Part shown: positions 1 through 64,000 of the stretch, in pieces | Numbering within the stretch: position 1 is the stretch's first letter | Layout of the letters: every line of letters starts with the position of its first letter | DNA from: Thermoproteota archaeon | Lineage (GTDB): Archaea > Korarchaeota > Korarchaeia > Korarchaeales > Korarchaeaceae | Reading direction: 5' to 3' | Length of the DNA: 64,000 nucleotides | Assembly (NCBI GenBank): GCA_027492205.1 | Contig: JAOZFN010000014.1 | Location: 1 to 64,000, forward strand | Notes under the pieces: generated by a model | Told to the model about the DNA's origin: nothing | Databases searched by the model: none | Seen by the model: only the letters and a program-made list of their open reading frames with translations | Position numbers and translations under genes: made by a program

Positions 1-1
1 A

Positions 2-2449
2 ATAAAATCCACAAACCCCTGCGTAGCTGGTGATGCTAGGGTGCTTACGCCCGTAGGATGGCTCCGGGCCTCTGAGATCTATCGACTATCTAAGATGACG
101 GGTCCTGTAAAGGCGGTGGCCGTCGATGGAGACGTCTTGGGCGAAGACGGTGAGCCTCAAGCCTATGAGGCGGAGCTGATAACTACTGAGGGAGATGAGG
201 TCATCTACAGAACTGCCCACGGAGATGAGTTGAGGCTCCTCGTTCCAAAGAGGGTCAGGACTTGGGTCTGGCATGTGGGAAGGAAGCAGGGACTGAGGGT
301 GATCACGGAGGAGGGATACGAATTGACGCTCACCCCGGCACACAAGGTCCTCACGCCGGATGGCTGGATAGAGGCGAAGGATCTCAAGCCTGGGGATAGG
401 ATCAAATTGGCGAGGTTGCACCCCTGGTTCTTGAATGAAGCCTATGAAGGTAGTTACGACTTGGACGAGGATGTGGCCTTCGCGTTGGGTTGGCTGGTTG
501 GTGACGGAACCCTCAACGAGCACTACGTAGCGTGGTTCTTCAGCCACGGAGATAAGGCTGCCGAGGAGAGGGTCAGGAGAGGGATAGAGAAACTCGGGGG
601 CAATCCACTCTCCCACACCTACGTACTGAGCGAGAGCGAGCACAAGGTTCAGTACAACAGGGCGACGACTGTCTACAAGAACGTCATGAAACTGATGGGT
701 CGCACGATGGACAGGAGCAGGGAGAGGCACCTGCCCGATATAGCATGGCGCCTCTCTCCTAAAGCTCTGCTAGCGTTCCTCAGGGGCTTGTTCACGGCAG
801 ACGGGTACGTGGACGCAGACAGGGCGGTGAGGCTGACTAGCGCCAGCTTGGAACTACTGAAGGAGGTACAGGTGCTGCTCACCACCATGGGAATGTACTC
901 AGCCATATACGAGAGGCCCTACGAAGGAGAGTTTCATTACACGACCAAGGATGGAGAAGAGAGGACTTACAGGGCCGATGGGTACTACGAGCTGATAGTT
1001 AAGGGCTACAGCAGAAAGATCTTCAAGGACTTGATAGGATTTGAGAGCATTGAAAAGCTAGAGAAACTTCTCTTAAGAAAGACAAAGAGGGACTCGGTGT
1101 GGGTCACTGTCTCTTCGGTTGAGGATGCCGGGTTAGTGGACTTCTACGACTTCACCGTTCCAACATATCATAACTACATCGCTAACGGTCTGATAAACCA
1201 CAACTGTGGCGAGGAGCCTCTATATCCTTATGAGTCCTGCAATCTGGGAAGCATCAACCTCTACGCCTACGTGAGGATAGACGAAGACACCGGCGCCGCC
1301 GAGTTCGACTGGGAGGCCTACGCGAGGGACGTCAGGCTGGCCCTCCACTTCTTGGACAACGTGATAGACGTGAACAAGTTCCCGCTCCCGGAGATAGAGA
1401 GGCAGACCAAGCTCACAAGGAAGGTCGGGCTGGGCCTGATGGGCCTGGCCGACGTGCTCTTCGCCCTCGGGATCCCCTACCACAGCGAGGAGGGCTTCGA
1501 GTTCATGCGCGTCGTGGCCGAGCACCTCACGTACCACGCCCTCGAGGAGTCGACTCGGCTGGCCTCGGAGAGGGGGACCTTCCCGCTCTACGAGCGCTCA
1601 GGATACGCCAGGGGCGAGTTCCCGGTCGAGGGCTACTACCACCCAGAGTGGTGGACGCTCGACTGGTCAAAGCTGGCCCGGGAGATATCCGAGAGGGGAG
1701 TCAGAAACGCTGAGGTCACGACCATAGCCCCGACGGGCTCGATCTCAATGATAGCCGACGTCTCCTCCGGGATAGAGCCGCAGTTCGCCCTAGTCTACGA
1801 GAGGAGGGTCAGCGTGGGGCAGTTCTTCTACGTCGACAGGGAGTTCGAGCGCCAGCTGAAGAGGCTCGGGCTCTACAGCGAGAGGCTGCTGAAGGAGGTC
1901 GCCGACAACGGCGGGTCGGTTCAGGACATCGAGGAGATCCCGGAGGATCTGAGGAAAGTATTCGTGGTGGCCTACGACGTGCCCTGGTGGGACCACGTAC
2001 GCGCCCAGGCCGAGATAACCAAGTGGGTCTGCGCCGCCGTGAGCAAGACCATCAACATGCCGAACTGGGTCACGGTCGATGACGTGGAGAAGGCCTACCT
2101 GTTCGCCCACAGGCTGGGGCTGAAGGGCCTCACCATATACAGGGACGGGTCGAAGGCGGCCCAGGTGCTCGTGACCCCCTCCCAGAGGAGCGGAGAGTAC
2201 GTCCTGGACGTCTCCAACGAGACCCTAGACATAATGAGGTCCCTCGGCATAGAGCCCCCGCCCCGGCGAAGGGCGCCCCCAGAGCAGGCCCGGGGTCAAC
2301 AAGCGACGTCAGCCGTGTTCAGGCCGCCTCCCAGACCCAGCTCGAACCACTTCGAGGTCTGCCCCGAATGCGGGAGCAAGAGGCTGGTGCACCGCGAGGA
2401 CTGCGTCACCTGCCTGGACTGCGGCTGGTCCGCCTGCGTGGTGACCTGA
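2..2449 (+). CDS. nrdJ: Adenosylcobalamin-dependent (class II) ribonucleotide reductase, C-terminal part, interrupted by an intein
   Basis: Reduces ribonucleotides to deoxyribonucleotides with a cobalamin-derived thiyl radical. The reading frame is open from the window edge (5' end outside). After removing the intein (20-1204) the extein reads ...[23 protein letters not shown], the NPCGE active-site loop of class II enzymes, in which the Cys forms the thiyl radical and Asn/Glu are the other catalytic residues. Further on are the [12 protein letters not shown] segment, the phosphate-binding [10 protein letters not shown] loop near 1730, and a C-terminal zinc-ribbon-like tail with two CxxC pairs (2360-2445), usual for the redox-active tail of this family. 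The cobalamin adenosyltransferase gene follows after 9 bases, so cofactor activation and enzyme are probably cotranscribed. Identification is secure; the missing N-terminal part cannot be judged. Confidence 0.96.
   Translation: [815 protein letters not shown]
20..1204 (+). other. Intein with LAGLIDADG homing endonuclease, inserted in nrdJ before the catalytic Cys
   Basis: A 395-residue protein intron. It begins with the nucleophile Cys ([11 protein letters not shown], block A), has a block B with the TxxH-type motif LTPAHKVLT, two dodecapeptide endonuclease motifs ([11 protein letters not shown] near 485-520 and [11 protein letters not shown] near 775-810), block F ([14 protein letters not shown]) and ends in His-Asn directly before Cys+1 of the extein. 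All residues needed for class 1 splicing and the acidic residues of both LAGLIDADG motifs are present, so it looks active in splicing and probably in homing. Its base composition looks less GC-rich than the flanking extein, which fits horizontal arrival. Boundaries follow from restoring the NPCGE motif. Confidence 0.95.
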
Positions 2450-2458
2450 GACTGGGCG

Positions 2459-3028
2459 GTGTCCGCCTTGGGGGGGCGGGAAGGTTCGAGGAGGGGGCCG
2501 AGGTCCGGCGCCTCAGGTCTGGTCCACGTGTACACGGGCGACGGTAAGGGAAAGACCACGGCGGCCTTTGGGCTGGCCATGCGGGCCGTCGGCAGGGGGT
2601 GGAAGGTACTCATCATCCAGTTCCTGAAGGCGAGGGAGTCCGGGGAGGTCCTGGCGGCCGAGAGACTAAGGCCCGAGCTGGAGGTGAGGAGGTTCGGGAC
2701 AGAGAGGTTCATAGATCCGAGGCACCCCAGAGAGGAGGACCTGGCCGTTCTGCGGGCCGGCCTCGAGGAGGCCAGAAGGGCCCTGGCCTCCGGCGACTAC
2801 CGTCTGGTCGTACTAGACGAGATAAACGTCGTCGCCCACATGGGGCTGATTGGCGAGGACGAGATCCTAGAGGCGATCAATTCGAGGGCGGAGGGCGTTG
2901 AGGTGGTCCTGACCGGCAGGTACGCGCCTAAGTCGTTTATAGAAGCGGCCGACTACGTGACTGAGTTCAGGGAGATCAAACACCCGTTCAAGGAGGGCGT
3001 TCAGGCCAGAGAGGGCATAGAGTTCTGA
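2459..3028 (+). CDS. cobO: Cob(I)alamin adenosyltransferase, CobA/CobO type
   Basis: Transfers the 5'-deoxyadenosyl group of ATP to cob(I)alamin, making adenosylcobalamin. The P-loop of this family, GDGKGKTT, is at residues 27-34, followed by the typical AFGLAMRAVGRG and VLIIQFLK segments, the Walker-B-like VVLDEINVV and the GRYAP/LTGR region near the end; 189 residues is the normal length. The GTG start lies 9 bases after the nrdJ stop. The product is the cofactor of the preceding reductase, so the pair is a sensible functional unit. Confidence 0.93.
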   Translation: MSALGGREGSRRGPRSGASGLVHVYTGDGKGKTTAAFGLAMRAVGRGWKVLIIQFLKARESGEVLAAERLRPELEVRRFGTERFIDPRHPREEDLAVLRAGLEEARRALASGDYRLVVLDEINVVAHMGLIGEDEILEAINSRAEGVEVVLTGRYAPKSFIEAADYVTEFREIKHPFKEGVQAREGIEF

Positions 3029-3610
3029 GGGCCCCTCGCGGAAACTTGGCGACCTGGCGTACCGTCTCGCGGGAGCCAGGAGGGGAAAGAGGCCCTGTCA
3101 AAGCGTCCTGACTAGCAGTAACGCCTAGCCAGCGGCGAGCCTGTCAAAGGGATGTGCCGAAGTCGAGCCCGTAGGCCGCACACCTGAAGGTCATCCCCTC
3201 GTAGGTGGGCGTCTTGTACAGGCGGAGGACTACACGAGGTCAACGGCTGAGAGTTCTGCGGTGCTGGGGGGCGACCTTGGCACGGGGACCAGGTGAGAGT
3301 CCAAACTCCTCCTTGTAGCTGGCCGAGTAGGCGATTAGGGATACCGGCGGCGAGGGAGGCGTCAGTCTAACCCCTGCTGACATCCCTTCCTGCGAGACGC
3401 TCAGTCCCGAGATGGCCGAGGCCATCTCGCGCAGGGCTGGCGGACGGGTCGCGCGCCCGGGGCTCCCGGCCCCTTGGGATCCCTGGCTAGCTAGCCGATT
3501 CTGATGGGCTAACTCGCCTTCTTCGAGCCTCAATCGTCTAGACAGGTGCCCCCCACATCCTCAGCGCGTGCTGCCCCCCTTCTTCTCGCGCCGGGCCGTT
3601 TTGATCTAAA
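3029..3610. other. Gene-free stretch with a nested inverted repeat and a decayed coding trace
   Basis: No convincing gene in about 580 bases. Just after cobO, 3029-3095 can fold as a nested structure: GGGCC (3029-3033) with GGCCC (3091-3095), CCCCTC with GAGGGG (to 3085), and CCTGGC (3053-3058) with GCCAGG (3075-3080). It could be a terminator or a small structured RNA. On the minus strand 3153-3236 reads as a plausible protein fragment (RLYKTPTYEGMTF...) separated by a stop from another open stretch up to 3533; I cannot name a family and treat it as possible remnant coding sequence. Confidence 0.35.
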
Positions 3611-3646
3611 GTTAAATAGAGGTAACAGTTCTGTTACCTCGATGTG
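3611..3646 (+). promoter_or_regulatory. Promoter and palindromic operator of the AbiE module
   Basis: An archaeal TATA-like box TTAAATA (3612-3618) is followed at once by a perfect 10-base inverted repeat, GAGGTAACAG-TT-CTGTTACCTC (3619-3640), lying between the box and the GTG start at 3644. The spacing fits a leaderless transcript. A repressor bound to the palindrome would cover the transcription start. AbiEi antitoxins are known to repress their own operon through inverted repeats, so this is the likely operator. Confidence 0.75.
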
Positions 3647-4219
3647 ATTATGCGTCTCTACGAGATGAGGGAGGCCCTCCTGAGGTCGGGCAGGGCGGTG
3701 TTCACCACCCGCCAGCTGTCCGTGGTCCTTGGGGTTCCCAGGGAACACGCCAAGGTCTACGCCCACAGGCTCGTCTCCAGGGGCTGGGCCTGGAGGCCGA
3801 TGAGGGGGCGCATAGCCGTAGCGGACGACGACTTCGCCCTGGCCACGCAGCTCGTGGAGCCGTCGTACGTCACGACCCACGCCGCCCTGCACTTCAGGGG
3901 CCTTCTCGACCAGGTGCCGAGGGAGGTGGAGTGCGCCACCACCAGGCTCAGCATCAGGCTGGACCGCCTCGGGATCAGGTACAGGAGGGTCCACCCCTCG
4001 CTGTTCTTCGGGTACGAGAGGGTGGAGAGGGGCATCAGCTACGCCTTCGTCGCCTCGCCTGAGAAGGCCCTGCTGGACGCGGTGTACTTCGGGTACTCCC
4101 CGACAGAGTGGGGCTTCGCCGACCTCGACACGCTCAGGAGGATGGCCGGGGCCTACGAGAGGCTGGGCACGCCGAGGGCCAGGAGGGTCGTCAGGTGGGT
4201 GAGGGAGGTTGCTGGGTAG
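3644..4219 (+). CDS. abiEi: AbiEi-family antitoxin (winged helix)
   Basis: Antitoxin and autorepressor of a type IV toxin-antitoxin pair. The 191-residue protein opens with a winged-helix-like segment (FTTRQLSVVLGVPREHAKVYAHRL, about 20-45) followed by the wing WRPMRGRIAVAD, then the C-terminal antitoxin domain with the typical THAALHFRGLLDQ and the conserved SPEKALLDAVYF stretch. GTG start at 3644 sits just after the operator palindrome; ATG at 3650 is an alternative. The stop overlaps the toxin start by 11 bases, giving translational coupling. Confidence 0.85.
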   Translation: MIMRLYEMREALLRSGRAVFTTRQLSVVLGVPREHAKVYAHRLVSRGWAWRPMRGRIAVADDDFALATQLVEPSYVTTHAALHFRGLLDQVPREVECATTRLSIRLDRLGIRYRRVHPSLFFGYERVERGISYAFVASPEKALLDAVYFGYSPTEWGFADLDTLRRMAGAYERLGTPRARRVVRWVREVAG

Positions 4220-4991
4220 GGAGGAGATCCTGAGGCTGGCGAGGGCCAGGGGGCTGAGGCCCTGGCAGGAGGAGAAGAGGTACGTCCAGGCGCTCGTCCT
4301 GTACGCGGTGAGCGACTGGCCTGTCGTTATGAAGGGTGGAACATATCTCTGGCTCTTCCACGGCCTCAACAGGTTCTCCGAGGACCTGGACTTCACCGAG
4401 CTCGAGCCCATCGACGCCGAAGCTCTTGAGGAGTTGAGCCTGACCCTGGAGCTCTTCGGCCTCAGGAACAGGGCGAGGGTCCTGAAGGACGATGACTACA
4501 CGCTGTCCTTCAGGGTCAGCGCGTACGGCCCTCTCCACACGTCCGAGAAGGACCTGACCCACGTCAGGGTGGACGTTAGCAGGAGGGAGTCCGTGATCCT
4601 GGACCCTATCCCGGTCAGGCTGGACGAGCCGCGCTACGGGATCCCCCTGACCTTCCTCAGGGGGATGGACCTCAGGGAGGTCCTGGCCGAGAAGCTGAGG
4701 GCCCTGCTGGTGAGGGGTAGGGCCCGCGACCTGTACGACATCTGGTTCCTGGTGAGGAGGGGCGTCGAGGTCGACCCCACGTTGCTCAGGGGGAAGCTCT
4801 CGTTCTACGGCATAGAAGACGCCTCGGCCGTCTTGAGGAGGATCAGGGGGCTGGAGAGGGGCTGGAGGTCGGAGATCGGTCCGCTGGTGCTCGGCGACCT
4901 CCCATCATTTCAGGAGGTGAGAGACGAGGTCCTCGCGGCGCTGAGTGGGTTCACCCGAGGAGGCGAGGGTCAGGAGGGTCAGCGGGCCTGA
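4209..4991 (+). CDS. abiEii: AbiEii-family nucleotidyltransferase toxin
   Basis: Member of the AbiEii nucleotidyltransferase family, the toxin half of the preceding pair. The signature MKGGTYLWLFHGLNR-FSEDLDFTE (residues about 40-63) contains the GG and the catalytic DxD-like acidic pair; the later EVLAEKLRALLVRGRARDLYDIW is the second conserved motif. Length of 260 residues is usual. The start is TTG at 4209, overlapping the antitoxin by 11 bases. Expected to inhibit growth, in some relatives by modifying tRNA; the actual target here is unknown. Confidence 0.86.
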   Translation: MLGREEILRLARARGLRPWQEEKRYVQALVLYAVSDWPVVMKGGTYLWLFHGLNRFSEDLDFTELEPIDAEALEELSLTLELFGLRNRARVLKDDDYTLSFRVSAYGPLHTSEKDLTHVRVDVSRRESVILDPIPVRLDEPRYGIPLTFLRGMDLREVLAEKLRALLVRGRARDLYDIWFLVRRGVEVDPTLLRGKLSFYGIEDASAVLRRIRGLERGWRSEIGPLVLGDLPSFQEVRDEVLAALSGFTRGGEGQEGQRA

Positions 4992-5412
4992 CGGCCTCGA
5001 CCTTGCTCTGGGACTCCCTGCTCGGACCTCAATCGCACGGCCAGGCTCGCGGCGGACGCGGTGCTCAGGGGGATGGAGGAGGGCTGGCCCAGGTCGAGGA
5101 AGTAGGAGTACGACCAAGTCCCTACGGCCCCGAGAGGGTGAGCTTCACCCACCTGGGGTCGTCTACGGGCCTATGGGCCCGTAGACCGCTTGAGTCCAGA
5201 GGAGCTGCCTCCCTCGCGAACGCCCCCGTCAGGCCTCATTATGCCGACCTGCGGCTAGGACGACTCTATAACGGCGATCGGCGCTACAACCAGAGAGACT
5301 TCGGCCATCGCTCCTTTATGCGCCCAGGCTCGGTAAATCTCAGGCCCACCAGGTGTTGAAAAACCTGGGGCCAAGGTCGCGCGTAATATAGGGCAGACGC
5401 GCCGAGCTCGTT
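4992..5412. other. Gene-free stretch after AbiE with a hairpin and a small coding remnant
   Basis: Directly after the toxin stop, the same frame continues to a TAG at 5103 with a protein-like segment (LNRTARLAADAVLRGMEEGW), perhaps the tail of a lost gene. A strong hairpin follows at 5161-5186. The rest shows no supported gene; an AT-rich patch near 5381-5391 may hold the thiI promoter. Confidence 0.4.
5161..5186. terminator. Strong hairpin, possible terminator
   Basis: Perfect 11-base arms GTCTACGGGCC (5161-5171) and GGCCCGTAGAC (5176-5186) around a 4-base loop. No T-run follows, so it may instead be a structured element or the mark of a past insertion. Confidence 0.4.
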
Positions 5413-5439
5413 GAGGGGAGCGCGCTGCGGTACGACACG

Positions 5440-6762
5440 GTGATCGTGAGGTACGGGGAGCTCTGGACGAAGTCCGAGGTGACCAGGAGGAGGATGGAGT
5501 CAGCCCTGCTGAAAAACATCAGGACCGCCCTTTCTGGATTCCAGTTTGAGATCCGGAGGTGGAGGGGCAGGATCTTCGTGGACTCCCGGCAGGCAGAGTT
5601 GGCGGCCGACAGGCTCTCGCGCGTCTTTGGGGTCGCCTCGGTCAGCCCGGCCTCGACCGTGGAGAAGGACTTGGAGGCCATTTCACTGGCGGCCTTGGAG
5701 TTAGCCAGGGAGAGGATAAGTCCGGGGGATTCGTTCGCCGTCAGGGCCCACAGGGCTGACAAGAAGTTCCCCCTGACCTCCCCCGAGATCCAGAGGAGGG
5801 TCGGTGGGAGGATAAAGGCCGAATCTGGGGCGAGGGTCGACCTGAAATCGCCCGATGTCGAGATTTGGATCGAGATATCGGACAGGGCGTATGTCTACGA
5901 TCGGATCATTAGGGGGCCGGGGGGCCTGCCCTACGGGACTCAGGGGAGAGCCGTCATGCTCTTCTCCGGCGGGATAGACAGCCCCGTCGCCGCCTGGATG
6001 GTGGCCAGGCGAGGGGTCCGGCTGGACTTCCTCTTCTTCAACCCCGGCGTCCCAGAGGCAGAGGAACACGCCCACCGCGTGTACAGCTACCTCAGGGACC
6101 GGTGGTACGTGAGCGGGGAGTTCTATGTTTACGACGGCTCAGAGGTCGCGTGGCAGATCCTGAGCAGGGTGAGGGAGGGCCTTAGACAGGTTGTCCTCAA
6201 GAGGGTTATGTACCGACTGGCGCAGGAGCTGGCCCGCAGGACGGGGGCCCTGGCCATCGTGACGGGCGAGAGCATAGGCCAGGTGTCCTCCCAGACCCTG
6301 ACCAATCTAGCGGTGATAGAGGAGTCCGTTGAGATCCCTGTGATCAGGCCGCTGGCTGGCTTGGACAAGGACGAGACCGTGAGTTGGGCGAGGAGGATCG
6401 GGACATACGACCTCTCCATCCAGATCAGGGAGTTCTGCTCGCTTGAGAGGCACTCGAACGCGTCGGCGACGCTCGAGGAGGTCTTCAGAGAGGAGGAGAA
6501 ACTCAAGTTCGATCCCTCAAACGCGGAGTTCAGGGGATACTCTCCCGCTCCTGTGGAGAAGGCTCCGCCGCCCGCCGAGGTGGTTGTGATCAACCTGGAG
6601 AGGGAGCAGGTTAGCCTCGACGAGCTGAGGCCCGGGAGACCCTATGTGTTCGTCTGCCGGGCCGGGGTGTCCGCCAAGCTGTACGCCGAGAAGGCGCGTG
6701 AGAGGGGGGTAGAGGCCTACGCCCTGAGCGAGGAGGAGGCCAGGGAGCTGGGGCTGCTGTGA
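5440..6762 (+). CDS. thiI: tRNA 4-thiouridine / thiazole sulfurtransferase ThiI with rhodanese domain
   Basis: Uses ATP and persulfide sulfur to thiolate U8 of tRNA and/or supply sulfur for thiazole. Order: ferredoxin-like and THUMP region (about 1-160), PP-loop ATPase with MLFSGGIDSPVAAW (about 170-185), the conserved EFCSLERHSNASATLEE, and a C-terminal rhodanese domain with the persulfide Cys in YVFVCRAGVSA (near residue 407). Start is uncertain: GTG 5440 is the first standard codon, but family members normally begin a few residues earlier (...YDTVIVRYGE), and CTG 5425 has GAGGGG six bases upstream. Upstream in-frame stop at 5389. With TusA, DsrE2 and an SQR-like protein at 17-19 kb the organism has an elaborate persulfide-relay set. 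Confidence 0.94.
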   Translation: MIVRYGELWTKSEVTRRRMESALLKNIRTALSGFQFEIRRWRGRIFVDSRQAELAADRLSRVFGVASVSPASTVEKDLEAISLAALELARERISPGDSFAVRAHRADKKFPLTSPEIQRRVGGRIKAESGARVDLKSPDVEIWIEISDRAYVYDRIIRGPGGLPYGTQGRAVMLFSGGIDSPVAAWMVARRGVRLDFLFFNPGVPEAEEHAHRVYSYLRDRWYVSGEFYVYDGSEVAWQILSRVREGLRQVVLKRVMYRLAQELARRTGALAIVTGESIGQVSSQTLTNLAVIEESVEIPVIRPLAGLDKDETVSWARRIGTYDLSIQIREFCSLERHSNASATLEEVFREEEKLKFDPSNAEFRGYSPAPVEKAPPPAEVVVINLEREQVSLDELRPGRPYVFVCRAGVSAKLYAEKARERGVEAYALSEEEARELGLL

Positions 6763-6763
6763 G

Positions 6764-7060
6764 AAGCGGCAAGGTTCCAACATCCTCCGTGGAGATCGCC
6801 ATCTCGGAATCCAGGTCTCGCCTGCCCAGCCTCTCTAAGAACCTCTTCAGAGATCTGTCCTCCGACAGGAACCTCCCGCCAATGGCCACGGCGCAGCCGT
6901 GGCCTAAGCAGTCGAAGAGGTCCCTGTGGCCAGCCAACCTGAGTTCGGCGGCCACCAGCAGCTGTCTGGAGGTTGGCTCGGCTAGTCCCACATCTCCTGA
7001 CAACTTCTTTGATCCTTTTGGCGTATCTAAGGGGATCTTCGAGTACTCTTCCACTCTCTG
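6764..7060 (-). pseudogene. PIN-domain (VapC-like) fragment
   Basis: The minus strand carries the C-terminal half of a PIN-domain RNase: RVEEYSKIPL, then a helix AAELRLAGHR, DLFDCLGHGCAVAIGG and RFLSEDRSLKRFLERLG, matching the third and fourth acidic residues and final strand/helix of VapC toxins. The N-terminal half with the first conserved Asp (usual DTSxL) is not visible, and the frame runs on into antisense of thiI without its own stop near the expected end. I read it as a decayed toxin gene. The remainder of 6763-7201 holds no other supported gene. Confidence 0.5.
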
Positions 7061-7169
7061 ACTCTCTCGGCCTCCAGCTCCACTAGGCTCGAGTACCTCC
7101 CACGCATCCGAGTACCTCCAACACCCCCCCAAACCTCAGCACCTTCCCTGCTATCTCTCTATCGTAAGA

Positions 7170-7202
7170 GAGTCTTTTATCCCAGACAGCCCTTCCACTA
7201 TG
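7170..7202 (+). promoter_or_regulatory. TATA-type promoter of the methyltransferase gene
   Basis: CTTTTATCC at 7172-7181 is centred about 26 bases before GTG 7202, the spacing expected for a leaderless archaeal transcript. Confidence 0.5.
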
Positions 7203-8011
7203 TGCCTCACGGGTCGGACTGGGTCCCTGAGCTATTCTTGAGGCGACCCGAGCTCTTCCTGCGGGTAATGGAACGAGAGGAGATGCTGCGGAGGGGAGAG
7301 AGGCTGGCCAAGGCGATCTCCGACCTGTTGAGGGAGAGGGGGATGGAGGGGGCCAGGCTCCTCGATGTGGGGTGTGGGATAGGGAGAGTTGCGATTCCCC
7401 TAGCCAGGCTCGGGTTCTCGGTGGTAGGCTTGGACATCTCTCCGCTCTACGTGCAGAGGGCTATGGAGAGGGCTGAGAGGGAGGGCGTTGCTGAGTCAAC
7501 CCGCTTCTTGGAGGGGGACGCCAGGTCCATGGTCGATGTGCTCGGAGAGCACTCCCCGTTCGACGCCGTGCTCTTCGTCTGGACCTCCGTCCTGGGATAC
7601 TACGACGAGGAGACCGACTTGGAGGTCCTGAGGCAGGCCAGGAGACTGACTAGGCGGGGTGGGCTGCTGCTGATAGTGGACACGGCGAACCAAGACCACA
7701 CGGCATTCGCCGCGTCGTTCTGCGGGCGTTCGCTCTTCTCTGATTTCGGGGACTTTGCCGTGGTCGAGGAGAGCGAGTACGACCCCAAGAGATCCCGCGT
7801 CAGGACAAAGTGGACCTACTACGAGAGGCGGGGGAGGGATCTCAAGTACGTTGGGGAGGCCGGGTACGACGTAAGGGTTTACGCCCTGCACGAGCTTGTC
7901 GCCCTAGCAGAGCGCGCCGGATGGAAGTTCCAAGAGGCGTTCAGGAACCTCGAGTTGAGGACACAGTTCAGACCGGTTGGCCCCCTAAATGCCATCTTCG
8001 AGGCGGTCTGA
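7202..8011 (+). CDS. SAM-dependent methyltransferase (class I)
   Basis: Class I Rossmann-fold methyltransferase of 269 residues. Motif I is clear, ARLLDVGCGIGRVAIPLA (about 55-73), followed by motif II VVGLDISPLYV and a motif-IV-like FDAVLFVWTSVLGYY. Substrate is not evident; the pattern fits small-molecule or ubiquinone-type methyltransferases of the UbiE/Methyltransf_25 group. GTG 7202 is chosen because of the promoter spacing. It stands alone, tail to tail with the radical SAM gene. Confidence 0.82.
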   Translation: MPHGSDWVPELFLRRPELFLRVMEREEMLRRGERLAKAISDLLRERGMEGARLLDVGCGIGRVAIPLARLGFSVVGLDISPLYVQRAMERAEREGVAESTRFLEGDARSMVDVLGEHSPFDAVLFVWTSVLGYYDEETDLEVLRQARRLTRRGGLLLIVDTANQDHTAFAASFCGRSLFSDFGDFAVVEESEYDPKRSRVRTKWTYYERRGRDLKYVGEAGYDVRVYALHELVALAERAGWKFQEAFRNLELRTQFRPVGPLNAIFEAV

Positions 8012-8075
8012 GCGGCGCGGGAACGGTGGGCGAATCCAGCAGGGGGCAGGCCCTCGGGAGGAGGCGCGTGTAAAC

Positions 8076-9149
8076 TCAGGGGATTATCTCGGTCGTGTTG
8101 TTGAACCCGGGGTAGTCCACCTCACGCCGGCGGATCACGCCCGCCTGCAGGAGTTCCTCGACCTCGGGCGCGATCCCCAGGACCTCGTCTATGAGGTGCC
8201 TGGTGAGTTCACAGACCTTTCTGAACCCTTCACCCCCCCACATCCTCTCCCTGTATGCGTAGAGGCACCTCCCACCGCAGTACCTGTAGTAGGGACAGGA
8301 CGTGCACGGCTCACCTATGAGAACCGAGTCCCTCAGCTCCTCCGGACCTCGGACCCGCCCCACCCTGCCGACCACCGCCCAGCTCTCCTGCACCGCTATT
8401 GGGCAGGCGAGTATCCTGCCGTCTGTGGAGATCGCGAAGGCGTCCCGGCCGGCGCCGCAGGGCAGCCTGAATCCTCCACCGAAGAGCCTCACCCTCAGCA
8501 CGCCGAGGATCGGCACTATTCCGAGCACCCTGCCCCGGCGGGCCTCATCGATCCAGAGGTCGACGAGCCTGCTCAGGCCCTCCTTGTACCGCCCCGCCCA
8601 ACCGTCGAAGTCCTCCCACCCGTCGCTCCACACCACGTCAAGCTGCCAGTGGACGTGGTCGAACAGCCCAAGCTCCAGGAGGTGCGTCACGTCCCTGTAC
8701 ACATCCCCCCGCTCCGAGAGGGCCATCCGTGCGATCAGATCGCCAGAAAACCCGACTCGCCTGAGCCACTTGGCGGACGTGAGGACGGAATCGTAGACGC
8801 CCCTCCCCCGGTAGAAGTCCGTCACCTCCCTGACGCCGTCGATGGACAGCAGCACGGCGTCGAACCTCCTCCAGTACTCAGGCTCGAGGGACCTCACCGA
8901 GATGCCGTTGGTCTGAATGACGAACCTCCTCGCCCTGACGTTGTCCATCACCATCCTGATGAACTCGGGGTTTAGGAGGGGCTCCCCGCCGTAGAACGCG
9001 ACCACCGCATCTGGATCCGATTCCACCAGCCGCCTGAGGTCCTCGAGCTCGTACTGGACCTCCCAGGGCACTATCGCTGGCGGGAAGCTGCCCCCACAGT
9101 ACTTGCAGCTCAGGTTGCACCGCCCGGTGGTGAGCACGATGTAGAGCAC
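8076..9149 (-). CDS. Radical SAM enzyme with SPASM-type C-terminus, AF1577-like
   Basis: Radical SAM protein of 357 residues. The [4Fe-4S] motif CxxxCxxC is at Cys11, Cys15 and Cys18 (RCNLSCKYCGG); FYGGEPLLNPEF is the usual GGEP SAM-binding loop. A C-terminal cysteine cluster CTSCPYYRYCGGRC plus a later Cys is typical of SPASM auxiliary clusters. The very short N-terminus (MLYIVLTTGRCNLSC) and VPWEVQYELEDL resemble the archaeal AF1577-like family, annotated elsewhere as putative peptide-modifying enzymes; that assignment is from memory. No precursor peptide is recognisable next to it. Start GTG 9149. Confidence 0.88.
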   Translation of the reverse strand: MLYIVLTTGRCNLSCKYCGGSFPPAIVPWEVQYELEDLRRLVESDPDAVVAFYGGEPLLNPEFIRMVMDNVRARRFVIQTNGISVRSLEPEYWRRFDAVLLSIDGVREVTDFYRGRGVYDSVLTSAKWLRRVGFSGDLIARMALSERGDVYRDVTHLLELGLFDHVHWQLDVVWSDGWEDFDGWAGRYKEGLSRLVDLWIDEARRGRVLGIVPILGVLRVRLFGGGFRLPCGAGRDAFAISTDGRILACPIAVQESWAVVGRVGRVRGPEELRDSVLIGEPCTSCPYYRYCGGRCLYAYRERMWGGEGFRKVCELTRHLIDEVLGIAPEVEELLQAGVIRRREVDYPGFNNTTEIIP

Positions 9150-9212
9150 GTCGCCCGGTCCTGTGAGACCCCTATGTTAAACTCTCTCCACACCCAGCGA
9201 GTCTGAAACTCC

Positions 9213-10592
9213 TCATCCGGCGCCGGCCCACAGCCCCGCCTCCTCCCGGATGAACCTCCTGAACGCATCGACGTCGTTCCTCCTGGCCCTGACCGGGGCC
9301 GACGTCACCGCTGACCTTATGGCCATGAGCCTCCTGTCCGGGGCGAGCTCGGGCCTCCTGACGTAGAGGGCTCTCAGCTCTCCGAGGCTCCTCTCCAGGG
9401 GGCGCATGTCGGGCACGTCACACGCGATCTTCAGGGCTTCCGGGACGCACCTCCTGCCCCACGTCTTCTCGATATCGAAGAGGGCGCCGTACCCCTCCTT
9501 GTAGGGGTTGACGGGCCTCCCGTATACAGCCTCGAAGTACTCACTTCTGGTCCGCCCGAACGGGTCCTCGTCCGGCCCCAGGTAGCGGAGGGTCTCCTCG
9601 TCGACGATCGCCTCTCCGAGCGCCGGCCTCAGCTCCTTGAGAACCGCCAGCTCAACCCAGAGGGTGAACCCCTCGTCCACCACGAGGAGGGGGTCCCTCA
9701 CGGCGGACAGCTTCTCCTCTGCCGCCACTCTCTCCACTCCCGAGAGGTTCCTGGCTGCTCTAACGGCTTCTGCGAGGGACCGGCCGGCCCGGGTGTGGGA
9801 GTACACGTAACCGTGCCCCAGGTATTCGTGAGCCAGGTGGGCGACCAGTCTAGCGAACCTCGGGACTAGGGACCCCCTGGCCTCCGGTCGCAGACTGGCC
9901 TCCTCAGGATCGTAGAGGAGGAAGGCCCCGAGGCCGGGCTCTGCGAAGGGCGCGAGGGGGCCATTGAGGGAGCCCCTGGCGGCGGCGTACTCCCGGAGGG
10001 TGAAGTGGACCGGGAACTCTGGAGGCTCCAGACCTAGCCTCTCCCTCGCGGCGTCTCTCATGATCTCTACGAGCGAGTCAAGCTCCCCCGGCTTCAGGTG
10101 TGAGACCGAGGCCAGGAGCGCGAGCTTGGAGATCTCCGCCTCAAGGGATCCGGGCGCCAGGGGCCTGAGTCTCACCACAGACGTGGCGAGCAGGTCCACC
10201 GGGGCGACCCTAGACGCCCCCTCGGTCGGCCTCTCCACTCCGCCCGAGAAGTACAGCTCCGCGACGGCCATAGCCTCTGCCAGGGTGGGCAGCTCCTCTG
10301 GCCGGGCCCCCCTCCCCAGGACCCTTGACTTCACCCTCGAGTAGGCGTCCCTCGCCAGCTCGGACCCCACCTGCCTGCCGAACTGCTGGTAAGCGTGCTT
10401 CGCCAGCTCCTTCAGGAACTCCGCAAGGAAGTAGGCGACCGGGGCCAGGAGGATCCCCTCGGCCAGGGCGTGAGCCCTGGCCGACTCCTCCCTGAGGATC
10501 CCCTCCTCTGCGATTATCGCCCTCCTGACCCTCGCGGGCGCCCCCGGGGTCAGGGGGAGCCTCCTGACGAACTCCTCTGGGTCCTCCCTCAC
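9213..10592 (-). CDS. HEXXH zinc-metallopeptidase-like protein
   Basis: 459 residues, no family recognised, but it carries a textbook zincin motif HEYLGH (His255, Glu256, His260) preceded by a hydrophobic helix ARLVAHLA, and 47 residues later DEGFTLWVE, where Glu307 is a reasonable third zinc ligand (gluzincin arrangement). The first 130 residues are mostly helical. No signal peptide is seen, so it is probably cytoplasmic. It overlaps the coiled-coil winged-helix gene by 4 bases (GTGA), the last of a three-gene operon with the membrane propeller regulator. A regulated protease is the inference; the substrate is unknown. Confidence 0.65.
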   Translation of the reverse strand: MREDPEEFVRRLPLTPGAPARVRRAIIAEEGILREESARAHALAEGILLAPVAYFLAEFLKELAKHAYQQFGRQVGSELARDAYSRVKSRVLGRGARPEELPTLAEAMAVAELYFSGGVERPTEGASRVAPVDLLATSVVRLRPLAPGSLEAEISKLALLASVSHLKPGELDSLVEIMRDAARERLGLEPPEFPVHFTLREYAAARGSLNGPLAPFAEPGLGAFLLYDPEEASLRPEARGSLVPRFARLVAHLAHEYLGHGYVYSHTRAGRSLAEAVRAARNLSGVERVAAEEKLSAVRDPLLVVDEGFTLWVELAVLKELRPALGEAIVDEETLRYLGPDEDPFGRTRSEYFEAVYGRPVNPYKEGYGALFDIEKTWGRRCVPEALKIACDVPDMRPLERSLGELRALYVRRPELAPDRRLMAIRSAVTSAPVRARRNDVDAFRRFIREEAGLWAGAG

Positions 10593-11044
10593 GCCCCTCC
10601 CTCCACCAGTATCAGGGCCCCCTTCGACGCGAGGGACCTGGCCGCCGCCATCACGGTCTCGCGAGGCAGGCCCAGCTCCCTGGAGGCCTCTTCCAGGTCG
10701 AACCAGCCGCCGGTCCTGTGGAGGTACTCCAGGAGCCTCCTCTCGGCCTCCGTCGCGCTGACGCCTGAAAGTCTCTCCACCTCCTTGGTGAGTTCCTCCA
10801 CAATCTTCCTGAGCCTCTCAAGCTCGCGCTCGCAGTCCCCCGCCGAAGCCACTCGCCCGGCGGCCTGCTTATTCTCCGCCGGGGGCCGACCGCCAGGTGC
10901 CCGCTCCTCCCTCAGCCTCTGGAGTTCAGCCTCTAGCTGAGCGACCTTCTCCCCGAGCTCGGCGACTTGGCTCTCCAGCTCCTTGACCCTCCTCCTATAC
11001 CTGTCCAGGAGGGCGGCAACTGTGGGAGGTAGTCGATAGCTCAG
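10589..11044 (-). CDS. Coiled-coil plus winged-helix protein, apparent CTG start
   Basis: Small DNA-binding-type protein. The C-terminal part (TEAERRLLEYLHRTGGWFDLEEASRELGLPRETV, then AAARSLASKGALILVEG) is a winged helix. The first standard start is GTG 10852 (87 residues), but the frame is open upstream to 11048 and encodes an excellent heptad coiled coil (LLDRYRRRVKELESQ, VAELGEKVAQLEAELQRL). The only possible upstream start is CTG at 11044, which overlaps the previous stop as CTGA and is preceded by AGGAGGTG with six bases between. I therefore call a 151-residue protein. It sits between the membrane regulator and the HEXXH gene, overlapping both. Confidence 0.7.
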   Translation of the reverse strand: MSYRLPPTVAALLDRYRRRVKELESQVAELGEKVAQLEAELQRLREERAPGGRPPAENKQAAGRVASAGDCERELERLRKIVEELTKEVERLSGVSATEAERRLLEYLHRTGGWFDLEEASRELGLPRETVMAAARSLASKGALILVEGGA

Positions 11045-13140
11045 ATCTCACACCTCCTCAAGGCCCCCTCATCCTTCAGCGCCTCTAAAACCTTCTTAGC
11101 CAACCGTGGCGAGATCCCGAGGGCAGAGGCCAGCTCGGCGGGAGTGACCCTTCCTCCCCGGTCCAGGGCCACCTCCAAGGCTCGGACCTTCAGCTCTTCG
11201 ATCCTGGAGGCCCTCGACCTTAGGGCGAATGCGGCCAGCCCCGTACCCGCGAGGGCGGCCAGCAGGACCTTCATCACGGCACCCACCGTCGATCCCGGGA
11301 CCTCCACGACCAGCTCCCGAGAGGCTGCCGGGGACCCCGCCACGATCAAGGTCACCGTCAGCCTGTGTGTCCCCTTCTCCAAGCCCAGCTCCGCCCTGAA
11401 GGGCTCAATCCGGCCTGTTATGGTGATTGGAATCGTAGTCAGAGTCTCTCCGAGTTCCGAGACCTGCACCTGGGCTTCGACGGGGAGATGTGGGCTGGGG
11501 GGAGGGTCAAGCCCCACGACCCCAGTGAGGGTGACCTTGCCAGGCCCTGTAGACGAGTTGACGTCGAGGGTGGCGGAGTAGACCCACACTCTCGCCTCGG
11601 CATCGGCGAGCGCCTCGCCGTCGTACACAAGCTCTATCGACAGCTCGTGGACGCCGGGCTCGAGTTCGAGCTGAACGTTCCTCTCGGAGATCCCAGAGCT
11701 TATGTTCCACCGCTCCTCGAGCAGGACTCGACCTGACTCCGTCACAACCAGCTCGGCGGGGAGCGGCCACCTGGGATCCGGCGCCGGGGCGAGCTCGGCC
11801 CTGACACTCAGTGAGTCCGATCCAAAGCCGAGGACGGAGAGAGAGGCGCTCTCAGGGGGAGGGGGGAGGACCTCGGCCTCAACCACCTGGGAGGCCACCT
11901 CCTCGCCTCCTACGCTGGCCCTGAGGGTGAGGATGTGGTGCCCCGGCCTGAGGGGTGCGTTGAGGGGTATAGCGAGGGAGCCGCCGGTCCCGGACAGGGC
12001 GGCATCCACGCTCGCCAGCTCCTCGCCCCCCTCTAGAAGGCTGACCCGCACCCTCACCGGCTCCGGGAGGCTGGGGCTGACCGAGATGCCCACCGTAACG
12101 TTGGACCCGTACCTCGACACCCTCACCTCCGAGATGGAGACGGTCGGGTTCACCTTGACGAGGACGCGGACGCTCCAGGTGCCGACCGCCAGGGCAGACG
12201 AGTCCGGGCTCCACGCGAGCGAGCCGACCGCCTCACCCAGCGTGGCGGAGAGCACCTCCGCCCCGGTCGGCGTCACGACCACCAGCTCGCCCCCTAGGCC
12301 GCCGACGGCCAGCAGGGAGCCGTCAGGGGCCCACTCAACCTCGGTTACAGCCGAGCCGATGGAGTCCGACCAGACCTCCTCTCCGGAGGGGGTGACGACC
12401 CGCACGACGCCGTCCTCGGATCCCACCGCCAGCAGGTCTGTGGGCCCCCAGCCGAGGTCCTCAATGGCGCCCGAAGACAGCTTCAGCAGGAGCACATCCT
12501 CCTCTCTCACCACAGCCACCATCCCGGCGGTCGATCCGGCTGCGAGGAGGCCGCTCCTCGAGACGGACAGGCAGGTGACCGGGGAGTCGAGCTTCGCGAT
12601 CCTGCTGACGTTATCCCCGACTAGGAGAACGTCGCTGCCCACGGAGGCGACCGACCCGTTTCCCACCAGGGCGACGTGTGAGACGGTCCCGTTGAGCCCG
12701 ACCCTCCCCACGACGTTGCCCGACGAGTCGAGGATCACCAACTCTGAGCCCGCGGCCGCCGCTATGGTACCGGGGCCAGCGGCCAGGTCCGAGACGGGCG
12801 CCGGCAGCTGGAGGGACCACGCCCACTCCCCTGACCGCGAGTAGGCCCTGACGAGACCAGACGAGGTCGATGCCACGATCAGGGAGTCGATCCAGGCAAC
12901 TGAGGTGACGGTGGACCCGAGCCCCCTCGTCCAGAGACCAGATCCCGAACCGCCGAACAGGAAGAGGGACCCGGTCCCCGTGCCGGCGGCCAGCCCCTCG
13001 CCGTCGGGACTCCACGCCAGCGCTTCGACTGAACCCCAGGCGCTCTTGCTCCACGACTCCTCCAGCGTCACTGGGCCCGCTGAGAGCAGGGCAGGCGCGA
13101 TCAGTAGCAGCGTCGTGAGCGCGGCGGCCGCCTTCCTCAT
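11041..13140 (-). CDS. Membrane-anchored regulator: exported beta-propeller, TM helix, cytoplasmic winged helix
   Basis: 699 residues. Signal peptide (KAAAALTTLLLIAPALLSAG) is followed by a WD40-like propeller of seven or eight repeats, each with a VxxLAWSPDGxxLAxGxxDG-type pattern (about 30-330), then Ig-like beta repeats (about 335-600), one membrane helix (GAVMKVLLAALAGTGLAAF, about 610-630) and a short cytoplasmic winged helix (GRVTPAELASALGISPRLAKKVLEALKDEGALR). The topology places a sensor outside and a DNA-binding domain inside. Its last codons carry the ribosome site for the next gene, which it overlaps. Architecture is clear; function as a signal-transducing transcription factor is inferred. 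Confidence 0.75.
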   Translation of the reverse strand: MRKAAAALTTLLLIAPALLSAGPVTLEESWSKSAWGSVEALAWSPDGEGLAAGTGTGSLFLFGGSGSGLWTRGLGSTVTSVAWIDSLIVASTSSGLVRAYSRSGEWAWSLQLPAPVSDLAAGPGTIAAAAGSELVILDSSGNVVGRVGLNGTVSHVALVGNGSVASVGSDVLLVGDNVSRIAKLDSPVTCLSVSRSGLLAAGSTAGMVAVVREEDVLLLKLSSGAIEDLGWGPTDLLAVGSEDGVVRVVTPSGEEVWSDSIGSAVTEVEWAPDGSLLAVGGLGGELVVVTPTGAEVLSATLGEAVGSLAWSPDSSALAVGTWSVRVLVKVNPTVSISEVRVSRYGSNVTVGISVSPSLPEPVRVRVSLLEGGEELASVDAALSGTGGSLAIPLNAPLRPGHHILTLRASVGGEEVASQVVEAEVLPPPPESASLSVLGFGSDSLSVRAELAPAPDPRWPLPAELVVTESGRVLLEERWNISSGISERNVQLELEPGVHELSIELVYDGEALADAEARVWVYSATLDVNSSTGPGKVTLTGVVGLDPPPSPHLPVEAQVQVSELGETLTTIPITITGRIEPFRAELGLEKGTHRLTVTLIVAGSPAASRELVVEVPGSTVGAVMKVLLAALAGTGLAAFALRSRASRIEELKVRALEVALDRGGRVTPAELASALGISPRLAKKVLEALKDEGALRRCEI

Positions 13141-13206
13141 CGGGCCACCCAGAGCTTCCCCATGTTAAGGGTTATCCGGCGATGGCCTTCGGATCTGGGC
13201 CAGAGA

Positions 13207-13653
13207 TCAGGCGTCTGGGTCGTCTGCCTTCCTCACATAGAGGATGTTCTCCGCGACCTGATACCCGAGCTTCCTGAAGAGGTTCAGGGAGGGTTCGTTC
13301 CGCCCTTCGATCAGGGCTGAGATCACGTGCGCGCCCCTCTCGCGGAGGATCCTCTCAGCCTCCCGGACGAGGGCCGAGGCGATCCCCCTCCTCCTGTAGT
13401 CCGGGTGAACTGCCAGCCGATTTATCCACCCCTTGCGGCCGTCGAAGGTTGCGATCACGGCTCCTATCAGCCTTCCCCCGTCGTAGGCGCCGACGAAGCC
13501 CCAGGGAAACTCCTCCATCTGCCTCCTCAGACTCTCTGGGCTGTCCCTGCCCTTGGGCTTGTGCGGCAGGCCGGCCTCCCTCCAGAGCCTCAGGAGATCG
13601 TCGACCTCCTCCCGCGTGATCCTCCGAAACCTGACCACGGTCAGCCCCTCCAC
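13207..13653 (-). CDS. GNAT-family N-acetyltransferase
   Basis: Acetyl-CoA-dependent acyltransferase. Strand-helix pattern of GNAT: N-terminal VVRFRRITREEVDDLLRLW, then GRLIGAVIATFDG, the motif A INRLAVHPDYRRRGIASALV (Q/RxxGxA acetyl-CoA loop) and the motif B NEPSLNLFRKLGY. The frame opens further upstream to 13776, but family length favours GTG 13653, or GTG 13638, with an AT-rich patch at about 13664-13676 as possible promoter. RimI-like spacing suggests a protein N-terminal or small-molecule acetyltransferase; substrate unknown. Confidence 0.8.
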   Translation of the reverse strand: MEGLTVVRFRRITREEVDDLLRLWREAGLPHKPKGRDSPESLRRQMEEFPWGFVGAYDGGRLIGAVIATFDGRKGWINRLAVHPDYRRRGIASALVREAERILRERGAHVISALIEGRNEPSLNLFRKLGYQVAENILYVRKADDPDA

Positions 13654-13968
13654 GGCAAATGCGTTAATTCTTTTCCCGCCGAGTCTGGAGGTGGCGAGAA
13701 GGGTGACTGGTCTGCTGGACCGGCTCAGGGCCTCCCTGAAGATGCTTCCCAGGTGTGCGAACTGCGGCAGACCCATAGAGGGAAGCCTTTTCTAGTTGAG
13801 GGGAAGAAAGTTCTGCACAAGGGCCTGCAAAGATGCGTACAGAAGGTCGCACCCTCAAAAGAGATCCGAGGGTAGGTCACGAGCGAGGTTGTCGCGGGAC
13901 GCGTTCGCCGCGGTGTGCTGGAGGTAGCCCGTCATCCCTGCTGGTCTGACCCGTGACCCTGCGTCAGG

Positions 13969-14556
13969 TCACCGAGTTCCGGCGGTCATCCACCTGCTGA
14001 GCCCCGAACACAGGGGCTCCGACGCCTTCTTCACCCCCCTGTAGACCCGGTAGGCGTAGTAGGCCGTCGCCCCCGTCATCGTGGCCAGCCCGAGAGCTCG
14101 GATCCCGTAGGCCAGGGCCGCCGAGGACACCGAGGCCGCAGCCGCCCCGGCGAAGGACACGAGCGGGGCTGGCGCTACGGTGCAGCACGTGGTCACGGTT
14201 ACGGCGGAGGCAACCCCTACAGAGGCTGAGGAAACCCCCAACTTGCCCAGCGACCGCTCGACCGCAGAGTAAAGGCCTAGGGTGAGACTGAGGACAACTA
14301 GGAGGGCGAACTCCGGCCACCCGAGTAGGAGTGTTGGGTTCTCCTCGCCCGGAAAGCTCACCGCCAGGGCCGCGCCCTCCTCCGCGACGCCGAGGCCGCT
14401 CGGCGGTGACCCGAAGATTAAGGCTCCAACCGCGGCCAGGATGACGACCGGTATTAGAAGCGTTGAGAGTGAGCTCAGGGCGAACCTGCCCGCCGCCGAC
14501 GTCACGGCGGACTTGAGCAGGCCCACGTACCTGCCCATGCAGCCCGACATTCTCAC
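13969..14556 (-). CDS. Membrane protein with vicinal CC motif, probable metal handling
   Basis: 195 residues with four or five hydrophobic segments (ALSSLSTLLIPVVILAAVGALIFG, WPEFALLVVLSLTLGLY, SSASVGVASAVTVTTCC, AAAASVSSAALAYGIRALG). The adjacent cysteines in TVTTCCTVAPAP lie inside or at the edge of a membrane helix, as in MerT-like metal transporters, but I do not recognise the family with confidence. It is divergent from a P1B metal ATPase. Start GTG 14556 or ATG 14550, 24-30 bases downstream of a TATATATA box. Confidence 0.6.
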   Translation of the reverse strand: MRMSGCMGRYVGLLKSAVTSAAGRFALSSLSTLLIPVVILAAVGALIFGSPPSGLGVAEEGAALAVSFPGEENPTLLLGWPEFALLVVLSLTLGLYSAVERSLGKLGVSSASVGVASAVTVTTCCTVAPAPLVSFAGAAAASVSSAALAYGIRALGLATMTGATAYYAYRVYRGVKKASEPLCSGLSRWMTAGTR

Positions 14557-14575
14557 CCGATGCGGAGGTTAGTCG

Positions 14576-14765
14576 GTATATATAGGCAGGCGCCGCAGCG
14601 CTTCGGAGCCCTCAGGCCGTCGCGGAGGCCGCCTGCTTCGGCGGGAGTTCACACATGTAATATTAGCCCTACGTGGTCCCACTGGGAGAGTTAGGCGTCA
14701 TAGAGGGGAGTTTTCACCGGACATCACTTATTTCCCGATCCCAGTGGGCTGGTAGGGAGAGGCCA
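14576..14765. promoter_or_regulatory. Divergent promoter region with two copies of a CCCA-s-TGGG palindrome
   Basis: For the minus gene, TATATATA at 14577-14584. For the plus ATPase gene, ACTTATTTC at about 14727-14734, 31 bases before ATG 14765. Two near-identical palindromes occur: CCCACTGGG (14678-14686) and CCCAGTGGG (14740-14748), 62 bases centre to centre; the second lies between the plus TATA box and the start. Likely binding sites of a metal-responsive repressor. GGGAGA at 14755-14760 can serve as ribosome site. Confidence 0.55.
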
Positions 14766-16621
14766 TGAGCGATCAGGAGGGGCACCGGGAGGGCGGCCAC
14801 GACGGCGGGGAGAAGCTGACCTGGCTGACGATATCCGCCATGGCCTTCGGCTCGGCCGCCCTGCACTGGCTGGGAGTCGAAGGCCTTGAGGCGTACACCC
14901 TCCCTCCTGTCACCGCGGCCATCGGGCTATACACCCTCTACGAGGTGATCTCGAAGCGCGAGCTGGAGATCGAGCACGGAGTGGCCGCCCTGATGATGAT
15001 AGTGGGCGTCATCACCTACCGTCTGAACCTGCACGTAGAGGGAGAACTCGTACTCGGCCTGTACGGCACGGCGGAGCTGCTGGAGCACTACGCCGTGGAG
15101 AGGGCGGAGTCGGGGATAAGGTACCTGATCGAGCTGATGCCCAGATCCGCTAAGGTCGTGAGGGAGGGGGAGGTCCGAGAGGTGGACCCCTCCGAGATCC
15201 GGCCTGGGGACACTGTACTGGTCGCGCGCGGGGAGAGGGTCCCCGTCGACGGGCTGGTGGTCGATGGCAGGGGAAGTGTGGACCAATCCATCGTTACCGG
15301 GGAGCCCCTCCCGGTGGAGGTTGCCGAGGGGAGCTACGTCTACGCCGGGTCCCTGGTCGAGGATGGCTCCCTCGTGGTGAGGGCCCTCAAGGCTGGCGGC
15401 GACACCCTGCTATCGAAGATGCTCACCCTGGTGAACAAGTTCCGTCAGGAGAAGTCCTCAAGTGAGAGGCTGGTCCACAGGTTCTCGAGGATCTACCTCC
15501 CGGCAATGCTCGCCCTCGCCCTCCTCTCAACCGCCTTTCTGGGTCTGGAGCGCTCCATAGTTCTCATAGCCGTGGCATGCCCAAGCGCCTTCCTCGTGGC
15601 GATACCCGCGACGATGCTGTCCTCCTTGGCGGCGTCGGCGAGGAGAGGGGTCTTGTTCAAGGGTACTCCGCCGATCGAGCGGGCCGCCAAGGTAAGGGTC
15701 GTGGCGCTAGACAAGACTGGGACCCTCACGCTCGGCAGGCCCGTAGTAAGGCGGATCGTGAGCCTGGAGGGATTTGCGGGGGAAGAGGTGCTCAGGCTCG
15801 CGGCCTCCCTAGAGTTGGCGTCGGAGCATCCCCTCGCGAGGGCGATCGTGAAGGAGGCCAGGCGAAGGGGGTTGCGGCTCTCGGTTCCGGGTTCTGTGAG
15901 GGAGTTCCCCGGCGCGGGTATCGAGGGCGTCGTCGACGGCCGTGCGGTGATCGTCGGGCGGCCGGAGTTCCTCGCTGGCAGGGGGATCGAGCCGCCACCC
16001 CTCTCCCCCAACGGTATGCTGGTGATGGTTGCAGTAGACGGCTCAGTCTGTGGGGCGCTCGAACTAGGGGACGAGGTGAACCCAGACTCTGCCGATGTGG
16101 TGAGGAGACTGGTCGAGAGCGGACTCCACGTGGTGGTCCTCACAGGCGACAGGAGGGAGAGCGCCGAGCCGATAGTTGAGTCCCTGGGCGTGGGAGAGTT
16201 CTACGCCGACCTGACCCCCGAGGACAAGTATCAGATAATTGAGGACTTGCGGGAGAGGTATGGCCCGGTCGCCATGGTGGGAGACGGCATAAACGACGCG
16301 CCCGCGCTGGCCAGGGCCGACGTGGGGTTCGCGGTGGGGGGAATCGACGCGGCCATCGAGGCGGGAGATGTGGTCCTCGTCTCTGGGCTCAAGAGGCTGC
16401 CTTGGGCTATCAAGATCTCCAAGATCACCGTCTCTAAGGCGTGGCAGAACCTCGCGATAATCCTCGCCGCAAAGTCAGCCGCGGCCCTGCTCGGGCTTTC
16501 CGGGGTACTGCCCCTGTGGGCGGCCGTGGCCATCGGGGACGACGGCGGGCTCGCCATAACCTCGCTGAACGCTGTTTTGGGGCTCAGGAAGCTGCTGTCG
16601 AATGACAGATCGGGTATCTGA
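14765..16621 (+). CDS. Heavy-metal P1B-type ATPase with an unusual CPS motif
   Basis: Exports (or moves) a transition metal across the membrane using ATP. 618 residues: short His-containing N-terminus (GHREGGHDGG) with no HMA domain, actuator TGEPLPVEV, the transmembrane metal-site motif AVACPSAFLVAIP (Cys272-Pro-Ser), phosphorylation motif DKTGTLTLG (Asp316), the P1B-specific SEHPLARAIV His-Pro pair and the hinge GDGINDAPAL. CPS replaces the common CPC, CPH or SPC, so the metal cannot be deduced from the usual subtype table. Stop at 16619; a T5 run at 16651-16655 is a likely terminator. Confidence 0.92.
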   Translation: MSDQEGHREGGHDGGEKLTWLTISAMAFGSAALHWLGVEGLEAYTLPPVTAAIGLYTLYEVISKRELEIEHGVAALMMIVGVITYRLNLHVEGELVLGLYGTAELLEHYAVERAESGIRYLIELMPRSAKVVREGEVREVDPSEIRPGDTVLVARGERVPVDGLVVDGRGSVDQSIVTGEPLPVEVAEGSYVYAGSLVEDGSLVVRALKAGGDTLLSKMLTLVNKFRQEKSSSERLVHRFSRIYLPAMLALALLSTAFLGLERSIVLIAVACPSAFLVAIPATMLSSLAASARRGVLFKGTPPIERAAKVRVVALDKTGTLTLGRPVVRRIVSLEGFAGEEVLRLAASLELASEHPLARAIVKEARRRGLRLSVPGSVREFPGAGIEGVVDGRAVIVGRPEFLAGRGIEPPPLSPNGMLVMVAVDGSVCGALELGDEVNPDSADVVRRLVESGLHVVVLTGDRRESAEPIVESLGVGEFYADLTPEDKYQIIEDLRERYGPVAMVGDGINDAPALARADVGFAVGGIDAAIEAGDVVLVSGLKRLPWAIKISKITVSKAWQNLAIILAAKSAAALLGLSGVLPLWAAVAIGDDGGLAITSLNAVLGLRKLLSNDRSGI

Positions 16622-16650
16622 GTAACGGATACGGTCAAAATTGAATCTAC

Positions 16651-16655
16651 TTTTT
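16651..16655 (+). terminator. T-run after the P1B ATPase gene
   Basis: TTTTT 30 bases after the ATPase stop, with no following gene on this strand for 230 bases; archaeal RNA polymerase terminates at such runs. Confidence 0.35.
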
Positions 16656-16840
16656 CCGCCTGATAGAGAACCTTATCACATCCCCTCAAGCCGCTGAACG
16701 GCTAGAATCTCGTGGCCCCGCGACTTTGCCCAGGCTGGAATGTCCGCGATGGGTCCTGGGTCCGTGGCTCGGGTCTGCAGGGGCTCGGAGAGATGTGTGG
16801 GCGGAAAAAGCGTGTCCAGATCTAAACATATGTATAGCTT

Positions 16841-16860
16841 AATAGCCTTAAATAATCTCG
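16841..16860 (+). promoter_or_regulatory. Promoter of tusA-like gene
   Basis: CTTAAATAAT at 16847-16856 is the best TATA-like box in an AT-rich patch (16821-16856); start is TTG 16889 with GGTGA near 16878 as possible ribosome site. Confidence 0.45.
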
Positions 16861-16888
16861 GAGGTGTCGGCAAGGTTGGTGACCGCAT

Positions 16889-17122
16889 TTGGCCACTATC
16901 CAAGTTGACGCGAGGGGAATGGCATGCCCCGGACCGATCTCTGCGCTGACCAAGGCATACAGGAAGGCGAAGAACGGCGACGTTATAGAGGTCCTCGCCA
17001 CGGATCCAGGCTTCAAGCCCGATGTGCAGGCATGGATCTCCCGCACTGGCAACGAGCTGGTTGAACTCAAGGACGAGGGCGGGGTTATCAAAGCCGTCAT
17101 AAAGGTCACGGCGAAGAAGTGA
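16889..17122 (+). CDS. tusA: TusA/SirA-family sulfur carrier protein
   Basis: Small persulfide carrier, 77 residues, the standard size. The hallmark CPGP motif is at residues 13-16 (RGMACPGPI); Cys13 carries the sulfane sulfur. The remaining ALTKAYRKAKNGDVIEVLATDPG pattern is typical of the alpha/beta sandwich. Start TTG 16889. It is the plus-strand member of a sulfur gene group whose other members (DUF1641, SQR-like, DsrE2) face it on the minus strand. Confidence 0.93.
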   Translation: MATIQVDARGMACPGPISALTKAYRKAKNGDVIEVLATDPGFKPDVQAWISRTGNELVELKDEGGVIKAVIKVTAKK

Positions 17123-17143
17123 TGGGTCCAGCTCCTCCCCCAT

Positions 17144-17182
17144 CTTTTTCACAACTCCGCCCAACACTCTCTTCGCAAAAAG
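17144..17182. terminator. Convergent T-rich terminators
   Basis: CTTTTTC at 17144-17150 ends the tusA transcript; on the other strand CCTTTTTGC (17174-17182) ends the DUF1641 operon. Confidence 0.45.
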
Positions 17183-17199
17183 GTAGGAGGGGGGCGCGG

Positions 17200-17628
17200 T
17201 CAGTCCTGCTGAGCTCCTCGGAGCGATCTCCCCACAGCCTTAAGGACGTTCAGGGTGAACCCGAGACCTCTTCTGATGTCGGGGTCTCTGAGGGACGTGG
17301 CAAGGCCAATGAGCCCCACGGGTTTGCTCTCCTCCGTGACAGCGCTCGAGACGGCCGAAATCAGGTCGCCCAACCTGTCCAAGGAGTCGTAGTCGACCTC
17401 GCCCAGCAGGCCCGTGAGCCTGTCTACGTTGTCGAGCGCCTTCAGCGTGCCGGTGTTCAAGAGCAGCCCTGCCAGTCCGCCCACCACATCCTCGGACAGG
17501 ATATCCGAGACTGCGTCAAGCAGGCCCAGCTCGTTCAACCTCTTGAGCAGGCCCACGAACTTGACGAGTGCCTCGGCCCCCTCCTCGTCTATCCTGACGG
17601 AACCGACCTCCAAATTGCGCGCCACCAA
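17200..17628 (-). CDS. DUF1641 protein
   Basis: 142 residues, mostly helical, with the repeated glycine-rich pattern of DUF1641 (LAGLLLNTGTLKALDNVDRL, SSAVTEESKPVGLIGLATSL, RDPDIRRGLGFTLNVLKAVG). Proteins of this family are commonly encoded beside SQR-like flavoproteins and formate-dehydrogenase or heterodisulfide-reductase-like genes; their biochemical role is not established. Start TTG 17628 or GTG 17625, 3 bases after the upstream flavoprotein's stop region, so cotranscribed. Confidence 0.8.
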   Translation of the reverse strand: MVARNLEVGSVRIDEEGAEALVKFVGLLKRLNELGLLDAVSDILSEDVVGGLAGLLLNTGTLKALDNVDRLTGLLGEVDYDSLDRLGDLISAVSSAVTEESKPVGLIGLATSLRDPDIRRGLGFTLNVLKAVGRSLRGAQQD

Positions 17629-17631
17629 AGC

Positions 17632-18861
17632 TCACCACCCGCCCAGCCTCTCCAGAACCTCAGGCTCGGTTGCCCTGAAGTAGGCCTCGAAGACCGGGCC
17701 CCAGAACCCTGGGTTCCTGATGCTGCTCCAGTATGCGGCCACGAACAGGTCCTCCATGAATCTCTTGAACTTGGACAGCCTCACCGGCACTGGTGGATGT
17801 TCGTAGTCGCTGATCACGAACGTCCCCAGCCCGTCCAGTATGATGGGGCAGTTAGTCCTCCCAGTGTACCGCGCGTCCATCCCCATTATCCTCTTGGCGA
17901 CAGTCTCGGCCTGGAGGTGCGCCGTGACCCCGCTCTTCGACGTCGGGGCGTTGGTGCAGTCGCCGATCGCGAAGGCGTCGTCGTACCCCTCAACTTGGCT
18001 GGTGAACTTGTCGATCTTCAGGAATCCGCTCCCGTCCCTGACGGCGTCGGGGCGGATCTCGATCTTGGGTCCCTCGTTGGGGGGCACCACGGTGGCAACG
18101 TCGAACTTCAGCTCCTCTCCCTCGAGGCTGACTATCTTCCTCCCCTCCAAGTCGATCTGGTCCGCCGTGAAGATCGTCCTCACCTCTATCCCCCTGGCCT
18201 CGAGTTCAGGCTCCACGACGTCGCTGACGGTCTTCGAGGGGTAGGCGTGAGGGAAGGGGACTGCCAACACGACCCTGACTGAGCTCGACCTCCCCATCCT
18301 ATTCAGGAGTTCCCTTGAGAGGAAGGCGGCCTTGAGCGGTCCCGGCGGGCACTTGTAGATAGGGTCGGCCACCGCTATAACGAAAGTGCCGCTCTTAAGT
18401 CCCCTCAGGGACTCATGAAGTTTCACAGCCATCTCCTGGGTGTGGTAGTAGTCGCCGAACGTGTTCAGGAGAGCCTCGTGATTCTCCAGGGCCGAGTAGT
18501 CAAGGTGGACGCCCGCGGCTATGATCAAGCGGTCATAGTTCAACTCCCTTCCGCTGGCAGTAACCACCTCCCTCTCGTCAAGGTCAATGGAAGCGACCTC
18601 GTCGCGAACGAAATCCACTCTGGGCTTGAGAAGGTCTGCGATCCTCCTCCTATAGAGGGTGGGGCCCTTACCCTGAAAGGCTATGAACAGGTTCCCGGGC
18701 TGGAAGTAGTGGTACTCGCTGCGGTCAATGACGGTGACATCGAACTTGCCAGCGAGGAGGTTGGCCGCTATGGCCCCACCCCCTCCCCCACCGACTATCA
18801 CAACTTTGCCCCCTTCAGCCAACTCCCCTCCCCCCAGACCTTCTCCGCGGGTCGTCATCAC
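17632..18861 (-). CDS. SQR-like FAD-dependent oxidoreductase
   Basis: Sulfide:quinone oxidoreductase-like flavoprotein, 409 residues. FAD Rossmann motif VVIVGGGGGGAIAANLL (about 21-37), YHYFQPGNLFIAFQG after it as in SQR, RLIIAAGVHLDY, the second dinucleotide region, CPPGPLKAAFLS containing one Cys, and the C-terminal FAIGDCTN FAD-binding segment. In SQR two or three redox Cys relay sulfur; here Cys are visible in KCPPGPLK and GDCTN, so sulfide oxidation is likely but not proved; type III-like SQR or a related NADH dehydrogenase is possible. Start overlaps the dsrE2 stop. Confidence 0.82.
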   Translation of the reverse strand: MMTTRGEGLGGGELAEGGKVVIVGGGGGGAIAANLLAGKFDVTVIDRSEYHYFQPGNLFIAFQGKGPTLYRRRIADLLKPRVDFVRDEVASIDLDEREVVTASGRELNYDRLIIAAGVHLDYSALENHEALLNTFGDYYHTQEMAVKLHESLRGLKSGTFVIAVADPIYKCPPGPLKAAFLSRELLNRMGRSSSVRVVLAVPFPHAYPSKTVSDVVEPELEARGIEVRTIFTADQIDLEGRKIVSLEGEELKFDVATVVPPNEGPKIEIRPDAVRDGSGFLKIDKFTSQVEGYDDAFAIGDCTNAPTSKSGVTAHLQAETVAKRIMGMDARYTGRTNCPIILDGLGTFVISDYEHPPVPVRLSKFKRFMEDLFVAAYWSSIRNPGFWGPVFEAYFRATEPEVLERLGGW

Positions 18862-19328
18862 ACGAAGAGTACGATAGCATCTTCGGCGGCCTGCTGGAGG
18901 AAGAATGTGGCGCCGACTATGTCGTCTACCTCCTCGATCAGGTCCTCCCTCTTAAGCCCCATGAGTTCGACTGTGTTGGAGCACGCGTAGAGCTTAACGC
19001 CCATCTCTTTCAGCTCCTTGAGCATCTCCCTGATCGTCGGCATCCCCAGCTCCTTGATTTTCTTCTTCATCATGCTGGTGGCCATGCCGGTCATGCCGGG
19101 AAGTATTGAGAGGATCGCTGGCATCCCCATGGACGGGTTGCCCACCGGGGTTACCTTCAGGTTGTCTACCCTATCCTTCCTGATTATGTCCAGGCCCCAG
19201 AATGTGAAGAACACAGCAGCCTCCATGCCCAGGGCGGCGGCGGTCTGGGCCAGTATCAGGGGAGGGTAGGCCATGTCTAGGCTACCCTTGGAGGCCACAA
19301 TCATCAGCTTCTTGGCCATAAGGACCAC
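18858..19328 (-). CDS. dsrE2: DsrE2-family sulfur-transfer protein
   Basis: 156 residues. Opens with KKLMIVASKGSLDMAYPPLILAQTAAALG and MEAAVFFTFWGLDII, typical of DsrE/DsrF-like DsrE2 proteins; the likely sulfur-carrying Cys is in VKLYACSNTVELMG (near residue 114). The Met/Lys-rich middle (GMATSMMKKKIKELG) is also typical. DsrE2 and TusA exchange persulfide in sulfur-oxidising microbes. First gene of the minus-strand operon DsrE2-SQR-DUF1641. Start GTG 19328 or ATG 19319. Confidence 0.85.
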   Translation of the reverse strand: MVLMAKKLMIVASKGSLDMAYPPLILAQTAAALGMEAAVFFTFWGLDIIRKDRVDNLKVTPVGNPSMGMPAILSILPGMTGMATSMMKKKIKELGMPTIREMLKELKEMGVKLYACSNTVELMGLKREDLIEEVDDIVGATFFLQQAAEDAIVLFV

Positions 19329-19355
19329 TCTCCCGCTGGAGGATCGCGGTCTGGA

Positions 19356-19454
19356 GGAGTGTTAAGGAGAGTAGAACGATCGTCCGGACGTACTGGCGCG
19401 CCGTACTGGGATTATGGGGGAACGTTTTATCGGAGCGCCGATCGCTGGGATAGA
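19356..19454. promoter_or_regulatory. Divergent promoter between dsrE2 and the V4R regulator, with repeats
   Basis: Between the divergent genes lie a palindrome CGTCCGGACG (19381-19390) and two direct copies of CGTACTGG (19389-19396 and 19402-19409). The plus gene has TTTTATC at 19425-19431, 26 bases before ATG 19454 (leaderless). The minus operon has an AT-rich TTAAC at about 19358-19364. The repeats are good candidates for the V4R regulator's own site. Confidence 0.5.
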
Positions 19455-20152
19455 TGATGGCCAGAGAACCCAGACCAGGAAAAATGGCTGAGAAGGCGAT
19501 CGTGGCGGTCCTAGGGCCGGACTCCGCCTCCCTCCTCAGGGGCATGTGTTCCAACTTGATGTACCTCGTCCAGGCCTCCACCGAGGAGGGTGGCTTGGTG
19601 ATCTACATGTTTGGCCTGAGAGTCGGTGAGAGGCTGGGAAGGGAGATGGCCAGGATGGGCCTCGCAGATCCGGTGGAAGGACTGAGGTCGGTCCTGAGGG
19701 ATCTTGGCCTGGTCGATGACGTTAAGGTGATGCATGAGACCCCCCGGGAGATCTCTCTAAGGGTGGAAGGCTCGCTCGAGGCGAAGAAGATGAAGCTCGT
19801 CTACTCGTCCAGCGCTGGCTGCAACTTCACGAGGGGATTCGCGGCTGGCTTCCTGTCAGAAGTCTTGGGGGAGACGGTGTTTGTCGAGGAGAGGGAGTGC
19901 TACTCCCGCGGGGACCCGGCCTGCGTTTTCGCTGCGAGGACAATAGTCGCCAACCCTTCTGTGAGGCATTCGGTGAGGAGGGCCATAGTGGACTACCTGA
20001 GGGCCAACCCGGGAGCCCACCTCCGGCAGATCGCCCGAGACCTGGGCCTCAGCTTGGGTACCCTCCGCTGGCACATCGGCGTGCTGGAGAGGCACGGCAT
20101 GGTAAGAGAGAGAAGGAAAGGAAATCTCACAGAGTTCTATCTGGCGGAGTGA
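19454..20152 (+). CDS. V4R-domain transcription regulator with C-terminal helix-turn-helix
   Basis: 232 residues: N-terminal V4R/4VR small-ligand domain (about 15-165) ending in the conserved GETVFVEERECYSRGDPAC, which contains two Cys, and a C-terminal winged helix (RRAIVDYLRANPGAHL, RQIARDLGLSLGTLRWHIGVL). Winged helix fused to a ligand domain indicates a one-component regulator. Its divergent position from DsrE2-SQR-DUF1641 suggests it controls sulfur genes. ATG 19454 fits the TATA spacing; ATG 19457 is also possible. Confidence 0.85.
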   Translation: MMAREPRPGKMAEKAIVAVLGPDSASLLRGMCSNLMYLVQASTEEGGLVIYMFGLRVGERLGREMARMGLADPVEGLRSVLRDLGLVDDVKVMHETPREISLRVEGSLEAKKMKLVYSSSAGCNFTRGFAAGFLSEVLGETVFVEERECYSRGDPACVFAARTIVANPSVRHSVRRAIVDYLRANPGAHLRQIARDLGLSLGTLRWHIGVLERHGMVRERRKGNLTEFYLAE

Positions 20153-20275
20153 GGTCAACTGAGTAGTTGAGGGTTGTCGCCCCGCGTAACTCGGAGCGCC
20201 TACCAAGGGAGTCAGGTTCAGTTTATTTGGGATGGGCGGCCCTCCGTTCAGGATCCTGATCGCGATCTGGTGAAC

Positions 20276-20310
20276 CTTAATTTTTCGAAGGCTTTAAGCC
20301 CGCAGGTCGG
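20276..20310 (+). promoter_or_regulatory. Promoter of the second V4R-like gene
   Basis: CTTAATTTTT (20276-20285) lies 25-34 bases before GTG 20310, consistent with a leaderless start. Confidence 0.4.
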
Positions 20311-20774
20311 TGACCCCCTTGGCCGATGTGTGCATGGAGTACTGCTCCTCACTCCTCCTGGAGATAGTGGCCGCCATTGACTCCATCGGGGGAGAGAGTC
20401 TTGTTAGGGGGATCATGGGATACGGAATCGGCCGAAGGGCGGCGGACAACCTCATGACAATCCTCCGGGTGGACCCGTCCGAGCTCAAGGGGCTCCCTCC
20501 GGCGCGGGCGGCAGAGCTTCTGGCCAGGCTCCTCAGGAGAGAGGGAGGTCCGGAGATATCCTTTCAGGTGAACGAGGGGGAGATCGTAGCCGAGGTGTCG
20601 GAGTGCCACTTCATGCCTTGGGCGGCCAGACACCCCCTCTTCTGTAGGATAACGGCGAGTTTCCTGGAGTCCGTGGCGAGAAGCCTGGCGGGGGGCAGGT
20701 GGTCTGCAGAGGAGGTGCAGACCATCGCCCACGGCGGAGACAGGTGTGTGTTCAGGCTGAGGAGTAGGGACTGA
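20310..20774 (+). CDS. V4R-like stand-alone domain protein
   Basis: 154 residues resembling the ligand-binding half of the preceding regulator without its helix-turn-helix. The C-terminal VSECHFMPWAARHPLF and IAHGGDRCVFRL correspond to the Cys-containing ECYSRGDPAC end of V4R domains. Cys at positions in VCMEYCSS, ECHF, FCRI and DRCVF could bind metal or a sulfur species. Possible sensor partner of the neighbouring regulator; no direct evidence. Start GTG 20310 or ATG 20334. Confidence 0.6.
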   Translation: MTPLADVCMEYCSSLLLEIVAAIDSIGGESLVRGIMGYGIGRRAADNLMTILRVDPSELKGLPPARAAELLARLLRREGGPEISFQVNEGEIVAEVSECHFMPWAARHPLFCRITASFLESVARSLAGGRWSAEEVQTIAHGGDRCVFRLRSRD

Positions 20775-20845
20775 GGACTTCACAGGCAGCGGCGGTCGGG
20801 GGGCGGAGCGCGAGAGGCGCGATTGCTGCGGGAGGACCCCAATCG

Positions 20846-23230
20846 TCAACTCTCTCCTAGCATGCTTTCCAGGGTTGACGCTACCTCCTCCGGCGAGGAC
20901 GCGGTGTAATACTCTCCTTTAGTCAGGTGGGCTATGAGAGCGGAGACGGCGGAGCCCACCGCAAATGGGTCGTATCTCCTAGAAGCCAGTTTGACAAATC
21001 GCTCGGCGTCGAACCAGCCGTCCTCGGATAGGCTGAGCCTGTACAGCAGACCAGCGCCTTGAGGCGTTATCCTGTGGGCCGACGCCACGGGGTCGGGGTT
21101 TATCACGGCGACCTTCAGCCCCTCCCTGGCCATCAGCTGGGCCGCGGCCGCGACGTCCTCGATCGCCTGATGCCTCTGGACGTTGCTGACCGCGTGCTCC
21201 CTCCTCCCCCTCCTCCCGGTGAGGGGGTTGACCGGCAGGGGCACGTTTGGGTAGCCGTCCGTCAGGACTATCACGAGGGGATCAGAGTCCGGGTCCCTCA
21301 GCCTCTCCGCCCGGGCGAGGGCTAGCGCGAGCATCAGGCCGGACGCGAGAGGCGTGAGCCCGGAGACGCTGAGCTTTCCCAGGAGCCTCGCAACCTTCGC
21401 GACGTTTGTCGTCGGCGGGTGCACCACGAAGGCGTCCATGTCCCTGAGGGCCACGACCCCTACCCTGTCCCTCCTGGAGCTGAGCTCCCTGTACAGCCGG
21501 GACAGCGCCCTGGCAAACTCGATCCTGACCAGCGTCATGGAGTCGCTGAGGTCCAGGACTATGATCGCCGTCAGGGGGACGTTTCTCTCGTAGAGCTTCT
21601 CCCTGACATCCTCCGGACGTATCCTCACCCTCAGTACCTCCTCCACCGGCGCCGCGCCCGCTGAGACGGCCGACACTATGCTGGCCGTCACGTGAATCGA
21701 CGCGGGCCTCCCCCTCGGGATCCTCCACCCCCTTACCCTGCCCCTCTTGACCTCGGGGTCCGTCTTCGTCCTCCCACCCCTAGCAGATCTGCCGACTTCC
21801 TCCACCTCCAGTATGGGGAGGGCGATCCTCCCCATCGTGGGTGTCACTTCAACGCTCTCCTCCGGACCGAACCCCGTCACCACAAGACCGAGAAACGGCC
21901 TCAGGAGCGCGCTGACCACGGCTGGCTTAGTGAGCTCGAACCTCGTCCTAGACAGCAGGTAGCGGTAGATCGCCAGCGCCAGGGCCGACCAACCCAGCAG
22001 AATCAGCCTCTGCGCGAGGCTTGCCCCGGGAAAGAGGGAGGCGAAGGCCAGGCTGAGGGCGGCCAGAAGCGCCAGGAAGAAGGGCGCCGACACTGGCACC
22101 GCGGGGAGCCTGATCCCCCTCCTCTCCCTCCTACGCTCCCGCTCCCCCTCTCCCCTGGGCTTGGAGCCCCTCACCTTGCCCGCCCTCACCTCGGCCCTTG
22201 TTGCCTCGGAGAGCGCCTCCTCGATCTCGACCTCAGTCGCGGGCTCCAGAGTTCCACCGGCCCTGGTCCTGTGAGAAAGCGCCAGCCTCGCTGCCAGCCT
22301 GACGTGCTCCCAGTCGACCTCTCGCCTCCCGTCGAGGGCGGCCAGGGCCCGGGAGGTCTCGTAGATCGCAATGTCCGGCCTCACACCGTCCACCCTCAGC
22401 CTGTGGCAGAGCCGGGCTATTCCCCTTATCACCTCCTCCGGAACCCTAACCTCCGGCAGGATCTCCCTCGCCCTCCTGATCCTTTCCCTGCTCCTCTCCT
22501 GCTCCTCCCTGTACCTCTCGTAGAACCCGACGGGATCGGCCCTGAACTCCGCGTTCCTCCTGATGATCTCCGCCCTCTCCTCCGGCGAGTAGCTTCCAGC
22601 CACAGTCACCGAGAGGGCCAGCCTGTCCAGGAGCTGGGGCCTCAGCTCACCCTCCTCAGGGTTCATGGAGCCTATCAGGATGAACTCGGATGGGTGCTCG
22701 ACCGAGACTCCCTCCCTCTCCACCACGTTTATCCCCGAGGCGGCCACGTCGAGCAGGTCGTCCACTAGGAAGTCGGGGAGCAGGTTGATCTCGTCCACGT
22801 AGAGGATGTTCCTGTTGGCCTCAGCCAGCACGCCGGGCCTGAACCTGACCCTCCCCTCCCTTAGCGTGGCCTCCACGTCCAAGCTACCGACCAACCTGTC
22901 CTCCGTGGCGCTCAGGGGGAGGGTGACGATCCTCATCCTCCTCCTTCGGGTTGGGAGGGGGCTCTCCCCCCGCTCCATCCGCTCCCTGCACTCCCAGCAG
23001 AGGTTGGGCGAGCGCGGGTCGCACCCGAACCTGCACCCCTCCACGACCTCGACCTCCGGGAGGAGATCCTCCAGCGCGCGGACGGCCGTGCTCTTCCCGC
23101 TGCCCTTGGGGCCCCTGATGAGGAGCCCCCCGATCTTCGGGTTGACGACGACGGCCAGGAGGGCAAGTTTCAGCTCGTCGAGCCCGACCAGAGCGGCGAA
23201 GGGATACCTGAGCCACCCCCTCCCGGACAA
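20846..23230 (-). CDS. ChlI-ChlD-like chelatase fusion with membrane segments between AAA+ and VWA domains
   Basis: 794 residues. N-terminal AAA+ domain of the magnesium/cobalt chelatase I type: Walker A GPKGSGKSTAV, the Cys-rich insertion CRFGCDPRSPNLCWEC, Walker B NILYVDEINLLPD, sensor GSMNPEEGELRPQLLDR. After an Arg-rich linker come two hydrophobic helices (FFLALLAALSLAFASLFPG and LILLGWSALALAIYRYLL, about 375-425). The C-terminal third is a VWA domain with MIDAS motif VLDLSDSMT and a later TDGYPN. Fused I and D subunits occur in archaea; the membrane insertion is unusual. Could serve metal insertion or act as a MoxR-VWA-type chaperone. TTG start. Confidence 0.82.
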   Translation of the reverse strand: MSGRGWLRYPFAALVGLDELKLALLAVVVNPKIGGLLIRGPKGSGKSTAVRALEDLLPEVEVVEGCRFGCDPRSPNLCWECRERMERGESPLPTRRRRMRIVTLPLSATEDRLVGSLDVEATLREGRVRFRPGVLAEANRNILYVDEINLLPDFLVDDLLDVAASGINVVEREGVSVEHPSEFILIGSMNPEEGELRPQLLDRLALSVTVAGSYSPEERAEIIRRNAEFRADPVGFYERYREEQERSRERIRRAREILPEVRVPEEVIRGIARLCHRLRVDGVRPDIAIYETSRALAALDGRREVDWEHVRLAARLALSHRTRAGGTLEPATEVEIEEALSEATRAEVRAGKVRGSKPRGEGERERRRERRGIRLPAVPVSAPFFLALLAALSLAFASLFPGASLAQRLILLGWSALALAIYRYLLSRTRFELTKPAVVSALLRPFLGLVVTGFGPEESVEVTPTMGRIALPILEVEEVGRSARGGRTKTDPEVKRGRVRGWRIPRGRPASIHVTASIVSAVSAGAAPVEEVLRVRIRPEDVREKLYERNVPLTAIIVLDLSDSMTLVRIEFARALSRLYRELSSRRDRVGVVALRDMDAFVVHPPTTNVAKVARLLGKLSVSGLTPLASGLMLALALARAERLRDPDSDPLVIVLTDGYPNVPLPVNPLTGRRGRREHAVSNVQRHQAIEDVAAAAQLMAREGLKVAVINPDPVASAHRITPQGAGLLYRLSLSEDGWFDAERFVKLASRRYDPFAVGSAVSALIAHLTKGEYYTASSPEEVASTLESMLGES

Positions 23231-23295
23231 CAGGCCCCCCTCAGACTCAGTGGGCCCACCCAGAATAAAACGCCGACCTCGCGCGCCTGAGGGAG

Positions 23296-24741
23296 TCAGC
23301 TCTCGCGCGGCGGAGCCAAGATCGCGACGATTCTCTGACCGCGAAATATCGGCTTCCCCTCCATGTGTGGGGCCGGAGAGCCCCTGCAGATGACGAATAC
23401 TTCGGCGCCGGCGCCTCCCCCCTGTCCACCTTTCGGTCCCATCGGAGCCGTAGAGAGCAGGTACTCGGCCCAGTAGGGCCCGATCCCCCTGCAGAACACC
23501 CTGACGCCGGACTCAGGGGGGATGACCCGGCTCAGGGCGACCAAGTCCGCCCAGGTGACTGGGTCTATCCTCGGGTGGACGGCGGCGACGGAGGCGGGGA
23601 CCTGTACGGCGAGTGGGAGCAGGAGCGCAGCCGCCAGGATCGGCCTGAGGGCGCCCCTCACCAGAGCCCCAACGGCCGACCCCACGATGACGGAGGTCGG
23701 AACGCAGGACACAAGGAGGAACCTCCAGGCCCACTCCCTGAGCCCGAGCAGGCTTGGCACCAGAGTCCAGGCGCCGACCGCGATGGCCGCGGAGACCGCA
23801 ACAGCCCTCCCCGACGCGCCCCATGGGTCTCCGTCTAGGTCCCTGAACGCGAGCGCGGCGAGCAGGGTCCCCAGGGCAAGGTACGCGATCAGGTACTCAC
23901 CCCCGGGGGTCACGAGCCCGGGCGGGGAGGGCGGCGGCTTTGGGGGGAGCGGCCCTCGGGGCGGCGCTCCGAGCGGGCCCTCCCCGGCGGCGGAGTTGAA
24001 CAGGTCTCTGAGGAAGGCGATCCCCTTTCCGACGTCTGTGAAGAGCCACGGGAGGGACGCGGCCGTGGCACCCGAGGCAACCCACCCCGGGAGAACCGAT
24101 ATGGCCCACCTCCGGCCGACCCCTCCCCCGGGACGCGGAGGCGTGGGGCGGAGGGCGAGCGCCGCGGGGGGCAGGTAGGCGAGCGCGAAGACGGCCGTCA
24201 GGGCGAAGTCGAGGGAGTGCATGAGGAAGGCCAGGTACGAGGCCAGCGAGGACAGGAGAGCCGACCTCCACCAGTCTTCTCCACCCGCGAGCGCCGAGTG
24301 GAGCCAGTACACGGAGAGAACGACGAAGAGAATCCCAGAGGCGTTCTTCATGAGGTCTCCGGCCATCCTGAACATCTGAGGTGAAAGGGACAGGGTCAGG
24401 GCGGAGGCGACGCCGGCGACCCCGCTGCCGGTGAGTCTCTTGACGAGCGCGTAGCTCGGGGCGGCCGAGAGTCCGCACATGGCCGCCACCGTCATGGACA
24501 CGCCGAGCCTAAGGCCACCGACCAGCCTGCAGGCCGCCGCGGCGAGGTAAAACAGCAGGGGAGGGTCTCCGTAGACCATCCCCGCCCCCGAGAGGATTGA
24601 CCTCACCTGGATCAGGTAGTATGGTCCGTCCACCCCGGGCATGAAGTCCCACGAGAGGAGGGCGGCCAGGTGAGCGACTGCCGATGCCAGGGAGAGCGCC
24701 GCCGCGAGGAGTAGGTCCCCTCGGTCGAGTTGGCGGGCCAC
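23296..24741 (-). CDS. Polytopic membrane protein, GT-C glycosyltransferase-like
   Basis: 481 residues with about ten hydrophobic helices. The first loop contains the acidic motif MPGVDGPYYLIQVRS between helix 1 and 2, matching the GT-C fold family (STT3/PMT/ArnT-like), in which an Asp in the first extracellular loop is catalytic. A proline-rich loop (PLPPKPPPSPPG) lies mid-protein and the C-terminal part is a small soluble domain (SRVIPPESGVRVF...). Likely transfers a lipid-linked sugar outside the membrane; substrate unknown. No clear operon partner. Confidence 0.6.
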   Translation of the reverse strand: MARQLDRGDLLLAAALSLASAVAHLAALLSWDFMPGVDGPYYLIQVRSILSGAGMVYGDPPLLFYLAAAACRLVGGLRLGVSMTVAAMCGLSAAPSYALVKRLTGSGVAGVASALTLSLSPQMFRMAGDLMKNASGILFVVLSVYWLHSALAGGEDWWRSALLSSLASYLAFLMHSLDFALTAVFALAYLPPAALALRPTPPRPGGGVGRRWAISVLPGWVASGATAASLPWLFTDVGKGIAFLRDLFNSAAGEGPLGAPPRGPLPPKPPPSPPGLVTPGGEYLIAYLALGTLLAALAFRDLDGDPWGASGRAVAVSAAIAVGAWTLVPSLLGLREWAWRFLLVSCVPTSVIVGSAVGALVRGALRPILAAALLLPLAVQVPASVAAVHPRIDPVTWADLVALSRVIPPESGVRVFCRGIGPYWAEYLLSTAPMGPKGGQGGGAGAEVFVICRGSPAPHMEGKPIFRGQRIVAILAPPRES

Positions 24742-24819
24742 GGGTTCACCAGATATGAGTGAGCTAATAACGGAGAAGGACGATGGGTCTATGAAACGGC
24801 CGAGAGGTTCGACCTCACT

Positions 24820-26703
24820 CTACAGGGGGAGCCTCCTCGATCTCCTCCGGCGACGCCTCTCCTCCTCCAGCAGTCCGGGTATATACTCGGCGAGCGCCTT
24901 CCTCCTCCTCTTGGCCAGCGCCTCCTCTATCGTGCCCCCCGTGACGATCTCGTAGACCCTCGCCACCTTCCCGGGCCTGCCCCTCAGCACCCTCCCGACC
25001 CTCTGTGCCATCTGCCTCGGAGAGCCGCTGCCGCTGGCTATGATGGCCACGTCGGCGTCCGGCACGTCGATCCCCTCGTCTAGCACTCGGGTCGTCACTA
25101 TCACGTCCAGGTCGCACCTCCTGAAGGCGTCGAAGATCTCGGCCCTCTCCCTGGTCTTCCCGACCATCAGGGCCGACCTGATGCCCCGCCTCTCCAGCTC
25201 CCTTTGGATGGCCTCGGCCTGGTCCACGTACTCGCAGAACACCAGTATCTTGCGCCCCCTCTCCGACTCCACGATGGACGCCACCACGGGGACCTTGGCC
25301 CTCGCCCTCAGGGCGTGCCTCTTCATCACGGCCAGCCTCGCGTTCTCGTCCCTAACCCTGGCCAGCTGGGCCATCATCGCCCTGCGCTCGTCGGGATCCA
25401 TCCTGACCCTGACCACCCTGTGCTCCACCCTCGCGAGCACGCCCATCTCGACGAGTTCCCTGTACCCCACCTTGTACACCACGTCGCCGGAGGAGAGGAA
25501 GATCAGGTGCTCGTTCCCGTCGCTCCTCTCGGGGGTGGCGGACAGACCCAGGCGGTACTTGGCCTTGCTGGCGAAGGCGACCCTCCTGAACGTCGAGGCC
25601 GGGACGTGGTGAACCTCATCGAAGATCACGAGGCCGAACAGGTCCCGGAGCCTGTCGACGTGCTTCGCGACCGAGTTGTATACCCCCACCACCACGTCGG
25701 CCGAGAGGTCCTTCTCCCTCCCGCTGAACTCCCCGGCCCTCACCCCCAGCTTGGACTCTATGAGCTCGCGCCACTGAGTGGCGAGCTCAACCGTGACGAC
25801 GCACACGAGCGTCCTCAGCCGGGTGCGGGCGATGGCCTCCATCCCGACGTAGGTCTTCCCTCCCCCCGTGGGGATCACGACGGTGCCGAACCTCTCAGCC
25901 TCCTCCCACCTGCTCACGGCCTCCTCCTGAAACTGGTAGAGCTGGTAGTCCCTCCTCGGGACGTCGATGGGCTCAGAAGGCCAAGCGACGTTCTCGATGA
26001 GCTCGAGCCCCTCCCGCGAGGCGAACCTCTTCAGGTGGTGGTACATGAAGGGCGGGACGAGGTACCTGGCCCTCCCGACCCTCTTGGCGAGCCTCGCCCT
26101 CCTCGCCTGCAGGCCGGACCTCGTCTGGACGTTCACCTCGATGGTGAACATGTCGTCCAGCCTGGCCAGCTGGTCCTGGGTCAGGCCCTTCGCCTCCACG
26201 AGCAGGCCCTCCGCGTGATCCGAGAGGGCTATCCTCCCGGGGCCGGTCGCCGTAGAGGCGGCCAGTCTGACGAGGTCCTCCCTCCAGTAGCCCCTGACGC
26301 CGGAGCGCAGGAGCTCGAGCACGCCCTCGACGCCAGATCCCCCCATCACCTCGGCGAGCCTCGAGCCCTCGAGGACCAGGTAGTCCCCTCTGCGCTCGAA
26401 CGGCTCCGGGGGCCGGTCCCTTCCCGGAGAGAAGATGGCCACGGTCCCCTCTCTGGCCATCTTCTCAAGTTCGACATCCACCGACCTCCGCACTTCGGCC
26501 ACGGCCTCTTCCACCGCTTCTTCCGGGACCCGAATCCTGCGCAGCACCCCCCACCCCCTCGCCAGCGCGAGCCCCGGGTCGAGGACCCACTCTCTCTTGT
26601 CCGGGTCAAACCTGCATATCTCCCTGATCTGCCCCAGAATCTCGTTGAACTCTCTGTCGTCCAGGCTCCTCGCGAATACCCGGCCTTTGATCCTGATCTT
26701 CAA
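24820..26703 (-). CDS. xpb: XPB/Ssl2-like SF2 DNA helicase
   Basis: 627 residues. Q-motif region YQFQEEAVSRW, motif I VVIPTGGGKTYVGMEA, Ia, motif II VIFDEVHHVPA (DEVH), motif III LGLSATPERSDG, motif IV-VI including KILVFCEYVDQAEA, VTTRVLDEGIDVPDADVAI and RQMAQRVGRVLRG. The N-terminal 230 residues include the damage-recognition/DRD-like part of archaeal XPB. Some archaeal XPB genes pair with the nuclease Bax1; no such partner is next to it here. Start TTG 26703. Confidence 0.92.
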   Translation of the reverse strand: MKIRIKGRVFARSLDDREFNEILGQIREICRFDPDKREWVLDPGLALARGWGVLRRIRVPEEAVEEAVAEVRRSVDVELEKMAREGTVAIFSPGRDRPPEPFERRGDYLVLEGSRLAEVMGGSGVEGVLELLRSGVRGYWREDLVRLAASTATGPGRIALSDHAEGLLVEAKGLTQDQLARLDDMFTIEVNVQTRSGLQARRARLAKRVGRARYLVPPFMYHHLKRFASREGLELIENVAWPSEPIDVPRRDYQLYQFQEEAVSRWEEAERFGTVVIPTGGGKTYVGMEAIARTRLRTLVCVVTVELATQWRELIESKLGVRAGEFSGREKDLSADVVVGVYNSVAKHVDRLRDLFGLVIFDEVHHVPASTFRRVAFASKAKYRLGLSATPERSDGNEHLIFLSSGDVVYKVGYRELVEMGVLARVEHRVVRVRMDPDERRAMMAQLARVRDENARLAVMKRHALRARAKVPVVASIVESERGRKILVFCEYVDQAEAIQRELERRGIRSALMVGKTRERAEIFDAFRRCDLDVIVTTRVLDEGIDVPDADVAIIASGSGSPRQMAQRVGRVLRGRPGKVARVYEIVTGGTIEEALAKRRRKALAEYIPGLLEEERRRRRRSRRLPL

Positions 26704-26889
26704 CGAGGCGGCCGCTCGGAGGTGTCGAATAAATCTCGCGCGAGGGAGCCGCGCGGTCGGCTTCCCGAACCGTGCGCGGTTCGCCCTGCCCTTCTACCCC
26801 GACCCCAGGTTGCGGCAACGAATTGTGCGCGCCGGCGAAGTGGCAGCAACGTTAATGGCTGTGCCTCTCTCAATGATGCGGCGGTTTTC

Positions 26890-27546
26890 ATGGAGGTGCC
26901 TGAGTTCAAGACGAGGGAGGAGGCCAAGGCGGCACTCGACAGGCTGGATGAGGAGCTGATTGATGGGAAGATCACCGAGGAGGAGTATCGCGCCAAGAAG
27001 GCGGCCATAGAGAGGCAGATAGAGCTCATGGACCTTGAAGACATGCTCATTGAGGGGAAGATCACCGAGGAGGAGTACAGGAAGGCCAAGGCCTCCCTGC
27101 TGGGGAAGGTCCAGTCCTCTCCCCCCGGGCCTGAGGAAGCCTCCGAGGTGGCCCAGAAGATCTCACAGATAGCGTCCAAGCTTGCCGATGTGAGGGAGAA
27201 GAGGGAGAAGCTGAGGGACCTCTTGATATCCAGGGAGATCAGCGAGCCCACCTTTCAGAAGCTTGACTCAGAGTATGAGGAGAAGCAGAACTCTCTCGAG
27301 CTCAAGATCAAGGAGCTCGAGGAGGAGGCTAGGAATAGGCTGAAGGAGATCGAGCAGAAGCTCGAGGAGATCAAGTTGATGAGGGAGGAGATAAAGGCGA
27401 GACACCTGCTGGGGGAGATGTCCGACGGAGAATTTCGACGCAGGGATGAAGAGCTAGCCAAACAGGCAGAGAGGCTCTCTAAGGAGAGGGACTCGATCTC
27501 TTCGGCCCTGAAGCTGGCCGGGTTGGAGGGGAGAGAATCTCACTAA
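26890..27546 (+). CDS. Coiled-coil protein with SHOCT-like repeats
   Basis: 218 residues, almost wholly charged helix. Two copies of an IDGKITEEEYRAKKA-type motif (about 22-40 and 46-62: LIDGKITEEEYRAKK, LIEGKITEEEYRKAK), and further weaker ones (LISREISEPTFQKL, LLGEMSDGEFRRRD), the pattern of SHOCT-like short helical domains, joined by long coiled coil (KIKELEEEARNRLKEIEQKL). No enzymatic motif. Some archaeal cell-division and secretion proteins look like this, but I do not assign one. ATG 26890 is the first Met of the compositionally coherent protein. Confidence 0.75.
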   Translation: MEVPEFKTREEAKAALDRLDEELIDGKITEEEYRAKKAAIERQIELMDLEDMLIEGKITEEEYRKAKASLLGKVQSSPPGPEEASEVAQKISQIASKLADVREKREKLRDLLISREISEPTFQKLDSEYEEKQNSLELKIKELEEEARNRLKEIEQKLEEIKLMREEIKARHLLGEMSDGEFRRRDEELAKQAERLSKERDSISSALKLAGLEGRESH

Positions 27547-27548
27547 AC

Positions 27549-27902
27549 TTGGGTCTCTACAAGGCCCAGATGACCACCCACCCACCGGAGACCGGATTCA
27601 ATCAAGAAGAGATGCTGAGTTGCTCAAAACTGTTCGAGAGGTCATCTAAGTCGGCCCTGTACAGTGACGCCTGGGGAGTTCGGGAGGGGAAGCCCCTTCC
27701 GCCGAATCGCTCGACGCTCGGATTTGAGGTGAGGCCCTGGATGTGGTTCCCGATTCTGGGAGTTCCCCTGCTAGCCGTCGTCCTCCTCGCGCTGTTGAAG
27801 GGCGCCCCCGCCGAAGAGGCGAGAATGAATCAGGAGGCGCGGCGTCTGCTGAAGAGATTAGATGTACTCGCCAGGGCGGCACCGCGGGAGGGGGAACGCT
27901 GA
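27549..27902 (+). CDS. Small single-pass membrane protein
   Basis: Open from TTG 27549, immediately after the coiled-coil gene's stop, to 27900. The only recognisable element is one hydrophobic helix (WMWFPILGVPLLAVVLLALL, about residues 64-83) followed by a charged tail (EEARMNQEARRLLKRL). The N-terminal 60 residues look low in coding quality; GTG 27729 or ATG 27741 would give a 57- or 53-residue protein starting just before the helix. Possibly cotranscribed with the coiled-coil protein. Confidence 0.45.
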   Translation: MGLYKAQMTTHPPETGFNQEEMLSCSKLFERSSKSALYSDAWGVREGKPLPPNRSTLGFEVRPWMWFPILGVPLLAVVLLALLKGAPAEEARMNQEARRLLKRLDVLARAAPREGER

Positions 27903-27926
27903 GAGGTCCGGGAGGAGTGAGACAAA

Positions 27927-29129
27927 TCACCACCTCCTCCCGTCTCCGGTGAAGGGCCTGAAAGCTATCTTGTCTTTCTCCCGGAGTATCCACCTGAGGA
28001 GCTTCTCGGCCCTGTCTGGGGGGAGGTTCAGGAACAGGGCGGCCAGGTGCTTGCAGAACATCTTCCTCTGAGACTGCCTCGTCCAGTCCGCGCAGTCGTG
28101 CAGGATAACGCCCTGCCTGACGTCTATCGTCACGTCGTAGTCCTTCACCCTGGCCATAAGGATGTCCGTCTTGTCCGTAACGACCACCACCTGGCTTGAG
28201 GGTATCTTTTTGGCCCTCTCCAGCCTCCTCTCGTCCGTCAAAATCCTGAGCATCTCGAGCACGCCCTCCCTGGGTTTGGGGGCCGCCCCCTTCTCCAACC
28301 CCTCCACGTACTCCTCCAGCGAGGATCCGGCCGCCCCGAGGGACTCCCTCCAGGACCTGATCCTCCTGAGGGCCTCCTCGTGCTGGGGGCCCGCCGCCCC
28401 CAGCATCCTCAGCATCTCCATGGCGTTCTCGGGCGCGTAGGCGTGATAGTGGTTGTTGAAGTAGCCGTAGACCCTCCTCACCGAGGATCCGGCCTCTTCC
28501 ACGGCCCTGGCCCAGGGCCTCAGCTCATCCTCGGAGTAGAGGTAGTTGTACGGGACTCTCCTCCCCCTCCCGTGCCACCTGAAGTAGGCCACGTCGGACG
28601 TGACCACGGCCCTCGGAGGGGCCCCGCCCCAGTCCGAGACGACGTAGGCGGCGCCGGCGGACTCCAGCATCTTGAGCACCCTCGGGTCGTCCCAGCTCGG
28701 GTGCCTGAACTCTATGGCGAGGGTGGCCCACTCCGGGGAGAGGGAGAGGAGGTGCTCAAGCCTGTCCGGCTTGGCCCTGAAGCTGGGCGGCAGCTGAACG
28801 AGGATCGGGCCGAGCTTTCCCGCCGAGCGGAGGGGCTCCAGAGAGTCGAAGAAGAGCTCTAGGTCGACCTTGATCCCCCTGTCGAGCCTGAGCCTCTTCC
28901 TGTGGGTCACTTCCCTGAGCATCTTGACCGAGAAGTCGAACCCCGCAGGGGTGACCCTCGCCATGCCCTCGACGGTCTCCCTGTCGAGGAGCTGGTAGAA
29001 GGTGGAGTTGACCTCCGTGGTGTTGAACAGCTTCGAGTAGAGCGTGAGCCTGGCCCCTCCCGACTTGGGGTAGAAGGGGCCCACCCAGTCGGCGTAGTCC
29101 CACCCGGAGGTCCCTATCCTGATGTCCAA
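27927..29129 (-). CDS. DUF72 protein fused to a SWIM-type zinc-finger tail
   Basis: 400 residues. N-terminal DUF72 TIM-barrel-like domain (about 1-235): starts IRIGTSGWDYADWVG, then NTTEVNSTFYQL, IEFRHPSW and YGYFNNHYHAYAP, all classical DUF72 landmarks. The extra C-terminal domain has the SWIM-like pattern HDCADW...MFCKHLAALFL (about 350-375), suggesting nucleic-acid binding. DUF72 has no settled function. A second, shorter DUF72 gene without the SWIM tail is at 49251. Confidence 0.85.
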   Translation of the reverse strand: MDIRIGTSGWDYADWVGPFYPKSGGARLTLYSKLFNTTEVNSTFYQLLDRETVEGMARVTPAGFDFSVKMLREVTHRKRLRLDRGIKVDLELFFDSLEPLRSAGKLGPILVQLPPSFRAKPDRLEHLLSLSPEWATLAIEFRHPSWDDPRVLKMLESAGAAYVVSDWGGAPPRAVVTSDVAYFRWHGRGRRVPYNYLYSEDELRPWARAVEEAGSSVRRVYGYFNNHYHAYAPENAMEMLRMLGAAGPQHEEALRRIRSWRESLGAAGSSLEEYVEGLEKGAAPKPREGVLEMLRILTDERRLERAKKIPSSQVVVVTDKTDILMARVKDYDVTIDVRQGVILHDCADWTRQSQRKMFCKHLAALFLNLPPDRAEKLLRWILREKDKIAFRPFTGDGRRW

Positions 29130-29218
29130 ATCTCTCCGGCAGACTGGCGGCCGCCCGCATTATAATTAATGGGGGGCAGTCTCGGGCGAGCCCAGCCCCC
29201 TCGGATCAAGCACTCACG

Positions 29219-29978
29219 GGGTGTCTACGGTGATCTCCCTGGACGTGGACCCGAGCGCGTGGAGCCCGGCTGGCGGGGCGGTCGTTGACCTGAGTGGCGA
29301 CTTGCTCACGCCTGCGGACGGGCCTGAACGTCGACCCATCCCGGCCAGCGCCCTGGTCACCCAGGCGAGGTCGTCTACAGGCCGCGCTACTGGTGCCGCG
29401 ACCCCCTTGAGGTGCGGATCGACGACCCAGGATCCAGACCCTGGAGACCCCACCGTCGCCCACGTGGGCCGCCCCAACCTGGAGGACCCTCAGACGTCGT
29501 CAAGGAGGGTGGATGGATCCGGCTTCCCGGTACTGACCTACGAGGTGCGGGGGGTGTCCGGCAAGCTTCTGGGCAGGGCCGTGGAGACGATGTTCAAGGT
29601 CTCTCTGAGCCTCTTCCTCTACGAGGCGGAGTTCCTGCTCTTCGTGCACTTGCTAGCCGAGTCCTTCAGCCCCGGGTGGACGATTAAGCATATCTCCTTC
29701 TCCTGGGTCTCTACTTACCCACCGACCTCTGCATCCTCCCCGCCCTGACGCCGACCCTGGAGGCCGTGGCGGGGACCTACCTGCTGCTGTGGGCGCTGAC
29801 CCCCCTCAAGCAGGTCTCCATCAGGTGCGCAGAGTTCCTGACGGTCTCGCCCGTCGCGAGGTTCGCGATCGGAATCGCGCCCCTCTTTTCGGCCGCGGGC
29901 CTGATACCCGCGTTAGCCGAGTTCCCCGGTGTATTCTCATCACACTCGGGGCAGGCCTCGGACCTCTGCTCTGAGTGA
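29219..29978 (+). pseudogene. Decayed fragments: surface-protein repeat joined to a membrane-protein remnant
   Basis: 29340-29550 is a damaged relative of the surface-protein segment at 43790-43990: both encode VTQGEVVYRP and xVGRPNLEDP...VVKEVD-SG-PVLT. Here the frame is shifted at CAGGCGAG (29367; the relative has one more G) and again at 29492 and 29508. From about 29550 the similarity ends; the sequence then encodes hydrophobic helices (FKVSLSLFLYEAEFLLFVHLL; later LEAVAGTYLLLWALTPLKQV) in two frames, switching near 29697, up to a stop at 29976. No intact gene remains in 29130-29998. Confidence 0.55.
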
Positions 29979-29998
29979 TCGACCTCCGGGAGTGTTAC

Positions 29999-30286
29999 TC
30001 ACCACCCCATGAGTTCCTCCCAGCTTCCCGGTATGAATCCCCTCTCTGTCGCCCGCCTCGCCGCGACTATCGCCCACTTCGGCGGCCTCCTCTCCCCCCT
30101 GCCCACCCTCAGCCCACACCCTGAGCAGTAGTCCGGCCCCACCATCCTGCCGAGCACCCTGTGCACGCCTAGGGAGCAGTGACCCTTGGGGCCGCCCTCT
30201 CCTTCAGCGCCACGGGCGAAGACTTGGAACCAGCGACAGTCCACGAGAGACCCCTTAGCTGGGAGGCTCGTCGCCATGCGACTCAC
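29999..30286 (-). CDS. Small cysteine-rich protein, unknown
   Basis: Up to 95 residues; no family recognised. The sequence has a plausible metal-site set: Cys in VDCRWFQVF, GHCSLGVHRVLG and PDYCSGCGLRVG (CxxC), and a charged C-terminal tail ending WEELMGW. A TATA-like GGTTAAATG lies upstream on the minus strand (about 30320-30328). Start GTG 30286 or ATG 30277. Coding status is moderately supported by Cys placement and low similarity to random translation of this GC-rich DNA. Confidence 0.45.
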   Translation of the reverse strand: MSRMATSLPAKGSLVDCRWFQVFARGAEGEGGPKGHCSLGVHRVLGRMVGPDYCSGCGLRVGRGERRPPKWAIVAARRATERGFIPGSWEELMGW

Positions 30287-30409
30287 CCCCGCCGAGGGAT
30301 TTCAGGGAGGGCCCCGCGCCCATTTAACCTTGCCGCCTCGGAGAACGTTTATCCGCCTCCGCGGGTGAGTGGGCTGGGCTGAGCCCGGGGGGCGGTCGAG
30401 AGGCCGGGG

Positions 30410-31285
30410 CTGGGAGTTGAGTTCATCGCGTCCCACTACTCGAACCCGAGAGTAGGGCGCACGATCGTCGACTTCTGCTGCGGCAGGTGGACGGCCGCCT
30501 GGCTCACAGACGGCAGGGTGGTGAGGTGGCTGGGCGGAAAGCCGCTTACCGTGGGCTTCGAGGGGGACCTAGGCCTCCTGACCTCCGGCCGCCTGGGCGC
30601 CCCGGTCAGGAGCCTCTACTCGACGGCGGAGCGGTACGCCCGACTCCGCGGTGAGGAGGACGTCTTTGACAGGGACAATGTCGTCGAGGCGACCGCGTTC
30701 TGGGACATCGACAACGACCCCGGGAGGTGGAGGGCGACCGTCGAGGCGGCCAGGGTCGTCGTGGATGCGCTCGAGTCGCTCGGGATTGTGAAATCAGTCT
30801 ACGTGATGTGGAGCGGAAGGGGAATGCACGTCAGGGTTCACGAGGGGGCGGTCTCCGCGGATGTCAGGCGGAGGGTGGGCGCCCTCGACGCGGCCTGGGC
30901 GCTCGTCGAGGACGTCAGGCTCAGGGTCGAGGGGAGGGTCGCGGAGCTGAGGTCGGAGTTCGAGGCGCCCAAGCTGAGGGTGGAAAACGAGGTCAGGCCC
31001 AGGGGCCTCTTCTCCGTCCCCCTGAGCCTGCACAGGAGCGTCAACGCGGTGGTCGTTTGCCTGAGCCCCGACGACTTGGACGACTTCGACCCGTCCTGGT
31101 CGGACCCGCAGAACTTCAGGTCCGCGGACTCGTGGAGGACGTTCGAGCCGGGAGAGGCCGACCAGGCCGTCCTCAGGGCGATCGAGGTGCACGGGGGATA
31201 CCCCAGCCCGCGGACCCGGGCCAGGCGGAGGAAGGAACCTCCGGTGGATGAGATGATAAGGAGGTGGCTGGATGAGGGGCCCTGA
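30410..31285 (+). CDS. Archaeo-eukaryotic primase (PriS-like) domain protein, apparent CTG start
   Basis: Small primase-fold polymerase domain, 291 residues. N-terminal FIASHYSNPRVGRTIVDFC and GRWTA resemble PriS-like N-termini; FWDIDND (Asp99/Asp101) is the catalytic DxD; MWSGRGMHVRVH (about 133-144) is the SGxGxH nucleotide-binding motif; LFSVPLSLHRSVN matches the R-x-P-x-SLH signature. No zinc knuckle or large subunit nearby. The first standard start, GTG 30518, would cut off 36 homologous residues; the frame is closed upstream by TGA at 30380, leaving CTG 30410 (GAGAGG six bases before it) as the only start. TATA candidate CGTTTATCC at 30345-30353. May be a stand-alone Prim-Pol. Confidence 0.75.
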   Translation: MGVEFIASHYSNPRVGRTIVDFCCGRWTAAWLTDGRVVRWLGGKPLTVGFEGDLGLLTSGRLGAPVRSLYSTAERYARLRGEEDVFDRDNVVEATAFWDIDNDPGRWRATVEAARVVVDALESLGIVKSVYVMWSGRGMHVRVHEGAVSADVRRRVGALDAAWALVEDVRLRVEGRVAELRSEFEAPKLRVENEVRPRGLFSVPLSLHRSVNAVVVCLSPDDLDDFDPSWSDPQNFRSADSWRTFEPGEADQAVLRAIEVHGGYPSPRTRARRRKEPPVDEMIRRWLDEGP

Positions 31286-31322
31286 CGGACGCTGAGGGAA
31301 ACCGGCCCCCGCCGCCGGGCAC

Positions 31323-31700
31323 GTGGGAGGCGTTGACTTGCCGGACCTTAGCGACGAGGAGAAGGCGAGGGTCGTCGAGCTGATACTCGCTGGGAGGGCT
31401 GAGGAGGCCCTCAGGATTGTGTGCGAGGCGCACGGCAGGTCCCCTCCCAGGGTAAGGGTGGGGAGGGTGAGGGGTCATTCCAGCTCCCTGGCCGTCTACG
31501 ACCCCAAGTCCGAGACCATATTCCTCTCAGACGGGAGTCTCTTCAGAGACCCCTTCGTCCTGCTCCACGAGCTCTATCATCACCTGAGGATGTTCGCAGG
31601 CAAGCACAGGGGCACAGAGAAGCACGCCGACAGGTTCGCCCGCGGGTTCGTTGAGGCCTACGCCAGGCTTAGGCGACGCGACGGAAAAACATTTGACTAG
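31323..31700 (+). CDS. Small HEXXH zincin-like protein
   Basis: 125 residues with a classical zinc-peptidase motif FVLLHELYHHLRM (His82, Glu83, His86) and, 13 residues later, TEKHADRFARGF, where Glu99 or His101/Asp103 can be the third ligand. The preceding strand SETIFLSDGS and ends resemble minimal SprT/ImmA-type or M48-like peptidase cores. GTG 31323 or, with GGGAGG upstream, TTG 31338. It lies between the primase-like and the giant membrane protein genes on the same strand. Confidence 0.65.
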   Translation: MGGVDLPDLSDEEKARVVELILAGRAEEALRIVCEAHGRSPPRVRVGRVRGHSSSLAVYDPKSETIFLSDGSLFRDPFVLLHELYHHLRMFAGKHRGTEKHADRFARGFVEAYARLRRRDGKTFD

Positions 31701-31726
31701 AGCCAACTGTAACGGCGTAATGAGAA

Positions 31727-31770
31727 CTTTTTATCTGGGGTGTGGAATCCACTGACTGGAGGAGAATTAG
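31727..31770 (+). promoter_or_regulatory. Promoter and ribosome site that decide the CTG start of the giant membrane protein
   Basis: CTTTTTAT at 31727-31734 is a TATA-like box; GGAGGAG at 31758-31764 is followed by AATTAG (ending in an in-frame TAG stop, 31768-31770) and CTG 31771. The gap of six bases is ideal for initiation at the CTG. Confidence 0.65.
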
Positions 31771-34700
31771 CTGAAGAGTTGGGTCATCCCCTTTCTAATC
31801 CTCCTCTCGTCGGCAGTCACTCCCCTGACGGCCCAGGGGGCGTATCTCGTCGGGGAGCCGGTCCGACTCGTCGTCACCGTAGAAAACCCGACGGAGGCGA
31901 CGCTGAGCTATGTGGCCACCCTGAGCGTCAACGGCACGGTCGTGAATCAAAGCAGAGTGACGGCCGAGCCCGACACCTCAGCCTCGGTTGAGCTGTCCTG
32001 GACGCCTGGTGCGCCGGGAACCTACGAGCTGAGGGTTGAGGTGAATGACGAGTCCGGCGAGCTCGTGAAGGTCGAGACGTACGTGATAGAGGTCGCGGTG
32101 CCCCCCCTCCCCGACCTGACCCTTGTGGATCTGCGGGTGCAGCCCAGCGAGTTCGGACCAGGCGACGCGGTCACGGTGTACGTTACCGTGGCCAACGTGG
32201 GAGACGCCGAGTCTCCGTCTGCCCCCATAGCCGTCACGGAAGAGCCGACTGGGAGGGTCGTCTACTTCGGGGAGGTTGAACCGCTGCCGCCGGGAGGGGA
32301 GGAGGTTCTCTCATTCGACTATCAGGTTCCTGGGGAGGAGGGCGAGTACTCGCTGGTGGTGAACCTCGATCCGGAGAATGAGATCGAGGAGAGTGACGAA
32401 GACAACTCGTTTGGGTTTGAGTTCCCCGTGTCTCCAGCCGAGACCGAGGCCCCCCTACCTCCCCCGACTGAGACCGAGGCCCCAACCCAGCCTCCAACCA
32501 GCCCGACCGCGCCGACCGAGACGGGGCGCCCACCTGCCGAGGAGGAGGGTGAGGTCCCCACGGCAGTCCTGGTGGTTGGGGCAGCCATAGCCGGCGCGGT
32601 GGCGTCCTACCTGGCTTGGAGGTCCTTCTACTTCCCGACAGGGCCAGGAGAGGCGCCTGCCGCGCGCTGCTGCCTGGACTGGAACGTGAGGCCCGGGGGG
32701 ACTATCTTGAAGACCGTGAAGCCCGTCCTTAGGTATGTGGAGGCTACTGAGGGCGGGCGCGGGGGGGAGACGCTGTACGTAAAGGCGCTCTTCGCTCCGA
32801 TAGGCGGGTACCTTCCCCTGGTGGCTAAGTGCGTCAACGTGGACTGGGTAGATGCCAGGGGAATTCTGAAGGGCTGTGAAGGCGGCTCCGGCGGGGAGGC
32901 TGGGGCAGTCCACGTGCCCATTCCGGAGAACGTCTCTTTCAGGTGGGAGATCTTGAGCGGTCCCGGCTACCTGCTCTCCACCCCCCCGCTATCTCACTCA
33001 CACTCGTCCGTGGCGGAGGGCCCAGCCGCGATCTACGTGGCCCCGCCGTTCGTGATGGAGGATCCCGGCAGGCGCATACGGGAGAGGATAAGGGAGGGAA
33101 GGGAGGCTCTCATCCGCCTGACCGTGGACGACCCGGAGGGTCAGCTGAAGGGACTCGACTCCCCCATCGAGGAGAGGCACTTCAGGATAGTCCTGGTGGG
33201 GCAGGGCCTCGCGCTGCGAGACCCGACCCTCAACGAGCCCCTGGACGAGTCTGACCTAGGCAGGTGGGCCGACTACTCAGAGGTTGGGGACGCCATCTCG
33301 CTCGACGAGTTCGACTGGATCAGGCCGGGGCGCACACCAGAACCTAGCTCCGGGGAGGTGAAGCGCATCGAGGCTCGGCTGGAGGAGGTTCGGAGGCGCA
33401 GGAGGGCGGAGGAGGAGGCCCTGAGGCAGAGAGAGGGGCTGCTCCGGGAGAAGAGGAGGGCGCTGGAGAGGGCCGAGAGGGAGCTCAGGAGGATGAACTC
33501 GGAGCTAGGGCGGGTGGAGGGGCAGCTGGAGGATCCGTGGAGGGCCTGGCGGGGCGCCAGGGGGGAGGCCCGCAGGCGCGTGGAGGGGAGGTACAAGCCC
33601 GAGATAGAGGAGCTCAGGAGGAAGAGGAGGGAGCTCTGGAGGTCGCACCTCGAGGAGGTTCGCAGGGCGAGGGAGGAGGGGAGGAGCGACGAGTACGTCA
33701 CGGAGCTCAACAGGAGGTTCGGAGAGCAGTCGGCTGAGATTGACCGAGAGATTGGAGGGCTGCTGCGGAGGATGGTGAGCGAGATAGGGGAGGCGCAGAG
33801 GGAGATCGGCCTTCCCTCCCAGCCAGGTCCCGGACTCGAGCGGCATCTAGAGTCGCTGAGGCGGAGGAGGGAGGAGCTGGCGAGGGCCCTCGACGGGAAG
33901 AGGAGGGAGGTTGAGGCCCTCAGGAGGGAGGTCGAGGAGCTCGAGGGGGCCGTAGAGGACCTCAGGGGGAGGGTCGAGGATCTCAGGTCGGAGGAGGAGG
34001 GTTGGCGCTCCTCCCTGGAGTCCGCCAAGGCGAGGGCTGGGGCCGAGGAGGAGTGCGGGCCGGCATTCGGGTGGGAGGACGCCAAGTCCATCGAGGGGGA
34101 GCTGCTGACGCCCCTCAGGTTGTACGACCGAGATTCGCTCGACTCGGAGTCTCCAACTCCGGAGAGATGTCAGATCGAGGTGAGGCCGAGGGAGATATTG
34201 ATACTGAGGGCCAGGGCTGAGGACGTGGACCGGCTGAGGCTGTGGATAGAGGACGGTCAGTCAGTCGAGTTGGAGGTCAAGGACTGGCTCAGGTTTGAGT
34301 GGTCTTCGAGGTGGGTGGACGGCGGCAGGCACGGCGTGGGGCCAGGGAAGTTCTTGGTGACGAGGGAGGGCGAGACCGTGATATTCCTGGCCCCGGAGGA
34401 GGAGGGAGACGTCGAGATAACCTGCGAGATATACGACAGCGGTATTCAGCATAGAGACGGCAGGCTGGAGAGGAGCACGAAGCTCCGGGTGAGGGGCCCA
34501 GACCCCCTGTCGTCCATCGAGGAGGGGCTGAAAGAGCTGGAGAAGATCATTCACCGGCCCAGCGAGGGGGAGTGGGAGAGACCCGACTACGACCGCAGGC
34601 CCAGCGAGAGGCTGGGGGATTTGGAGAGGTGGATGGTAATCGACGCCCGCACAACCAGGCACTGTCTCGAGCAGGTGACCGAGGAGTGCTCGTACAACCT

Positions 34701-35484
34701 GAGGGTGCTCTGGTGGTCAGACCTCCTCTGGAACGTCGGGAACGCCTTGCTTGCCGTCGCGTCGATAGGGGCGGCCATAGCCACCACCGCAAGCGCGGTC
34801 GGAAGGGTCGCCGCGGCCCCGAAGCTTCGAGACGTCATATTCACCTGGCTGTCGACCTCGGCCGGCGCCGCCTCCACCGCAACCGCGCTCGTCCCCTACA
34901 GGTGGGACCTCTCCACGCTTCAGGGGAAGTTGACCAAGGGCGCCATCTCTGCCTATCGTGATTGGGTAAAGGGCCTTGGAGAGAAGGCGAGGTGGCTTGG
35001 CCCGGCCGTACCAGCTGAGGAGCTCGAGGCCCCTCCATGCGAGCCCAGAGTGAGATCGCTCGAGAGGGAAGTTCACGGGGCCCTCAGAGTCGCGAAGGGG
35101 ACCGCACAATCCATCTGGAACACTTACGTTGACACCACTCAGAAGATCACGAGGGGGATTAATGAGGCTTTAGACCGCGCCTCGAAGGTTGAGGCGTCGT
35201 GCGTCTTGGTCCGCCACTTCGTCCAGAACCTCGTCTTCCTGCTGAGCCTGATTCGACCCCCAAGCGAACTCCTCTCGCGCCTGAGGAGGCTGCTCGAGGG
35301 CGCCGAGTGGGACAGCCTGAGGGAGGCGCTGTCACCCCTCGCCCGGATAATCTCTCAGGAGAGGGAATCTCTCACGATCTCAGGCCTCATAGACGTCCTG
35401 ACGGAGGCCAAGGGTATCTTCGACGAAGAGCTGCGTCGTCAGGAGGACATATTTCTCGGCCTGGAGAGGCTCGGGGTCCGCTAA
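31771..35484 (+). CDS. Giant membrane protein: signal peptide, CARDB domain, TM helices, long coiled coil
   Basis: 1237 residues if started at CTG 31771, which restores a signal peptide (KSWVIPFLILLSSAVTPLTA) missing from the first standard start (GTG 31912). Order: two Ig/CARDB-like domains outside (DLTLVDLRVQPSEFGPGD...VYVTVANVG, Asn-Pro-Glu-Asn...ESDEDN end), Pro/Thr-rich linker (TETEAPTQPPTSPTAPTE), TM helix (AVLVVGAAIAGAVASYLAW), a beta-rich region, a roughly 200-residue Arg/Glu coiled coil (about 530-760), another beta domain, two hydrophobic segments (NALLAVASIGAAIATTASAV and the next) and a helical C-terminus. No family recognised as a whole. Possible envelope-spanning or tethering structure. 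Confidence 0.75.
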   Translation: MKSWVIPFLILLSSAVTPLTAQGAYLVGEPVRLVVTVENPTEATLSYVATLSVNGTVVNQSRVTAEPDTSASVELSWTPGAPGTYELRVEVNDESGELVKVETYVIEVAVPPLPDLTLVDLRVQPSEFGPGDAVTVYVTVANVGDAESPSAPIAVTEEPTGRVVYFGEVEPLPPGGEEVLSFDYQVPGEEGEYSLVVNLDPENEIEESDEDNSFGFEFPVSPAETEAPLPPPTETEAPTQPPTSPTAPTETGRPPAEEEGEVPTAVLVVGAAIAGAVASYLAWRSFYFPTGPGEAPAARCCLDWNVRPGGTILKTVKPVLRYVEATEGGRGGETLYVKALFAPIGGYLPLVAKCVNVDWVDARGILKGCEGGSGGEAGAVHVPIPENVSFRWEILSGPGYLLSTPPLSHSHSSVAEGPAAIYVAPPFVMEDPGRRIRERIREGREALIRLTVDDPEGQLKGLDSPIEERHFRIVLVGQGLALRDPTLNEPLDESDLGRWADYSEVGDAISLDEFDWIRPGRTPEPSSGEVKRIEARLEEVRRRRRAEEEALRQREGLLREKRRALERAERELRRMNSELGRVEGQLEDPWRAWRGARGEARRRVEGRYKPEIEELRRKRRELWRSHLEEVRRAREEGRSDEYVTELNRRFGEQSAEIDREIGGLLRRMVSEIGEAQREIGLPSQPGPGLERHLESLRRRREELARALDGKRREVEALRREVEELEGAVEDLRGRVEDLRSEEEGWRSSLESAKARAGAEEECGPAFGWEDAKSIEGELLTPLRLYDRDSLDSESPTPERCQIEVRPREILILRARAEDVDRLRLWIEDGQSVELEVKDWLRFEWSSRWVDGGRHGVGPGKFLVTREGETVIFLAPEEEGDVEITCEIYDSGIQHRDGRLERSTKLRVRGPDPLSSIEEGLKELEKIIHRPSEGEWERPDYDRRPSERLGDLERWMVIDARTTRHCLEQVTEECSYNLRVLWWSDLLWNVGNALLAVASIGAAIATTASAVGRVAAAPKLRDVIFTWLSTSAGAASTATALVPYRWDLSTLQGKLTKGAISAYRDWVKGLGEKARWLGPAVPAEELEAPPCEPRVRSLEREVHGALRVAKGTAQSIWNTYVDTTQKITRGINEALDRASKVEASCVLVRHFVQNLVFLLSLIRPPSELLSRLRRLLEGAEWDSLREALSPLARIISQERESLTISGLIDVLTEAKGIFDEELRRQEDIFLGLERLGVR

Positions 35485-35594
35485 CTACAAGTTCTGAGAC
35501 GGCCTCGCGCGTCGCAGGCCGAGGGCCGGCCACCAAAATGCGCTAAATCCAAACGTCGATGGACTTCAGACCGCCTGCGCGATGGAGCCCGGGG

Positions 35595-35936
35595 TCACCT
35601 TACCCTCACCCTCCTCCTAACGAACCGGAGATACCACCTCTCTTCCTCAGGCGTGATAAGGTGAATTTCGAGCGGGGCGTGAAGGCCGACCTCGCTTTGA
35701 ATCTCTGACACGAGCTTGGACCTCTCGCTCAGCCTCCTCGGCGCTGAACCCGAGACTATCATCACATCGATGTCGCTGGAGGGAGTGTCTCTACCCTCGA
35801 CGATTGATCCGAAGACGTAGACCCTCACCTCCCCCAGGAGGCGCTCCGCCGCCTCCTTAACTGCCCTGGCCAACCTCATGTAGTCTCTCCTGCACCTCTC
35901 CTCCTCTCTAACGAGGTCTATGAGATGCTCAAACAT
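35595..35936 (-). CDS. mntA: MNT-type minimal nucleotidyltransferase (antitoxin)
   Basis: 113 residues of the MNT/NTP-transferase family: YVFGSIVEGRDTPSSDIDVMI carries the GSxxxG and DxD catalytic pattern. Overlaps the HEPN gene by 8 bases. In known HEPN/MNT pairs the MNT protein neutralises the HEPN RNase, in some cases by adenylylating it; that is family knowledge, not shown here. Confidence 0.88.
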   Translation of the reverse strand: MFEHLIDLVREEERCRRDYMRLARAVKEAAERLLGEVRVYVFGSIVEGRDTPSSDIDVMIVSGSAPRRLSERSKLVSEIQSEVGLHAPLEIHLITPEEERWYLRFVRRRVRVR

Positions 35937-36312
35937 CTTTCCACCAGCCCGAATATGGCCAACGTGACTTCTCGGAGTTCTCGACCTCCTCCTTTAGGAA
36001 CTCGGCCGGAAGGTATCTGGAGGTCATGTAGGCATTCTCGAGGTTGGAGATCCTGTCTATGTTCTCCCTCAGGAACCTTAAGATGTCCTGGTCGTCCGTG
36101 ACTCTGGAGAGGAGCCTGAGCAGCCTCTTTATGGAGTGGGTTCTAGGGTAGTCCCCAGCCTTCCTGAATAGCGCGTACTTCAGGATTAGTTCTGCGGCCT
36201 GGTGGAAGTTAAAGGCCGCAAGGTCAAGCAGGCCCTCGTCTAGAAGCTTCCCTCCGACCTCTAAGAACTTTGCTGCCCTCTCTCTGAGAAACTCGCCTTC
36301 TTCCTTCCTCAT
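35929..36312 (-). CDS. hepT: HEPN-domain protein (toxin partner)
   Basis: 127 residues, helical, with the HEPN pattern FLEVGGKLLDEGLLDLAAFNFHQAAE-type helix (split here for clarity: GLLDLAAFNFHQAAELILKY) and DYPRTHSIKRLLRLL. The Rx4-6H RNase motif of HEPN toxins is not clear-cut, so an antitoxin/regulatory HEPN or a substrate-binding HEPN is possible. First gene of the pair with the MNT protein; leaderless promoter directly upstream. Confidence 0.85.
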   Translation of the reverse strand: MRKEEGEFLRERAAKFLEVGGKLLDEGLLDLAAFNFHQAAELILKYALFRKAGDYPRTHSIKRLLRLLSRVTDDQDILRFLRENIDRISNLENAYMTSRYLPAEFLKEEVENSEKSRWPYSGWWKDV

Positions 36313-36333
36313 CTCAAGGACAAGGGGTTCTGC

Positions 36334-36347
36334 CTAAGTTTTATCCC
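36334..36347 (-). promoter_or_regulatory. TATA box of the HEPN/MNT operon
   Basis: On the minus strand GGGATAAAACTTAGG is centred 28 bases before ATG 36312, indicating a leaderless transcript. Confidence 0.55.
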
Positions 36348-36520
36348 TTTACATCGCGTTCACGAGCCGGACTGTGGGGGGAGGGTCTGCCCAGATGGCG
36401 CCGGGAGAACCTCAACGGGAAAAATCGCCCTGGGTGCGTCCGATGTATCTAATCTAGTAGGAAGACTGTCCCCTCCCAGGGGCACTCGAGTCAGATCGCT
36501 CAAGTGATGACATTGGTCCA

Positions 36521-36790
36521 CTCTGAGGCCCGTGGGTCCACTGAAAGCCGAGTCAACCGCCAACGACGGCGCGGCCACGCCGAAGTATATTGGCGGCTTC
36601 GGCGAATCTCCTCCAGAAGGAGCCTCCTTCACCACCGATACGAAGAATGTAAACGGGAGTACGACTGGCGGGGCATCGAGCAGCGCCAGGACGAGGGCAG
36701 GCTCGTATCTAGAGACTGAAAGAAGGGCGCCACGAGCCTCGTGTTACGCCGTGCTCAGCCGGCCAACGCGCCCTCCCCCCTCTCCGGCGG
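36521..36790 (-). pseudogene. Decayed partial copy of the VIT1-family gene
   Basis: On the minus strand this matches the C-terminal end of the intact gene at 46706-47566. Decayed: ALVLALLDAPPVV, PFTFFVSVVKEAP, FGVAAPSLAVDSAFSGP; intact: ALALALLDALLVI, VFTFFVSVVREAP, FGVAALSFAMGLAFRGL. Upstream the copy jumps from the part equivalent to about 46915 to that equivalent to 47065 (shared plus-strand CCACGAGCCTCGTGTTACG), so an internal block of about 150 bases is lost. Frames are broken. The rest of 36360-37127 shows no gene I can support. Confidence 0.6.
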
Positions 36791-37127
36791 ACCGTATCAG
36801 ACGTCGTGGGTGTCTGAACCCCCCGGACCCCCTGGGTGCCTGAGGGACGTGGGGGAGGTACACGAGGTGGGGGCTGACGCCAGATGCGATGTTCGAGGGA
36901 TTGGGGGGGCGGGGGTTGACTGAACCCCAGACTCCCTCCGGCAGAGCCGCTCTGGGCGACCGCGTTGCGCGGCCTCAACCGGCCCGAGCGGAATCGGTCC
37001 GCGCAGGGAGGCGGGGCCCGGTCGCCGAGATCCCAACGGCGTCTCCGCGCCCCACCGGGTCGCCCCCTACCGCCCCCAGGTCTCGAATTCCCGGGAGGAC
37101 GCTCACCCCGGCACCAGGGCAAAGCTT

Positions 37128-37940
37128 ATGAGTCAGGAGGGTGAGATAGGCTATCCGATGGGGCGCAGGCGCTCAGGGAGGGCTAGGAAGCGCGGTGGGA
37201 GGGGCCCAGGCGCGAAGAGGGCCGCGCTGATCCTGTCAATCGCGATCGCCCTCTCGGCCACGATCTACGTGGCCCGCAGGCCGGCCGCCGGGGGTCTCGC
37301 TCCCGGGAGGAGGGCGGCCCTGATCGACGGCCTGAGCGTCGACTATCCGAACCCGGAGTTTGAGAGGGAGGCCGTCTCAATCCTGAGGGGGATGGGGTTC
37401 GAGGTCGACGTGTACAACGGCTCGGAGGTGACCGTGGACCTCTACAGGAGGCTGCCGGCGATGGGCTACGACCTCGTCATCCTGAGGGTCCACGCCGCCC
37501 CCATGGACTCCGGCGGGGGCGTCGCCCTATTCACGGCCGAGCCATGCGACAGGACCTCCTACCTGACTGAGAGGCTGGTGGGGTGGGTGAGGAACGCCAG
37601 GACCCTGGACGAGCGGAAGTGCTACCTGGCCGTGACCCCGGACTTCATAGTCGAGGGCACGGAGGGGGCCTTCGACGGGGCCGCGGTGGTGGTGTCCAGC
37701 TGCTTCGGGTCCATCGACGAGGTGACGGCCAGGGCCTTCTTCCTCCGGGGCGCCTCCACCTTCGTTGGGTGGGACGGGTACGTCGGCCCCGGGCACACCG
37801 ACCGGGCCATCCTGAGCCTGCTGAGCGCCCTGGCCTCAGGCTCGGACATCGAGGGGGCCGTGGGCCGGGCGATGTCGGAGGTTGGGGGGGACCCGGCCTA
37901 CAACTCGACCCTGAGGCTGATAACCAGGGGAGGGGGGTGA
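37128..37940 (+). CDS. Membrane-anchored caspase-fold (clan CD) peptidase-like protein
   Basis: 270 residues. Arg-rich N-terminus followed by one membrane anchor (KRAALILSIAIALSATIYVA, about 30-49). The outside domain starts RRAALIDGLSVDYPNP and has the caspase-like order: strand ending in His (YDLVILRVHAAP, His122), later strand ending in Cys (GAAVVVSSCFGSID, Cys192), then ARAFFLRGASTFVGWDGYVG and DRAILSLLSAL. This matches C25/CHAT-type clan CD folds with a His-Cys dyad. Family not recognised exactly. Convergent with a very large beta-helix surface protein, a possible substrate. Ends in a GGG tail. Confidence 0.6.
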   Translation: MSQEGEIGYPMGRRRSGRARKRGGRGPGAKRAALILSIAIALSATIYVARRPAAGGLAPGRRAALIDGLSVDYPNPEFEREAVSILRGMGFEVDVYNGSEVTVDLYRRLPAMGYDLVILRVHAAPMDSGGGVALFTAEPCDRTSYLTERLVGWVRNARTLDERKCYLAVTPDFIVEGTEGAFDGAAVVVSSCFGSIDEVTARAFFLRGASTFVGWDGYVGPGHTDRAILSLLSALASGSDIEGAVGRAMSEVGGDPAYNSTLRLITRGGG

Positions 37941-37974
37941 GGGGCCGGCCGGCCAGCTGGCCAGCCGGGCGGGC

Positions 37975-40908
37975 TCAGCCCCTCGGTCGACGGGCCCAAG
38001 CGAGGGCGATCAGGAGGGAGGCCAGCGCCGCGGCCGAGGCCGCCCAACCTGGCGGGATCCCCTCCAGCCTGCCCCCGACGGCGGCAGCGGCCCAGTTGTT
38101 GTTCCTACCCAGGCTGTCCACGGCCTCGTACCCGGAGCACACGAAGTCGTCGGTGTCCACTGTTATCGGTCCGGGGGCCGTGTCCGAGGTCGTCAGCTCC
38201 CAGTCGAGGCCCGAGTCCGATACTTTTCCGTTTGGCGTCAGGGAGATGCTCTGCATTCTGGGGGCCCCGCCTGGGGCGTTGTTTCCGTCCCACATCCCCG
38301 GGGGAGGCGCGTCCTTGAGCCCCCCATCCGACCCGTAGGCCACGTAGTCCACGACCCTCCCCTCCGAGTCGAGGAGCCACAGGTCGTCGCCGTCGTTGTT
38401 GAGGAGGCACCTGCACCCCCTACCATCGTTTATCCTGTACTGCCCGTCGGCCCAGGGGGCGTCTCCGGTCTGGCCTATCCACACGATCACGTAGTCCCCC
38501 CGGTGGTATACGGAGCCGCTGGGGAAGGTGAACTCAAAGTGCCCGCTGCACTCCAGGCCCTCGCTACCATCGGTCAGCGTCCACCCGGAGATGTCCACGT
38601 CGCCGTTGAAGTAGAGCTCGATCGACTCGTTGTTGTCCCAGCAGGAGCACTGACTGTAGAGGATCTCGTTTATCACGACCTCACCGGCGTGGGGGGACTC
38701 CTCTACCTGCCTGAAGGTCACCCTGGCGTACTGGTACCTGTAGGCGCCGGACCTGGGCGGGGACTCCGTTGCGCCGCCGGACTCGGCTGGCGGGCTTGGA
38801 TAGTCTCCGTCCCAGGAGTAGAGTTCGTAGACCGGTAGGGAGCCGGGTATCCTGAACTCGTGCACGTTGTAGTTCTTGTACTCCCCAGAGGAGGTTATCT
38901 CCTCCTCCACTATCCAGAACCACGTTGTCACGTCGTCGTAGTCGAAGCCCGAAGGCCCGTACCTCCCCTGGGAATCGTAGGTTGAGGAGGTGTAGTCAGC
39001 CACCCAGTCATCATCGTCCCTGAGCACCTCCACAGTCACGCCCAGCACGGGATTCCCGCCTGGATCCTCGACCCTCACGTAGCCGAACCAGACCTTCCTA
39101 GCGTCCCCCTGGGAGTTGCCGGAGATCTGGTTGTCGGCCTTAGCCGGGTCTCGGAGGTCGTCCAAAGTAGCCCACGGGGTATCTATGATGTATATCCCGT
39201 ACTCGCCGTTATTCTCTATCCTGTTGCCGTAGATCCCGTAGCCGTCGGGGTCGGTGGGCTGAGAGAGGACGTCGTCATCGCATGTCGAGGGGCTCAGGGC
39301 TTGGTGGCCAGTACCCTCGTAGCCCCAGAAGGGCTCTATCCTGATCCCGCTCAAGTCGTTGTCGGTGATATTATTCTTATCGTGAACCTCGCCAGTGGAA
39401 CCTATCCAGTAGATCCCGTTTCCGGAGTTGTAGGTCACGTTATTCCTGTATACGTCGAAGTTGGTGGTCCATATGAGGATGATGCCGTTTCCACGGTTCC
39501 CCGTCACGTTGTTGTGGTGTATCTCGGCGCCGGAGGGTCCCTCGTGGTAATACGCAGGGTCCCTGGCGTATACTGGGAACGGGAAGGTCACGCGGGGGTG
39601 GGCCTCGCTCACCACGGCTATCCCGGCTCCGTTGCCGTCATTCCTGTTGCCCGTGTAGCCGCCGGAGGAGTCGAAGGCCCCCACCCTGTTGTATGAGATC
39701 TCGTTCCCGTCGGTGCCCCCTCCGTACACGGCTATGCCCTCATACTTGTGACCCGCCACGATGTTCCAGCCGGTGGGATCTCCGCCTATGACGTTGTTGG
39801 ATGCGCCCTCGCTGACCACAATGCCTATGTAGCATTGAGGATCTGTCAGAGTGGGATTGCAGTGCACGTAATTACCGATCAGAACGTTGGAGTCGGTTCT
39901 ATCACCCACCAGTGCGATGTTCTGGTAGTAGTGCCAGGCGACCTCGTTGTGCTTCACCTGGTTGCCGTGCGCCCCGGACGCCAAGACTATTCCCCCATCC
40001 CCCTTGGGCCCAGCGCCATCCCCGTTGGGGGCCATTCCCCCGCTTTGATCCACCCCCACCTTGTTGTAGTAGACATTGCAGTCGTGGACATTCCCGCTAA
40101 GCAGTATGCCCTCTGCTCCGTTGGAGTACACGTAGTTGCCTGAATTACTGTCCGAGGGATCTCCCACATTCACGTTGTAGAGTTCCACCCCTGAGGCCGT
40201 CCCGTCCAGCCATATACCCTGTTGTCCGTTGCTGTGGATGCTACCCTCGACGATCGTCACCGCGCTGCCTCCACTCGATCCAGAGACGCCAACGTAGACT
40301 CCCTGCTTGTTGTTATCGTGGACTTCCGCGGATTCCAGCCGAACCTCGCTGTTTGCGTATGATGTAGAGTATATAGAGATGCCTACGTCGGAGTACCTCA
40401 CCTCCACATCGTGCACGTATACCTGGCCCTGCGGCGTCACGGCGAAGGAGTAGGAGACGAACCTCTCGAAGACCAGATTCATGATCTCGATATCGGGATC
40501 TATGCCTGATCCATCCCAGGCTATCACGTTAAACGCGTGATCAACATCTGACGCCTCATCGCCGTCGTAGTCCCCAGAGATCACGATCCTGTCATCGCCG
40601 TCAATGATCATAGGACACGTCAGGTCGGGGAGCGGACCCAACGTCGGGTTCAGCCTCACCGTCCCCGAGAGCGATGGATCAAACTCTATGACGTCAACGG
40701 CATCCCAGCAGTTCGCTTGGGCTGCGTCTATAGCCTCCCTGAGGGTGCAGTCTCCGAAGGGTGCAGCGTCGCAGGAGCCGTCGTCGTGGTCGTCCAGGGT
40801 GTTCACAGTGTACGTGCCCGGCGAGGCTTGGGCCGGGGCGGGGTATGTCACCAGGGCCACAACCAACACGACCACTAATGGGAGAGCGAGGCGCCTGGCG
40901 AGGGCCAC
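37975..40908 (-). CDS. Large secreted beta-helix surface protein with CSLREX-like start and lamin-tail domain
   Basis: 977 residues. Signal peptide (RRLALPLVVVLVVALVTYPAPAQA), then the CSLREX-like module TYTVNTLDDHDDGSCD...GDCTLREAIDAA, a long parallel beta-helix (about 100-600) of NosD/pectate-lyase-like coils rich in NxVxxNxxxG (NVTGNRGNGIIL, NNVTYNSGNGIYW), a CnaB-like part, and a lamin-tail domain (VVINEILYSQCSCWDNNESIEL, about 740-880). The end is a hydrophobic helix with Arg tail (AASAAALASLLIALAWARRPRG), a probable membrane anchor or sorting signal. Start GTG 40908. Confidence 0.82.
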   Translation of the reverse strand: MALARRLALPLVVVLVVALVTYPAPAQASPGTYTVNTLDDHDDGSCDAAPFGDCTLREAIDAAQANCWDAVDVIEFDPSLSGTVRLNPTLGPLPDLTCPMIIDGDDRIVISGDYDGDEASDVDHAFNVIAWDGSGIDPDIEIMNLVFERFVSYSFAVTPQGQVYVHDVEVRYSDVGISIYSTSYANSEVRLESAEVHDNNKQGVYVGVSGSSGGSAVTIVEGSIHSNGQQGIWLDGTASGVELYNVNVGDPSDSNSGNYVYSNGAEGILLSGNVHDCNVYYNKVGVDQSGGMAPNGDGAGPKGDGGIVLASGAHGNQVKHNEVAWHYYQNIALVGDRTDSNVLIGNYVHCNPTLTDPQCYIGIVVSEGASNNVIGGDPTGWNIVAGHKYEGIAVYGGGTDGNEISYNRVGAFDSSGGYTGNRNDGNGAGIAVVSEAHPRVTFPFPVYARDPAYYHEGPSGAEIHHNNVTGNRGNGIILIWTTNFDVYRNNVTYNSGNGIYWIGSTGEVHDKNNITDNDLSGIRIEPFWGYEGTGHQALSPSTCDDDVLSQPTDPDGYGIYGNRIENNGEYGIYIIDTPWATLDDLRDPAKADNQISGNSQGDARKVWFGYVRVEDPGGNPVLGVTVEVLRDDDDWVADYTSSTYDSQGRYGPSGFDYDDVTTWFWIVEEEITSSGEYKNYNVHEFRIPGSLPVYELYSWDGDYPSPPAESGGATESPPRSGAYRYQYARVTFRQVEESPHAGEVVINEILYSQCSCWDNNESIELYFNGDVDISGWTLTDGSEGLECSGHFEFTFPSGSVYHRGDYVIVWIGQTGDAPWADGQYRINDGRGCRCLLNNDGDDLWLLDSEGRVVDYVAYGSDGGLKDAPPPGMWDGNNAPGGAPRMQSISLTPNGKVSDSGLDWELTTSDTAPGPITVDTDDFVCSGYEAVDSLGRNNNWAAAAVGGRLEGIPPGWAASAAALASLLIALAWARRPRG

Positions 40909-41034
40909 GCTGACCCGGCCGCAGGGTCACCAAAAAAATTGTGGCGCCCGCCGCTAACGATCCCGGGTCCACCGGCTTCTGGAAAGGGTTTGAAGGAGCC
41001 GAGAACTCGGCAGGTTACCCCTGACAGAAAAACC

Positions 41035-41760
41035 TCAGAAGGCCGGCCTGATCTCCACTCCCAGCTCTTTGGCCGACTCGCGGGCGGACTCGTCTATCAG
41101 GCCCCCTACTATCACCAGCCTCGGCCTGACCCCCTCCGCGCGCTCGTAGAGGAGGCCAATCCTGTGGAGCTCGGCCACGTCCCCCCTGGAGACCCTCGAC
41201 TTCACCTCTATCAGGATGTGCTCCCCGTCCCTCACCAGGGCGTCCACCTCGACCTCCGCCGGGTGACCGTACACCAAACCGTCCGGGTCCCTCAGCCTGA
41301 GCCTTGTCACCTCGGCCACCCCGAAGACCTCCTGCAACACGAACCTGAGGCCCTCCCTGAAGGAGGCCTCCGAGATCACGCCGAACCTGTGGGCTATGAC
41401 CGCCATGAGCCTCCTCCCCCTCGCCAGCTCCTCCTCCAGCTTCAGCTGCCTCTCCTCCAGGTCCGCGAAGCGCTCCTCCAGCCTGGCCATCCTCTCCTCC
41501 AGCTTCAGCTGCCTCTCCTCCAGGTCCGCGAAGCGCTCCTCCAGCCTGGCCATCCTCTCCTCCAGCTTCAGCTGCCTCTCCTCCAGGTCCGCGAAGCGCT
41601 CCTCCAGCCTGGCCATCCTCTCGTCGACGGCCGAGAACCTACGGAGGATCTCCTCGTACCCGATCAGCCCGGCCACGGAGTACCTGAACGCCTCGTCCTC
41701 CCTGAGGGCCCTCAGCACCTTCCTCTTCTCCTCCTCGGTGAGGGACATCCCGTGACTCAC
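41035..41760 (-). CDS. Coiled-coil protein with PD-(D/E)XK nuclease-like C-terminus (DUF3782-like)
   Basis: 241 residues. N-terminal helix (SLTEEEKRKVLRALREDEAFRYSV), three identical 21-residue coiled-coil units (RMARLEERFADLEERQLKLEE), then VIAHRFGVISEASFREGLR and a nuclease-like core: EVDALVRDGEHILIEVKSRVSRGDV contains the D-x(n)-ExK motif. Such archaeal proteins are common and multicopy, role unknown. ATG 41748 fits a TATA-like TTTTTTAGA at about 41773-41781 better than GTG 41760. Confidence 0.8.
   Translation of the reverse strand: MSHGMSLTEEEKRKVLRALREDEAFRYSVAGLIGYEEILRRFSAVDERMARLEERFADLEERQLKLEERMARLEERFADLEERQLKLEERMARLEERFADLEERQLKLEEELARGRRLMAVIAHRFGVISEASFREGLRFVLQEVFGVAEVTRLRLRDPDGLVYGHPAEVEVDALVRDGEHILIEVKSRVSRGDVAELHRIGLLYERAEGVRPRLVIVGGLIDESARESAKELGVEIRPAF
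41431..41619. repeat. Three tandem 63-base repeats inside the nuclease-like gene
   Basis: Units start at 41431, 41494 and 41557 and are essentially identical at base level, encoding three identical 21-residue coiled-coil turns. Base identity, not just protein similarity, means recent expansion; copy number is expected to vary between strains. Confidence 0.85.
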
Positions 41761-42133
41761 AGGCCCCCGTGTCTAAAAAACCTCGGGGGTGTCCTCGCCC
41801 CGGTCCCGGGCCCATATCCCGCCAGCCTCCACCCGCTCCGGTCGACGATCCGCCCCCGGGATGACGGGGCCCGCGCGACCGCGCGGCCCCTCAGAGGCCC
41901 GGTCAATTGACGCCGCGCCGCACGGACTGGCCGCCGCCGGCCAGTCCGGGATCGCTGGGCCGCGCGGGCCCGCCCCCCATCCGGGAAATCTTTAAGACGA
42001 CGTCCGTTTTACTGTTTTTGAGATTTTACTGAATTAAAACATCCATATATAAAATTAATTTGCGTTAAGTGTCCAACGTATGCCTCGTAGGGACAAAATT
42101 TTTTTAGAATTACCCGTAGGGCCGCCCCCCATT
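41761..42133. other. Intergenic region with overlapping inverted repeats and an AT-rich patch
   Basis: 41867-41971 contains GGGCCCGCGCG (41867-41877) complementary to CGCGCGGGCCC (41961-41971), CCGCGCGGCCC (41880-41890) complementary to GGGCCGCGCGG (41958-41968), and a perfect hairpin GGACTGGCCG/CGGCCAGTCC (41924-41947, 4-base loop). The two long pairings exclude each other. 41985-42070 is strikingly AT-rich and probably holds the promoter of the following broken surface-protein gene. Confidence 0.55.
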
Positions 42134-44504
42134 ATGGTCAAGCGAAATGTCGTACTGTTCACGATATCGCTTGTCATTATGGCAGGATTCCCGGCTGACG
42201 GGTCGGCGAGCCCGAGTGGACCCGACCTTCCCGTCCGGGTATCGGGCGCCGTGTCCGTCGAAGTTGAACCGTCAGGAGGGGGTATGTGCCTTCGCCTGCT
42301 CTTGGCAACGCCCTCCATTAAGGCGCCCCCATGGGGGCCTCGGGGGATCATCTCCTTGGACGGAGTGCCGAGCCCTTGGATCCGGTCTGGGCCGCCGATC
42401 GACCTGGATGGCCGGTCCTTCACGCCCGCCGACGAGCCGTCACCGGTCGAGGGTAGAGCCGGTGACGCCGGGCACGACGTTCGGGGGATGCGCCCATGAT
42501 CGGCTCGGTCAACTTCACCGACGTTGCGTACGGCGTGAAGCTTTACGGCGTGGCCAGGGGGAGCTCTCAGGTCCTGATAGCCGACTCCCTGTTCCACAGG
42601 TGCTACTACTACGGCGTGTACGCGTTCATAGCCTCGATCGAGGTGGTCGGGTCCAACTTCACGGACTCCCCAGTGTACTGGATGTCAGACTGGTGGACCT
42701 GGACCAGCGCGATTGGGCTCGTAAGGTCGACCAGCGCGCCGAACTGGTACGACGTGAGGAGGAGCGCTGTCCGACACAGCAGGTTCAATATGACCGGGGG
42801 AGGGGCCATCTGCGGGTACTTCTCCGATCCCCTCCTCGAGGGGAACCTGTTCGACCAGGTCATGGGGGTCCAGGCGGTGATGATCAAGGGGGGGACCGGC
42901 TACGACCCCTCCCAGGGGGCCTTCGCCCATGGACGATAAGGGGAAGCGAGCTCGTAGACCACCACTCGGGCAAGCCCACCAACTGTGCCGTCTTCGCGAC
43001 TGGCGGAGGATATGGACTCTCCGGCGTAGAGATCCACTCCAACAACGCCTCCGGGTTCTACTGCGGGGTCAGGCTGCCTGGACGTCGGCCCGCCAGACAT
43101 GAGGGTGGACTACGCGAACGTGAGCTGAAACCTCGTCCAGGACTTCACCCACTGCGGGATATGCCTCGAGGACGACACGAGGAACGTTACGATCTTCAGA
43201 AACAACTTGACTTCAACCGCTCCGGGGTCAACGGCTCTCTGGATCTCGGCAGAAGTCTCGGAGCTGCTCGCCTTCGACAACTACATCGCGGCGGATGAGT
43301 GCTCCTCGAACCCTGGCATGGTCGGGTCTTGGTCTCTGGACCCACCGGAACTCGGCCCGAACATCGTGGGTGGTCCTTACGTTGCGGGAAACTACTGGAG
43401 CGACTACTCTGGGGTCGACCTGGATTCCGACTGGCTCGGAGACACGGGCGTGCCCCACCACCTTGACCCTCACCCGCTCATCCGACCCCCGAGCCTATAC
43501 TCGCCCAACCTCTCGGCCCACCTGAGGGCCGACCTACCCTAGCCGGCGGTGGAGGGGGATGTTCTTAGGCTCACCGCCACGCTGAACAACACTGGGGAGC
43601 TTGCCGCGAAGGGGGCGACCCTGGTCGTACCCTTGCCCAACGGCACGGACGACCTCTCCCTTGCGGACATACCGCCAGGGGCCGTTGACGCCTCCAACTC
43701 GTCCCACCTGGTGGTGGAGAACCTCTCCGTTCCGGCCCACGGGTCCGTATCCGTCGGCTTCTCGGTGGTCAACAGGGCCCCCCGGGCAGCGTCCTGGTCA
43801 CCCAGGGTGAGGTCGTCTACAGGCCGCCCCACTGCTGCTGCGGCCCCAGGAGGGTGCCCACCGACGACCCCAGGACCCCCGAGCCCCGGGACCCGACGGC
43901 GGTCTACGTGGGCCGCCCCAACCTGGAGGACCCCCCCAACGTCGTCAAGGAGGTGGACCCCTCCGGCCTTCCGGTCCTCACCTGCGGAGTGCGCCTGGAA
44001 AACACGGGGACCGCGCCGGCGCTGGGACTGGTCCTCTACGATCCGATCCCCGAGGGAACCTCCTACGTCCCCAGGTCCACCGAGATCTCCCGGTCCTGGT
44101 CTGGGGGCTGGGAAGATGTGAGCGACGCGTGGCCGGACTCGGACGGCGGGTTCAACGGGACGCACGTGATCGTGGTCCTTGGGGACCTCCCGGCCGGAGA
44201 GAGCGTCAAGGTACACTTCTCAGTGAGGGTTTCAGGAGACCTGCCCCCCGGCTTCGTGGTGCGGAATCAGGGGACTGTGACCGGATTGAACGTTCCCGAC
44301 GACCCGACGGACTTCCCCTCCTCCCCGGAGGAGGACGATCCAACGCCGTTTTCGGCTTCCGACACCCGCCGTTGGGGGGAGCTGGAATCCGACCATGGGC
44401 TTGGGACAGATCTAGCGCAGCTGGCCCTAGCGCTCCTGGCCGCGATGGTGGTTCCCCTGATGGGCGGGATGACTTCGGGGCCGGTTGGGACGCGCGACGG
44501 GTAG
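42134..44504 (+). pseudogene. Broken large surface protein (beta-helix plus DUF11-like repeats)
   Basis: Signal peptide from ATG 42134 (KRNVVLFTISLVIMAG), beta-helix in 42496-43470 (VNFTDVAYGVKLYGV, VEIHSNNASGFYCG, ending GNYWSDYSGVDLDSD as in NosD-type proteins), DUF11-like repeats (RLTATLNNTGELAAKGATLV; LENTGTAPALGLVLYD) and a C-terminal hydrophobic helix (LAQLALALLAAMVVPL). The reading frame is broken near 42488, at 42931 (CATGG, one G short), near 43080, by TGA 43126-43128, by TAG 43540-43542 (frame continues unchanged after it) and at C6 43778-43783 (one C short of frame). Each piece is still recognisable, so inactivation is recent, or the sequence has homopolymer errors. Confidence 0.75.
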
Positions 44505-44720
44505 CTGAGCCCGGAGGCCCAGGTCCCCTGGCGGCGCGTGGGTGAGCCCCCGGCTGGGTCCCCGGATTGGGGGCCTCCGTAGTCACCTGGCGGAGAGACG
44601 CTAGGGGTCGCTGTCGACGCGCCTTGGGTCCTCAGGGGGCGTCTAACTTGGCTGCAGACCCCCCTCCGGAGGGGCCCGAGTCGCCACACCTGGCCCGCCC
44701 TGGCCGCTGATGGCCCGCCC

Positions 44721-46508
44721 TCAGCCCCGTCTACGGGCCGCCCACGCCAGCGAGAGGAGGGACGCGGCCGCGAAGACCTCCCACGCCAGGCCGGGAGGGT
44801 CGGTCAGCGACCCACCCGCGGCCTCGGCGGACCTGGCCTCGAAGGTCGGGAGCTTCCTCAGGAAGGCCCTGCTGAGCGGGATCCCCTCCAACACCTGCAG
44901 GTCGCATCCCGAGACCGAGAGGCTCAGCGCGTACGAGTCCATAGTCGCCGGGCCTGCTGGGGGGGCTCCCGGGGTGCGGCCCAGGTCGACGCCACCGAAG
45001 GACAGACCGGGCGTGATCGACTCGTAGCTGAGCCCCTGGTAGAGCTGCGCGACCCAGCCGTCGGACCCACCGCTCCCCACGGACCCGGTGAAGCCACGAG
45101 GTTGAGGTATTCACCCAGGCCGACGACCTCCGTGAACTGGTCGTACCCTCCCCCCCGTAGGAAATCGCCCTGACCAGGCCAAGCTCAGGGTCTAGGGTGG
45201 CGATCAGGCCGTCCAGGTCCCCGTCAGACCCGTGATACCCCACGACGTGGAGGAGTCCGCCGTGGGCGTAGACGGCGCCGACGCTCTCATTCAGCGGTCC
45301 CCCCAGCACCGCCGAGTCAATCACGTTGAGGTCGCCGTCCGGCTCGTAGACCGCGATGTCCACCTCCCCGAAGCCCGTCGAGGTCGTGATGCCCGCCACG
45401 TAGAGGTCGCCACCCAGGGCTTCGGCGGAGTACAGGAACTCGTGCCCCCCGCCGCCCGCCACTAGGCCCGCCTCGAAGCTCAGGCTCGGGTCGACCCTCA
45501 GCACGAGGCCATCCCCGTGCATCCAGAAGGTGTGTCCGAGCTGGTCAACCCCGACGGAGGTGGAGTTGGCTATCCCCACGGCGTACAGTTTCCCGCCCAG
45601 CGTGGCGAGGTCCTGGAGCCCGTCGTTGTTCCCTCCCCCCGCAGCCCAGGCCTGAGGCCTCTGCCAGGTCCGGGCTCATCCTCACCACGAGGCCGTCGAA
45701 GGTAAGCGGCCGGGTCGAGTTGGCGTGGTAGTCAACGGCGTAGAGGTAGGGCCCCAGGCCGGAGACCGCGTAGAGGTAGTCCAGGCTCCCGCTGCCCAGG
45801 GCCTCGACGGCCTCCACCTCCAGGTCCGGGCTCAATCTCACCGCGAGGGCGGTCCCCTCTCTGCAGGAGTAGGAGTACCCGACGGCGTACAGGCTGGTCC
45901 CGTCGAAGTAGACGCCGAAGAGCTCCTCCCAGGACGACCCCCCCAGGACCACCTCAGCCTCCACGTTCATCAGACCGTCCAGCTTCACGACCACGGCGTC
46001 CCAGTCCCCGTACCGGGAGGTCACCCGGCCGACGGCGTACACGTGGATCCCGTCCGTGGTCACGTCGTACAGCCAGTCGTCTCCCACGCCACCGTAAGTG
46101 ACGATCCTGTCCATCGTGGCCACCAGGTCGCTCTCGCTTGCGGCCGAGGGGTTCCCGTAGTACATGTAGATCAGGTTGGGGCTGGGAGACACCTCAGGCA
46201 CCCTCACCCACACCCTCTCCTCCCCGGTTCCGCAGCCCCCTCGACCCAGTACCTCAGGGGCGCGCCGGAGGCGTCGGCGAACCGGAGGTCCCCGCAGTCC
46301 GGCCTCATCTCCCCCCTCGTTATCAGGGCCAGCGGGTCAAACCTGACCAGGACCTAGTGGTCGATCAGGGGGCCGTTTGAGTTGTCCACGACCAGCCTCC
46401 TGACGTGCGACCAGGAGTCGTATGGGCCGGGGACGCGCCCGCCGCGGAGATAATCAGGGAGGCCGCCAAGGTGAGTGAGACGATCAGCGCAGCGGCTCTG
46501 AACCCCAT
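44721..46508 (-). pseudogene. Broken surface protein (DUF2341-like plus propeller repeats)
   Basis: Signal peptide from ATG 46508 (FRAAALIVSLTLAASLIISA), DUF2341-like domain (HVRRLVVDNSNGPLIDH, VRFDPLALITRGEMRPDCGD, SPNLIYMYYGNPSA), then repeats of the type DRIVTYGGVGDDWLYDVTTDG...VYAVG and VVLGGSSWEELFGVYFDG (SBBP-like propeller), and a C-terminal helix with Arg tail (WEVFAAASLLSLAWAARRRG). Broken near 46428, by TAG at 46356-46354 (where the family normally has Gln), at G4 46222-46225, G6 45635-45640, G7 45150-45156 and GG 45094-45095; adding or removing one G restores the frame at each run. Confidence 0.75.
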
Positions 46509-46705
46509 GAACACCTCTCCCAGCCTCTCCTCGCGCCAATGCTTGGTGCTTTTAACGGTCTCGGATCCACCCGAGGGGACCCATCCTCCTGACGGTGGTC
46601 TCCATCGACGGAGGGGGCTCGTCTGGGGGTTCGAGGGGGCCGCACTCGTGGGTACATGGATGCGTGTCGAGCGACCTTCAATCCCCCTGAGGGGGCTTCA
46701 CCCCT

Positions 46706-47566
46706 TCAGGGGCCCACGAGCCCCCTGAAGGCTAGACCCATGGCGAACGACAGCGCCGCCACGCCGAAGCTCACCGCCGCGGCCTCCGCGAACCTCGTCC
46801 AGAAGGGCGCCTCCCTGACGACGGAAACGAAGAAGGTGAACACTAGGATTACCAGCAGGGCGTCAAGGAGGGCCAGGGCCAGCGCGGCCTCGTAGCTGGA
46901 GAGCAGGAAGAACGGCGCCACCAGGGCCAGCACCGTGAGGACGTAGGCGGCCCCCGTGTAGAGCGCCGCCTTTCCGGGGTTTGCGGCACCCTCCGACCTC
47001 TGGGACAGGTACTCCGAGGCGGCCATCGATAGGGACGCGGCCATCCCCGTGATCGCGCCGGCCACGGCCACGAGCCTCGTGTTACGGAGGGTCATGCTCA
47101 GCCCCGCCACGGCGCCAGTGAGCTCCACGAGGGCGTCGTTTAGGCCGAGGACCATCGACCCTATGTACTCGAGCCTCTCCTCCCTGATGAGCCTCACCAG
47201 CTCCCGCTCGTGCCTCTCCTCGTCCTCGAGGACGGGCCTCGCCTCCGGCATGACCTCGAGCACTCTGGAGTAGCTCTCCTGGGCGCCCTCCTCCCCCCTC
47301 TCCATGAGCTTGAGCGCGAAGGTGATCCCCAGCAGGCGCGCCATCAATAGGTAGAGGAGGACCTTCAGCCTGCTGGGCTTCACGTCGACCCCCGTGTACC
47401 TCCTCCAGAACTCGTAGTGCTCCAGCTCATCCCTCCCGATCTCCTCCAGCAGCTCCCTGTTCTCTCCCCGCTGGAGCCTGGCGAGCCTGAGGTAGACGTG
47501 GTGCTCGGTTATCTCGTTCCTCTGGAAGTCCAATATAAGCCCCACGAGGTCCCTAGAGAGGGGCAT
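46706..47566 (-). CDS. VIT1/CCC1-family metal transporter with N-terminal ferritin-like domain
   Basis: 286 residues. N-terminal rubrerythrin/ferritin-like helices with metal-ligand pattern NEITEHHVYLRLA...IGRDELEHYEFW and VLEDEERHERELVRLI (about 15-135), then the VIT1 membrane domain (SMVLGLNDALVELTGAVAGL, ITGMAASLSMAASEYLSQRSE, then three further helices). Probably moves Fe(II)/Mn(II) across the membrane. ATG 47566 follows a TATA box (CTTATA, 47590-47596) by about 27 bases. A decayed fragment of a close relative is at 36.5 kb. Confidence 0.88.
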   Translation of the reverse strand: MPLSRDLVGLILDFQRNEITEHHVYLRLARLQRGENRELLEEIGRDELEHYEFWRRYTGVDVKPSRLKVLLYLLMARLLGITFALKLMERGEEGAQESYSRVLEVMPEARPVLEDEERHERELVRLIREERLEYIGSMVLGLNDALVELTGAVAGLSMTLRNTRLVAVAGAITGMAASLSMAASEYLSQRSEGAANPGKAALYTGAAYVLTVLALVAPFFLLSSYEAALALALLDALLVILVFTFFVSVVREAPFWTRFAEAAAVSFGVAALSFAMGLAFRGLVGP

Positions 47567-47587
47567 CCAAGGACGCCGACACGCGCC

Positions 47588-47630
47588 ACGGTATAAGGTC
47601 GCCTGCTCTCTCCCACCAATACTTTAATTC
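47588..47630. promoter_or_regulatory. Divergent promoters of VIT1 and vapBC
   Basis: Minus-strand TATA (ACCTTATACC, 47588-47597) serves VIT1; plus-strand ACTTTAATT (47621-47629) lies 34 bases before ATG 47659 of vapB. Confidence 0.45.
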
Positions 47631-47658
47631 CCACAGTGGATTTTTGCAGTGATGTGGG

Positions 47659-47904
47659 ATGGAGGTGCTGGCGACCGTCGACGATAGGGGGAGGGTGACC
47701 CTCCCAAAGGAGTTCAGAGAGGCCCTCGGCATAAAGAGGAGGGTCAGGATAAGGAGAGAGGGTGGAAAGATAGTGATAGAGCCAGCCGATCCCGTGTCCA
47801 AGAGGTTCTACGGCGCCTTCCGGGCGGAAGTCCCCGAGGATCTGAACGGGATCGTGGTAGAGGCGGTGGCGGCTTGGTGGAGGAGAGGTCGTACGTCGAC
47901 GTGA
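47659..47904 (+). CDS. vapB: AbrB-family VapB antitoxin
   Basis: 81 residues. N-terminal swapped-hairpin AbrB domain (VLATVDDRGRVTLPKEFREALGI), standard for VapB antitoxins; the C-terminal tail is expected to bind the PIN active site. Overlaps vapC by 31 bases. Likely represses its own promoter. Confidence 0.9.
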   Translation: MEVLATVDDRGRVTLPKEFREALGIKRRVRIRREGGKIVIEPADPVSKRFYGAFRAEVPEDLNGIVVEAVAAWWRRGRTST

Positions 47905-48284
47905 ACGTGTTCGTCTACTGGCTCACCGCCGATCCCAAGTTCGGTGAGAGGGCCCTGAGGTGGATTGAGAGGATTGAGGAGGATCCGAGGTCCTACGTTA
48001 CATCGGCGCTGACCCTCTGGGAGGTGCCCGTCATCCTAGCCGGCGTCCGGGGATCAACGCTGCGAGACCCGGACCTGGTGGGTAGGGCGGTGCGAGCCGT
48101 CGTAGAGACGGGCGTGACCGTGCTGGAGCTGAGGAGGGAGGACTACCTGACGGCGCTGGAGTTCGTTCGCCAGGGGGTCGACCTCGAGGACGCGCTGCAC
48201 CTCGCCTCGGCGCACCGGTCAGGCTGCGGAAGGGTCGTGTCCAACGACAGGGACTTCGAGAGGTTTCTAAAGAGGGTCTTCTAG
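47874..48284 (+). CDS. vapC: VapC PIN-domain RNase toxin
   Basis: 136 residues with all PIN landmarks: YVDVNVFVYWLT (first Asp), SALTLWEVPVIL (Glu), VDLEDALHLASA (Glu-Asp) and GRVVSNDRDFERFL (last Asp pair). Presumed metal-dependent RNase inhibited by the preceding VapB. The intact module contrasts with the PIN fragment at 6.8-7.1 kb. Start GTG 47874, inside vapB. Confidence 0.92.
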   Translation: MVEERSYVDVNVFVYWLTADPKFGERALRWIERIEEDPRSYVTSALTLWEVPVILAGVRGSTLRDPDLVGRAVRAVVETGVTVLELRREDYLTALEFVRQGVDLEDALHLASAHRSGCGRVVSNDRDFERFLKRVF

Positions 48285-48327
48285 ACGCGTAAATTGGGGC
48301 CCTCCCCCGCGGGGGTGGATCTCAGAG

Positions 48328-49254
48328 ATGGTCCAGGTCGAGGTGGCCTCTCTCCGGCACGTCTCGGAGATCGTGGAGGTTCACCACTCAGATCTGGGGC
48401 CCCTGAGGGCTTGGACACGAGGGGGCTGGAGAGAGGCCTCCCCGGAGGAGCTTGACCCGTGTCGGTGGGTCCTCAACGGCGGGCCCTGGATGAGTGTGGA
48501 GACTTGTGCGATACACATCAACAACCTCCTTTTGCGCGGTCAAACGCCGATGGTCGCCCTAGAGGGAGATCGAGTTGTCGGGGAGGCCGAGCTTATCGTA
48601 GGAGATGAGGGCTGCAGGAGGGGCCTAGTAGCACACGTGAGCGTGATCCAAGTCCACAGGGACTTCAGGGGCAGGGGCGTCGGAAGGGCGCTCGTGGAGT
48701 CCGCGGTAGAGGCCACGCGGGACCTGGGGGCCCGGACCCTCACGGTCGTGCCGGAGGATGAGGCGAAGGGCTTCTACGGGGCCACGGGGTTCAGACCGGC
48801 TGAGAGGTGGGTGGAGGTCGACGTCTCGCCTGGGGACCTGCCCGACCCCAAGATGGAGGCGGGGCTGGCCTCGCCCGACCTCGAGGACTTCGAGGGGATG
48901 GAGCTGGTGGTGGGCAGGTACCAGAGCGGAGTCGACGTGGCCCTCAGCCTCCTGGAGAGGTTCGCCGGGTGCGACGTGCTGGGGACCGGAAAGTTCTGGA
49001 CAGGCGCCGTCGAGGGCGTGGAATTCATTTCCCATGTGCGGGACGTCCCCTTTCTCGGCGCGAGGATCGTCTACGCCTGGGTCAGGCCGTCGTCCAGGAG
49101 GGAGAGGGAGCTCGAGGCCAGACTGGCGCTCTCCGCGAGCCTGGCGCTGGCCGGCTCTCCGGTGAGGACCCTCGTTCCCGAGGGGCTGGCGGACCAGCTC
49201 AGGGCGGCTCGACGCAGGGTGGTGGAGTTCTGGGCCCGGGAGGTGGCCCCTTGA
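48328..49254 (+). CDS. GNAT acetyltransferase, two-domain
   Basis: 308 residues. First 170 residues form a GNAT domain (VVGEAELIVGDEG, VSVIQVHRDFRGRGVGRALVESAV with the acetyl-CoA loop, FYGATGFRPAERW). The second half (DFEGMELVVGRYQSGVDVALSLL) may be a degenerate second GNAT or a substrate domain. Substrate unknown. Stop overlaps the DUF72 start (TTGA). Confidence 0.82.
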   Translation: MVQVEVASLRHVSEIVEVHHSDLGPLRAWTRGGWREASPEELDPCRWVLNGGPWMSVETCAIHINNLLLRGQTPMVALEGDRVVGEAELIVGDEGCRRGLVAHVSVIQVHRDFRGRGVGRALVESAVEATRDLGARTLTVVPEDEAKGFYGATGFRPAERWVEVDVSPGDLPDPKMEAGLASPDLEDFEGMELVVGRYQSGVDVALSLLERFAGCDVLGTGKFWTGAVEGVEFISHVRDVPFLGARIVYAWVRPSSRRERELEARLALSASLALAGSPVRTLVPEGLADQLRAARRRVVEFWAREVAP

Positions 49255-49985
49255 GTGGGACCAAGGTGTATGTGGGGACGTCGGGGTGGTCCTACGACTG
49301 GAACCCCGACGGGCTCGAGTGGTACGCGAGCGCGTCTGGGCTGAACGCCGTAGAGCTCAACGCCAGCTTCTATCGCTTCCCGAGGGCGTCGACTGTGAGG
49401 AGGTGGGCCAGGGTTGGAGGTAGGTTGAGGTGGGCCGTGAAGGTCCACAGGGGCGTCACCCACACCAGAAGGCTCTCCAGATCCTCCTTGGACCTCTGGG
49501 AGAGGTTCAGAGAACTCTTCTCACCGATGGACCACCTCATCGACTTCTACCTGTTTCAGATGCCTCCAAGCTTCTCTAGAACTCCTGAGAACGAGGACAG
49601 GGTGGAGTCTTTCGCCGGGGAATCGGGGCTGGGGCCAAGGATGGCGGTGGAGTTCAGACACCCCAGCTGGTTCTCGGTAGAGGTTGAGGACTGGGCTGTG
49701 GACCTGGGCGTCACGCTCGTCTCCGTGGACGCGCCGGACCTCCCGAGGACTCTGTTCAACACCTCGGGCCGAGTCTACCTCAGGATGCACGGCAGGACTT
49801 GGTGGTATGTCCACCGATACACACGCAACCAGCTGAGAGAGGTGGCCGAGGCTCTGGCCTCTCTCTCAGCAGACGCGATCTACGTGTTCTTCAACAACGA
49901 CCACGACATGTTGGACAATGGGCGGACGATGCTTGCCCTCTTGGGCGGAGAAGCCAAGGGGCAGAGTACTCTCGATTTAGATTGA
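49251..49985 (+). CDS. DUF72 protein
   Basis: 244 residues, domain only. KVYVGTSGWSYDWNP, LNAVELNASFYRFPR, MAVEFRHPSWFSVE, VYLRMHG and IYVFFNNDHDML are the DUF72 landmarks. TTG 49251 is chosen because it overlaps the preceding stop (TTGA) and gives the family N-terminus. Function unknown. Differs from the 27.9 kb paralogue in lacking the SWIM tail. Confidence 0.88.
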   Translation: MSGTKVYVGTSGWSYDWNPDGLEWYASASGLNAVELNASFYRFPRASTVRRWARVGGRLRWAVKVHRGVTHTRRLSRSSLDLWERFRELFSPMDHLIDFYLFQMPPSFSRTPENEDRVESFAGESGLGPRMAVEFRHPSWFSVEVEDWAVDLGVTLVSVDAPDLPRTLFNTSGRVYLRMHGRTWWYVHRYTRNQLREVAEALASLSADAIYVFFNNDHDMLDNGRTMLALLGGEAKGQSTLDLD

Positions 49986-50080
49986 TGCCAAAACTAGATT
50001 CTGCAGTGGTGCCGATCGCATCAGAGCCCACTCACGCGAGTAGATCCTGCGACGCCCGCCTGCCGGTCGCGGGCAGCCAA

Positions 50081-50091
50081 TCGTTAAAAAT
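50081..50091 (+). promoter_or_regulatory. Promoter of the Rieske-cytochrome b operon
   Basis: TCGTTAAAAAT is the only AT-rich TATA-like box before ATG 50122 (about 35 bases upstream). Confidence 0.4.
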
Positions 50092-50121
50092 TGAGCCGAA
50101 TGAGTCGCCAAGATCGGGCAC

Positions 50122-50736
50122 ATGGCCGACCTCTCGGCGCTACTGCTGCTGGGCGCGCTGAGCCTCCTGGGCGTGATCCTCTACTTGGCGATACACTACA
50201 GCGTCCGGCCAGGAGCGAAGCCCGGGGGGATAGATGATCCTCTCAGGCGAGCATTCCTCAGGTACTCCGTCTTGGCCTCGCTGGTCCTCGTCCTGGGGCA
50301 CGCCTGGGTGGGCGTGGAGGAGATGTTCAGGAGCCTCACAAGGCAGATCAAGCTAGAGCCCGTCTACGTGGCGAACCTGAGGGAGCTGGAGCCCGGGTCG
50401 GCGGTGTCCTTCATGATGCCGGTCGACCCGGACATGCTGCCTGCGGATCACCCCTGCATCCTCATCAGGCTCACGCCGGAGGAGGCCCAGAGGGCCGGGA
50501 GGGAGCTGGTCGCGTACAGCGCCAGGTGCACCCACCTCGGGTGCATAGTGGAGTACCTGGAGACGGACGGCAGAGAGATCTACTGCCCCTGCCACGCTGG
50601 GATATTCGACCCCCTGACGGGGAACCCAATCTCCGGACCCCCGAAGAGGCCGCTCCCGGAGGTACAGCTCAGGGTAGAGGAGGACGGTTCAATCTACGCC
50701 GTGGGGTGGGTGGGGCAAGGTGAGCAGGGCGAGTGA
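50122..50736 (+). CDS. Rieske iron-sulfur protein
   Basis: 204 residues. Two N-terminal membrane helices (LLLLGALSLLGVILYLAIHY; YSVLASLVLVLGHAWVG) and a Rieske fold with both cluster boxes: CTHLGC (Cys136, His138, disulfide Cys141) and CPCHAG (Cys155, Cys157, His158), followed by the Pro-loop GPPKRPLPE. Carries electrons from quinol via the [2Fe-2S] centre. Overlaps cytochrome b by 17 bases, so the two form a bc-type complex operon; no cytochrome c gene is in the window. Confidence 0.95.
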   Translation: MADLSALLLLGALSLLGVILYLAIHYSVRPGAKPGGIDDPLRRAFLRYSVLASLVLVLGHAWVGVEEMFRSLTRQIKLEPVYVANLRELEPGSAVSFMMPVDPDMLPADHPCILIRLTPEEAQRAGRELVAYSARCTHLGCIVEYLETDGREIYCPCHAGIFDPLTGNPISGPPKRPLPEVQLRVEEDGSIYAVGWVGQGEQGE

Positions 50737-52141
50737 GGGTCCCTCCCTCAGGGAGAGGTGGACGCTCAAGTGGTGGGCCAGGGTGCACGGGGGCTGCAAG
50801 ATCCCCCTGCACGCCCTAAGCCCGCTCAACGGCCTCGGCGGCCTGGCGTTCCTCATGCTCCTGATCGAGGCCGTGACCGGCATCATCCTGGGCATGTACT
50901 ACGAGCCCAGGTTCAACGAGGCCAACCTGGCCTACGAGAGCGTTGTCGCCATCACCGAGAACCTCAAGTACGGCTGGCTCCTCAGGGGAATTCACTACCA
51001 CGCCGCCAACCTGATGATCGTGCTCAGCCTGCTCCACTTCCTGAAGACCTACATCGCCGGCAACTACCGAGAGCCGAAGGGCCTCTGCCACGTGGTCGGC
51101 ATCCTGACCGGCCTCCTGGCCATACTGGCCTCCATCACGGGATACTCGATGAGGGCCGACCACATAGGGGCGGAGGCGATCCTCATCGGCCAGACGCTGG
51201 TGAAGTACATGCCCATGGGGGGCCTGCTCTTCAGGATGGTCTACGGGGTCGGCACCATGGACGACGCCCTCATCAGGTACAACGCCTACCACTACGCCCT
51301 CGGGGCCCTGCTGATAGGGCTTGTCCTCCTCCACGTGTGGTTCAGCCACAGGCACCACGCCGCCCCTCCCATGGACGACGGGCCCTCCATCCCCGCGATG
51401 CCCGTCTTCCCGAACTTCCTGCTGTCCGTCCTGTCGGGGGTGTTCATGGTCCTAGGCGGGTTGGTGCTGCTCAGCGTCGCGTTCCCTCCCCACCTAGGCG
51501 TGAAGTACGTGCCGGGAGAGCCCGTCCCGCCCGGCGTGCCGGAGTGGTACATGGTGGGAGACTACACCCTCATCAAGAGCGGCATAAACCCGGTGATCGC
51601 GGGCATGGTCGTACCGCTCCTGGCCGTGACCCCGATAGCCCTCATGCCCTGGATAGACAGCTCTGGGCCCAGGCACCCCAGGCACAGGAGGTTCGCGATG
51701 ACCTACCTGTCGGTGTTCATGGCCGAGTTCACCCTCATGACCGTGTGGGGTTACCTGACCCCGGGTCAGCAGGTCCTGCTCTCGCAGCAGCTTCCGGCGG
51801 CCCTGGCCGTGGCGGTGCTGGCCGCGATCCCGGCCCACTGCGCCACCAGGCCGAGGGTGGTCAAGTTCGGGGCCCCGGAGGCCAAGAGGGTGGAGAAGAA
51901 GCCGATCCTGCCGTGGAGGAATATAGCATCGTGGGTCATGGCGATGCCAGTCGGCGTGGTGACGGCCCTTCTGGGGTGCCAGGTGGCTCTGGCGCTGCTG
52001 GGGTGGTACTGGAACCACCTGGGACTCCAGCGGCTATACGCAATGTCACTGGGCGCCTCGCTGTTCGCGCTCGGGGTCGTGCTGCTGGTGGCCAAGTCGG
52101 CGCTATTCGATCTCGACATGCTAAGGAGGAGGCCTACGTGA
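50720..52141 (+). CDS. Cytochrome b of a bc-type quinol oxidase complex
   Basis: 473 residues, about ten membrane helices. Haem-ligating His pairs in GIHYHAANLMIVLSLLH and YHYALGALLIGLVLLHVW; Qo-site PEWY motif in GVPEWYMVGDYTL; full-length (b6 plus subunit IV-like) protein. Works with the Rieske subunit in quinol oxidation. Start GTG 50720 inside the Rieske gene. Confidence 0.95.
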   Translation: MSRASEGPSLRERWTLKWWARVHGGCKIPLHALSPLNGLGGLAFLMLLIEAVTGIILGMYYEPRFNEANLAYESVVAITENLKYGWLLRGIHYHAANLMIVLSLLHFLKTYIAGNYREPKGLCHVVGILTGLLAILASITGYSMRADHIGAEAILIGQTLVKYMPMGGLLFRMVYGVGTMDDALIRYNAYHYALGALLIGLVLLHVWFSHRHHAAPPMDDGPSIPAMPVFPNFLLSVLSGVFMVLGGLVLLSVAFPPHLGVKYVPGEPVPPGVPEWYMVGDYTLIKSGINPVIAGMVVPLLAVTPIALMPWIDSSGPRHPRHRRFAMTYLSVFMAEFTLMTVWGYLTPGQQVLLSQQLPAALAVAVLAAIPAHCATRPRVVKFGAPEAKRVEKKPILPWRNIASWVMAMPVGVVTALLGCQVALALLGWYWNHLGLQRLYAMSLGASLFALGVVLLVAKSALFDLDMLRRRPT

Positions 52142-52164
52142 ACGTGGCGTGTCGGAAGGGGAAC

Positions 52165-54297
52165 TCAATTCGGTCCCCCGGGAGTAGCCGCCCTGAACCG
52201 CCAGGTGTCGGATCCGTCCGGAACCCTCTGCCAGGTGCGGCCGTCATCCCGAGTGTCCCTCATCAGTATGGTGAAGTCGACGAGCTTCCCCCTGCTGTCT
52301 ATAAGCTGGACGCACTCATTTCTGTTGTCCAGCCACCTGCCAGAGGGGAGGAAGACGTAGTACGGCTGCCACGGCCAGATTATCGCGAACGGAATCTCCC
52401 GCTCCGCCGGCTCTCCGTGGAGCGCCACGACCCTCCACCCCCGGATGATGACCGGGTACCAGTTTGGATTGTACAGCTCCACCCACTCACCGTCCGCGTC
52501 CCCCCCTTCTGGGTTGAGCTCCACCTCGTTCACGTACACCAGGTGACTCGGCCTCTGCACGACGGCGTACATCCTCCACGCCGCGGTCCCCGACTCTGTG
52601 TCTCCGTCGGTGAAGTGTATCAGGAGGGCCCCCTCGTGAGTCCCGGGGGACGCCGAACCGGCCTCTATCCTGAACGTCACGGCGGCATATCCTCCCGGGG
52701 CTATGGTGGCCTCTCCCACCTTTCCGGCATCCCTCCTCCAGACGAGGGTACCGCCCACCCTCACCTTGTAGATCAGGTCGACCATCTCGCCTGTCGGCTC
52801 GGCCCAGACGTACTGGGTCTCGTCGTCGTAATTCACAAGAACCACTATTCCGTTCCTCACGCTGACCTCGCCCTGTCCAACTATCCCGAGGTCGATTAGT
52901 ATCTGACCGTCGGTGACGTTGCTCCAGTACCGGTCGCCCGTGGCCACGTTGGCCCCCCCTGGGAGGACTATTGAGACCCGCCCTGAGAGTCCCCAGACGC
53001 CATACTCGCTCGCGCTCGCGTACCCTGAGGAGGCCAGCAGTGAGAGGGCGACCAGAGCGACCGCCGCTAGCTTCACTTCCCCCGCCAGCCTCAGCTCCGA
53101 CCTGACCCTGGGATGAGCCCGCCTCCCAGTCATCTCCTCGAGATCTCTCACTATCTCTGCGAGAGTTATCACCTCTTCGTCGCTGAGCCTTCCCCTCGCC
53201 GCCGCAAATCGCCTGGGCAGCTCCTCAAGCATCTGCTCCAGGACGTCTCCCTTTTCCCTGTAGAGGAGCAAGAAGACAACGGGAAGAGCGGAGATAAGTG
53301 CTACGACTAGCGAGTTACCAAAGATTATTCCCGCGAGGGGGTCTAGGTGGGAGAGTCTCTCGAGGGTCGAGTCCGGCAGGATCATGCCGAAGGTGACGCT
53401 CCATATGTGGATCTTCCCACCGAGTTTGACCACACCCTCACTCTGAGGGGCCAGAACGGGCACCCTGAGTTCCACCCTCCCCCCGGCCGGGACGCTGACC
53501 ACCCGCGCGGGCAGCTCTACCATATCCCAAAGCTCTCCCTCCGGGCTCAGTACGGCGGTCGTCGGAAGCATTCCGTCGTTTTCTACCGTTATAGTGAGGT
53601 TCGCCGACCCGCCCGGGGGAAGCGCCACGCTGGTGCCCATCCCCACGGACTCTCTGAGCCTCGGATCCACAATAACCGTGAACCCGACGACGTCGCTGTT
53701 CATCACCCCGAGGATCCCCATCATGACCATCGCCACGAGGACTGCCATCAGCACGCCCGCACGGCCTCCCCTCTCCTTCCTCTCGAGGATTGAGGGTCCG
53801 ATCAGCAGTCCCATGACCACAGCGGATGTCGCGAACAGGCCCGCCGGGTTCGTGAGCACAGACCTCAGCCCGGGACCCAGGTAGATGGCCAGGTAGCCCA
53901 CCCTAGGTACCTTGATCGGCCGACCGCCGAGCGAAAGGGCCCTCCCCCTGACCTGAGAGATGGGGGTGTACTCCACTCCGCATGCCTCCTGATCCGTCAG
54001 CTCGTTCGCATCGCCCTTCGTTACGATACCCTGGTGCGTCACTTCGACGACCCTGTGGAGGACCTCGTACCCGTTGCAGATCCTGACAAGCACTATGTCC
54101 CCCACCTCGACGCCCTTAATGGGCCAGACCACCACCAGGTCTCCCCTCTGAAGGGTGGGCCTCATGGACCCCGAGGTAACGACGCGGAGGGGGTACGGAA
54201 CGCCCAGGAAGGTGGAGGCGATGAAAAACAGAGAGAGGGCGAGCGCGCTCAGGAGGGCCGCATCAGCAGCCACCCTCAGAGCGCGCCGCCAGGTCAT
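52165..54297 (-). CDS. Signal peptidase I (SipW/Sec11 type) fused to TasA-like and lamin-tail domains
   Basis: 710 residues. N-terminal S26B signal peptidase: membrane helix, RVVTSGSMRPTL (catalytic Ser44), RGDLVVVW, NGYEVLHRVVEV (His81), VTKGDANELTD. Then more membrane helices, an Ig-like domain (SANLTITVENDGMLPTTAVL), another TM, a second export-type helix (AVALVALSLLASSGYASA), a TasA/DUF1102-like domain (VSIVLPGGANVATGD...VNYDDETQYVWAE) closely resembling the protein encoded just upstream, and a C-terminal lamin-tail domain (YVNEVELNPEGGDADGEWVELY). Enzyme, probable fibre-like domain and cap in one chain is unusual. Confidence 0.8.
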   Translation of the reverse strand: MTWRRALRVAADAALLSALALSLFFIASTFLGVPYPLRVVTSGSMRPTLQRGDLVVVWPIKGVEVGDIVLVRICNGYEVLHRVVEVTHQGIVTKGDANELTDQEACGVEYTPISQVRGRALSLGGRPIKVPRVGYLAIYLGPGLRSVLTNPAGLFATSAVVMGLLIGPSILERKERGGRAGVLMAVLVAMVMMGILGVMNSDVVGFTVIVDPRLRESVGMGTSVALPPGGSANLTITVENDGMLPTTAVLSPEGELWDMVELPARVVSVPAGGRVELRVPVLAPQSEGVVKLGGKIHIWSVTFGMILPDSTLERLSHLDPLAGIIFGNSLVVALISALPVVFLLLYREKGDVLEQMLEELPRRFAAARGRLSDEEVITLAEIVRDLEEMTGRRAHPRVRSELRLAGEVKLAAVALVALSLLASSGYASASEYGVWGLSGRVSIVLPGGANVATGDRYWSNVTDGQILIDLGIVGQGEVSVRNGIVVLVNYDDETQYVWAEPTGEMVDLIYKVRVGGTLVWRRDAGKVGEATIAPGGYAAVTFRIEAGSASPGTHEGALLIHFTDGDTESGTAAWRMYAVVQRPSHLVYVNEVELNPEGGDADGEWVELYNPNWYPVIIRGWRVVALHGEPAEREIPFAIIWPWQPYYVFLPSGRWLDNRNECVQLIDSRGKLVDFTILMRDTRDDGRTWQRVPDGSDTWRFRAATPGGPN

Positions 54298-54331
54298 GAT
54301 GCCCCTCTAGCTAGACCAGCTGGCGACTAGA

Positions 54332-54898
54332 TTAACTCTCCGGACTGCCGGGGCTGGACGGGGTGCCGCTCGCGCCCTGCTCCATGCCCTGCATCTGTAC
54401 CGTGAACGCCTGGTCGGATCCCAGCGGGGCCGTCGGGCCTATGCTCAGCATCACCCCGACGGTACCAGTCTCATCGCTGTCAAGTGTGAGCGGGTCGCTC
54501 TGGGTTATCTGGGTCCACGAGCTCCCGGTCCACTTGTAGAACGTCAGGCTCACCCCGCTGGGGAGCCCACTCGTCTCGAACCAGAAGACCCACGTCTCGT
54601 CGTCGTAGTTGGTCACGTTGAAGGCAGCCATGGCCTTGAAGGTCATCCCCCTCGCCCAGGGACCGAAGTCGCACTCGATCATGCTGGAAGAGTTGACGTA
54701 GCAGACGTTGTGGGCCGAGGCGCCGGGGCCTTTCACCGTGTCCAGGCCGGGTATTATCGCAATGTTGGCGCTCTGCGGGGCTACTATGCTGACCCTGGCC
54801 CCGATGCCCGCCTGCATGTACTCGTAGGCCCTGACTCCCACCGAGAGCGTTAGCATCAGGAAGGTGAGGGCCAGCGCGGCCCTTCTCCAGTTGGCCAT
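54332..54898 (-). CDS. TasA-like (DUF1102-type) secreted fibre protein
   Basis: 188 residues from ATG 54898: signal peptide (RRAALALTFLMLTLSVGVRA), then EYMQAGIGARVSIVAPQSANIAII, two Cys (NVCYVN, MIECDFG) likely disulfide-bonded, FNVTNYDDETWVFWFETSGLPSGVSL, and an Ala/Ser/Pro tail. The pattern (TM signal, VSIV..SANIAI, NYDDET) is that of TasA/camelysin-like archaeal pilins and DUF1102 proteins. Adjacent signal peptidase fusion is downstream by 34 bases in the same operon, like sipW-tasA. The frame is open further upstream but in AT-rich non-protein-like sequence. Confidence 0.75.
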   Translation of the reverse strand: MANWRRAALALTFLMLTLSVGVRAYEYMQAGIGARVSIVAPQSANIAIIPGLDTVKGPGASAHNVCYVNSSSMIECDFGPWARGMTFKAMAAFNVTNYDDETWVFWFETSGLPSGVSLTFYKWTGSSWTQITQSDPLTLDSDETGTVGVMLSIGPTAPLGSDQAFTVQMQGMEQGASGTPSSPGSPES

Positions 54899-55408
54899 GG
54901 CCAACACCGCTATACTGTTTAGCCCACCTCCTCTATTAATGTTGGCACCTCTGCTTCTATTGCAAGCAATTGACTTGAAATTCATGCGATATACCGGGCA
55001 TTCTCCCCCATGGAGATATGTTTGAACAATATCTTTAATTTCCTCCGATTGATTTTCATTTTCTCTCATATTAATCAAAACATCTTTCATAAATTGGGTA
55101 TTAAAGTTTACTGCGTGCGGATCTGCAGGAGGCGAAGCTCAGGAGTGAGAAGAGTTACGGAGGTTCGCTTCCCAACTCGGGGAGCCTTGGAAATCGCCTC
55201 AGCCTGTACGTCTTCTCTATCCTGGGCTCTGACCGATCCCCTCTCGCCAAGAATCTCAGATAGGGACTTCAACTCGGTGTAGGAGGAGAAGAGGGCGCGG
55301 GAAAACGTGGTGGAGAATCGTTCAAAGGACTAGACCTCTCATACCCTTCCTCTCGGGCGAGTACGGCAGAGGTAATTAAAATACCGAATGTGTGCTTAAG
55401 AGTTTAAG
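54899..55408. other. AT-rich intergenic region between TasA-like and glycosidase genes
   Basis: 54930-55110 is much more AT-rich than the window average. ACATTAATAG (about 54934-54943, minus) is a candidate TATA box for the TasA-like gene, with GAGGAGGTG nearby. For the plus gene, AATTAAAATA (55374-55383) lies 26-35 bases before ATG 55409 and sits inside GGTAATTAAAATACC, whose ends are inverted (GGTA/TACC). No gene seen. Confidence 0.5.
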
Positions 55409-57274
55409 ATGAGGCCCACTGGGCGGGCGGCGGACAGGGTGGTGATCCGCCGCCCCATCGTCTTTCTCCTCCTCTCAGGGCTGATGCTCCCAAACGCTCT
55501 CGCGGCCGCCGGAGGTCCACACTCTGGCCGAGTTGTGGTCGGCTGGCGACCCAGAAAGCTCCTCTTCTATTACGGATACCCCAGTCTGTTCAACGGGGCC
55601 GGCGGGAATCTGGAGCGGGCTGCCGCCCAGTTCGACCGCTACGACATCGTGGTCCTAGGGGCCGGCCTCGAGGACCCGGCCCACCCCCAGCACCAGGCCG
55701 CTTCAGCGGTCATAGGACTGAGCGAGGCGCAGTTCTATGGGTACGTCCCGCTTACGCTGCCGATCGGAGAAGTCTGCGAGAGGATAGACGAGTGGGCCGA
55801 CATGGGGGTCGCGGGGGTGTTCCTCGACGAGGGCGGGTACGACTACCTTGCGCCGAGGCTGGGGGGCATCCTGCGGGCCAGGATGCACCAGGTCGAGGCC
55901 GTCCGGTGTGCCAGGGAAAGGGGGCTGGCGGAGGCCCTGAACGCCTGGAACCCCGCAGACGTGCTCGCGTCCTCCCACGGGGAGCCCCCCCTACCGCTCG
56001 GGGAGGGAGACGCGGTGCTGATCGAGAGCTTCGTCTACGGCGCGGGGGAGACTAGGGAGGAGTACCTCTGGCACGTCGACGAGTACGCCCGAATGAAGGT
56101 GAGTGGAGGCCCGGAGTACTGGTGCCTCGTCACCACGGGGGCGGCGAGCGAGCACGAGAACCGACTGGTGGGGTACGACGCCCTGACCTACGCTGGAGAG
56201 ATCTGCGACGCCGTGGCAGTTCAGGAGGACCTTGGGGAGGACTCTACAGTGTTCTACGCGTTCGCCGAGCGGGAGGGAGCGCCCGGATGGCGGAGGATCA
56301 GGGGAATGACGCTGGCCGCCTACTGGGTCGGCGACTTCGACAATCGGACCGAGCTAAGGATCGTGCTGGAGAGGGTCAGGGGCATGTGCCTGAACACGAT
56401 AGCGATTTCTCCCTACTGGGCCACTCCCAACCTGCGATCGACCGAGATAAGGCCGACGGAAGTCACCGTGAGCGACGACGACCTTCGGGCCCTCATCAGG
56501 ATGGCGAAGTCCCTCGGGTTCCGGGTCATGCTGAAGCCCTCCCTGATAGTCGAGACGGGCGAGTGGTTCGCCCTCCTTGATCCGGTGGACAGGGACGCTT
56601 GGTTCGAGTCCTACAGGAGGTTCCTGCTCCACTACGCCGAGATCGCCCAGGAAGAGGGCGTCGAGTATCTGGTGGTGGAGGTGGAGCTCAGCTCGATGGT
56701 CTCAGACGAGAGGTGGTTCGGGCTCATCGACGAGGTTCGGGCCGCGTACTCCGGCCTCATAGGGTACGCCCAGCCGCAGGGTGGGGAGTTCAACCCCCAG
56801 GAGGCCCTGCCCGTGTTCGCGGAGGGGGTCGACTTTATCGGGATAGACGCCTACTACCCCCTGCCCTCGGGGAACCTCTCCGAGATCGCGGGGGCCTGGA
56901 GGGAGATTCACCTGAGGAGGATAGAGCCGCTCGGGCTCCTGTTCGGGAAGCCCGTGGTGTTCACCGAGATAGGCTACAGGAGCGTGGTCGGGGCCGCAGA
57001 TGCCCCGTGGGACTGGCGGTCCGACCTGCCGATGAGCGAGGAGGAGCAGGCCCTCCTCTGGAGGGCCTTCCTGGTGGCCGAGGAGCCGCTCGTAGACGGG
57101 TTCGTCTACTGGGCCGAGACGAGCGGCGAGTGGGACCCGTCTACCGACAAGGGATACTCGATCCTCTACAAGGAGGCTGAGCTGGTTGTGAGGGGGGCGG
57201 CGTGCGGGGGACAGAGACCTCGAGGCAGACCGAGTGTGTACAAATCGAGGTCTTTCGGGTTGTTCCCGCTCTAG
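55409..57274 (+). CDS. Secreted two-barrel glycosidase-like protein (Spherulin-4/GH114-like plus GH113-like)
   Basis: 621 residues. Signal peptide (RRPIVFLLLSGLMLPNALAAA). N-terminal barrel (about 45-280): LLFYYGYPSLFN, QFDRYDIVVLGAGLEDP, VAGVFLDEGGYDYL and DAVLIESFVYG resemble spherulin-4/GH114 (Pel-type hydrolase). C-terminal barrel (about 285-590): TIAISPYWATPN, LGFRVMLKPSLIVETGEWF, VEYLVVEVELSSM, YAQPQGGEF, VDFIGIDAYYPLPSG, FGKPVVFTEIGYRS, resembling GH113/TIM-barrel mannanases with Glu residues at strand ends. Both barrels show candidate acidic catalytic residues. Likely trims or releases exopolysaccharide; the GT2 synthase is encoded convergently next door. Confidence 0.7.
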   Translation: MRPTGRAADRVVIRRPIVFLLLSGLMLPNALAAAGGPHSGRVVVGWRPRKLLFYYGYPSLFNGAGGNLERAAAQFDRYDIVVLGAGLEDPAHPQHQAASAVIGLSEAQFYGYVPLTLPIGEVCERIDEWADMGVAGVFLDEGGYDYLAPRLGGILRARMHQVEAVRCARERGLAEALNAWNPADVLASSHGEPPLPLGEGDAVLIESFVYGAGETREEYLWHVDEYARMKVSGGPEYWCLVTTGAASEHENRLVGYDALTYAGEICDAVAVQEDLGEDSTVFYAFAEREGAPGWRRIRGMTLAAYWVGDFDNRTELRIVLERVRGMCLNTIAISPYWATPNLRSTEIRPTEVTVSDDDLRALIRMAKSLGFRVMLKPSLIVETGEWFALLDPVDRDAWFESYRRFLLHYAEIAQEEGVEYLVVEVELSSMVSDERWFGLIDEVRAAYSGLIGYAQPQGGEFNPQEALPVFAEGVDFIGIDAYYPLPSGNLSEIAGAWREIHLRRIEPLGLLFGKPVVFTEIGYRSVVGAADAPWDWRSDLPMSEEEQALLWRAFLVAEEPLVDGFVYWAETSGEWDPSTDKGYSILYKEAELVVRGAACGGQRPRGRPSVYKSRSFGLFPL

Positions 57275-57332
57275 GCCCAATCTCAAGCCTGGTCCCGGTG
57301 GATCGGCCGCCGGAGAATCAGGGGGGCCTTCC

Positions 57333-58700
57333 TCACGGCCTCCATCCAACGACCTCCCTAGACAAGAATCTGAGGAGAGACTCCAGCTTGAGATATGAGA
57401 GCCACAGGGAGTAGGCAACGTGGTAGGGAACGGTCCAGGGAATGAGATCCGCCCTCCCCTTCGACGCCAGAACCGTCGACGTCACGATGATCCCCGGGAC
57501 GTGCTGGAGCGGTAGGAAGGCGAGGAAGGCCAGAGATATCACCTTGAGCGGCACGGATCCCAGGAGCAGACCGACTCCGGTGAGCCTCGAGATCAGGAGG
57601 GCGAGCGGCACGGCCACGTATCCCAACACGCCCAGCGAAGGGAGTAGATACTCGACCAGGATCAGGTACGCGAAGAGGGCGACTCCCACGGCCCCCCGCC
57701 TCAGGCTGAGTATCATCTCCGGGTACTTGGAGAGGACCTGCAGCCCCCCGACGAACCACCTCACCCTCTGGGACCTCAGCTCCCGAGCGCTCCTCACCGG
57801 CTTGGTCCAGGCGACGGCCTGGGGCGCGTAAACCACCCTGTAACCCCTCCTCCAGGTCGAAAGGGACACGTCAAAGTCCTCCGCAACGGTGTCAGGTGGA
57901 ATCAGACCCATCTCCCTCAGTAGGGACCCCTTGTAGATCCCCATGGCCCCCGGGGTTATGAGCACCCACCCCATGTAGTCCTGGACCGTCTTCCCGAGCC
58001 AGTAGGAGGCGGCGTACTCTATCTCCTGCATCCTCTGCAGGAAGGAGGGCCTGATCGACGGGGCCACCCTCACGTCCCCGGAGGCGGCGCCCACGTCCTC
58101 AGCTCGGAGGGCGTCAACGGCCGCCCGGGCCGCCCACCTGGACAGCACGGTGTCCGCGTCCGTGGTTATTATCACCTCCCCCCTGGCCGATGCTATGCCC
58201 AGGGTCAGGGCCTCCGCCTTTCCCCTGTTCTCGGGGTTGACCAGAACCCTGGCCCCAGCGGCGCGAGCGACTTCGGCCGTTGAGTCCGTGGATCCGTCGT
58301 CCACCACTATGACCTCCAGCCTGTCTTGGGGGTAGTCCTGCCTGAGCGCGCCCTTGACGGCCAAACCGACGGAGAGTTCCTCGTTGTAGGCGGGGATGAC
58401 CACCGACAGGCTCGGCGGGTCTCCCCCGTCTTGGATCACGTCGGTGGGGCGGGACCTCACGGCTGCAAGCCAGACCAAGAACAGGAATAGGTAGACGGAG
58501 ACCAGGAACGCCCCGAGGAGGAGGAACAGGGAGATCACCACAAGGCGTACCTGGTCTGGAGGGGCATCCGGGTAGACCAGGGAGACCAGCCACGGGATGG
58601 CCCTGGTCAGGAACACCCCGTGGGCGGCGGTCCCCCCCACGCTGCCCGCGAGGGCAACCGCGTAGACTGCCCTCCTCCTCCAGCGCCCACCAGAGCTCAA
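57333..58700 (-). CDS. Family 2 glycosyltransferase, processive polysaccharide synthase type
   Basis: 455 residues. N-terminal two membrane helices, GT2 domain with LSVVIPAYNEELSVG, VIVVDDGSTDST, VIITTDADTVLS (DxD), the acceptor motif AEDFDVSLSTWRRG and QRVRWFVGGLQVL (QxxRW), and C-terminal membrane helices. This is the arrangement of PgaC/HasA/BcsA-like synthases that polymerise and export a polysaccharide. Last gene of the archaeosortase operon, overlapping the upstream regulator by 4 bases. Confidence 0.9.
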   Translation of the reverse strand: MSSGGRWRRRAVYAVALAGSVGGTAAHGVFLTRAIPWLVSLVYPDAPPDQVRLVVISLFLLLGAFLVSVYLFLFLVWLAAVRSRPTDVIQDGGDPPSLSVVIPAYNEELSVGLAVKGALRQDYPQDRLEVIVVDDGSTDSTAEVARAAGARVLVNPENRGKAEALTLGIASARGEVIITTDADTVLSRWAARAAVDALRAEDVGAASGDVRVAPSIRPSFLQRMQEIEYAASYWLGKTVQDYMGWVLITPGAMGIYKGSLLREMGLIPPDTVAEDFDVSLSTWRRGYRVVYAPQAVAWTKPVRSARELRSQRVRWFVGGLQVLSKYPEMILSLRRGAVGVALFAYLILVEYLLPSLGVLGYVAVPLALLISRLTGVGLLLGSVPLKVISLAFLAFLPLQHVPGIIVTSTVLASKGRADLIPWTVPYHVAYSLWLSYLKLESLLRFLSREVVGWRP

Positions 58701-60139
58701 AGGGCGGTCCCTCCGACGGCCCTCCTAAGGGCGTCGCTCGGGTACAGCTCGGTCAGGCCCCCGACATCCGCGGCGGCGACCGCCCCTATGTCTACCAGCC
58801 ACCTAACCAGCCTGACCACCCTCTCGAGCGGAGCCCCCATCTCCACGGCAATCTCCTCCGGCGTGAGCCCCGGCCTCTCAGAGATGAGGGTCAGCACCCT
58901 CCAGGTGAGCGGGTCGGCGGCCAGGCTCATGGCCAGGACCAGCTCCCTGTCCCTGGGGTGGAACCAGAGCCTCCCGACCCCCCTGACCACCGCCGAGTCG
59001 ATCAGCCCGCAGGCCTCCATGGCTGCCAGCCTGACCTTCGTGGGAATCCTGCACCCCTCACACTCCGCCTCCAGCTCGGGGAGAGACCTCCCAGGGGCGT
59101 CGAGGATCAGGGAATACAGCTTTCCACTGGACCTGTCGGCCCTGAGCACCTTCCTCAAGATGGGCCTCAGGGGCATCAGGGCTGCCACGCCCGCGGCGTA
59201 GGGCGCGTAGCCGACCAGCGTCGCGCCCAACAGGGCCGCGTAGGATAGGCTGGCGAACCACGCCACCCCCCTGGGAGTCGCGATGGACGCCGCCGCGGAC
59301 CTCACCAACGCCGCCGCCCTGTCCCACGCTGGCGGGGGTCTGGGCACCACGCCCTCCTCGGCCGCCGAGAGAGCGCGACCGACCAGCTCCAGGATCCCCC
59401 CGGATTTGACCTTCGACTCCACGACCGGGACCACCGGGTTGAAGGCCAGCGTGAGCACCGCGCCCCCGCCAGAGCGGCAGGCGACGATGGCGGGTGAGCC
59501 GTCCGCTTCTGACGTGGCGAGGACCGAGCAGTTGGAGGATGGTCTCAGGTTCGCCCACCACAGGGAGGGGTCGTAGCTCGCCGTCACCGACCCCCCTACC
59601 TCGTGGATAGTCACAGTCCCGGTGCCGGTGTTCAGCGAGGTGAGCTCAACTCCGGTCAGCTCCTCGAGAGGGGGAGACCAGCTCTGCGAGTAGGTGTTTA
59701 GGCCCACCAGCAGGACCCTCCCCTCGCCCACCACCCGGCCGAGGGCTCGAATCTCCTCCTCGGTGATTGCCCCGCCCTCGGTCCAGGGGACGTTCAGGTC
59801 TGGGATCCAGATTTCGGAGAAGCCTCTCAGGAACCAGGTGTCAGACAGCCTCTCCCTCTCTTCGTCCGCCCCCGAGTACTCAGAGCCGAGGTAGAGGACC
59901 TCAACCCTGATCTCGCGACCCTCTGCCTCAGACAGCGAGCCGGCCAGCTCCTTCCCGAACCTGACGTCCTCGACGTCTGAGGCTACCAGGAGGACGCTGG
60001 GGGGAGGGGTCTGCCCACCCCTGGTCTCACTTCCCCCCTGGACCGCAGAGCCGGGGAGAAGCGCGCCCGCGACCAGGAGCACGGAGGCGGAGAGGGCGAT
60101 AAGCAGAAGAGGCCGAGGGGCTGACTGGGATCTGGACAA
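58697..60139 (-). CDS. Membrane-anchored regulator: extracellular glutamine-amidotransferase-like domain, TM, winged helices
   Basis: 480 residues. Signal peptide (PLLLIALSASVLLVAGALLPG), a Rossmann/GATase-like domain outside (VLLVASDVEDVRFGKEL, EIWIPDLNVPWTEGGAI, GEGRVLLVGLNTYSQS, GGGAVLTLAFNPVVPV), TM (FASLSYAALLGATLVGYAPYA), then two cytoplasmic winged helices (SGKLYSLILDAPGRSLPELEAE; TWRVLTLISERPGLTPEEIAVE). No catalytic Cys triad is evident, so the outside domain probably senses rather than catalyses. It is a paralogue of the protein at 61448-62773. Confidence 0.7.
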   Translation of the reverse strand: MSRSQSAPRPLLLIALSASVLLVAGALLPGSAVQGGSETRGGQTPPPSVLLVASDVEDVRFGKELAGSLSEAEGREIRVEVLYLGSEYSGADEERERLSDTWFLRGFSEIWIPDLNVPWTEGGAITEEEIRALGRVVGEGRVLLVGLNTYSQSWSPPLEELTGVELTSLNTGTGTVTIHEVGGSVTASYDPSLWWANLRPSSNCSVLATSEADGSPAIVACRSGGGAVLTLAFNPVVPVVESKVKSGGILELVGRALSAAEEGVVPRPPPAWDRAAALVRSAAASIATPRGVAWFASLSYAALLGATLVGYAPYAAGVAALMPLRPILRKVLRADRSSGKLYSLILDAPGRSLPELEAECEGCRIPTKVRLAAMEACGLIDSAVVRGVGRLWFHPRDRELVLAMSLAADPLTWRVLTLISERPGLTPEEIAVEMGAPLERVVRLVRWLVDIGAVAAADVGGLTELYPSDALRRAVGGTAL

Positions 60140-60210
60140 CTGAAAGCACCTCCCACAGGCTTCAGCCCCTCCCTCGCCCTCTTGAGGCAGGATGGAGCGA
60201 AGGAGGCGGC

Positions 60211-60903
60211 TCAGCGCTGGTCAGCCGCCTCCAGCCTCCTCCAGCCCAGTGGGGCCAAAATCAGTCCCAGGACGGCAGCCACGAACAGGGGGACCTCCGG
60301 AACCTCCTGCCCGTCTATCTTCACGCTATTCGCCGTTCCGTCGGAAGCAATCACTCCGTTCCCCGGGTACAGCCTGTCCCACTTGATCGCGAACTGCTCA
60401 ACGTAGGTGACGGAGATCTCGTCGCCCTCCTTGAGGCTCCCGTCTTCGGTGCTCCAGGTATAACCGTCGACCGTCAGCGTGGTGGCACCCCCCACCACAA
60501 CCTTGACGTTGTAGCTGTGCTCGACCCCACTACCGGTGCAATCGACGTCGAGGTAGCCACTCACCTCCTTCCCGCCGTTGACGCTCACCGACCCGTAGGC
60601 GCCTCCCTCCACGTGCAGCGCGCCCTGACTACCCGAGATGTACCCGTCCTTCCCCACCCGCTCAACCGTCACTGTCACGGAGTCCCCGGGGTTCACCTCC
60701 ACGGGCTTCCCGCTCACCTTTATGGTGCAACTCCCCGCCTTCTCGATTGTGGTCTTTCCTGTCACGAAGTATTTGTTGGATGGCTTCATGGCTTCGAGCC
60801 GGGCGCTGTACGTCTGCGCCTCTGCCATGGCCAGGGAGCCCACCAGCGCCGCCAGCACCAGCAGGGCCAGGCTCCTCCGGACGGACTTACCCAACCTCAT
60901 CAC
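60211..60903 (-). CDS. Secreted protein with CTERM-type sorting tail, probable archaeosortase substrate
   Basis: 230 residues. Signal peptide (RRSLALLVLAALVGSLAMAEA), beta-rich Gly/Val/Thr body with two Cys (GSCTIKVSG, DVDCTGSG), and a tripartite C-terminus: short motif EVPEVP, hydrophobic helix (LFVAAVLGLILAPLG), then basic tail (WRRLEAADQR). This is the exosortase/archaeosortase recognition pattern. It overlaps the archaeosortase gene by 4 bases (GTGA), making it the dedicated substrate. GGAGGTGATG precedes the start. Confidence 0.75.
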   Translation of the reverse strand: MMRLGKSVRRSLALLVLAALVGSLAMAEAQTYSARLEAMKPSNKYFVTGKTTIEKAGSCTIKVSGKPVEVNPGDSVTVTVERVGKDGYISGSQGALHVEGGAYGSVSVNGGKEVSGYLDVDCTGSGVEHSYNVKVVVGGATTLTVDGYTWSTEDGSLKEGDEISVTYVEQFAIKWDRLYPGNGVIASDGTANSVKIDGQEVPEVPLFVAAVLGLILAPLGWRRLEAADQR

Positions 60904-61451
60904 CCCTCATCACCTCCACCAGGCTCTCGGGGCCGTCCATTAAAAGGAGTCTGGCGCGCGGCGCTAACGGTCCCCCCGGTCGGCCCCCTCGCGGGGAGGA
61001 CGTCTCGGAGCCAGAGCCCCCACATGGTGATCGCGACGACGAGCAGGAGCGCCCCGCCGACGACCCTGTGGGCCAGCCCCACCGCCACCTCCCCGAACGC
61101 CTTGTAGGCCAGCAGGGTGGCGGCGAGCCTCGCCAGGTTGGCCAGGTACAGGGCGGCGAGGCCCTCCGCAACCCCCCAGGCCTTGGCCCTCCACCCGACC
61201 CCGGGGGCGGGCGCGATGAGCGAGGCGTAGAGGGTCATGGACATGGCGCCCGAGCACTCAGCCGTTATGACTATGGACGGCCCCCCTCGCAGGGTCACGA
61301 TCCCGGGACCCGTGACGGCGGACCCCACCCCGACCAGGGAGAGCAGCCAGGCCGTGTGTTTCGCCTCCACGAGCAGTATCGCGTCAGAGGACCTCCAGAA
61401 GGCCAGTGTCAAGCCGGCCATGGCGACGCAGAAGCCGGCGACGTATCTCAG
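60900..61451 (-). CDS. Archaeosortase/exosortase-family transpeptidase, possible CTG start
   Basis: 183 residues, about five membrane helices. The family's catalytic set is complete: Cys66 in TAECSGAMS, Arg108 in ANLARLAATL and His128 in GLAHRVVGG. Expected to cut CTERM-tailed proteins and join them to a membrane or cell-surface anchor. ATG 61421 is the first standard start; CTG 61451 adds RYVAGFCVA, which completes the first membrane helix, and overlaps the upstream stop as CTGA. Next gene is its probable substrate. Confidence 0.82.
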   Translation of the reverse strand: MRYVAGFCVAMAGLTLAFWRSSDAILLVEAKHTAWLLSLVGVGSAVTGPGIVTLRGGPSIVITAECSGAMSMTLYASLIAPAPGVGWRAKAWGVAEGLAALYLANLARLAATLLAYKAFGEVAVGLAHRVVGGALLLVVAITMWGLWLRDVLPARGPTGGTVSAARQTPFNGRPREPGGGDEG

Positions 61452-62773
61452 GACGAGCCGTCCGCCCCCTGCCTGCCGAGCAGCCAGCGCTCGATCACCT
61501 CCCTTGCCCAGTCCGATAGGGACACGCTGACGGACCTACCGTTCCTGCTGACGGTCACTACGCCGTGAAAGGCCATGACGTCCACGTTCCTCTTCACGGT
61601 CGGGGCCGAGACGCCCAGCCTCCTGGCGAGCCCCCTCACGCTCTCCGGACCGTCGAGGAGTAGGGTCTCTGCCAACCTCCTCCTCACCTCGCTCGCGAGC
61701 AGGCTCCTCAGTCGGGCCTCGTTGGCCATCTCGGGCGGGTAGTATATCCTCCTCCCCAGAAACACGGTGGAGGACACCAGCCCCCTGCTCTCCAGGACGT
61801 AAAGGTGCCACCTGACCGTCGACTCCGGCTCCCCCAGCCTCGACGAGATCTCCCTCAGGTTCAAGCCGGGGTGCCTCCTCAGCAGGCTGAAGATGGCCGA
61901 CCTCTTGCCGTCCCTGAGGGCGTCTGCCCTACGTATCCTAACGACCAGGGACGCGATCAGGGCCTTCCCCCTCCTGGATCTCCTCACCAGCTCCCCCGTG
62001 CCCAGCCCTCCGGCGAGGGCGACGGCGCCGATCAGGGCGGGTGGGGCCGGGTGAGGCCTGGACGTCGCCCTGAGCAGGAGCTCCTCGGTCACCCTCACGA
62101 GGTCCCTGTCTCCAGAGTCCCAGTAGGGCCAGACCGGGTTGAAGGCCAGGGCGAGCACCGCCCCGCCGCCGCACCTCGCCAAGACAGCAGCGGGGCCTCC
62201 GTCTCTGAACCTCGCGAGCACCTCCCCGTCGGTGAACTTCAGCTCGGCTCGACCGTAACTGGCCGGATCGTATTCCACCCCTCCCAGGCCCCCGCTGGGA
62301 CTGAACTCAAGCTCGATCAAGTCGCCCCCGGTTTTGGGGAAGTCCCAGGGGAGTGTCAAGAGTCCCTCGAGCGCGCCCAGGTAGAGGAGGGTGTTTGCGT
62401 CCGCGACCAGCAGGCCGCCCCCCTCGACGTACGACCTGATCGCCCGGGCGACCTCGGGCGGCATGTCCCTCCCGTTCCAGTCGAGGATCACCAGGGCGTT
62501 TGGACGCAGGGAGGACCAGTCTTCGATGTCGCCCGCCCAGGCGACGCGGAGTGGGATGCCGAGAGATTTCAACTCGATTGCGAACCTAAAATCTGGCTCG
62601 TCCAGGGCCACAAAAAGCAGTTCACCGCCGACGGCTGAGGAGGCGCTGATCCCGGCCGACAGCAGGCCCAGCAGGATGCCCAGCGAGAGCGCCCTCGCCA
62701 GCCCCTTCCGGCCGATGGAAATCGGCACAAGATCTGTTGCGGCGGCGCTCTTTTTATTCGTTTTCGCCGCCAA
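61448..62773 (-). CDS. Membrane-anchored winged-helix regulator with extracellular GATase-like domain
   Basis: 441 residues; first gene of the archaeosortase operon. Basic N-terminus and signal-anchor (LARALSLGILLGLLSAGISA), outside Rossmann-like domain (GELLFVALDEPDFRF, NALVILDWNGRDMPP, YVEGGGLLVADANTLLYLG, GGGAVLALAFNPVWPYW), TM (PPALIGAVALAGGLG), then two winged helices inside (GKRSAIFSLLRRHPGLNLREI, STVRWHLYVLESRGLV; ESVRGLARRLGVSAPTVKRNV). Same layout as 58697-60139. Probably regulates this operon in response to an envelope signal; inference from topology and position. Confidence 0.72.
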   Translation of the reverse strand: MAAKTNKKSAAATDLVPISIGRKGLARALSLGILLGLLSAGISASSAVGGELLFVALDEPDFRFAIELKSLGIPLRVAWAGDIEDWSSLRPNALVILDWNGRDMPPEVARAIRSYVEGGGLLVADANTLLYLGALEGLLTLPWDFPKTGGDLIELEFSPSGGLGGVEYDPASYGRAELKFTDGEVLARFRDGGPAAVLARCGGGAVLALAFNPVWPYWDSGDRDLVRVTEELLLRATSRPHPAPPALIGAVALAGGLGTGELVRRSRRGKALIASLVVRIRRADALRDGKRSAIFSLLRRHPGLNLREISSRLGEPESTVRWHLYVLESRGLVSSTVFLGRRIYYPPEMANEARLRSLLASEVRRRLAETLLLDGPESVRGLARRLGVSAPTVKRNVDVMAFHGVVTVSRNGRSVSVSLSDWAREVIERWLLGRQGADGSS

Positions 62774-62867
62774 TCGTACTCAGCGAACGCCGAATCCCGG
62801 CGAGTGGGGAAATCGGATCGGGCCGGGGAGACCCCACCAATGGACAGATTGGCGGGGGAGTGAGTCG

Positions 62868-63617
62868 TCATATCTTCCCCGTCAGCCTGGCCCTGAGGGT
62901 CATCCTCTTGAGCTCGGCGATCAGGCTCCCCGGCCTGATGTGCTTGGGGCACACCTCGGCGCACGCGTAGACCTGGTGGCACCTCCAGACTCCGGAGGCC
63001 TCGCTGTCTGCCACCAGGAGCCTCAGGGGCTTCACGTCGTCCCTCTCCCTAGAGTCCACCGCGAACCTGTACAGCTGGGTCAGCGCCGCGGGCCCCAGGA
63101 AGAGCGGGTCCGTCGCGGCCACCGGACACGCGGAGACGCAGGCCCCGCACCATATGCAGTCGGAGGGGGACTTGTACCTCTCGAACTCCATTGGGGAGAC
63201 CCTTGGCTCTCGCACGCCCTCCCTCGGGTAGAGGTAGGGCATTACGGCCTCCATCTGCCTCAGGAACGGCTCTATGTCCACGACGAGGTCCTTGAGCACC
63301 CGGAAGTGGGCCAGGGGCTCCACCTTCACCCTCCTGCCCAGGTCCGCGATCTGGGTCTCGCAGGCCAGCCTCTGCACCCCGTTTATCATCATGGCGCAGG
63401 AGCCGCAGATCTTGGCCCTGCAGCTGTACCTGAACGACAGGGTGGGGTCGAGCTCCTGCAGGATGTAGAGCAGCCCGTCGAGGACCGTCATGCCCCTCCG
63501 GTAGGGGACCTCGTACTCCACGTAGTAGGGGGCCCTGTCCCTCCTAGGGTCGAATCGGAAGACTGTGAACCTGACGGTCTCGCCCTCCCGAACCCGCCCG
63601 GGCATTCGCCGACTCAC
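62868..63617 (-). CDS. sdhB: Succinate dehydrogenase/fumarate reductase iron-sulfur subunit
   Basis: 249 residues. N-terminal plant-type [2Fe-2S] domain SCRAKICGSCAMMINGVQRLAC, then two cluster motifs DCIWCGACVSACP and CHQVYACAEVCPKHI for the 4Fe-4S and 3Fe-4S/4Fe-4S centres. Transfers electrons from the flavoprotein to quinone. Follows the SdhA gene by 7 bases. Start GTG 63617 or ATG 63605. Confidence 0.95.
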   Translation of the reverse strand: MSRRMPGRVREGETVRFTVFRFDPRRDRAPYYVEYEVPYRRGMTVLDGLLYILQELDPTLSFRYSCRAKICGSCAMMINGVQRLACETQIADLGRRVKVEPLAHFRVLKDLVVDIEPFLRQMEAVMPYLYPREGVREPRVSPMEFERYKSPSDCIWCGACVSACPVAATDPLFLGPAALTQLYRFAVDSRERDDVKPLRLLVADSEASGVWRCHQVYACAEVCPKHIRPGSLIAELKRMTLRARLTGKI

Positions 63618-63624
63618 CCCCTCC

Positions 63625-64000
63625 TCAGTACCTCCTCTCCGTGGGCTGCCACTTGGTGATCACCACCGGCTTGTAGTCGAACTCCGGCCCGTCCGGCGTG
63701 TAGAAGGCCAGCGTGTGCTTAAGCCATTTCTCATCGTCTCTCTTCGGGTAGTCCGTGCGGTAGTGCCCGCCCCTGCTCTCCGTACGCCTCAGCGCGCCCT
63801 CGGCCACCACCAGCGCCACGTCGAGCATCCCCTCAATGATGAGGGCGTCCAGCAGGCCCTGATTGAACGGCCCGGGCGGAGCCGGGACACCGGCACTCTC
63901 CCGATACTCCTTTCTCAGCCTCCTGATGGTCTCCACACCCTTCCTGAGACGCTCCTCATCCCTGAAGATCCCCACGTAGTCCCACATGGCCTGCTGCATG
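63625..64000 (-). CDS. sdhA: Succinate dehydrogenase/fumarate reductase flavoprotein, C-terminal part
   Basis: Incomplete: 5' end is beyond the window. The 124 visible residues are the C-terminal helical and capping region of SdhA: QQAMWDYVGIFRDEERLRKG, NQGLLDALIIEGMLDVALV and the conserved ESRGGHYRTDYPKRDDEKWLKH ending VITKWQPTERRY. The invariant RGxHxRxDYPxRDD segment binds FAD/substrate. Directly upstream of sdhB. Confidence 0.93.
   Translation of the reverse strand, partial: MQQAMWDYVGIFRDEERLRKGVETIRRLRKEYRESAGVPAPPGPFNQGLLDALIIEGMLDVALVVAEGALRRTESRGGHYRTDYPKRDDEKWLKHTLAFYTPDGPEFDYKPVVITKWQPTERRY

Follow-up and report, generated by a model that had tools for sequence, protein, structure and literature searches.

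Within a 64,000-nt stretch of a korarchaeal contig (the window), we found an operon of three overlapping genes that encode an exported propeller protein with a membrane helix (P1), a coiled-coil protein with a CdvB-type winged helix (P2), and a protein that, on the evidence of sequence comparison, is a divergent relative of SpoVR (P3). We tentatively read the operon, at somewhat less than even confidence, as a membrane-tethered receptor-adaptor-hydrolase module in which P2 would bring P3 to the membrane under the control of P1.

Table 1. Genes, domains and motifs of the three-gene operon, in window coordinates.
Feature	Positions	Strand	Basis or remark
Gene 1 (P1, 699 aa): exported protein with WD40-like propeller, Ig-like repeats, one membrane helix and an HTH tail that has no wing	11041..13140	-	
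P1 propeller, residues ~34-323, predicted outside	12172..13041	-	Pfam ANAPC4_WD40 (E 7.7e-15), other propeller models; signal peptide-like N-terminus
P1 membrane helix, residues ~617-640	11221..11292	-	Hydropathy and sequence; positive residues on C-terminal side
P1 tri-helical HTH at residues 646-699, cytoplasmic, lacking a wing	11041..11205	-	HTH_24 (E 0.002)
Gene 2 (P2, 151 aa, CTG start): coiled coil and CdvB-type winged helix	10589..11044	-	
P2 coiled coil: helices at residues 7-48 and 68-93, joined by a linker	10766..11026	-	AF2 model, pLDDT 74
P2 winged helix of the CdvB 'broken' type, residues 97-148	10601..10756	-	NF041008, 2xvc, Foldseek, archaeal match
Gene 3 (P3, 459 aa): divergent SpoVR-like probable metallo-hydrolase	9213..10592	-	
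P3 HEYLGH, residues 255-260	9813..9830	-	Aligned with SpoVR HxxxGH
P3 DEGF, residues 306-309	9666..9677	-	Aligned with SpoVR NEGW; E307 candidate third metal ligand
P3 NPYKEGY, residues 362-368	9489..9509	-	Aligned with SpoVR NPYxxG
TTAACATGGGG, probable promoter element	13158..13168	-	TATA-like position, 28 nt before gene 1 ATG

Operon layout and distribution

The three genes are co-directional on the minus strand (13140->11041, 11044->10589 and 10592->9213). The single operon of overlapping genes described in the original prediction is real, with reading frames overlapping at both junctions: the stop codon of gene 1 (TGA) and the start codon of gene 2 (CTG) overlap, and GTGA is common to the stop of gene 2 and the start of gene 3. 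The same gene order is found in one sister genome, whose contig breaks off within gene 1, and in one genome from a different genus (G004); the genes overlap in both genera. Comparison of the window with the sister genome indicated purifying selection on all three genes (dN/dS 0.33, 0.56 and 0.21 for genes 1, 2 and 3, respectively), and a 1-nt shift gives gene 1 different last residues in the two (RRCEI in the window, EEV in the sister genome). Gene 2 probably starts at CTG 11044, which is preceded by GGAGGTG and lines up with the ATG at which its G004 orthologue starts (LSYRLP vs MTYRLP); the ORF at 10589-10852, which allows ATG, GTG and TTG starts only, is a truncated form of this gene.

Upstream of gene 1, TTAACATGGGG lies at a TATA-like position and is probably a promoter element. 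The sequence TTAACATRGGG has two copies in the genome, at the promoters of the operon and of a downstream radical SAM gene. Co-regulation of the two through this sequence was left out of the module, given a mismatch in the sister genome and a distance of ~130 kb between the operon and the radical SAM gene in G004. The neighbours of the operon are this radical SAM gene and a GNAT gene, and in G004 a KaiC-like ATPase gene.

A search with P3 found the operon in 3 of 394 archaeal genomes, namely those above and no other, and a tblastn search with P3 against plasmids gave no match beyond chance. Genes 2 and 3 are confined to the same three genomes, always in the same order and with gene 1 adjoining, so that homologues occur together rather than scattered. 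Since genes 2 and 3 were only found together beside gene 1, the proposal that the three genes serve one pathway is plausible; the DNA-binding step included in that proposal is without support (see below). The rarity of the operon limits its general weight.

Relationship of P3 to SpoVR

P3 had been described as an HEXXH protein and a protease. HEYLGH and DEGF are present, but the former is an HExxxH (HExxGH) motif rather than HEXXH. Both HExxGH and DEGF are kept in all three orthologues; HE is constant there, and the two positions after it are variable (HEYLGH, HEAAGH). Alignment of P3 with SpoVR by hhalign gave a probability of 90 (E 1.6e-6, score 55.8), against a maximum score of 22.6 in 150 column shuffles, 16.0 for the reversed control, and 12-22 for M1 PepN and eight unrelated controls; a single YcgB scored at background against P3. 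Our own SpoVR HMM matched P3 above decoys in G004 (E 5.5e-8), G001 (E 7.7e-5) and the window (E 8.5e-4). For P3 of G004, Pfam reported SpoVR and no other family (E 0.045-0.074), and SpoVR was among the two matches of P3 in NCBIfam. SpoVR was not reported in the Pfam scan of the window P3, and the PF04293 gathering score of 27 bits lies above the 12.2-12.9 bits of the G004 protein, the window P3 giving none. Another apparent SpoVR match, L087 of genome G069, is an ATPase-like protein and was rejected as chance.

Homology of the EG...NPY core of P3 and SpoVR is supported by hhalign (against shuffles and controls) and by the HMM, the alignment carrying statistical weight over ~70-80 residues only. 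P3 also has the upstream motif expected of the family (HxxxGH or HVxxH), as AHEYLGHGYVY against AHACYGHNSFF in YcgB. This motif aligns in a partly ambiguous register in MAFFT, and in that alignment the two histidines and the glutamate of EG are invariant in 11 sequences of both groups. The distance from HxxxGH to EG is 47 residues in P3 vs ~95-170 in SpoVR. We found no solved SpoVR structure. AF2 modeling of P3 from 3 sequences reached a pLDDT of 39.7, too low for the model to speak for or against the predicted zincin fold, and a PDB sequence search with P3 returned nothing meaningful; in PHROGs the sole match was short and weak and had no known function, and PADLOC assigned P3 to no defence family. 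As to the predicted protease, a metallo-hydrolase is plausible, and a relative can now be named. No peptidase model in Pfam matches P3; M1 in particular was rejected, with no Pfam match and the M1 control at background.

Might P3 belong to some other zincin family and only look like SpoVR, for instance to M49 (dipeptidyl peptidase III, HEXXGH) or MATCAP/DUF1704 (HExxxH)? Its motif spacing is identical to theirs, but neither Pfam model was reported at E up to 10, whereas SpoVR was, and P3 shares the SpoVR NPY motif; we regard this origin as very improbable. It is unlikely, too, that P3 is a metal-binding or inactive SpoVR-like scaffold rather than an enzyme, with the operon forming an envelope structure or stress module. 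Such a role would suit a protein that matches no peptidase model and whose canonical relatives lack the HE pair; to our knowledge, SpoVR, though widespread in bacteria and long named, has no known enzymatic activity or biochemical function. Retention of HE in all three orthologues, next to two residues that vary, argues against a scaffold.

Helix-turn-helix domains of P2 and P1

The coiled coil and winged helix originally assigned to gene 2 were borne out by sequence searches and the AF2 model. By four comparisons, the winged helix best matches the 'broken' winged helix of CdvB, which docks a peptide rather than DNA. P2 matched NF041008 (CdvB) with an E of 2e-6, at model positions 212-258 only, and its winged helix matched PDB 2xvc by sequence (E 4.8e-4); Foldseek ranked 2xvc first for the P2 model (prob 1.00, rmsd 1.4, target TM 0.74, E 0.053), and the best archaeal match outside the orthologues was a CdvB encoded in a CdvABC operon. 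The domain is acidic (-2), as in CdvB (-2, -3), and the modeled protein ends after at most one strand beyond the HTH, with no wing. Winged-helix domains all resemble one another, and Pfam also reports the generic HTH models AbiEi_4, PheRS_DBD1 and HTH_24 for the operon proteins. P2 was rejected as a CdvB or ESCRT-III member, as the ESCRT-III core domain is missing. The CdvB winged helix binds the E3B peptide of CdvA, which may complete the fold (PMC12909875); a simple pattern search found no E3B-like peptide in P1-P3.

For P1, the predicted propeller, membrane helix and C-terminal HTH all stood, but the HTH has no wing: the protein stops right after HTH helix 3 in all three orthologues. HTH_24 also matches the tail of the G004 protein (E 0.0012).

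An alternative, in line with the original prediction, is a signalling regulator in which P1, P2 or both would bind DNA, with P3 releasing or destroying a regulator as in regulated proteolysis. HTH or winged-helix domains in both proteins, weak matches to DNA-binding winged-helix models, and a weak likeness of the P1 tail to TFE and LRP domains are in keeping with it. However, the P1 tail found its best match in the PDB in ribosomal protein eS25, and a complete winged helix with a basic recognition surface was found neither in P2 (-2) nor in P1 (+2 in the window, -2 in G004). The DNA-binding step is unsupported because the P2 winged helix is CdvB-like, acidic and wingless, and the P1 HTH is wingless with a charge that is not conserved. 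DNA binding by P1 or P2 is therefore doubtful, and the regulator as a whole improbable. The CdvB-type winged helix also invites another reading, a reduced or remodelled ESCRT-II/adaptin-like sorting system with P1 as a propeller-Ig cargo receptor, P2 as a coiled-coil-winged-helix component acting with PspA, and P3 as cargo processor. PspA, of the ESCRT-III superfamily, is present in this genome, and Halo_adaptin loci hold propeller and Ig-like proteins together with the coiled-coil-winged-helix arCOG11741 (PMC10936438). Yet the locus has no Vps4 or ESCRT-III gene, none of 29 genomes of the phylum gave a match above the CdvB cut-off, and propeller-TM proteins without an HTH are common in the phylum; we hold this sorting role to be quite unlikely.

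Proposed module and its known relatives

In the receptor-adaptor-hydrolase module that we prefer, the propeller and Ig-like repeats of P1 would bind, on the outer side of the membrane, a ligand, some cargo or a component of the envelope, and P1 would hold its short wingless HTH inside. P2 would be a cytoplasmic coiled-coil adaptor; its C-terminal winged helix would dock with a partner through helix contact or completion of the fold, as CdvB does with CdvA. H255, H260 and E307 are the probable metal ligands of P3, and E256 may act as general base in cleaving a protein or peptide that P1/P2 would recruit. P2 would recruit P3 to the membrane, with P1 in control, and the three proteins would associate there. 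A more specific version, a receptor-controlled metallopeptidase in which a catalytically equipped form of SpoVR is joined by an ESCRT-II-like coiled-coil/CdvB-type winged-helix adaptor to a propeller-Ig receptor, seems to us rather unlikely. If true, SpoVR itself would be a zincin-like, often base-less metalloprotein. With its HE pair, P3 offers a concrete hypothesis for SpoVR, a metal site of two histidines and one glutamate, and hints at the SpoVR conserved core.

The layout of P1 is that of membrane-anchored one-component regulators (outside sensor, TM, inside wHTH), but its HTH lacks a wing and a conserved basic surface. P3 has the HExxGH or HExxxH spacing and downstream Glu of M49 and MATCAP/DUF1704, without a match to either family. 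With SpoVR (PF04293; E. coli YcgB, B. subtilis SpoVR) it shares collinear AHxxxGH, [VI][VM][ND]EG[WF] and NPYxxG[FY]...DIE motifs. P3 differs from canonical SpoVR in having a glutamate directly behind the first histidine of motif 1, in missing much of what separates motifs 1 and 2 together with the SpoVR C-terminal part, and in having an N-terminal helical part of its own. SpoVR is the third gene of prkA-yeaH-spoVR operons, whereas the P3 locus has no PrkA or YeaH; PrkA is absent from the 29 genomes, and no canonical SpoVR was found in the phylum.

P2 residues 97-148 share sequence, predicted fold and acidity with CdvB (Sulfolobus, PDB 2xvc), but P2 carries a coiled coil in place of the ESCRT-III domain, and CdvB was not found in the phylum. 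By carrying a CdvB-type winged helix where the genome has no CdvB, the coiled-coil protein P2 lengthens the list of archaeal winged-helix adaptors outside cell division. That no described system has this composition, as originally stated, holds for the exact set, but its parts have known relatives in SpoVR, CdvB and Halo_adaptin. The archaeal Halo_adaptin ESCRT loci (Makarova 2024, PMC10936438) have a Vps4-like ATPase, ESCRT-III/PspA and CetZ that the operon locus lacks, and no counterpart of gene 3 is named in them; what they share with it is a WD40/PQQ-like propeller and Ig-like protein and a coiled-coil-winged-helix protein.

Gene layout, distribution and the start of the second gene

The originally predicted three-gene operon was borne out: reading frames overlap at both the P1/P2 and P2/P3 junctions, and gene order and overlaps are identical in G004, a genome of another genus in the same family. 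P3 was present in 3 of 61 archaeal genomes and, by profile search, in 3 of 394, with a fourth match that is short and weak (E 0.002). P2 is confined to the same three genomes, as is full-length P1, the copy in the sister genome G001 being truncated by a contig end. Between the window and G001, dN/dS is 0.33 (P1, part), 0.56 (P2) and 0.21 (P3). The gene downstream of P3 encodes a radical SAM protein in the window and G001 and a KaiC-like ATPase in G004, where the radical SAM gene, a core gene of the phylum, lies elsewhere; since this neighbor is not constant, the module consists of three genes.

The ORF list, which allows ATG, GTG and TTG starts only, gives P2 as 10589-10852. P2 probably starts with the CTG of position 11044: the ATG of the G004 orthologue lies exactly opposite this codon (MTYRLP versus LSYRLP), and GGAGGTG precedes it by 6 nt in both the window and G001. 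A 1-nt difference from G001 alters the C-terminal residues of P1 (RRCEI versus EEV), and is either real or a sequencing error. Genome-wide there are just two TTAACATRGGG sites, one located 28 nt ahead of gene 1 and the other, which has a mismatch in G001, 31 nt ahead of the radical SAM gene.

Features of the operon, its surroundings and compared loci (L, fetched loci with their own coordinates)
Feature	Position	Strand	Remark
Gene 1 (P1)	13140->11041	minus	G000 contig, 1.94 Mb
Gene 2 (P2)	11044->10589	minus	
Gene 3 (P3)	10592->9213	minus	
Radical SAM/SPASM	8076-9149	minus	TIGR04084 (E 2e-151); 23/29 phylum genomes
TTAACATRGGG	13158-13168; 9170-9180	minus	
P1 1-nt difference	~11055-11070		
ORF	116-2449	plus	intein-like stretch at start
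Its sister-genome copy	L006:3-965		reads as ribonucleotide-reductase-like
KaiC-like ATPase	L007:10838-12253	plus	two-domain; immediately after gene 3 in G004
PspA and two-helix protein	L055:3868-4996 (G000:C16); L054:3756-4895; L053:5303-6278		
Two propeller-Ig-membrane proteins	L056:7292-13538	minus	P1 type, no HTH
Archaeal SpoVRs	L094:5681-7879; L068-L070		

Relation of P3 to SpoVR

With E up to 10, SpoVR was the sole Pfam family matched by the G004 P3 (0.074; C-terminal half 0.045), and it was among the NCBIfam matches (0.14). SpoVR proteins were gathered from two archaeal genomes, from plasmid records and from E. coli; an HMM built from eight of them found all three P3 proteins in a target set including real and shuffled decoys (E 5.5e-8, 7.7e-5 and 8.5e-4). 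Profile-profile comparison gave probability 90, E 1.6e-6 and a score of 55.8, against a maximum of 22.6 in 150 column shuffles, 16.0 for the reversed profile and 12-22 for an M1 aminopeptidase and eight unrelated single sequences; two single SpoVR sequences scored 34-35, and YcgB alone 21.6. On these sequence comparisons P3 is a SpoVR homologue, labeled SpoVR-like rather than SpoVR because it falls below the Pfam cut-off and lacks PrkA/YeaH.

P3 and SpoVR share the collinear motifs AHxxxGH (or a 4-spaced form), [NDH]EG[WFC] and [NL]PYxxG, and the two histidines and the EG glutamate are invariant across 11 sequences aligned with MAFFT. The HEXXH motif originally read in P3 is actually HExxGH. 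The first histidine is followed by a glutamate in 3/3 P3 orthologues but not in canonical SpoVR; an archaeal SpoVR of another genome, G177, is of an intermediate kind (IIHEGFATFVEE, similar to VVDEGFTLWVEL of P3). The His/His/Glu triad may bind metal, and P3 may hydrolyze peptides. Canonical SpoVR and PrkA are absent from the phylum, and a PDB search yielded no structure of a SpoVR. In PrkA-PrkA-YeaH-SpoVR operons, archaeal SpoVRs 732-734 aa long carry a large insertion downstream of the NPY motif.

The coiled-coil and propeller proteins

In the AlphaFold2 model of P2 (three sequences, pLDDT 74), a disordered linker joins a long helix of residues 7-48 to a second helix of residues 68-93, which is followed by a tri-helical C-terminal domain without sheet (97-140). 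This domain matches CdvB (NCBIfam NF041008, E 2e-6, model positions 212-258 of 260) and the CdvB C-terminal winged helix, PDB 2xvc, by sequence (E 4.8e-4) and in Foldseek (rank 1, probability 1.00, rmsd 1.4 Å, target TM 0.74, E only 0.053). Across 297 archaeal genomes, non-orthologous matches to the P2 profile were a coiled-coil match and a 258-aa CdvB (E 5.8e-7) in an apparent CdvA-CdvB-CdvC operon; none of the 29 phylum genomes has a CdvB above cut-off. Since generic Pfam HTH models match as well, the CdvB-type assignment is likely, not certain. The CdvB winged helix is a peptide-docking domain bound by the E3B part of CdvA, which may complete the fold (PMC12909875).

Elsewhere, the gene after PspA/IM30 (ESCRT-III superfamily, PF04012 2.5e-33) encodes a small two-helix membrane protein that ends in a winged helix, which in genome G017 matches CdvB (NF041008 3.1e-4) and EAP30/Vps36; PspA was already linked with winged-helix proteins (PMC10936438).

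P1 has a signal peptide, a WD40-like propeller (Pfam ANAPC4_WD40 7.7e-15), Ig-like repeats as read from sequence, a membrane helix near residues 610-640 and a short HTH that stops after the third helix in all orthologues. The phylum is rich in propeller-membrane paralogues without HTH; the fusion with an HTH was seen in this operon only.

Proposed working and known systems

Beyond the established composition, order and co-occurrence, the P3-SpoVR relation and the CdvB-like domain of P2, P1 would bind something outside the cell, P2 would dock by its winged helix as a bridge between P1 and P3, and P3 would cleave a membrane-proximal substrate. The DNA-binding step of the original prediction is doubtful because neither HTH is winged, the P2 domain is acidic (net charge -2; CdvB -2 to -3) and the P1-tail charge has opposite sign between genera.

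P1 and P2 are similar to parts of the Halo_adaptin ESCRT loci of archaea, where propeller-Ig "adaptin-like" proteins and a coiled-coil-winged-helix protein are encoded (PMC10936438); membership fails because Vps4 and ESCRT-III are missing from the operon locus. In a conserved operon, prkA is accompanied by a VWA gene and by a spoVR-like gene, both described as functionally uncharacterized (PMC3188799). The three-gene operon is real, rare and kept in two genera, not categorically new, and its main value lies in the SpoVR link of P3 and the testable metal-site hypothesis that follows from it.

Follow-up and report, generated by a model that had tools for sequence, protein, structure and literature searches.

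A putative archaeosortase-glycan module with paired membrane-anchored regulators in an archaeon of the order Korarchaeales

Five adjacent genes in the stretch of archaeal DNA analysed here (64,000 nucleotides, hereafter the window) encode an archaeosortase, one matching secreted substrate, a GT2 glycosyltransferase and two membrane-anchored regulators, and we consider it probable that they constitute an archaeosortase-glycan module, dedicated and transferable, that is analogous to the bacterial XrtG systems and has two sensors of its own. They form a real, well-bounded unit whose content and pairing are conserved across distant archaea, and the role proposed for it below is a prediction. The enzyme superfamily and the name ArtF were known before; what is new is the empty site of the block, its distant recurrence, the paralogy of the two regulators and the apparently dedicated tail of the substrate.

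The five genes and their products

The sequence-only reading had placed five minus-strand genes at 57333-62773, and five open reading frames (ORFs) do occupy that place and strand, with every frame open. The order of transcription is reg1 (62773-61448), archaeosortase (61421 or 61451 to 60900), CTERM protein (60903-60211), reg2 (60139-58697) and GT2 (58700-57333). The features of the locus are:

61448..62773, minus strand: reg1, membrane-anchored regulator (HTH_20 and ArsR-type HTH_metalloreg matches; alignment with cassette homologues)
60900..61451, minus strand: archaeosortase (TIGR04178, Pfam EpsH), 173 aa from ATG 61421 or 183 aa from CTG 61451
60211..60903, minus strand: secreted beta-rich CTERM substrate with tail QEVPEVPLFVAAVLGLILAPLGWRR (N-terminal hydrophobic segment, tripartite C-terminus)
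58697..60139, minus strand: reg2, second membrane-anchored regulator, by profile comparison a full-length paralogue of reg1
57333..58700, minus strand: GT2, a PgaC/cellulose-synthase-like membrane glycosyltransferase (PF00535, PgaC_IcaA, motifs)
62749..62758, minus strand: AATAAAAAGA, a TATA-like candidate promoter that precedes the in-frame GTG 62728 by 30 nt
57280..62865, no strand: block missing from the closest relative (empty site; edges approximate)

With ATG, GTG or TTG starts, the archaeosortase and substrate genes overlap by 4 nt, as do reg2 and GT2, while gaps of 26 nt and 71 nt separate reg1 from the archaeosortase gene and the substrate gene from reg2. Overlaps had been claimed at three of the four junctions; two hold with these starts, but the third, between reg1 and the archaeosortase gene, appears only if CTG 61451 is assumed to be the start. 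The first ATG of the archaeosortase frame sits within the first hydrophobic segment, and the frame stays open for another 38 codons ahead of it; the in-frame CTG would restore this membrane segment and give a CTGA overlap with the reg1 stop. GGAGG-like ribosome sites were seen by eye ahead of the substrate, reg2 and GT2 starts. In reg1, the in-frame GTG 62728 is a possible alternative start, and the sole stretch within 57201-63000 with nine A+T in ten positions (AATAAAAAGA), a putative promoter and consensus look-alike, would fit a leaderless start there. The sequence TTTTAAT lies at 60939-60948, some 45 nt ahead of the substrate gene; from this AT-rich site and the 71-nt gap an internal promoter is possible, perhaps for the substrate alone. 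One transcript spanning all five genes is a prediction. No Rfam elements were found in 55000-64000. The block is flanked by a fumarate-reductase-B-like gene (62868-63617), its name read from sequence, and by a convergent GH113-like gene (55409-57274).

Elsewhere in the window, the gene at 52165-54297 encodes a signal peptidase I domain fused to a long surface protein of several domains, in which a lamin-tail domain is weakly matched, and is adjoined by a gene for a small secreted protein (54332-55090), and a ribonucleotide reductase large subunit at 41-2449 carries an intein with a LAGLIDADG domain.

The second gene of the block encodes a membrane protein, judged from its predicted membrane segments, that passes the cut-off of the exosortase/archaeosortase superfamily model (TIGR04178, 43.1 bits; cut-off 23) and that of Pfam Exosortase_EpsH (30.8 bits; cut-off 25.7). 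Numbered from the CTG start, Cys66-Ser-Gly, Asn105..Arg108 and His128 are invariant in the alignment with cassette relatives. An archaeosortase with a complete Cys/Arg/His set had been claimed, and the profile searches place the protein inside the superfamily with C66, R108 and H128 all retained. Every named-subfamily cut-off is missed, the best scores being those for XrtX (56.3; cut-off 170) and ArtF (50.8; cut-off 150), and we read the enzyme from these matches as a divergent ArtF relative. It is the single archaeosortase of a 1.94-Mb genome that is 96% complete, and C-terminal cleavage by it is predicted.

The protein that it would cleave has the parts of a CTERM sorting signal, namely a signal segment, a short motif, a membrane helix and a basic end, and in the tail IDGQEVPEVPLFVAAVLGLILAPLGWRR the motif is followed by the membrane segment and then by the Arg end. 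A genome-wide search for codons for P-E-(F/L/I/V/M)-P-(L/F), limited to that motif, returned 45 PE-x-P-L/F coding sites, fewer than a reversed-pattern control (60). Of the 45, the window substrate alone has a membrane segment and then Arg-Arg between the motif and the stop, which confirms the CTERM tail noticed by the sequence-only reading. Since a tail of this build occurs in one protein only, beside one archaeosortase, sorting looks dedicated to a single substrate. Among the Pfam and NCBIfam profile matches of the substrate there was no named CTERM model. A low-confidence AlphaFold model (pLDDT 65.6, built without relatives) has 14 strands, and a fold search of the PDB with it gave no significant match.

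The two regulators flank this pair. reg1 comprises an N-terminal membrane segment, an extracytoplasmic sensor domain, a second membrane segment (clear in homologues) and two C-terminal winged helices, matching HTH_20 at 51.5 bits and the ArsR-type HTH_metalloreg model at 63.7 bits (cut-off 55). The winged helix of reg2 lies under the Pfam cut-off in the window copy and above it in a homologue (L073). Of the two membrane-anchored winged-helix regulators claimed earlier, reg1 is upheld by strong tandem matches, and reg2, whose winged helix is weakly matched in the window copy, by its homologue. Profile comparison pairs the two with a probability of 99.7 over 353 columns, and on this evidence they are full-length paralogues, with about 29% protein identity; further members of the reg2 family were found in G133 and the Thermococcaceae (below). 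The sensor of the L081 homologue matches Glyco_hydro_42M (28.0 bits; cut-off 25.8) and the regulators have weak PDB matches to beta-galactosidases; by these matches the extracytoplasmic domain is similar to the trimerisation domain, GATase-like in fold, that GH42 enzymes contain. An AlphaFold model of reg1 built without relatives is weak (pLDDT 40.9). A ligand and target promoters for the two proteins, including control of their own operon, are predicted. We also observed a 38-nt direct repeat, 89% identical, between the sensor domains of reg2 (59433-59470) and reg1 (62133-62170), for which gene conversion is possible.

The last gene encodes a GT2 that matches PF00535 at 97.9 bits and has membrane segments and the conserved motifs D, DAD, ED and QRVRW (D, DxD, ED and QxxRW) of processive GT2 enzymes, in agreement with the synthase family named before. 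PgaC_IcaA (TIGR03937) is its top NCBIfam match at 149 bits, short of the cut-off of 422. Among solved structures the highest score is that of 6yv7 (79.8 bits vs 62 bits for cellulose synthases), which we take to be the Pyrobaculum enzyme of Gandini 2020, with a minimal cellulose-synthase-like fold. For the Pyrobaculum enzyme, confirmation of the predicted mannosyltransferase function failed (PMC8993221). A glycan-making GT2 is a safe reading of these matches; a matrix polysaccharide as its product is predicted, and is not a safe one. The lead of 6yv7 over cellulose synthases, the missed PgaC cut-off and the extra membrane protein of the Thermococcal cassette (PF10131, which presumably belongs to the GT-C group) would all suit a lipid-linked-glycan (N-glycan-type) transferase in place of a polysaccharide synthase, so that the cassette would decorate or anchor a glycoprotein and make no matrix. 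Yet QxxRW, typical of processive synthases, is present in all compared copies and PgaC remains the top NCBIfam match, and we hold this reading as a serious but tentative one. It is a variant of the module explanation, and both can hold together.

Gain or loss as one block, and recurrence in other archaea

The closest relative, a genome of the same genus (G001), contains an empty site. A comparison that took in the window and the following 20 kb shows that locus L243 (G001:C40) matches 62866-71956 at 97.5% DNA identity (9.1 kb) and 55494-57194, on the GH113-like side (1.7 kb), at 95.5%. In G001 the fumarate-reductase B gene is followed by about 120 bp and then by the GH113-like gene, with no five-gene block, and a genome-wide search found no archaeosortase. 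Because the empty site matches the edges of the block, exactly these five genes were, by this alignment, gained or lost as one. Third-position GC content (GC3) is 0.84-0.86 in the block, against 0.92 in fumarate reductase B and 0.86 in the GH113-like gene; being slightly lower than the first and level with the second, it cannot separate gain from loss. Of 25 genomes in the order, 1 has a clear reg2 of the cassette kind, which favours gain by the window genome over loss by G001. Among the repeats listed there were no terminal repeats bounding the block, and thus no sign of a transposon. Elsewhere in G001 (L020 7676-15999) an intact reg1-like regulator lies near a gene for a surface protein of >2100 aa. 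The syntenic place in the window genome (L239 3494-3904) has a broken copy of the regulator, and a gene of that size was not seen there. Turnover of surface loci between the two species seems to be rapid.

TIGR04178 is present in 213 of 394 sampled archaeal genomes. We searched 100 archaeosortase loci, hand-picked with short frames preferred and hence not a random sample, with the window proteins as single phmmer queries, and reg1, reg2, GT2 and archaeosortase occurred together in five (L073, L081, L091, L101 and L104). A reg2 profile gave matches in 6 of all 394 genomes and, within the family to which G256 belongs, in 10 of 94. A neighbouring GMP synthetase in that family matches 1wl8, which we take to be a Pyrococcus horikoshii protein, at 380 bits, and we infer the family to be the Thermococcaceae. 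Nine loci there have the order reg2, GT2, reg1, archaeosortase, substrate, with a PF10131 membrane protein adjacent in eight; one locus, L104, has its GT2 frame broken into two parts. The Thermococcal enzyme is the ArtF of NCBI (TIGR04293; cut-off 150), with 357.6 and 245.5 bits for two Thermococcaceae copies. In G133, of another archaeal family, the order is reg1, archaeosortase, GT2, reg2, and the filter applied found no adjacent tailed substrate. One protein query for the PF10131 partner in the window genome found none.

The same gene order was thus not recovered elsewhere, but the four non-substrate genes do stand together in the Thermococcaceae (nine full cassettes) and in G133, and through every rearrangement among these and the window the regulator-partner pairs (reg1 with archaeosortase, reg2 with GT2) are kept. 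Because the set recurs in distant archaea and the empty site matches its edges, it goes beyond chance, and on both grounds the claim that the genes form one unit is sustained. The window proteins are 23-37% identical to the Thermococcaceae and G133 copies (archaeosortase 24-29% against the Thermococcaceae), and across the four proteins the pairwise identities are correlated, with r of 0.956-0.992. Genes inherited together would be expected to show this, but shared species history contributes and would also produce it.

The secreted protein of the Thermococcal cassettes (L081 7095-7826 and eight other loci) ends in VPEFPFL plus about 12 residues. This tail keeps the motif and is without the membrane segment or Arg/basic cluster usual in sorting signals. 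VPE(V/F)P near the C-terminal end is common to the window and Thermococcal secreted proteins despite undetectable homology of their bodies; a relationship between the bodies was considered and is unsupported, with an hhalign probability of 2.6 and an alignment confined to the tail region. Between the secreted proteins of L187 and L186, the body is 27% identical and the last 22 residues are 95% identical, as if bodies were swapped onto a fixed tail, which would then track the cassette.

A second type of locus occurs in the same phylum. Three genomes, G022 (MAG QMVU01), G023 (MAG QMVZ01) and G024 (JAOZFL01), have a longer, different archaeosortase beside a GT2, with CTERM tails in two of them (SEMPLFLVPI...RKRR and PETPPLIFIP...RR). 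Scanning relatives' contigs with the window archaeosortase alone gave no match, and scanning them with the alignment from these three genomes matched only the same three. Like the window they place an archaeosortase beside a GT2, but they have bactofilin/hexapeptide-like proteins where the window has two regulators (loci L016 8430-13655, L017 9448-12911 and L018 1-3998). All four archaeosortase loci found in the phylum (29 genomes searched) therefore adjoin a GT2. With 24 GT2 matches at E<1e-20 in 25 genomes of the order, or about one per 1.6 Mb, chance adjacency within 10 kb is <1% for each. Among the 100 loci a strong synthase-type GT2 is present in six (L073, L081, L091, L101, L104 and L107), so the archaeosortase-GT2 link is lineage- and subtype-specific and not general. 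Uniqueness of the arrangement to the window genome is ruled out by these three loci and the Thermococcal ArtF cassettes. The suggestion that an archaeal counterpart is undescribed survives in part: ArtF is already a named family, but in the literature searched we found no description of its operon or neighbourhood (an earlier mention is possible) and no paper pairing 'archaeosortase' with 'ArtF'.

In G450 and on one G455 contig (L185 9946-12671 and L190 2858-4893), reg2 and GT2 stand as a pair with no archaeosortase, which suggests a portable two-gene sensor-glycosyltransferase unit. Together with the variation of order and spacing among lineages and the 71-nt gap between the halves in the window, this would suit separate functions, in which an anchoring trio (reg1, archaeosortase and substrate) and a reg2-GT2 pair travel together with no shared pathway. 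We think this unlikely, as the halves are joined in the nine Thermococcaceae loci, in G133 and in the window, the two regulators are paralogous, and the empty site of G001 shows the block to come or go whole. That the archaeosortase-like protein and the tail are a relic, or the enzyme a general one sorting many proteins of the genome, is suggested by the patchy distribution within the order but is highly improbable given intact catalytic residues, open frames throughout and one PE-x-P-L/F tail of its kind.

Known systems and a proposed role

The nearest known system is the ArtF (TIGR04293) operon of the Thermococcaceae, which shares with the window the superfamily, size and invariant Cys/Arg/His of the enzyme, the reg1, reg2 and GT2 neighbours and the VPE-x-P motif that the neighbouring secreted protein carries. 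It differs in that the window enzyme lies under the ArtF cut-off, the gene order is rotated, the membrane segment and Arg end of the window substrate are canonical, and the PF10131 gene was not found in the window genome. The XrtG system of Gram-positive bacteria combines a single exosortase with a single CTERM protein and two glycosyltransferases (PMC12854382). The window likewise has one exosortase-type enzyme and one CTERM protein with an adjacent GT2, but scores only 29.3 (cut-off 102.75) against the XrtG exosortase model (TIGR03110) and 80.3 (cut-off 363.95) against that of its glycosyltransferase (TIGR03111), and the XrtG operon, as described, is without paired membrane-anchored regulators. 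In bacterial PEP-CTERM/EpsH loci an exosortase homologue lies near exopolysaccharide genes with the regulators PrsK/PrsR (PMC1569441). Dedicated regulators and the vicinity of exopolysaccharide genes are points of likeness, whereas those systems have many substrates per genome, belong to outer-membrane bacteria and use two-component regulators in place of the one-piece membrane-anchored winged-helix proteins of the window. ArtA-dependent maturation in Haloferax needs archaetidylserine-type genes (PMC7157517), so that the acceptor to expect by default is a lipid. ArtA/PGF-CTERM and, as predicted, the window have in common that an archaeosortase processes a C-terminal tail; the haloarchaeal genes, however, are unlinked, with no operon GT2 or regulators reported. 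The GT2 of the cassette brings a glycan or glycolipid into view as acceptor but does not prove it.

We favour the module explanation on the strength of the superfamily assignment with its catalytic residues, the one archaeosortase with one tail, the recurrence of the four genes in the Thermococcaceae and G133, the kept pairs, the correlated identities, the tail that tracks the cassette, the empty site and the XrtG parallel. Against it stand the missed subfamily cut-offs, the unrelated substrate body, the Thermococcal tail without a membrane segment, the tailed substrate of G133 and the PF10131 gene of the window genome that were not found, the weak HTH of reg2 in the window copy, and the 71-nt gap and AT-rich site that would permit an internal promoter. 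Because the unit is present here, absent in the closest relative and reordered in Thermococcus-type archaea, its distribution suggests that the five genes work together at the cell surface. In such a module, the archaeosortase would cleave a single protein, secreted and beta-rich, at the PEVP motif, removing the C-terminal membrane segment, and the new C-terminus would be joined to an envelope acceptor, either a lipid or a glycolipid. The GT2 would make or extend a surface or lipid-linked glycan with which the substrate works. reg1 and reg2 may read an envelope signal through their extracytoplasmic GATase-like domains and then set expression, reg1 being tied to the archaeosortase half and reg2 to the GT2 half.

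A stronger form of the module, in which anchoring is self-contained, the GT2 builds the lipid-linked or polymeric glycan that receives the substrate and the paralogous sensors balance the protein and glycan halves, we regard as quite unlikely. If true, it would amount to sortase-type anchoring to sugar in archaea, with two products matched and the block moving between lineages.

The archaeosortase literature that we searched deals mostly with the general ArtA/PGF-CTERM system of haloarchaea. The bactofilin-like proteins tied to an archaeal sortase system merit a separate look. The compact module described here, in which a single archaeosortase and its substrate are joined by a GT2 and a pair of sensors, makes the attachment target of a dedicated archaeosortase testable, and with it the coupling of glycan synthesis to protein anchoring in archaea; genetic tools exist for Thermococcus-type archaea. 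Its one-piece membrane-anchored regulators may also offer a route to an envelope signal that archaea sense.
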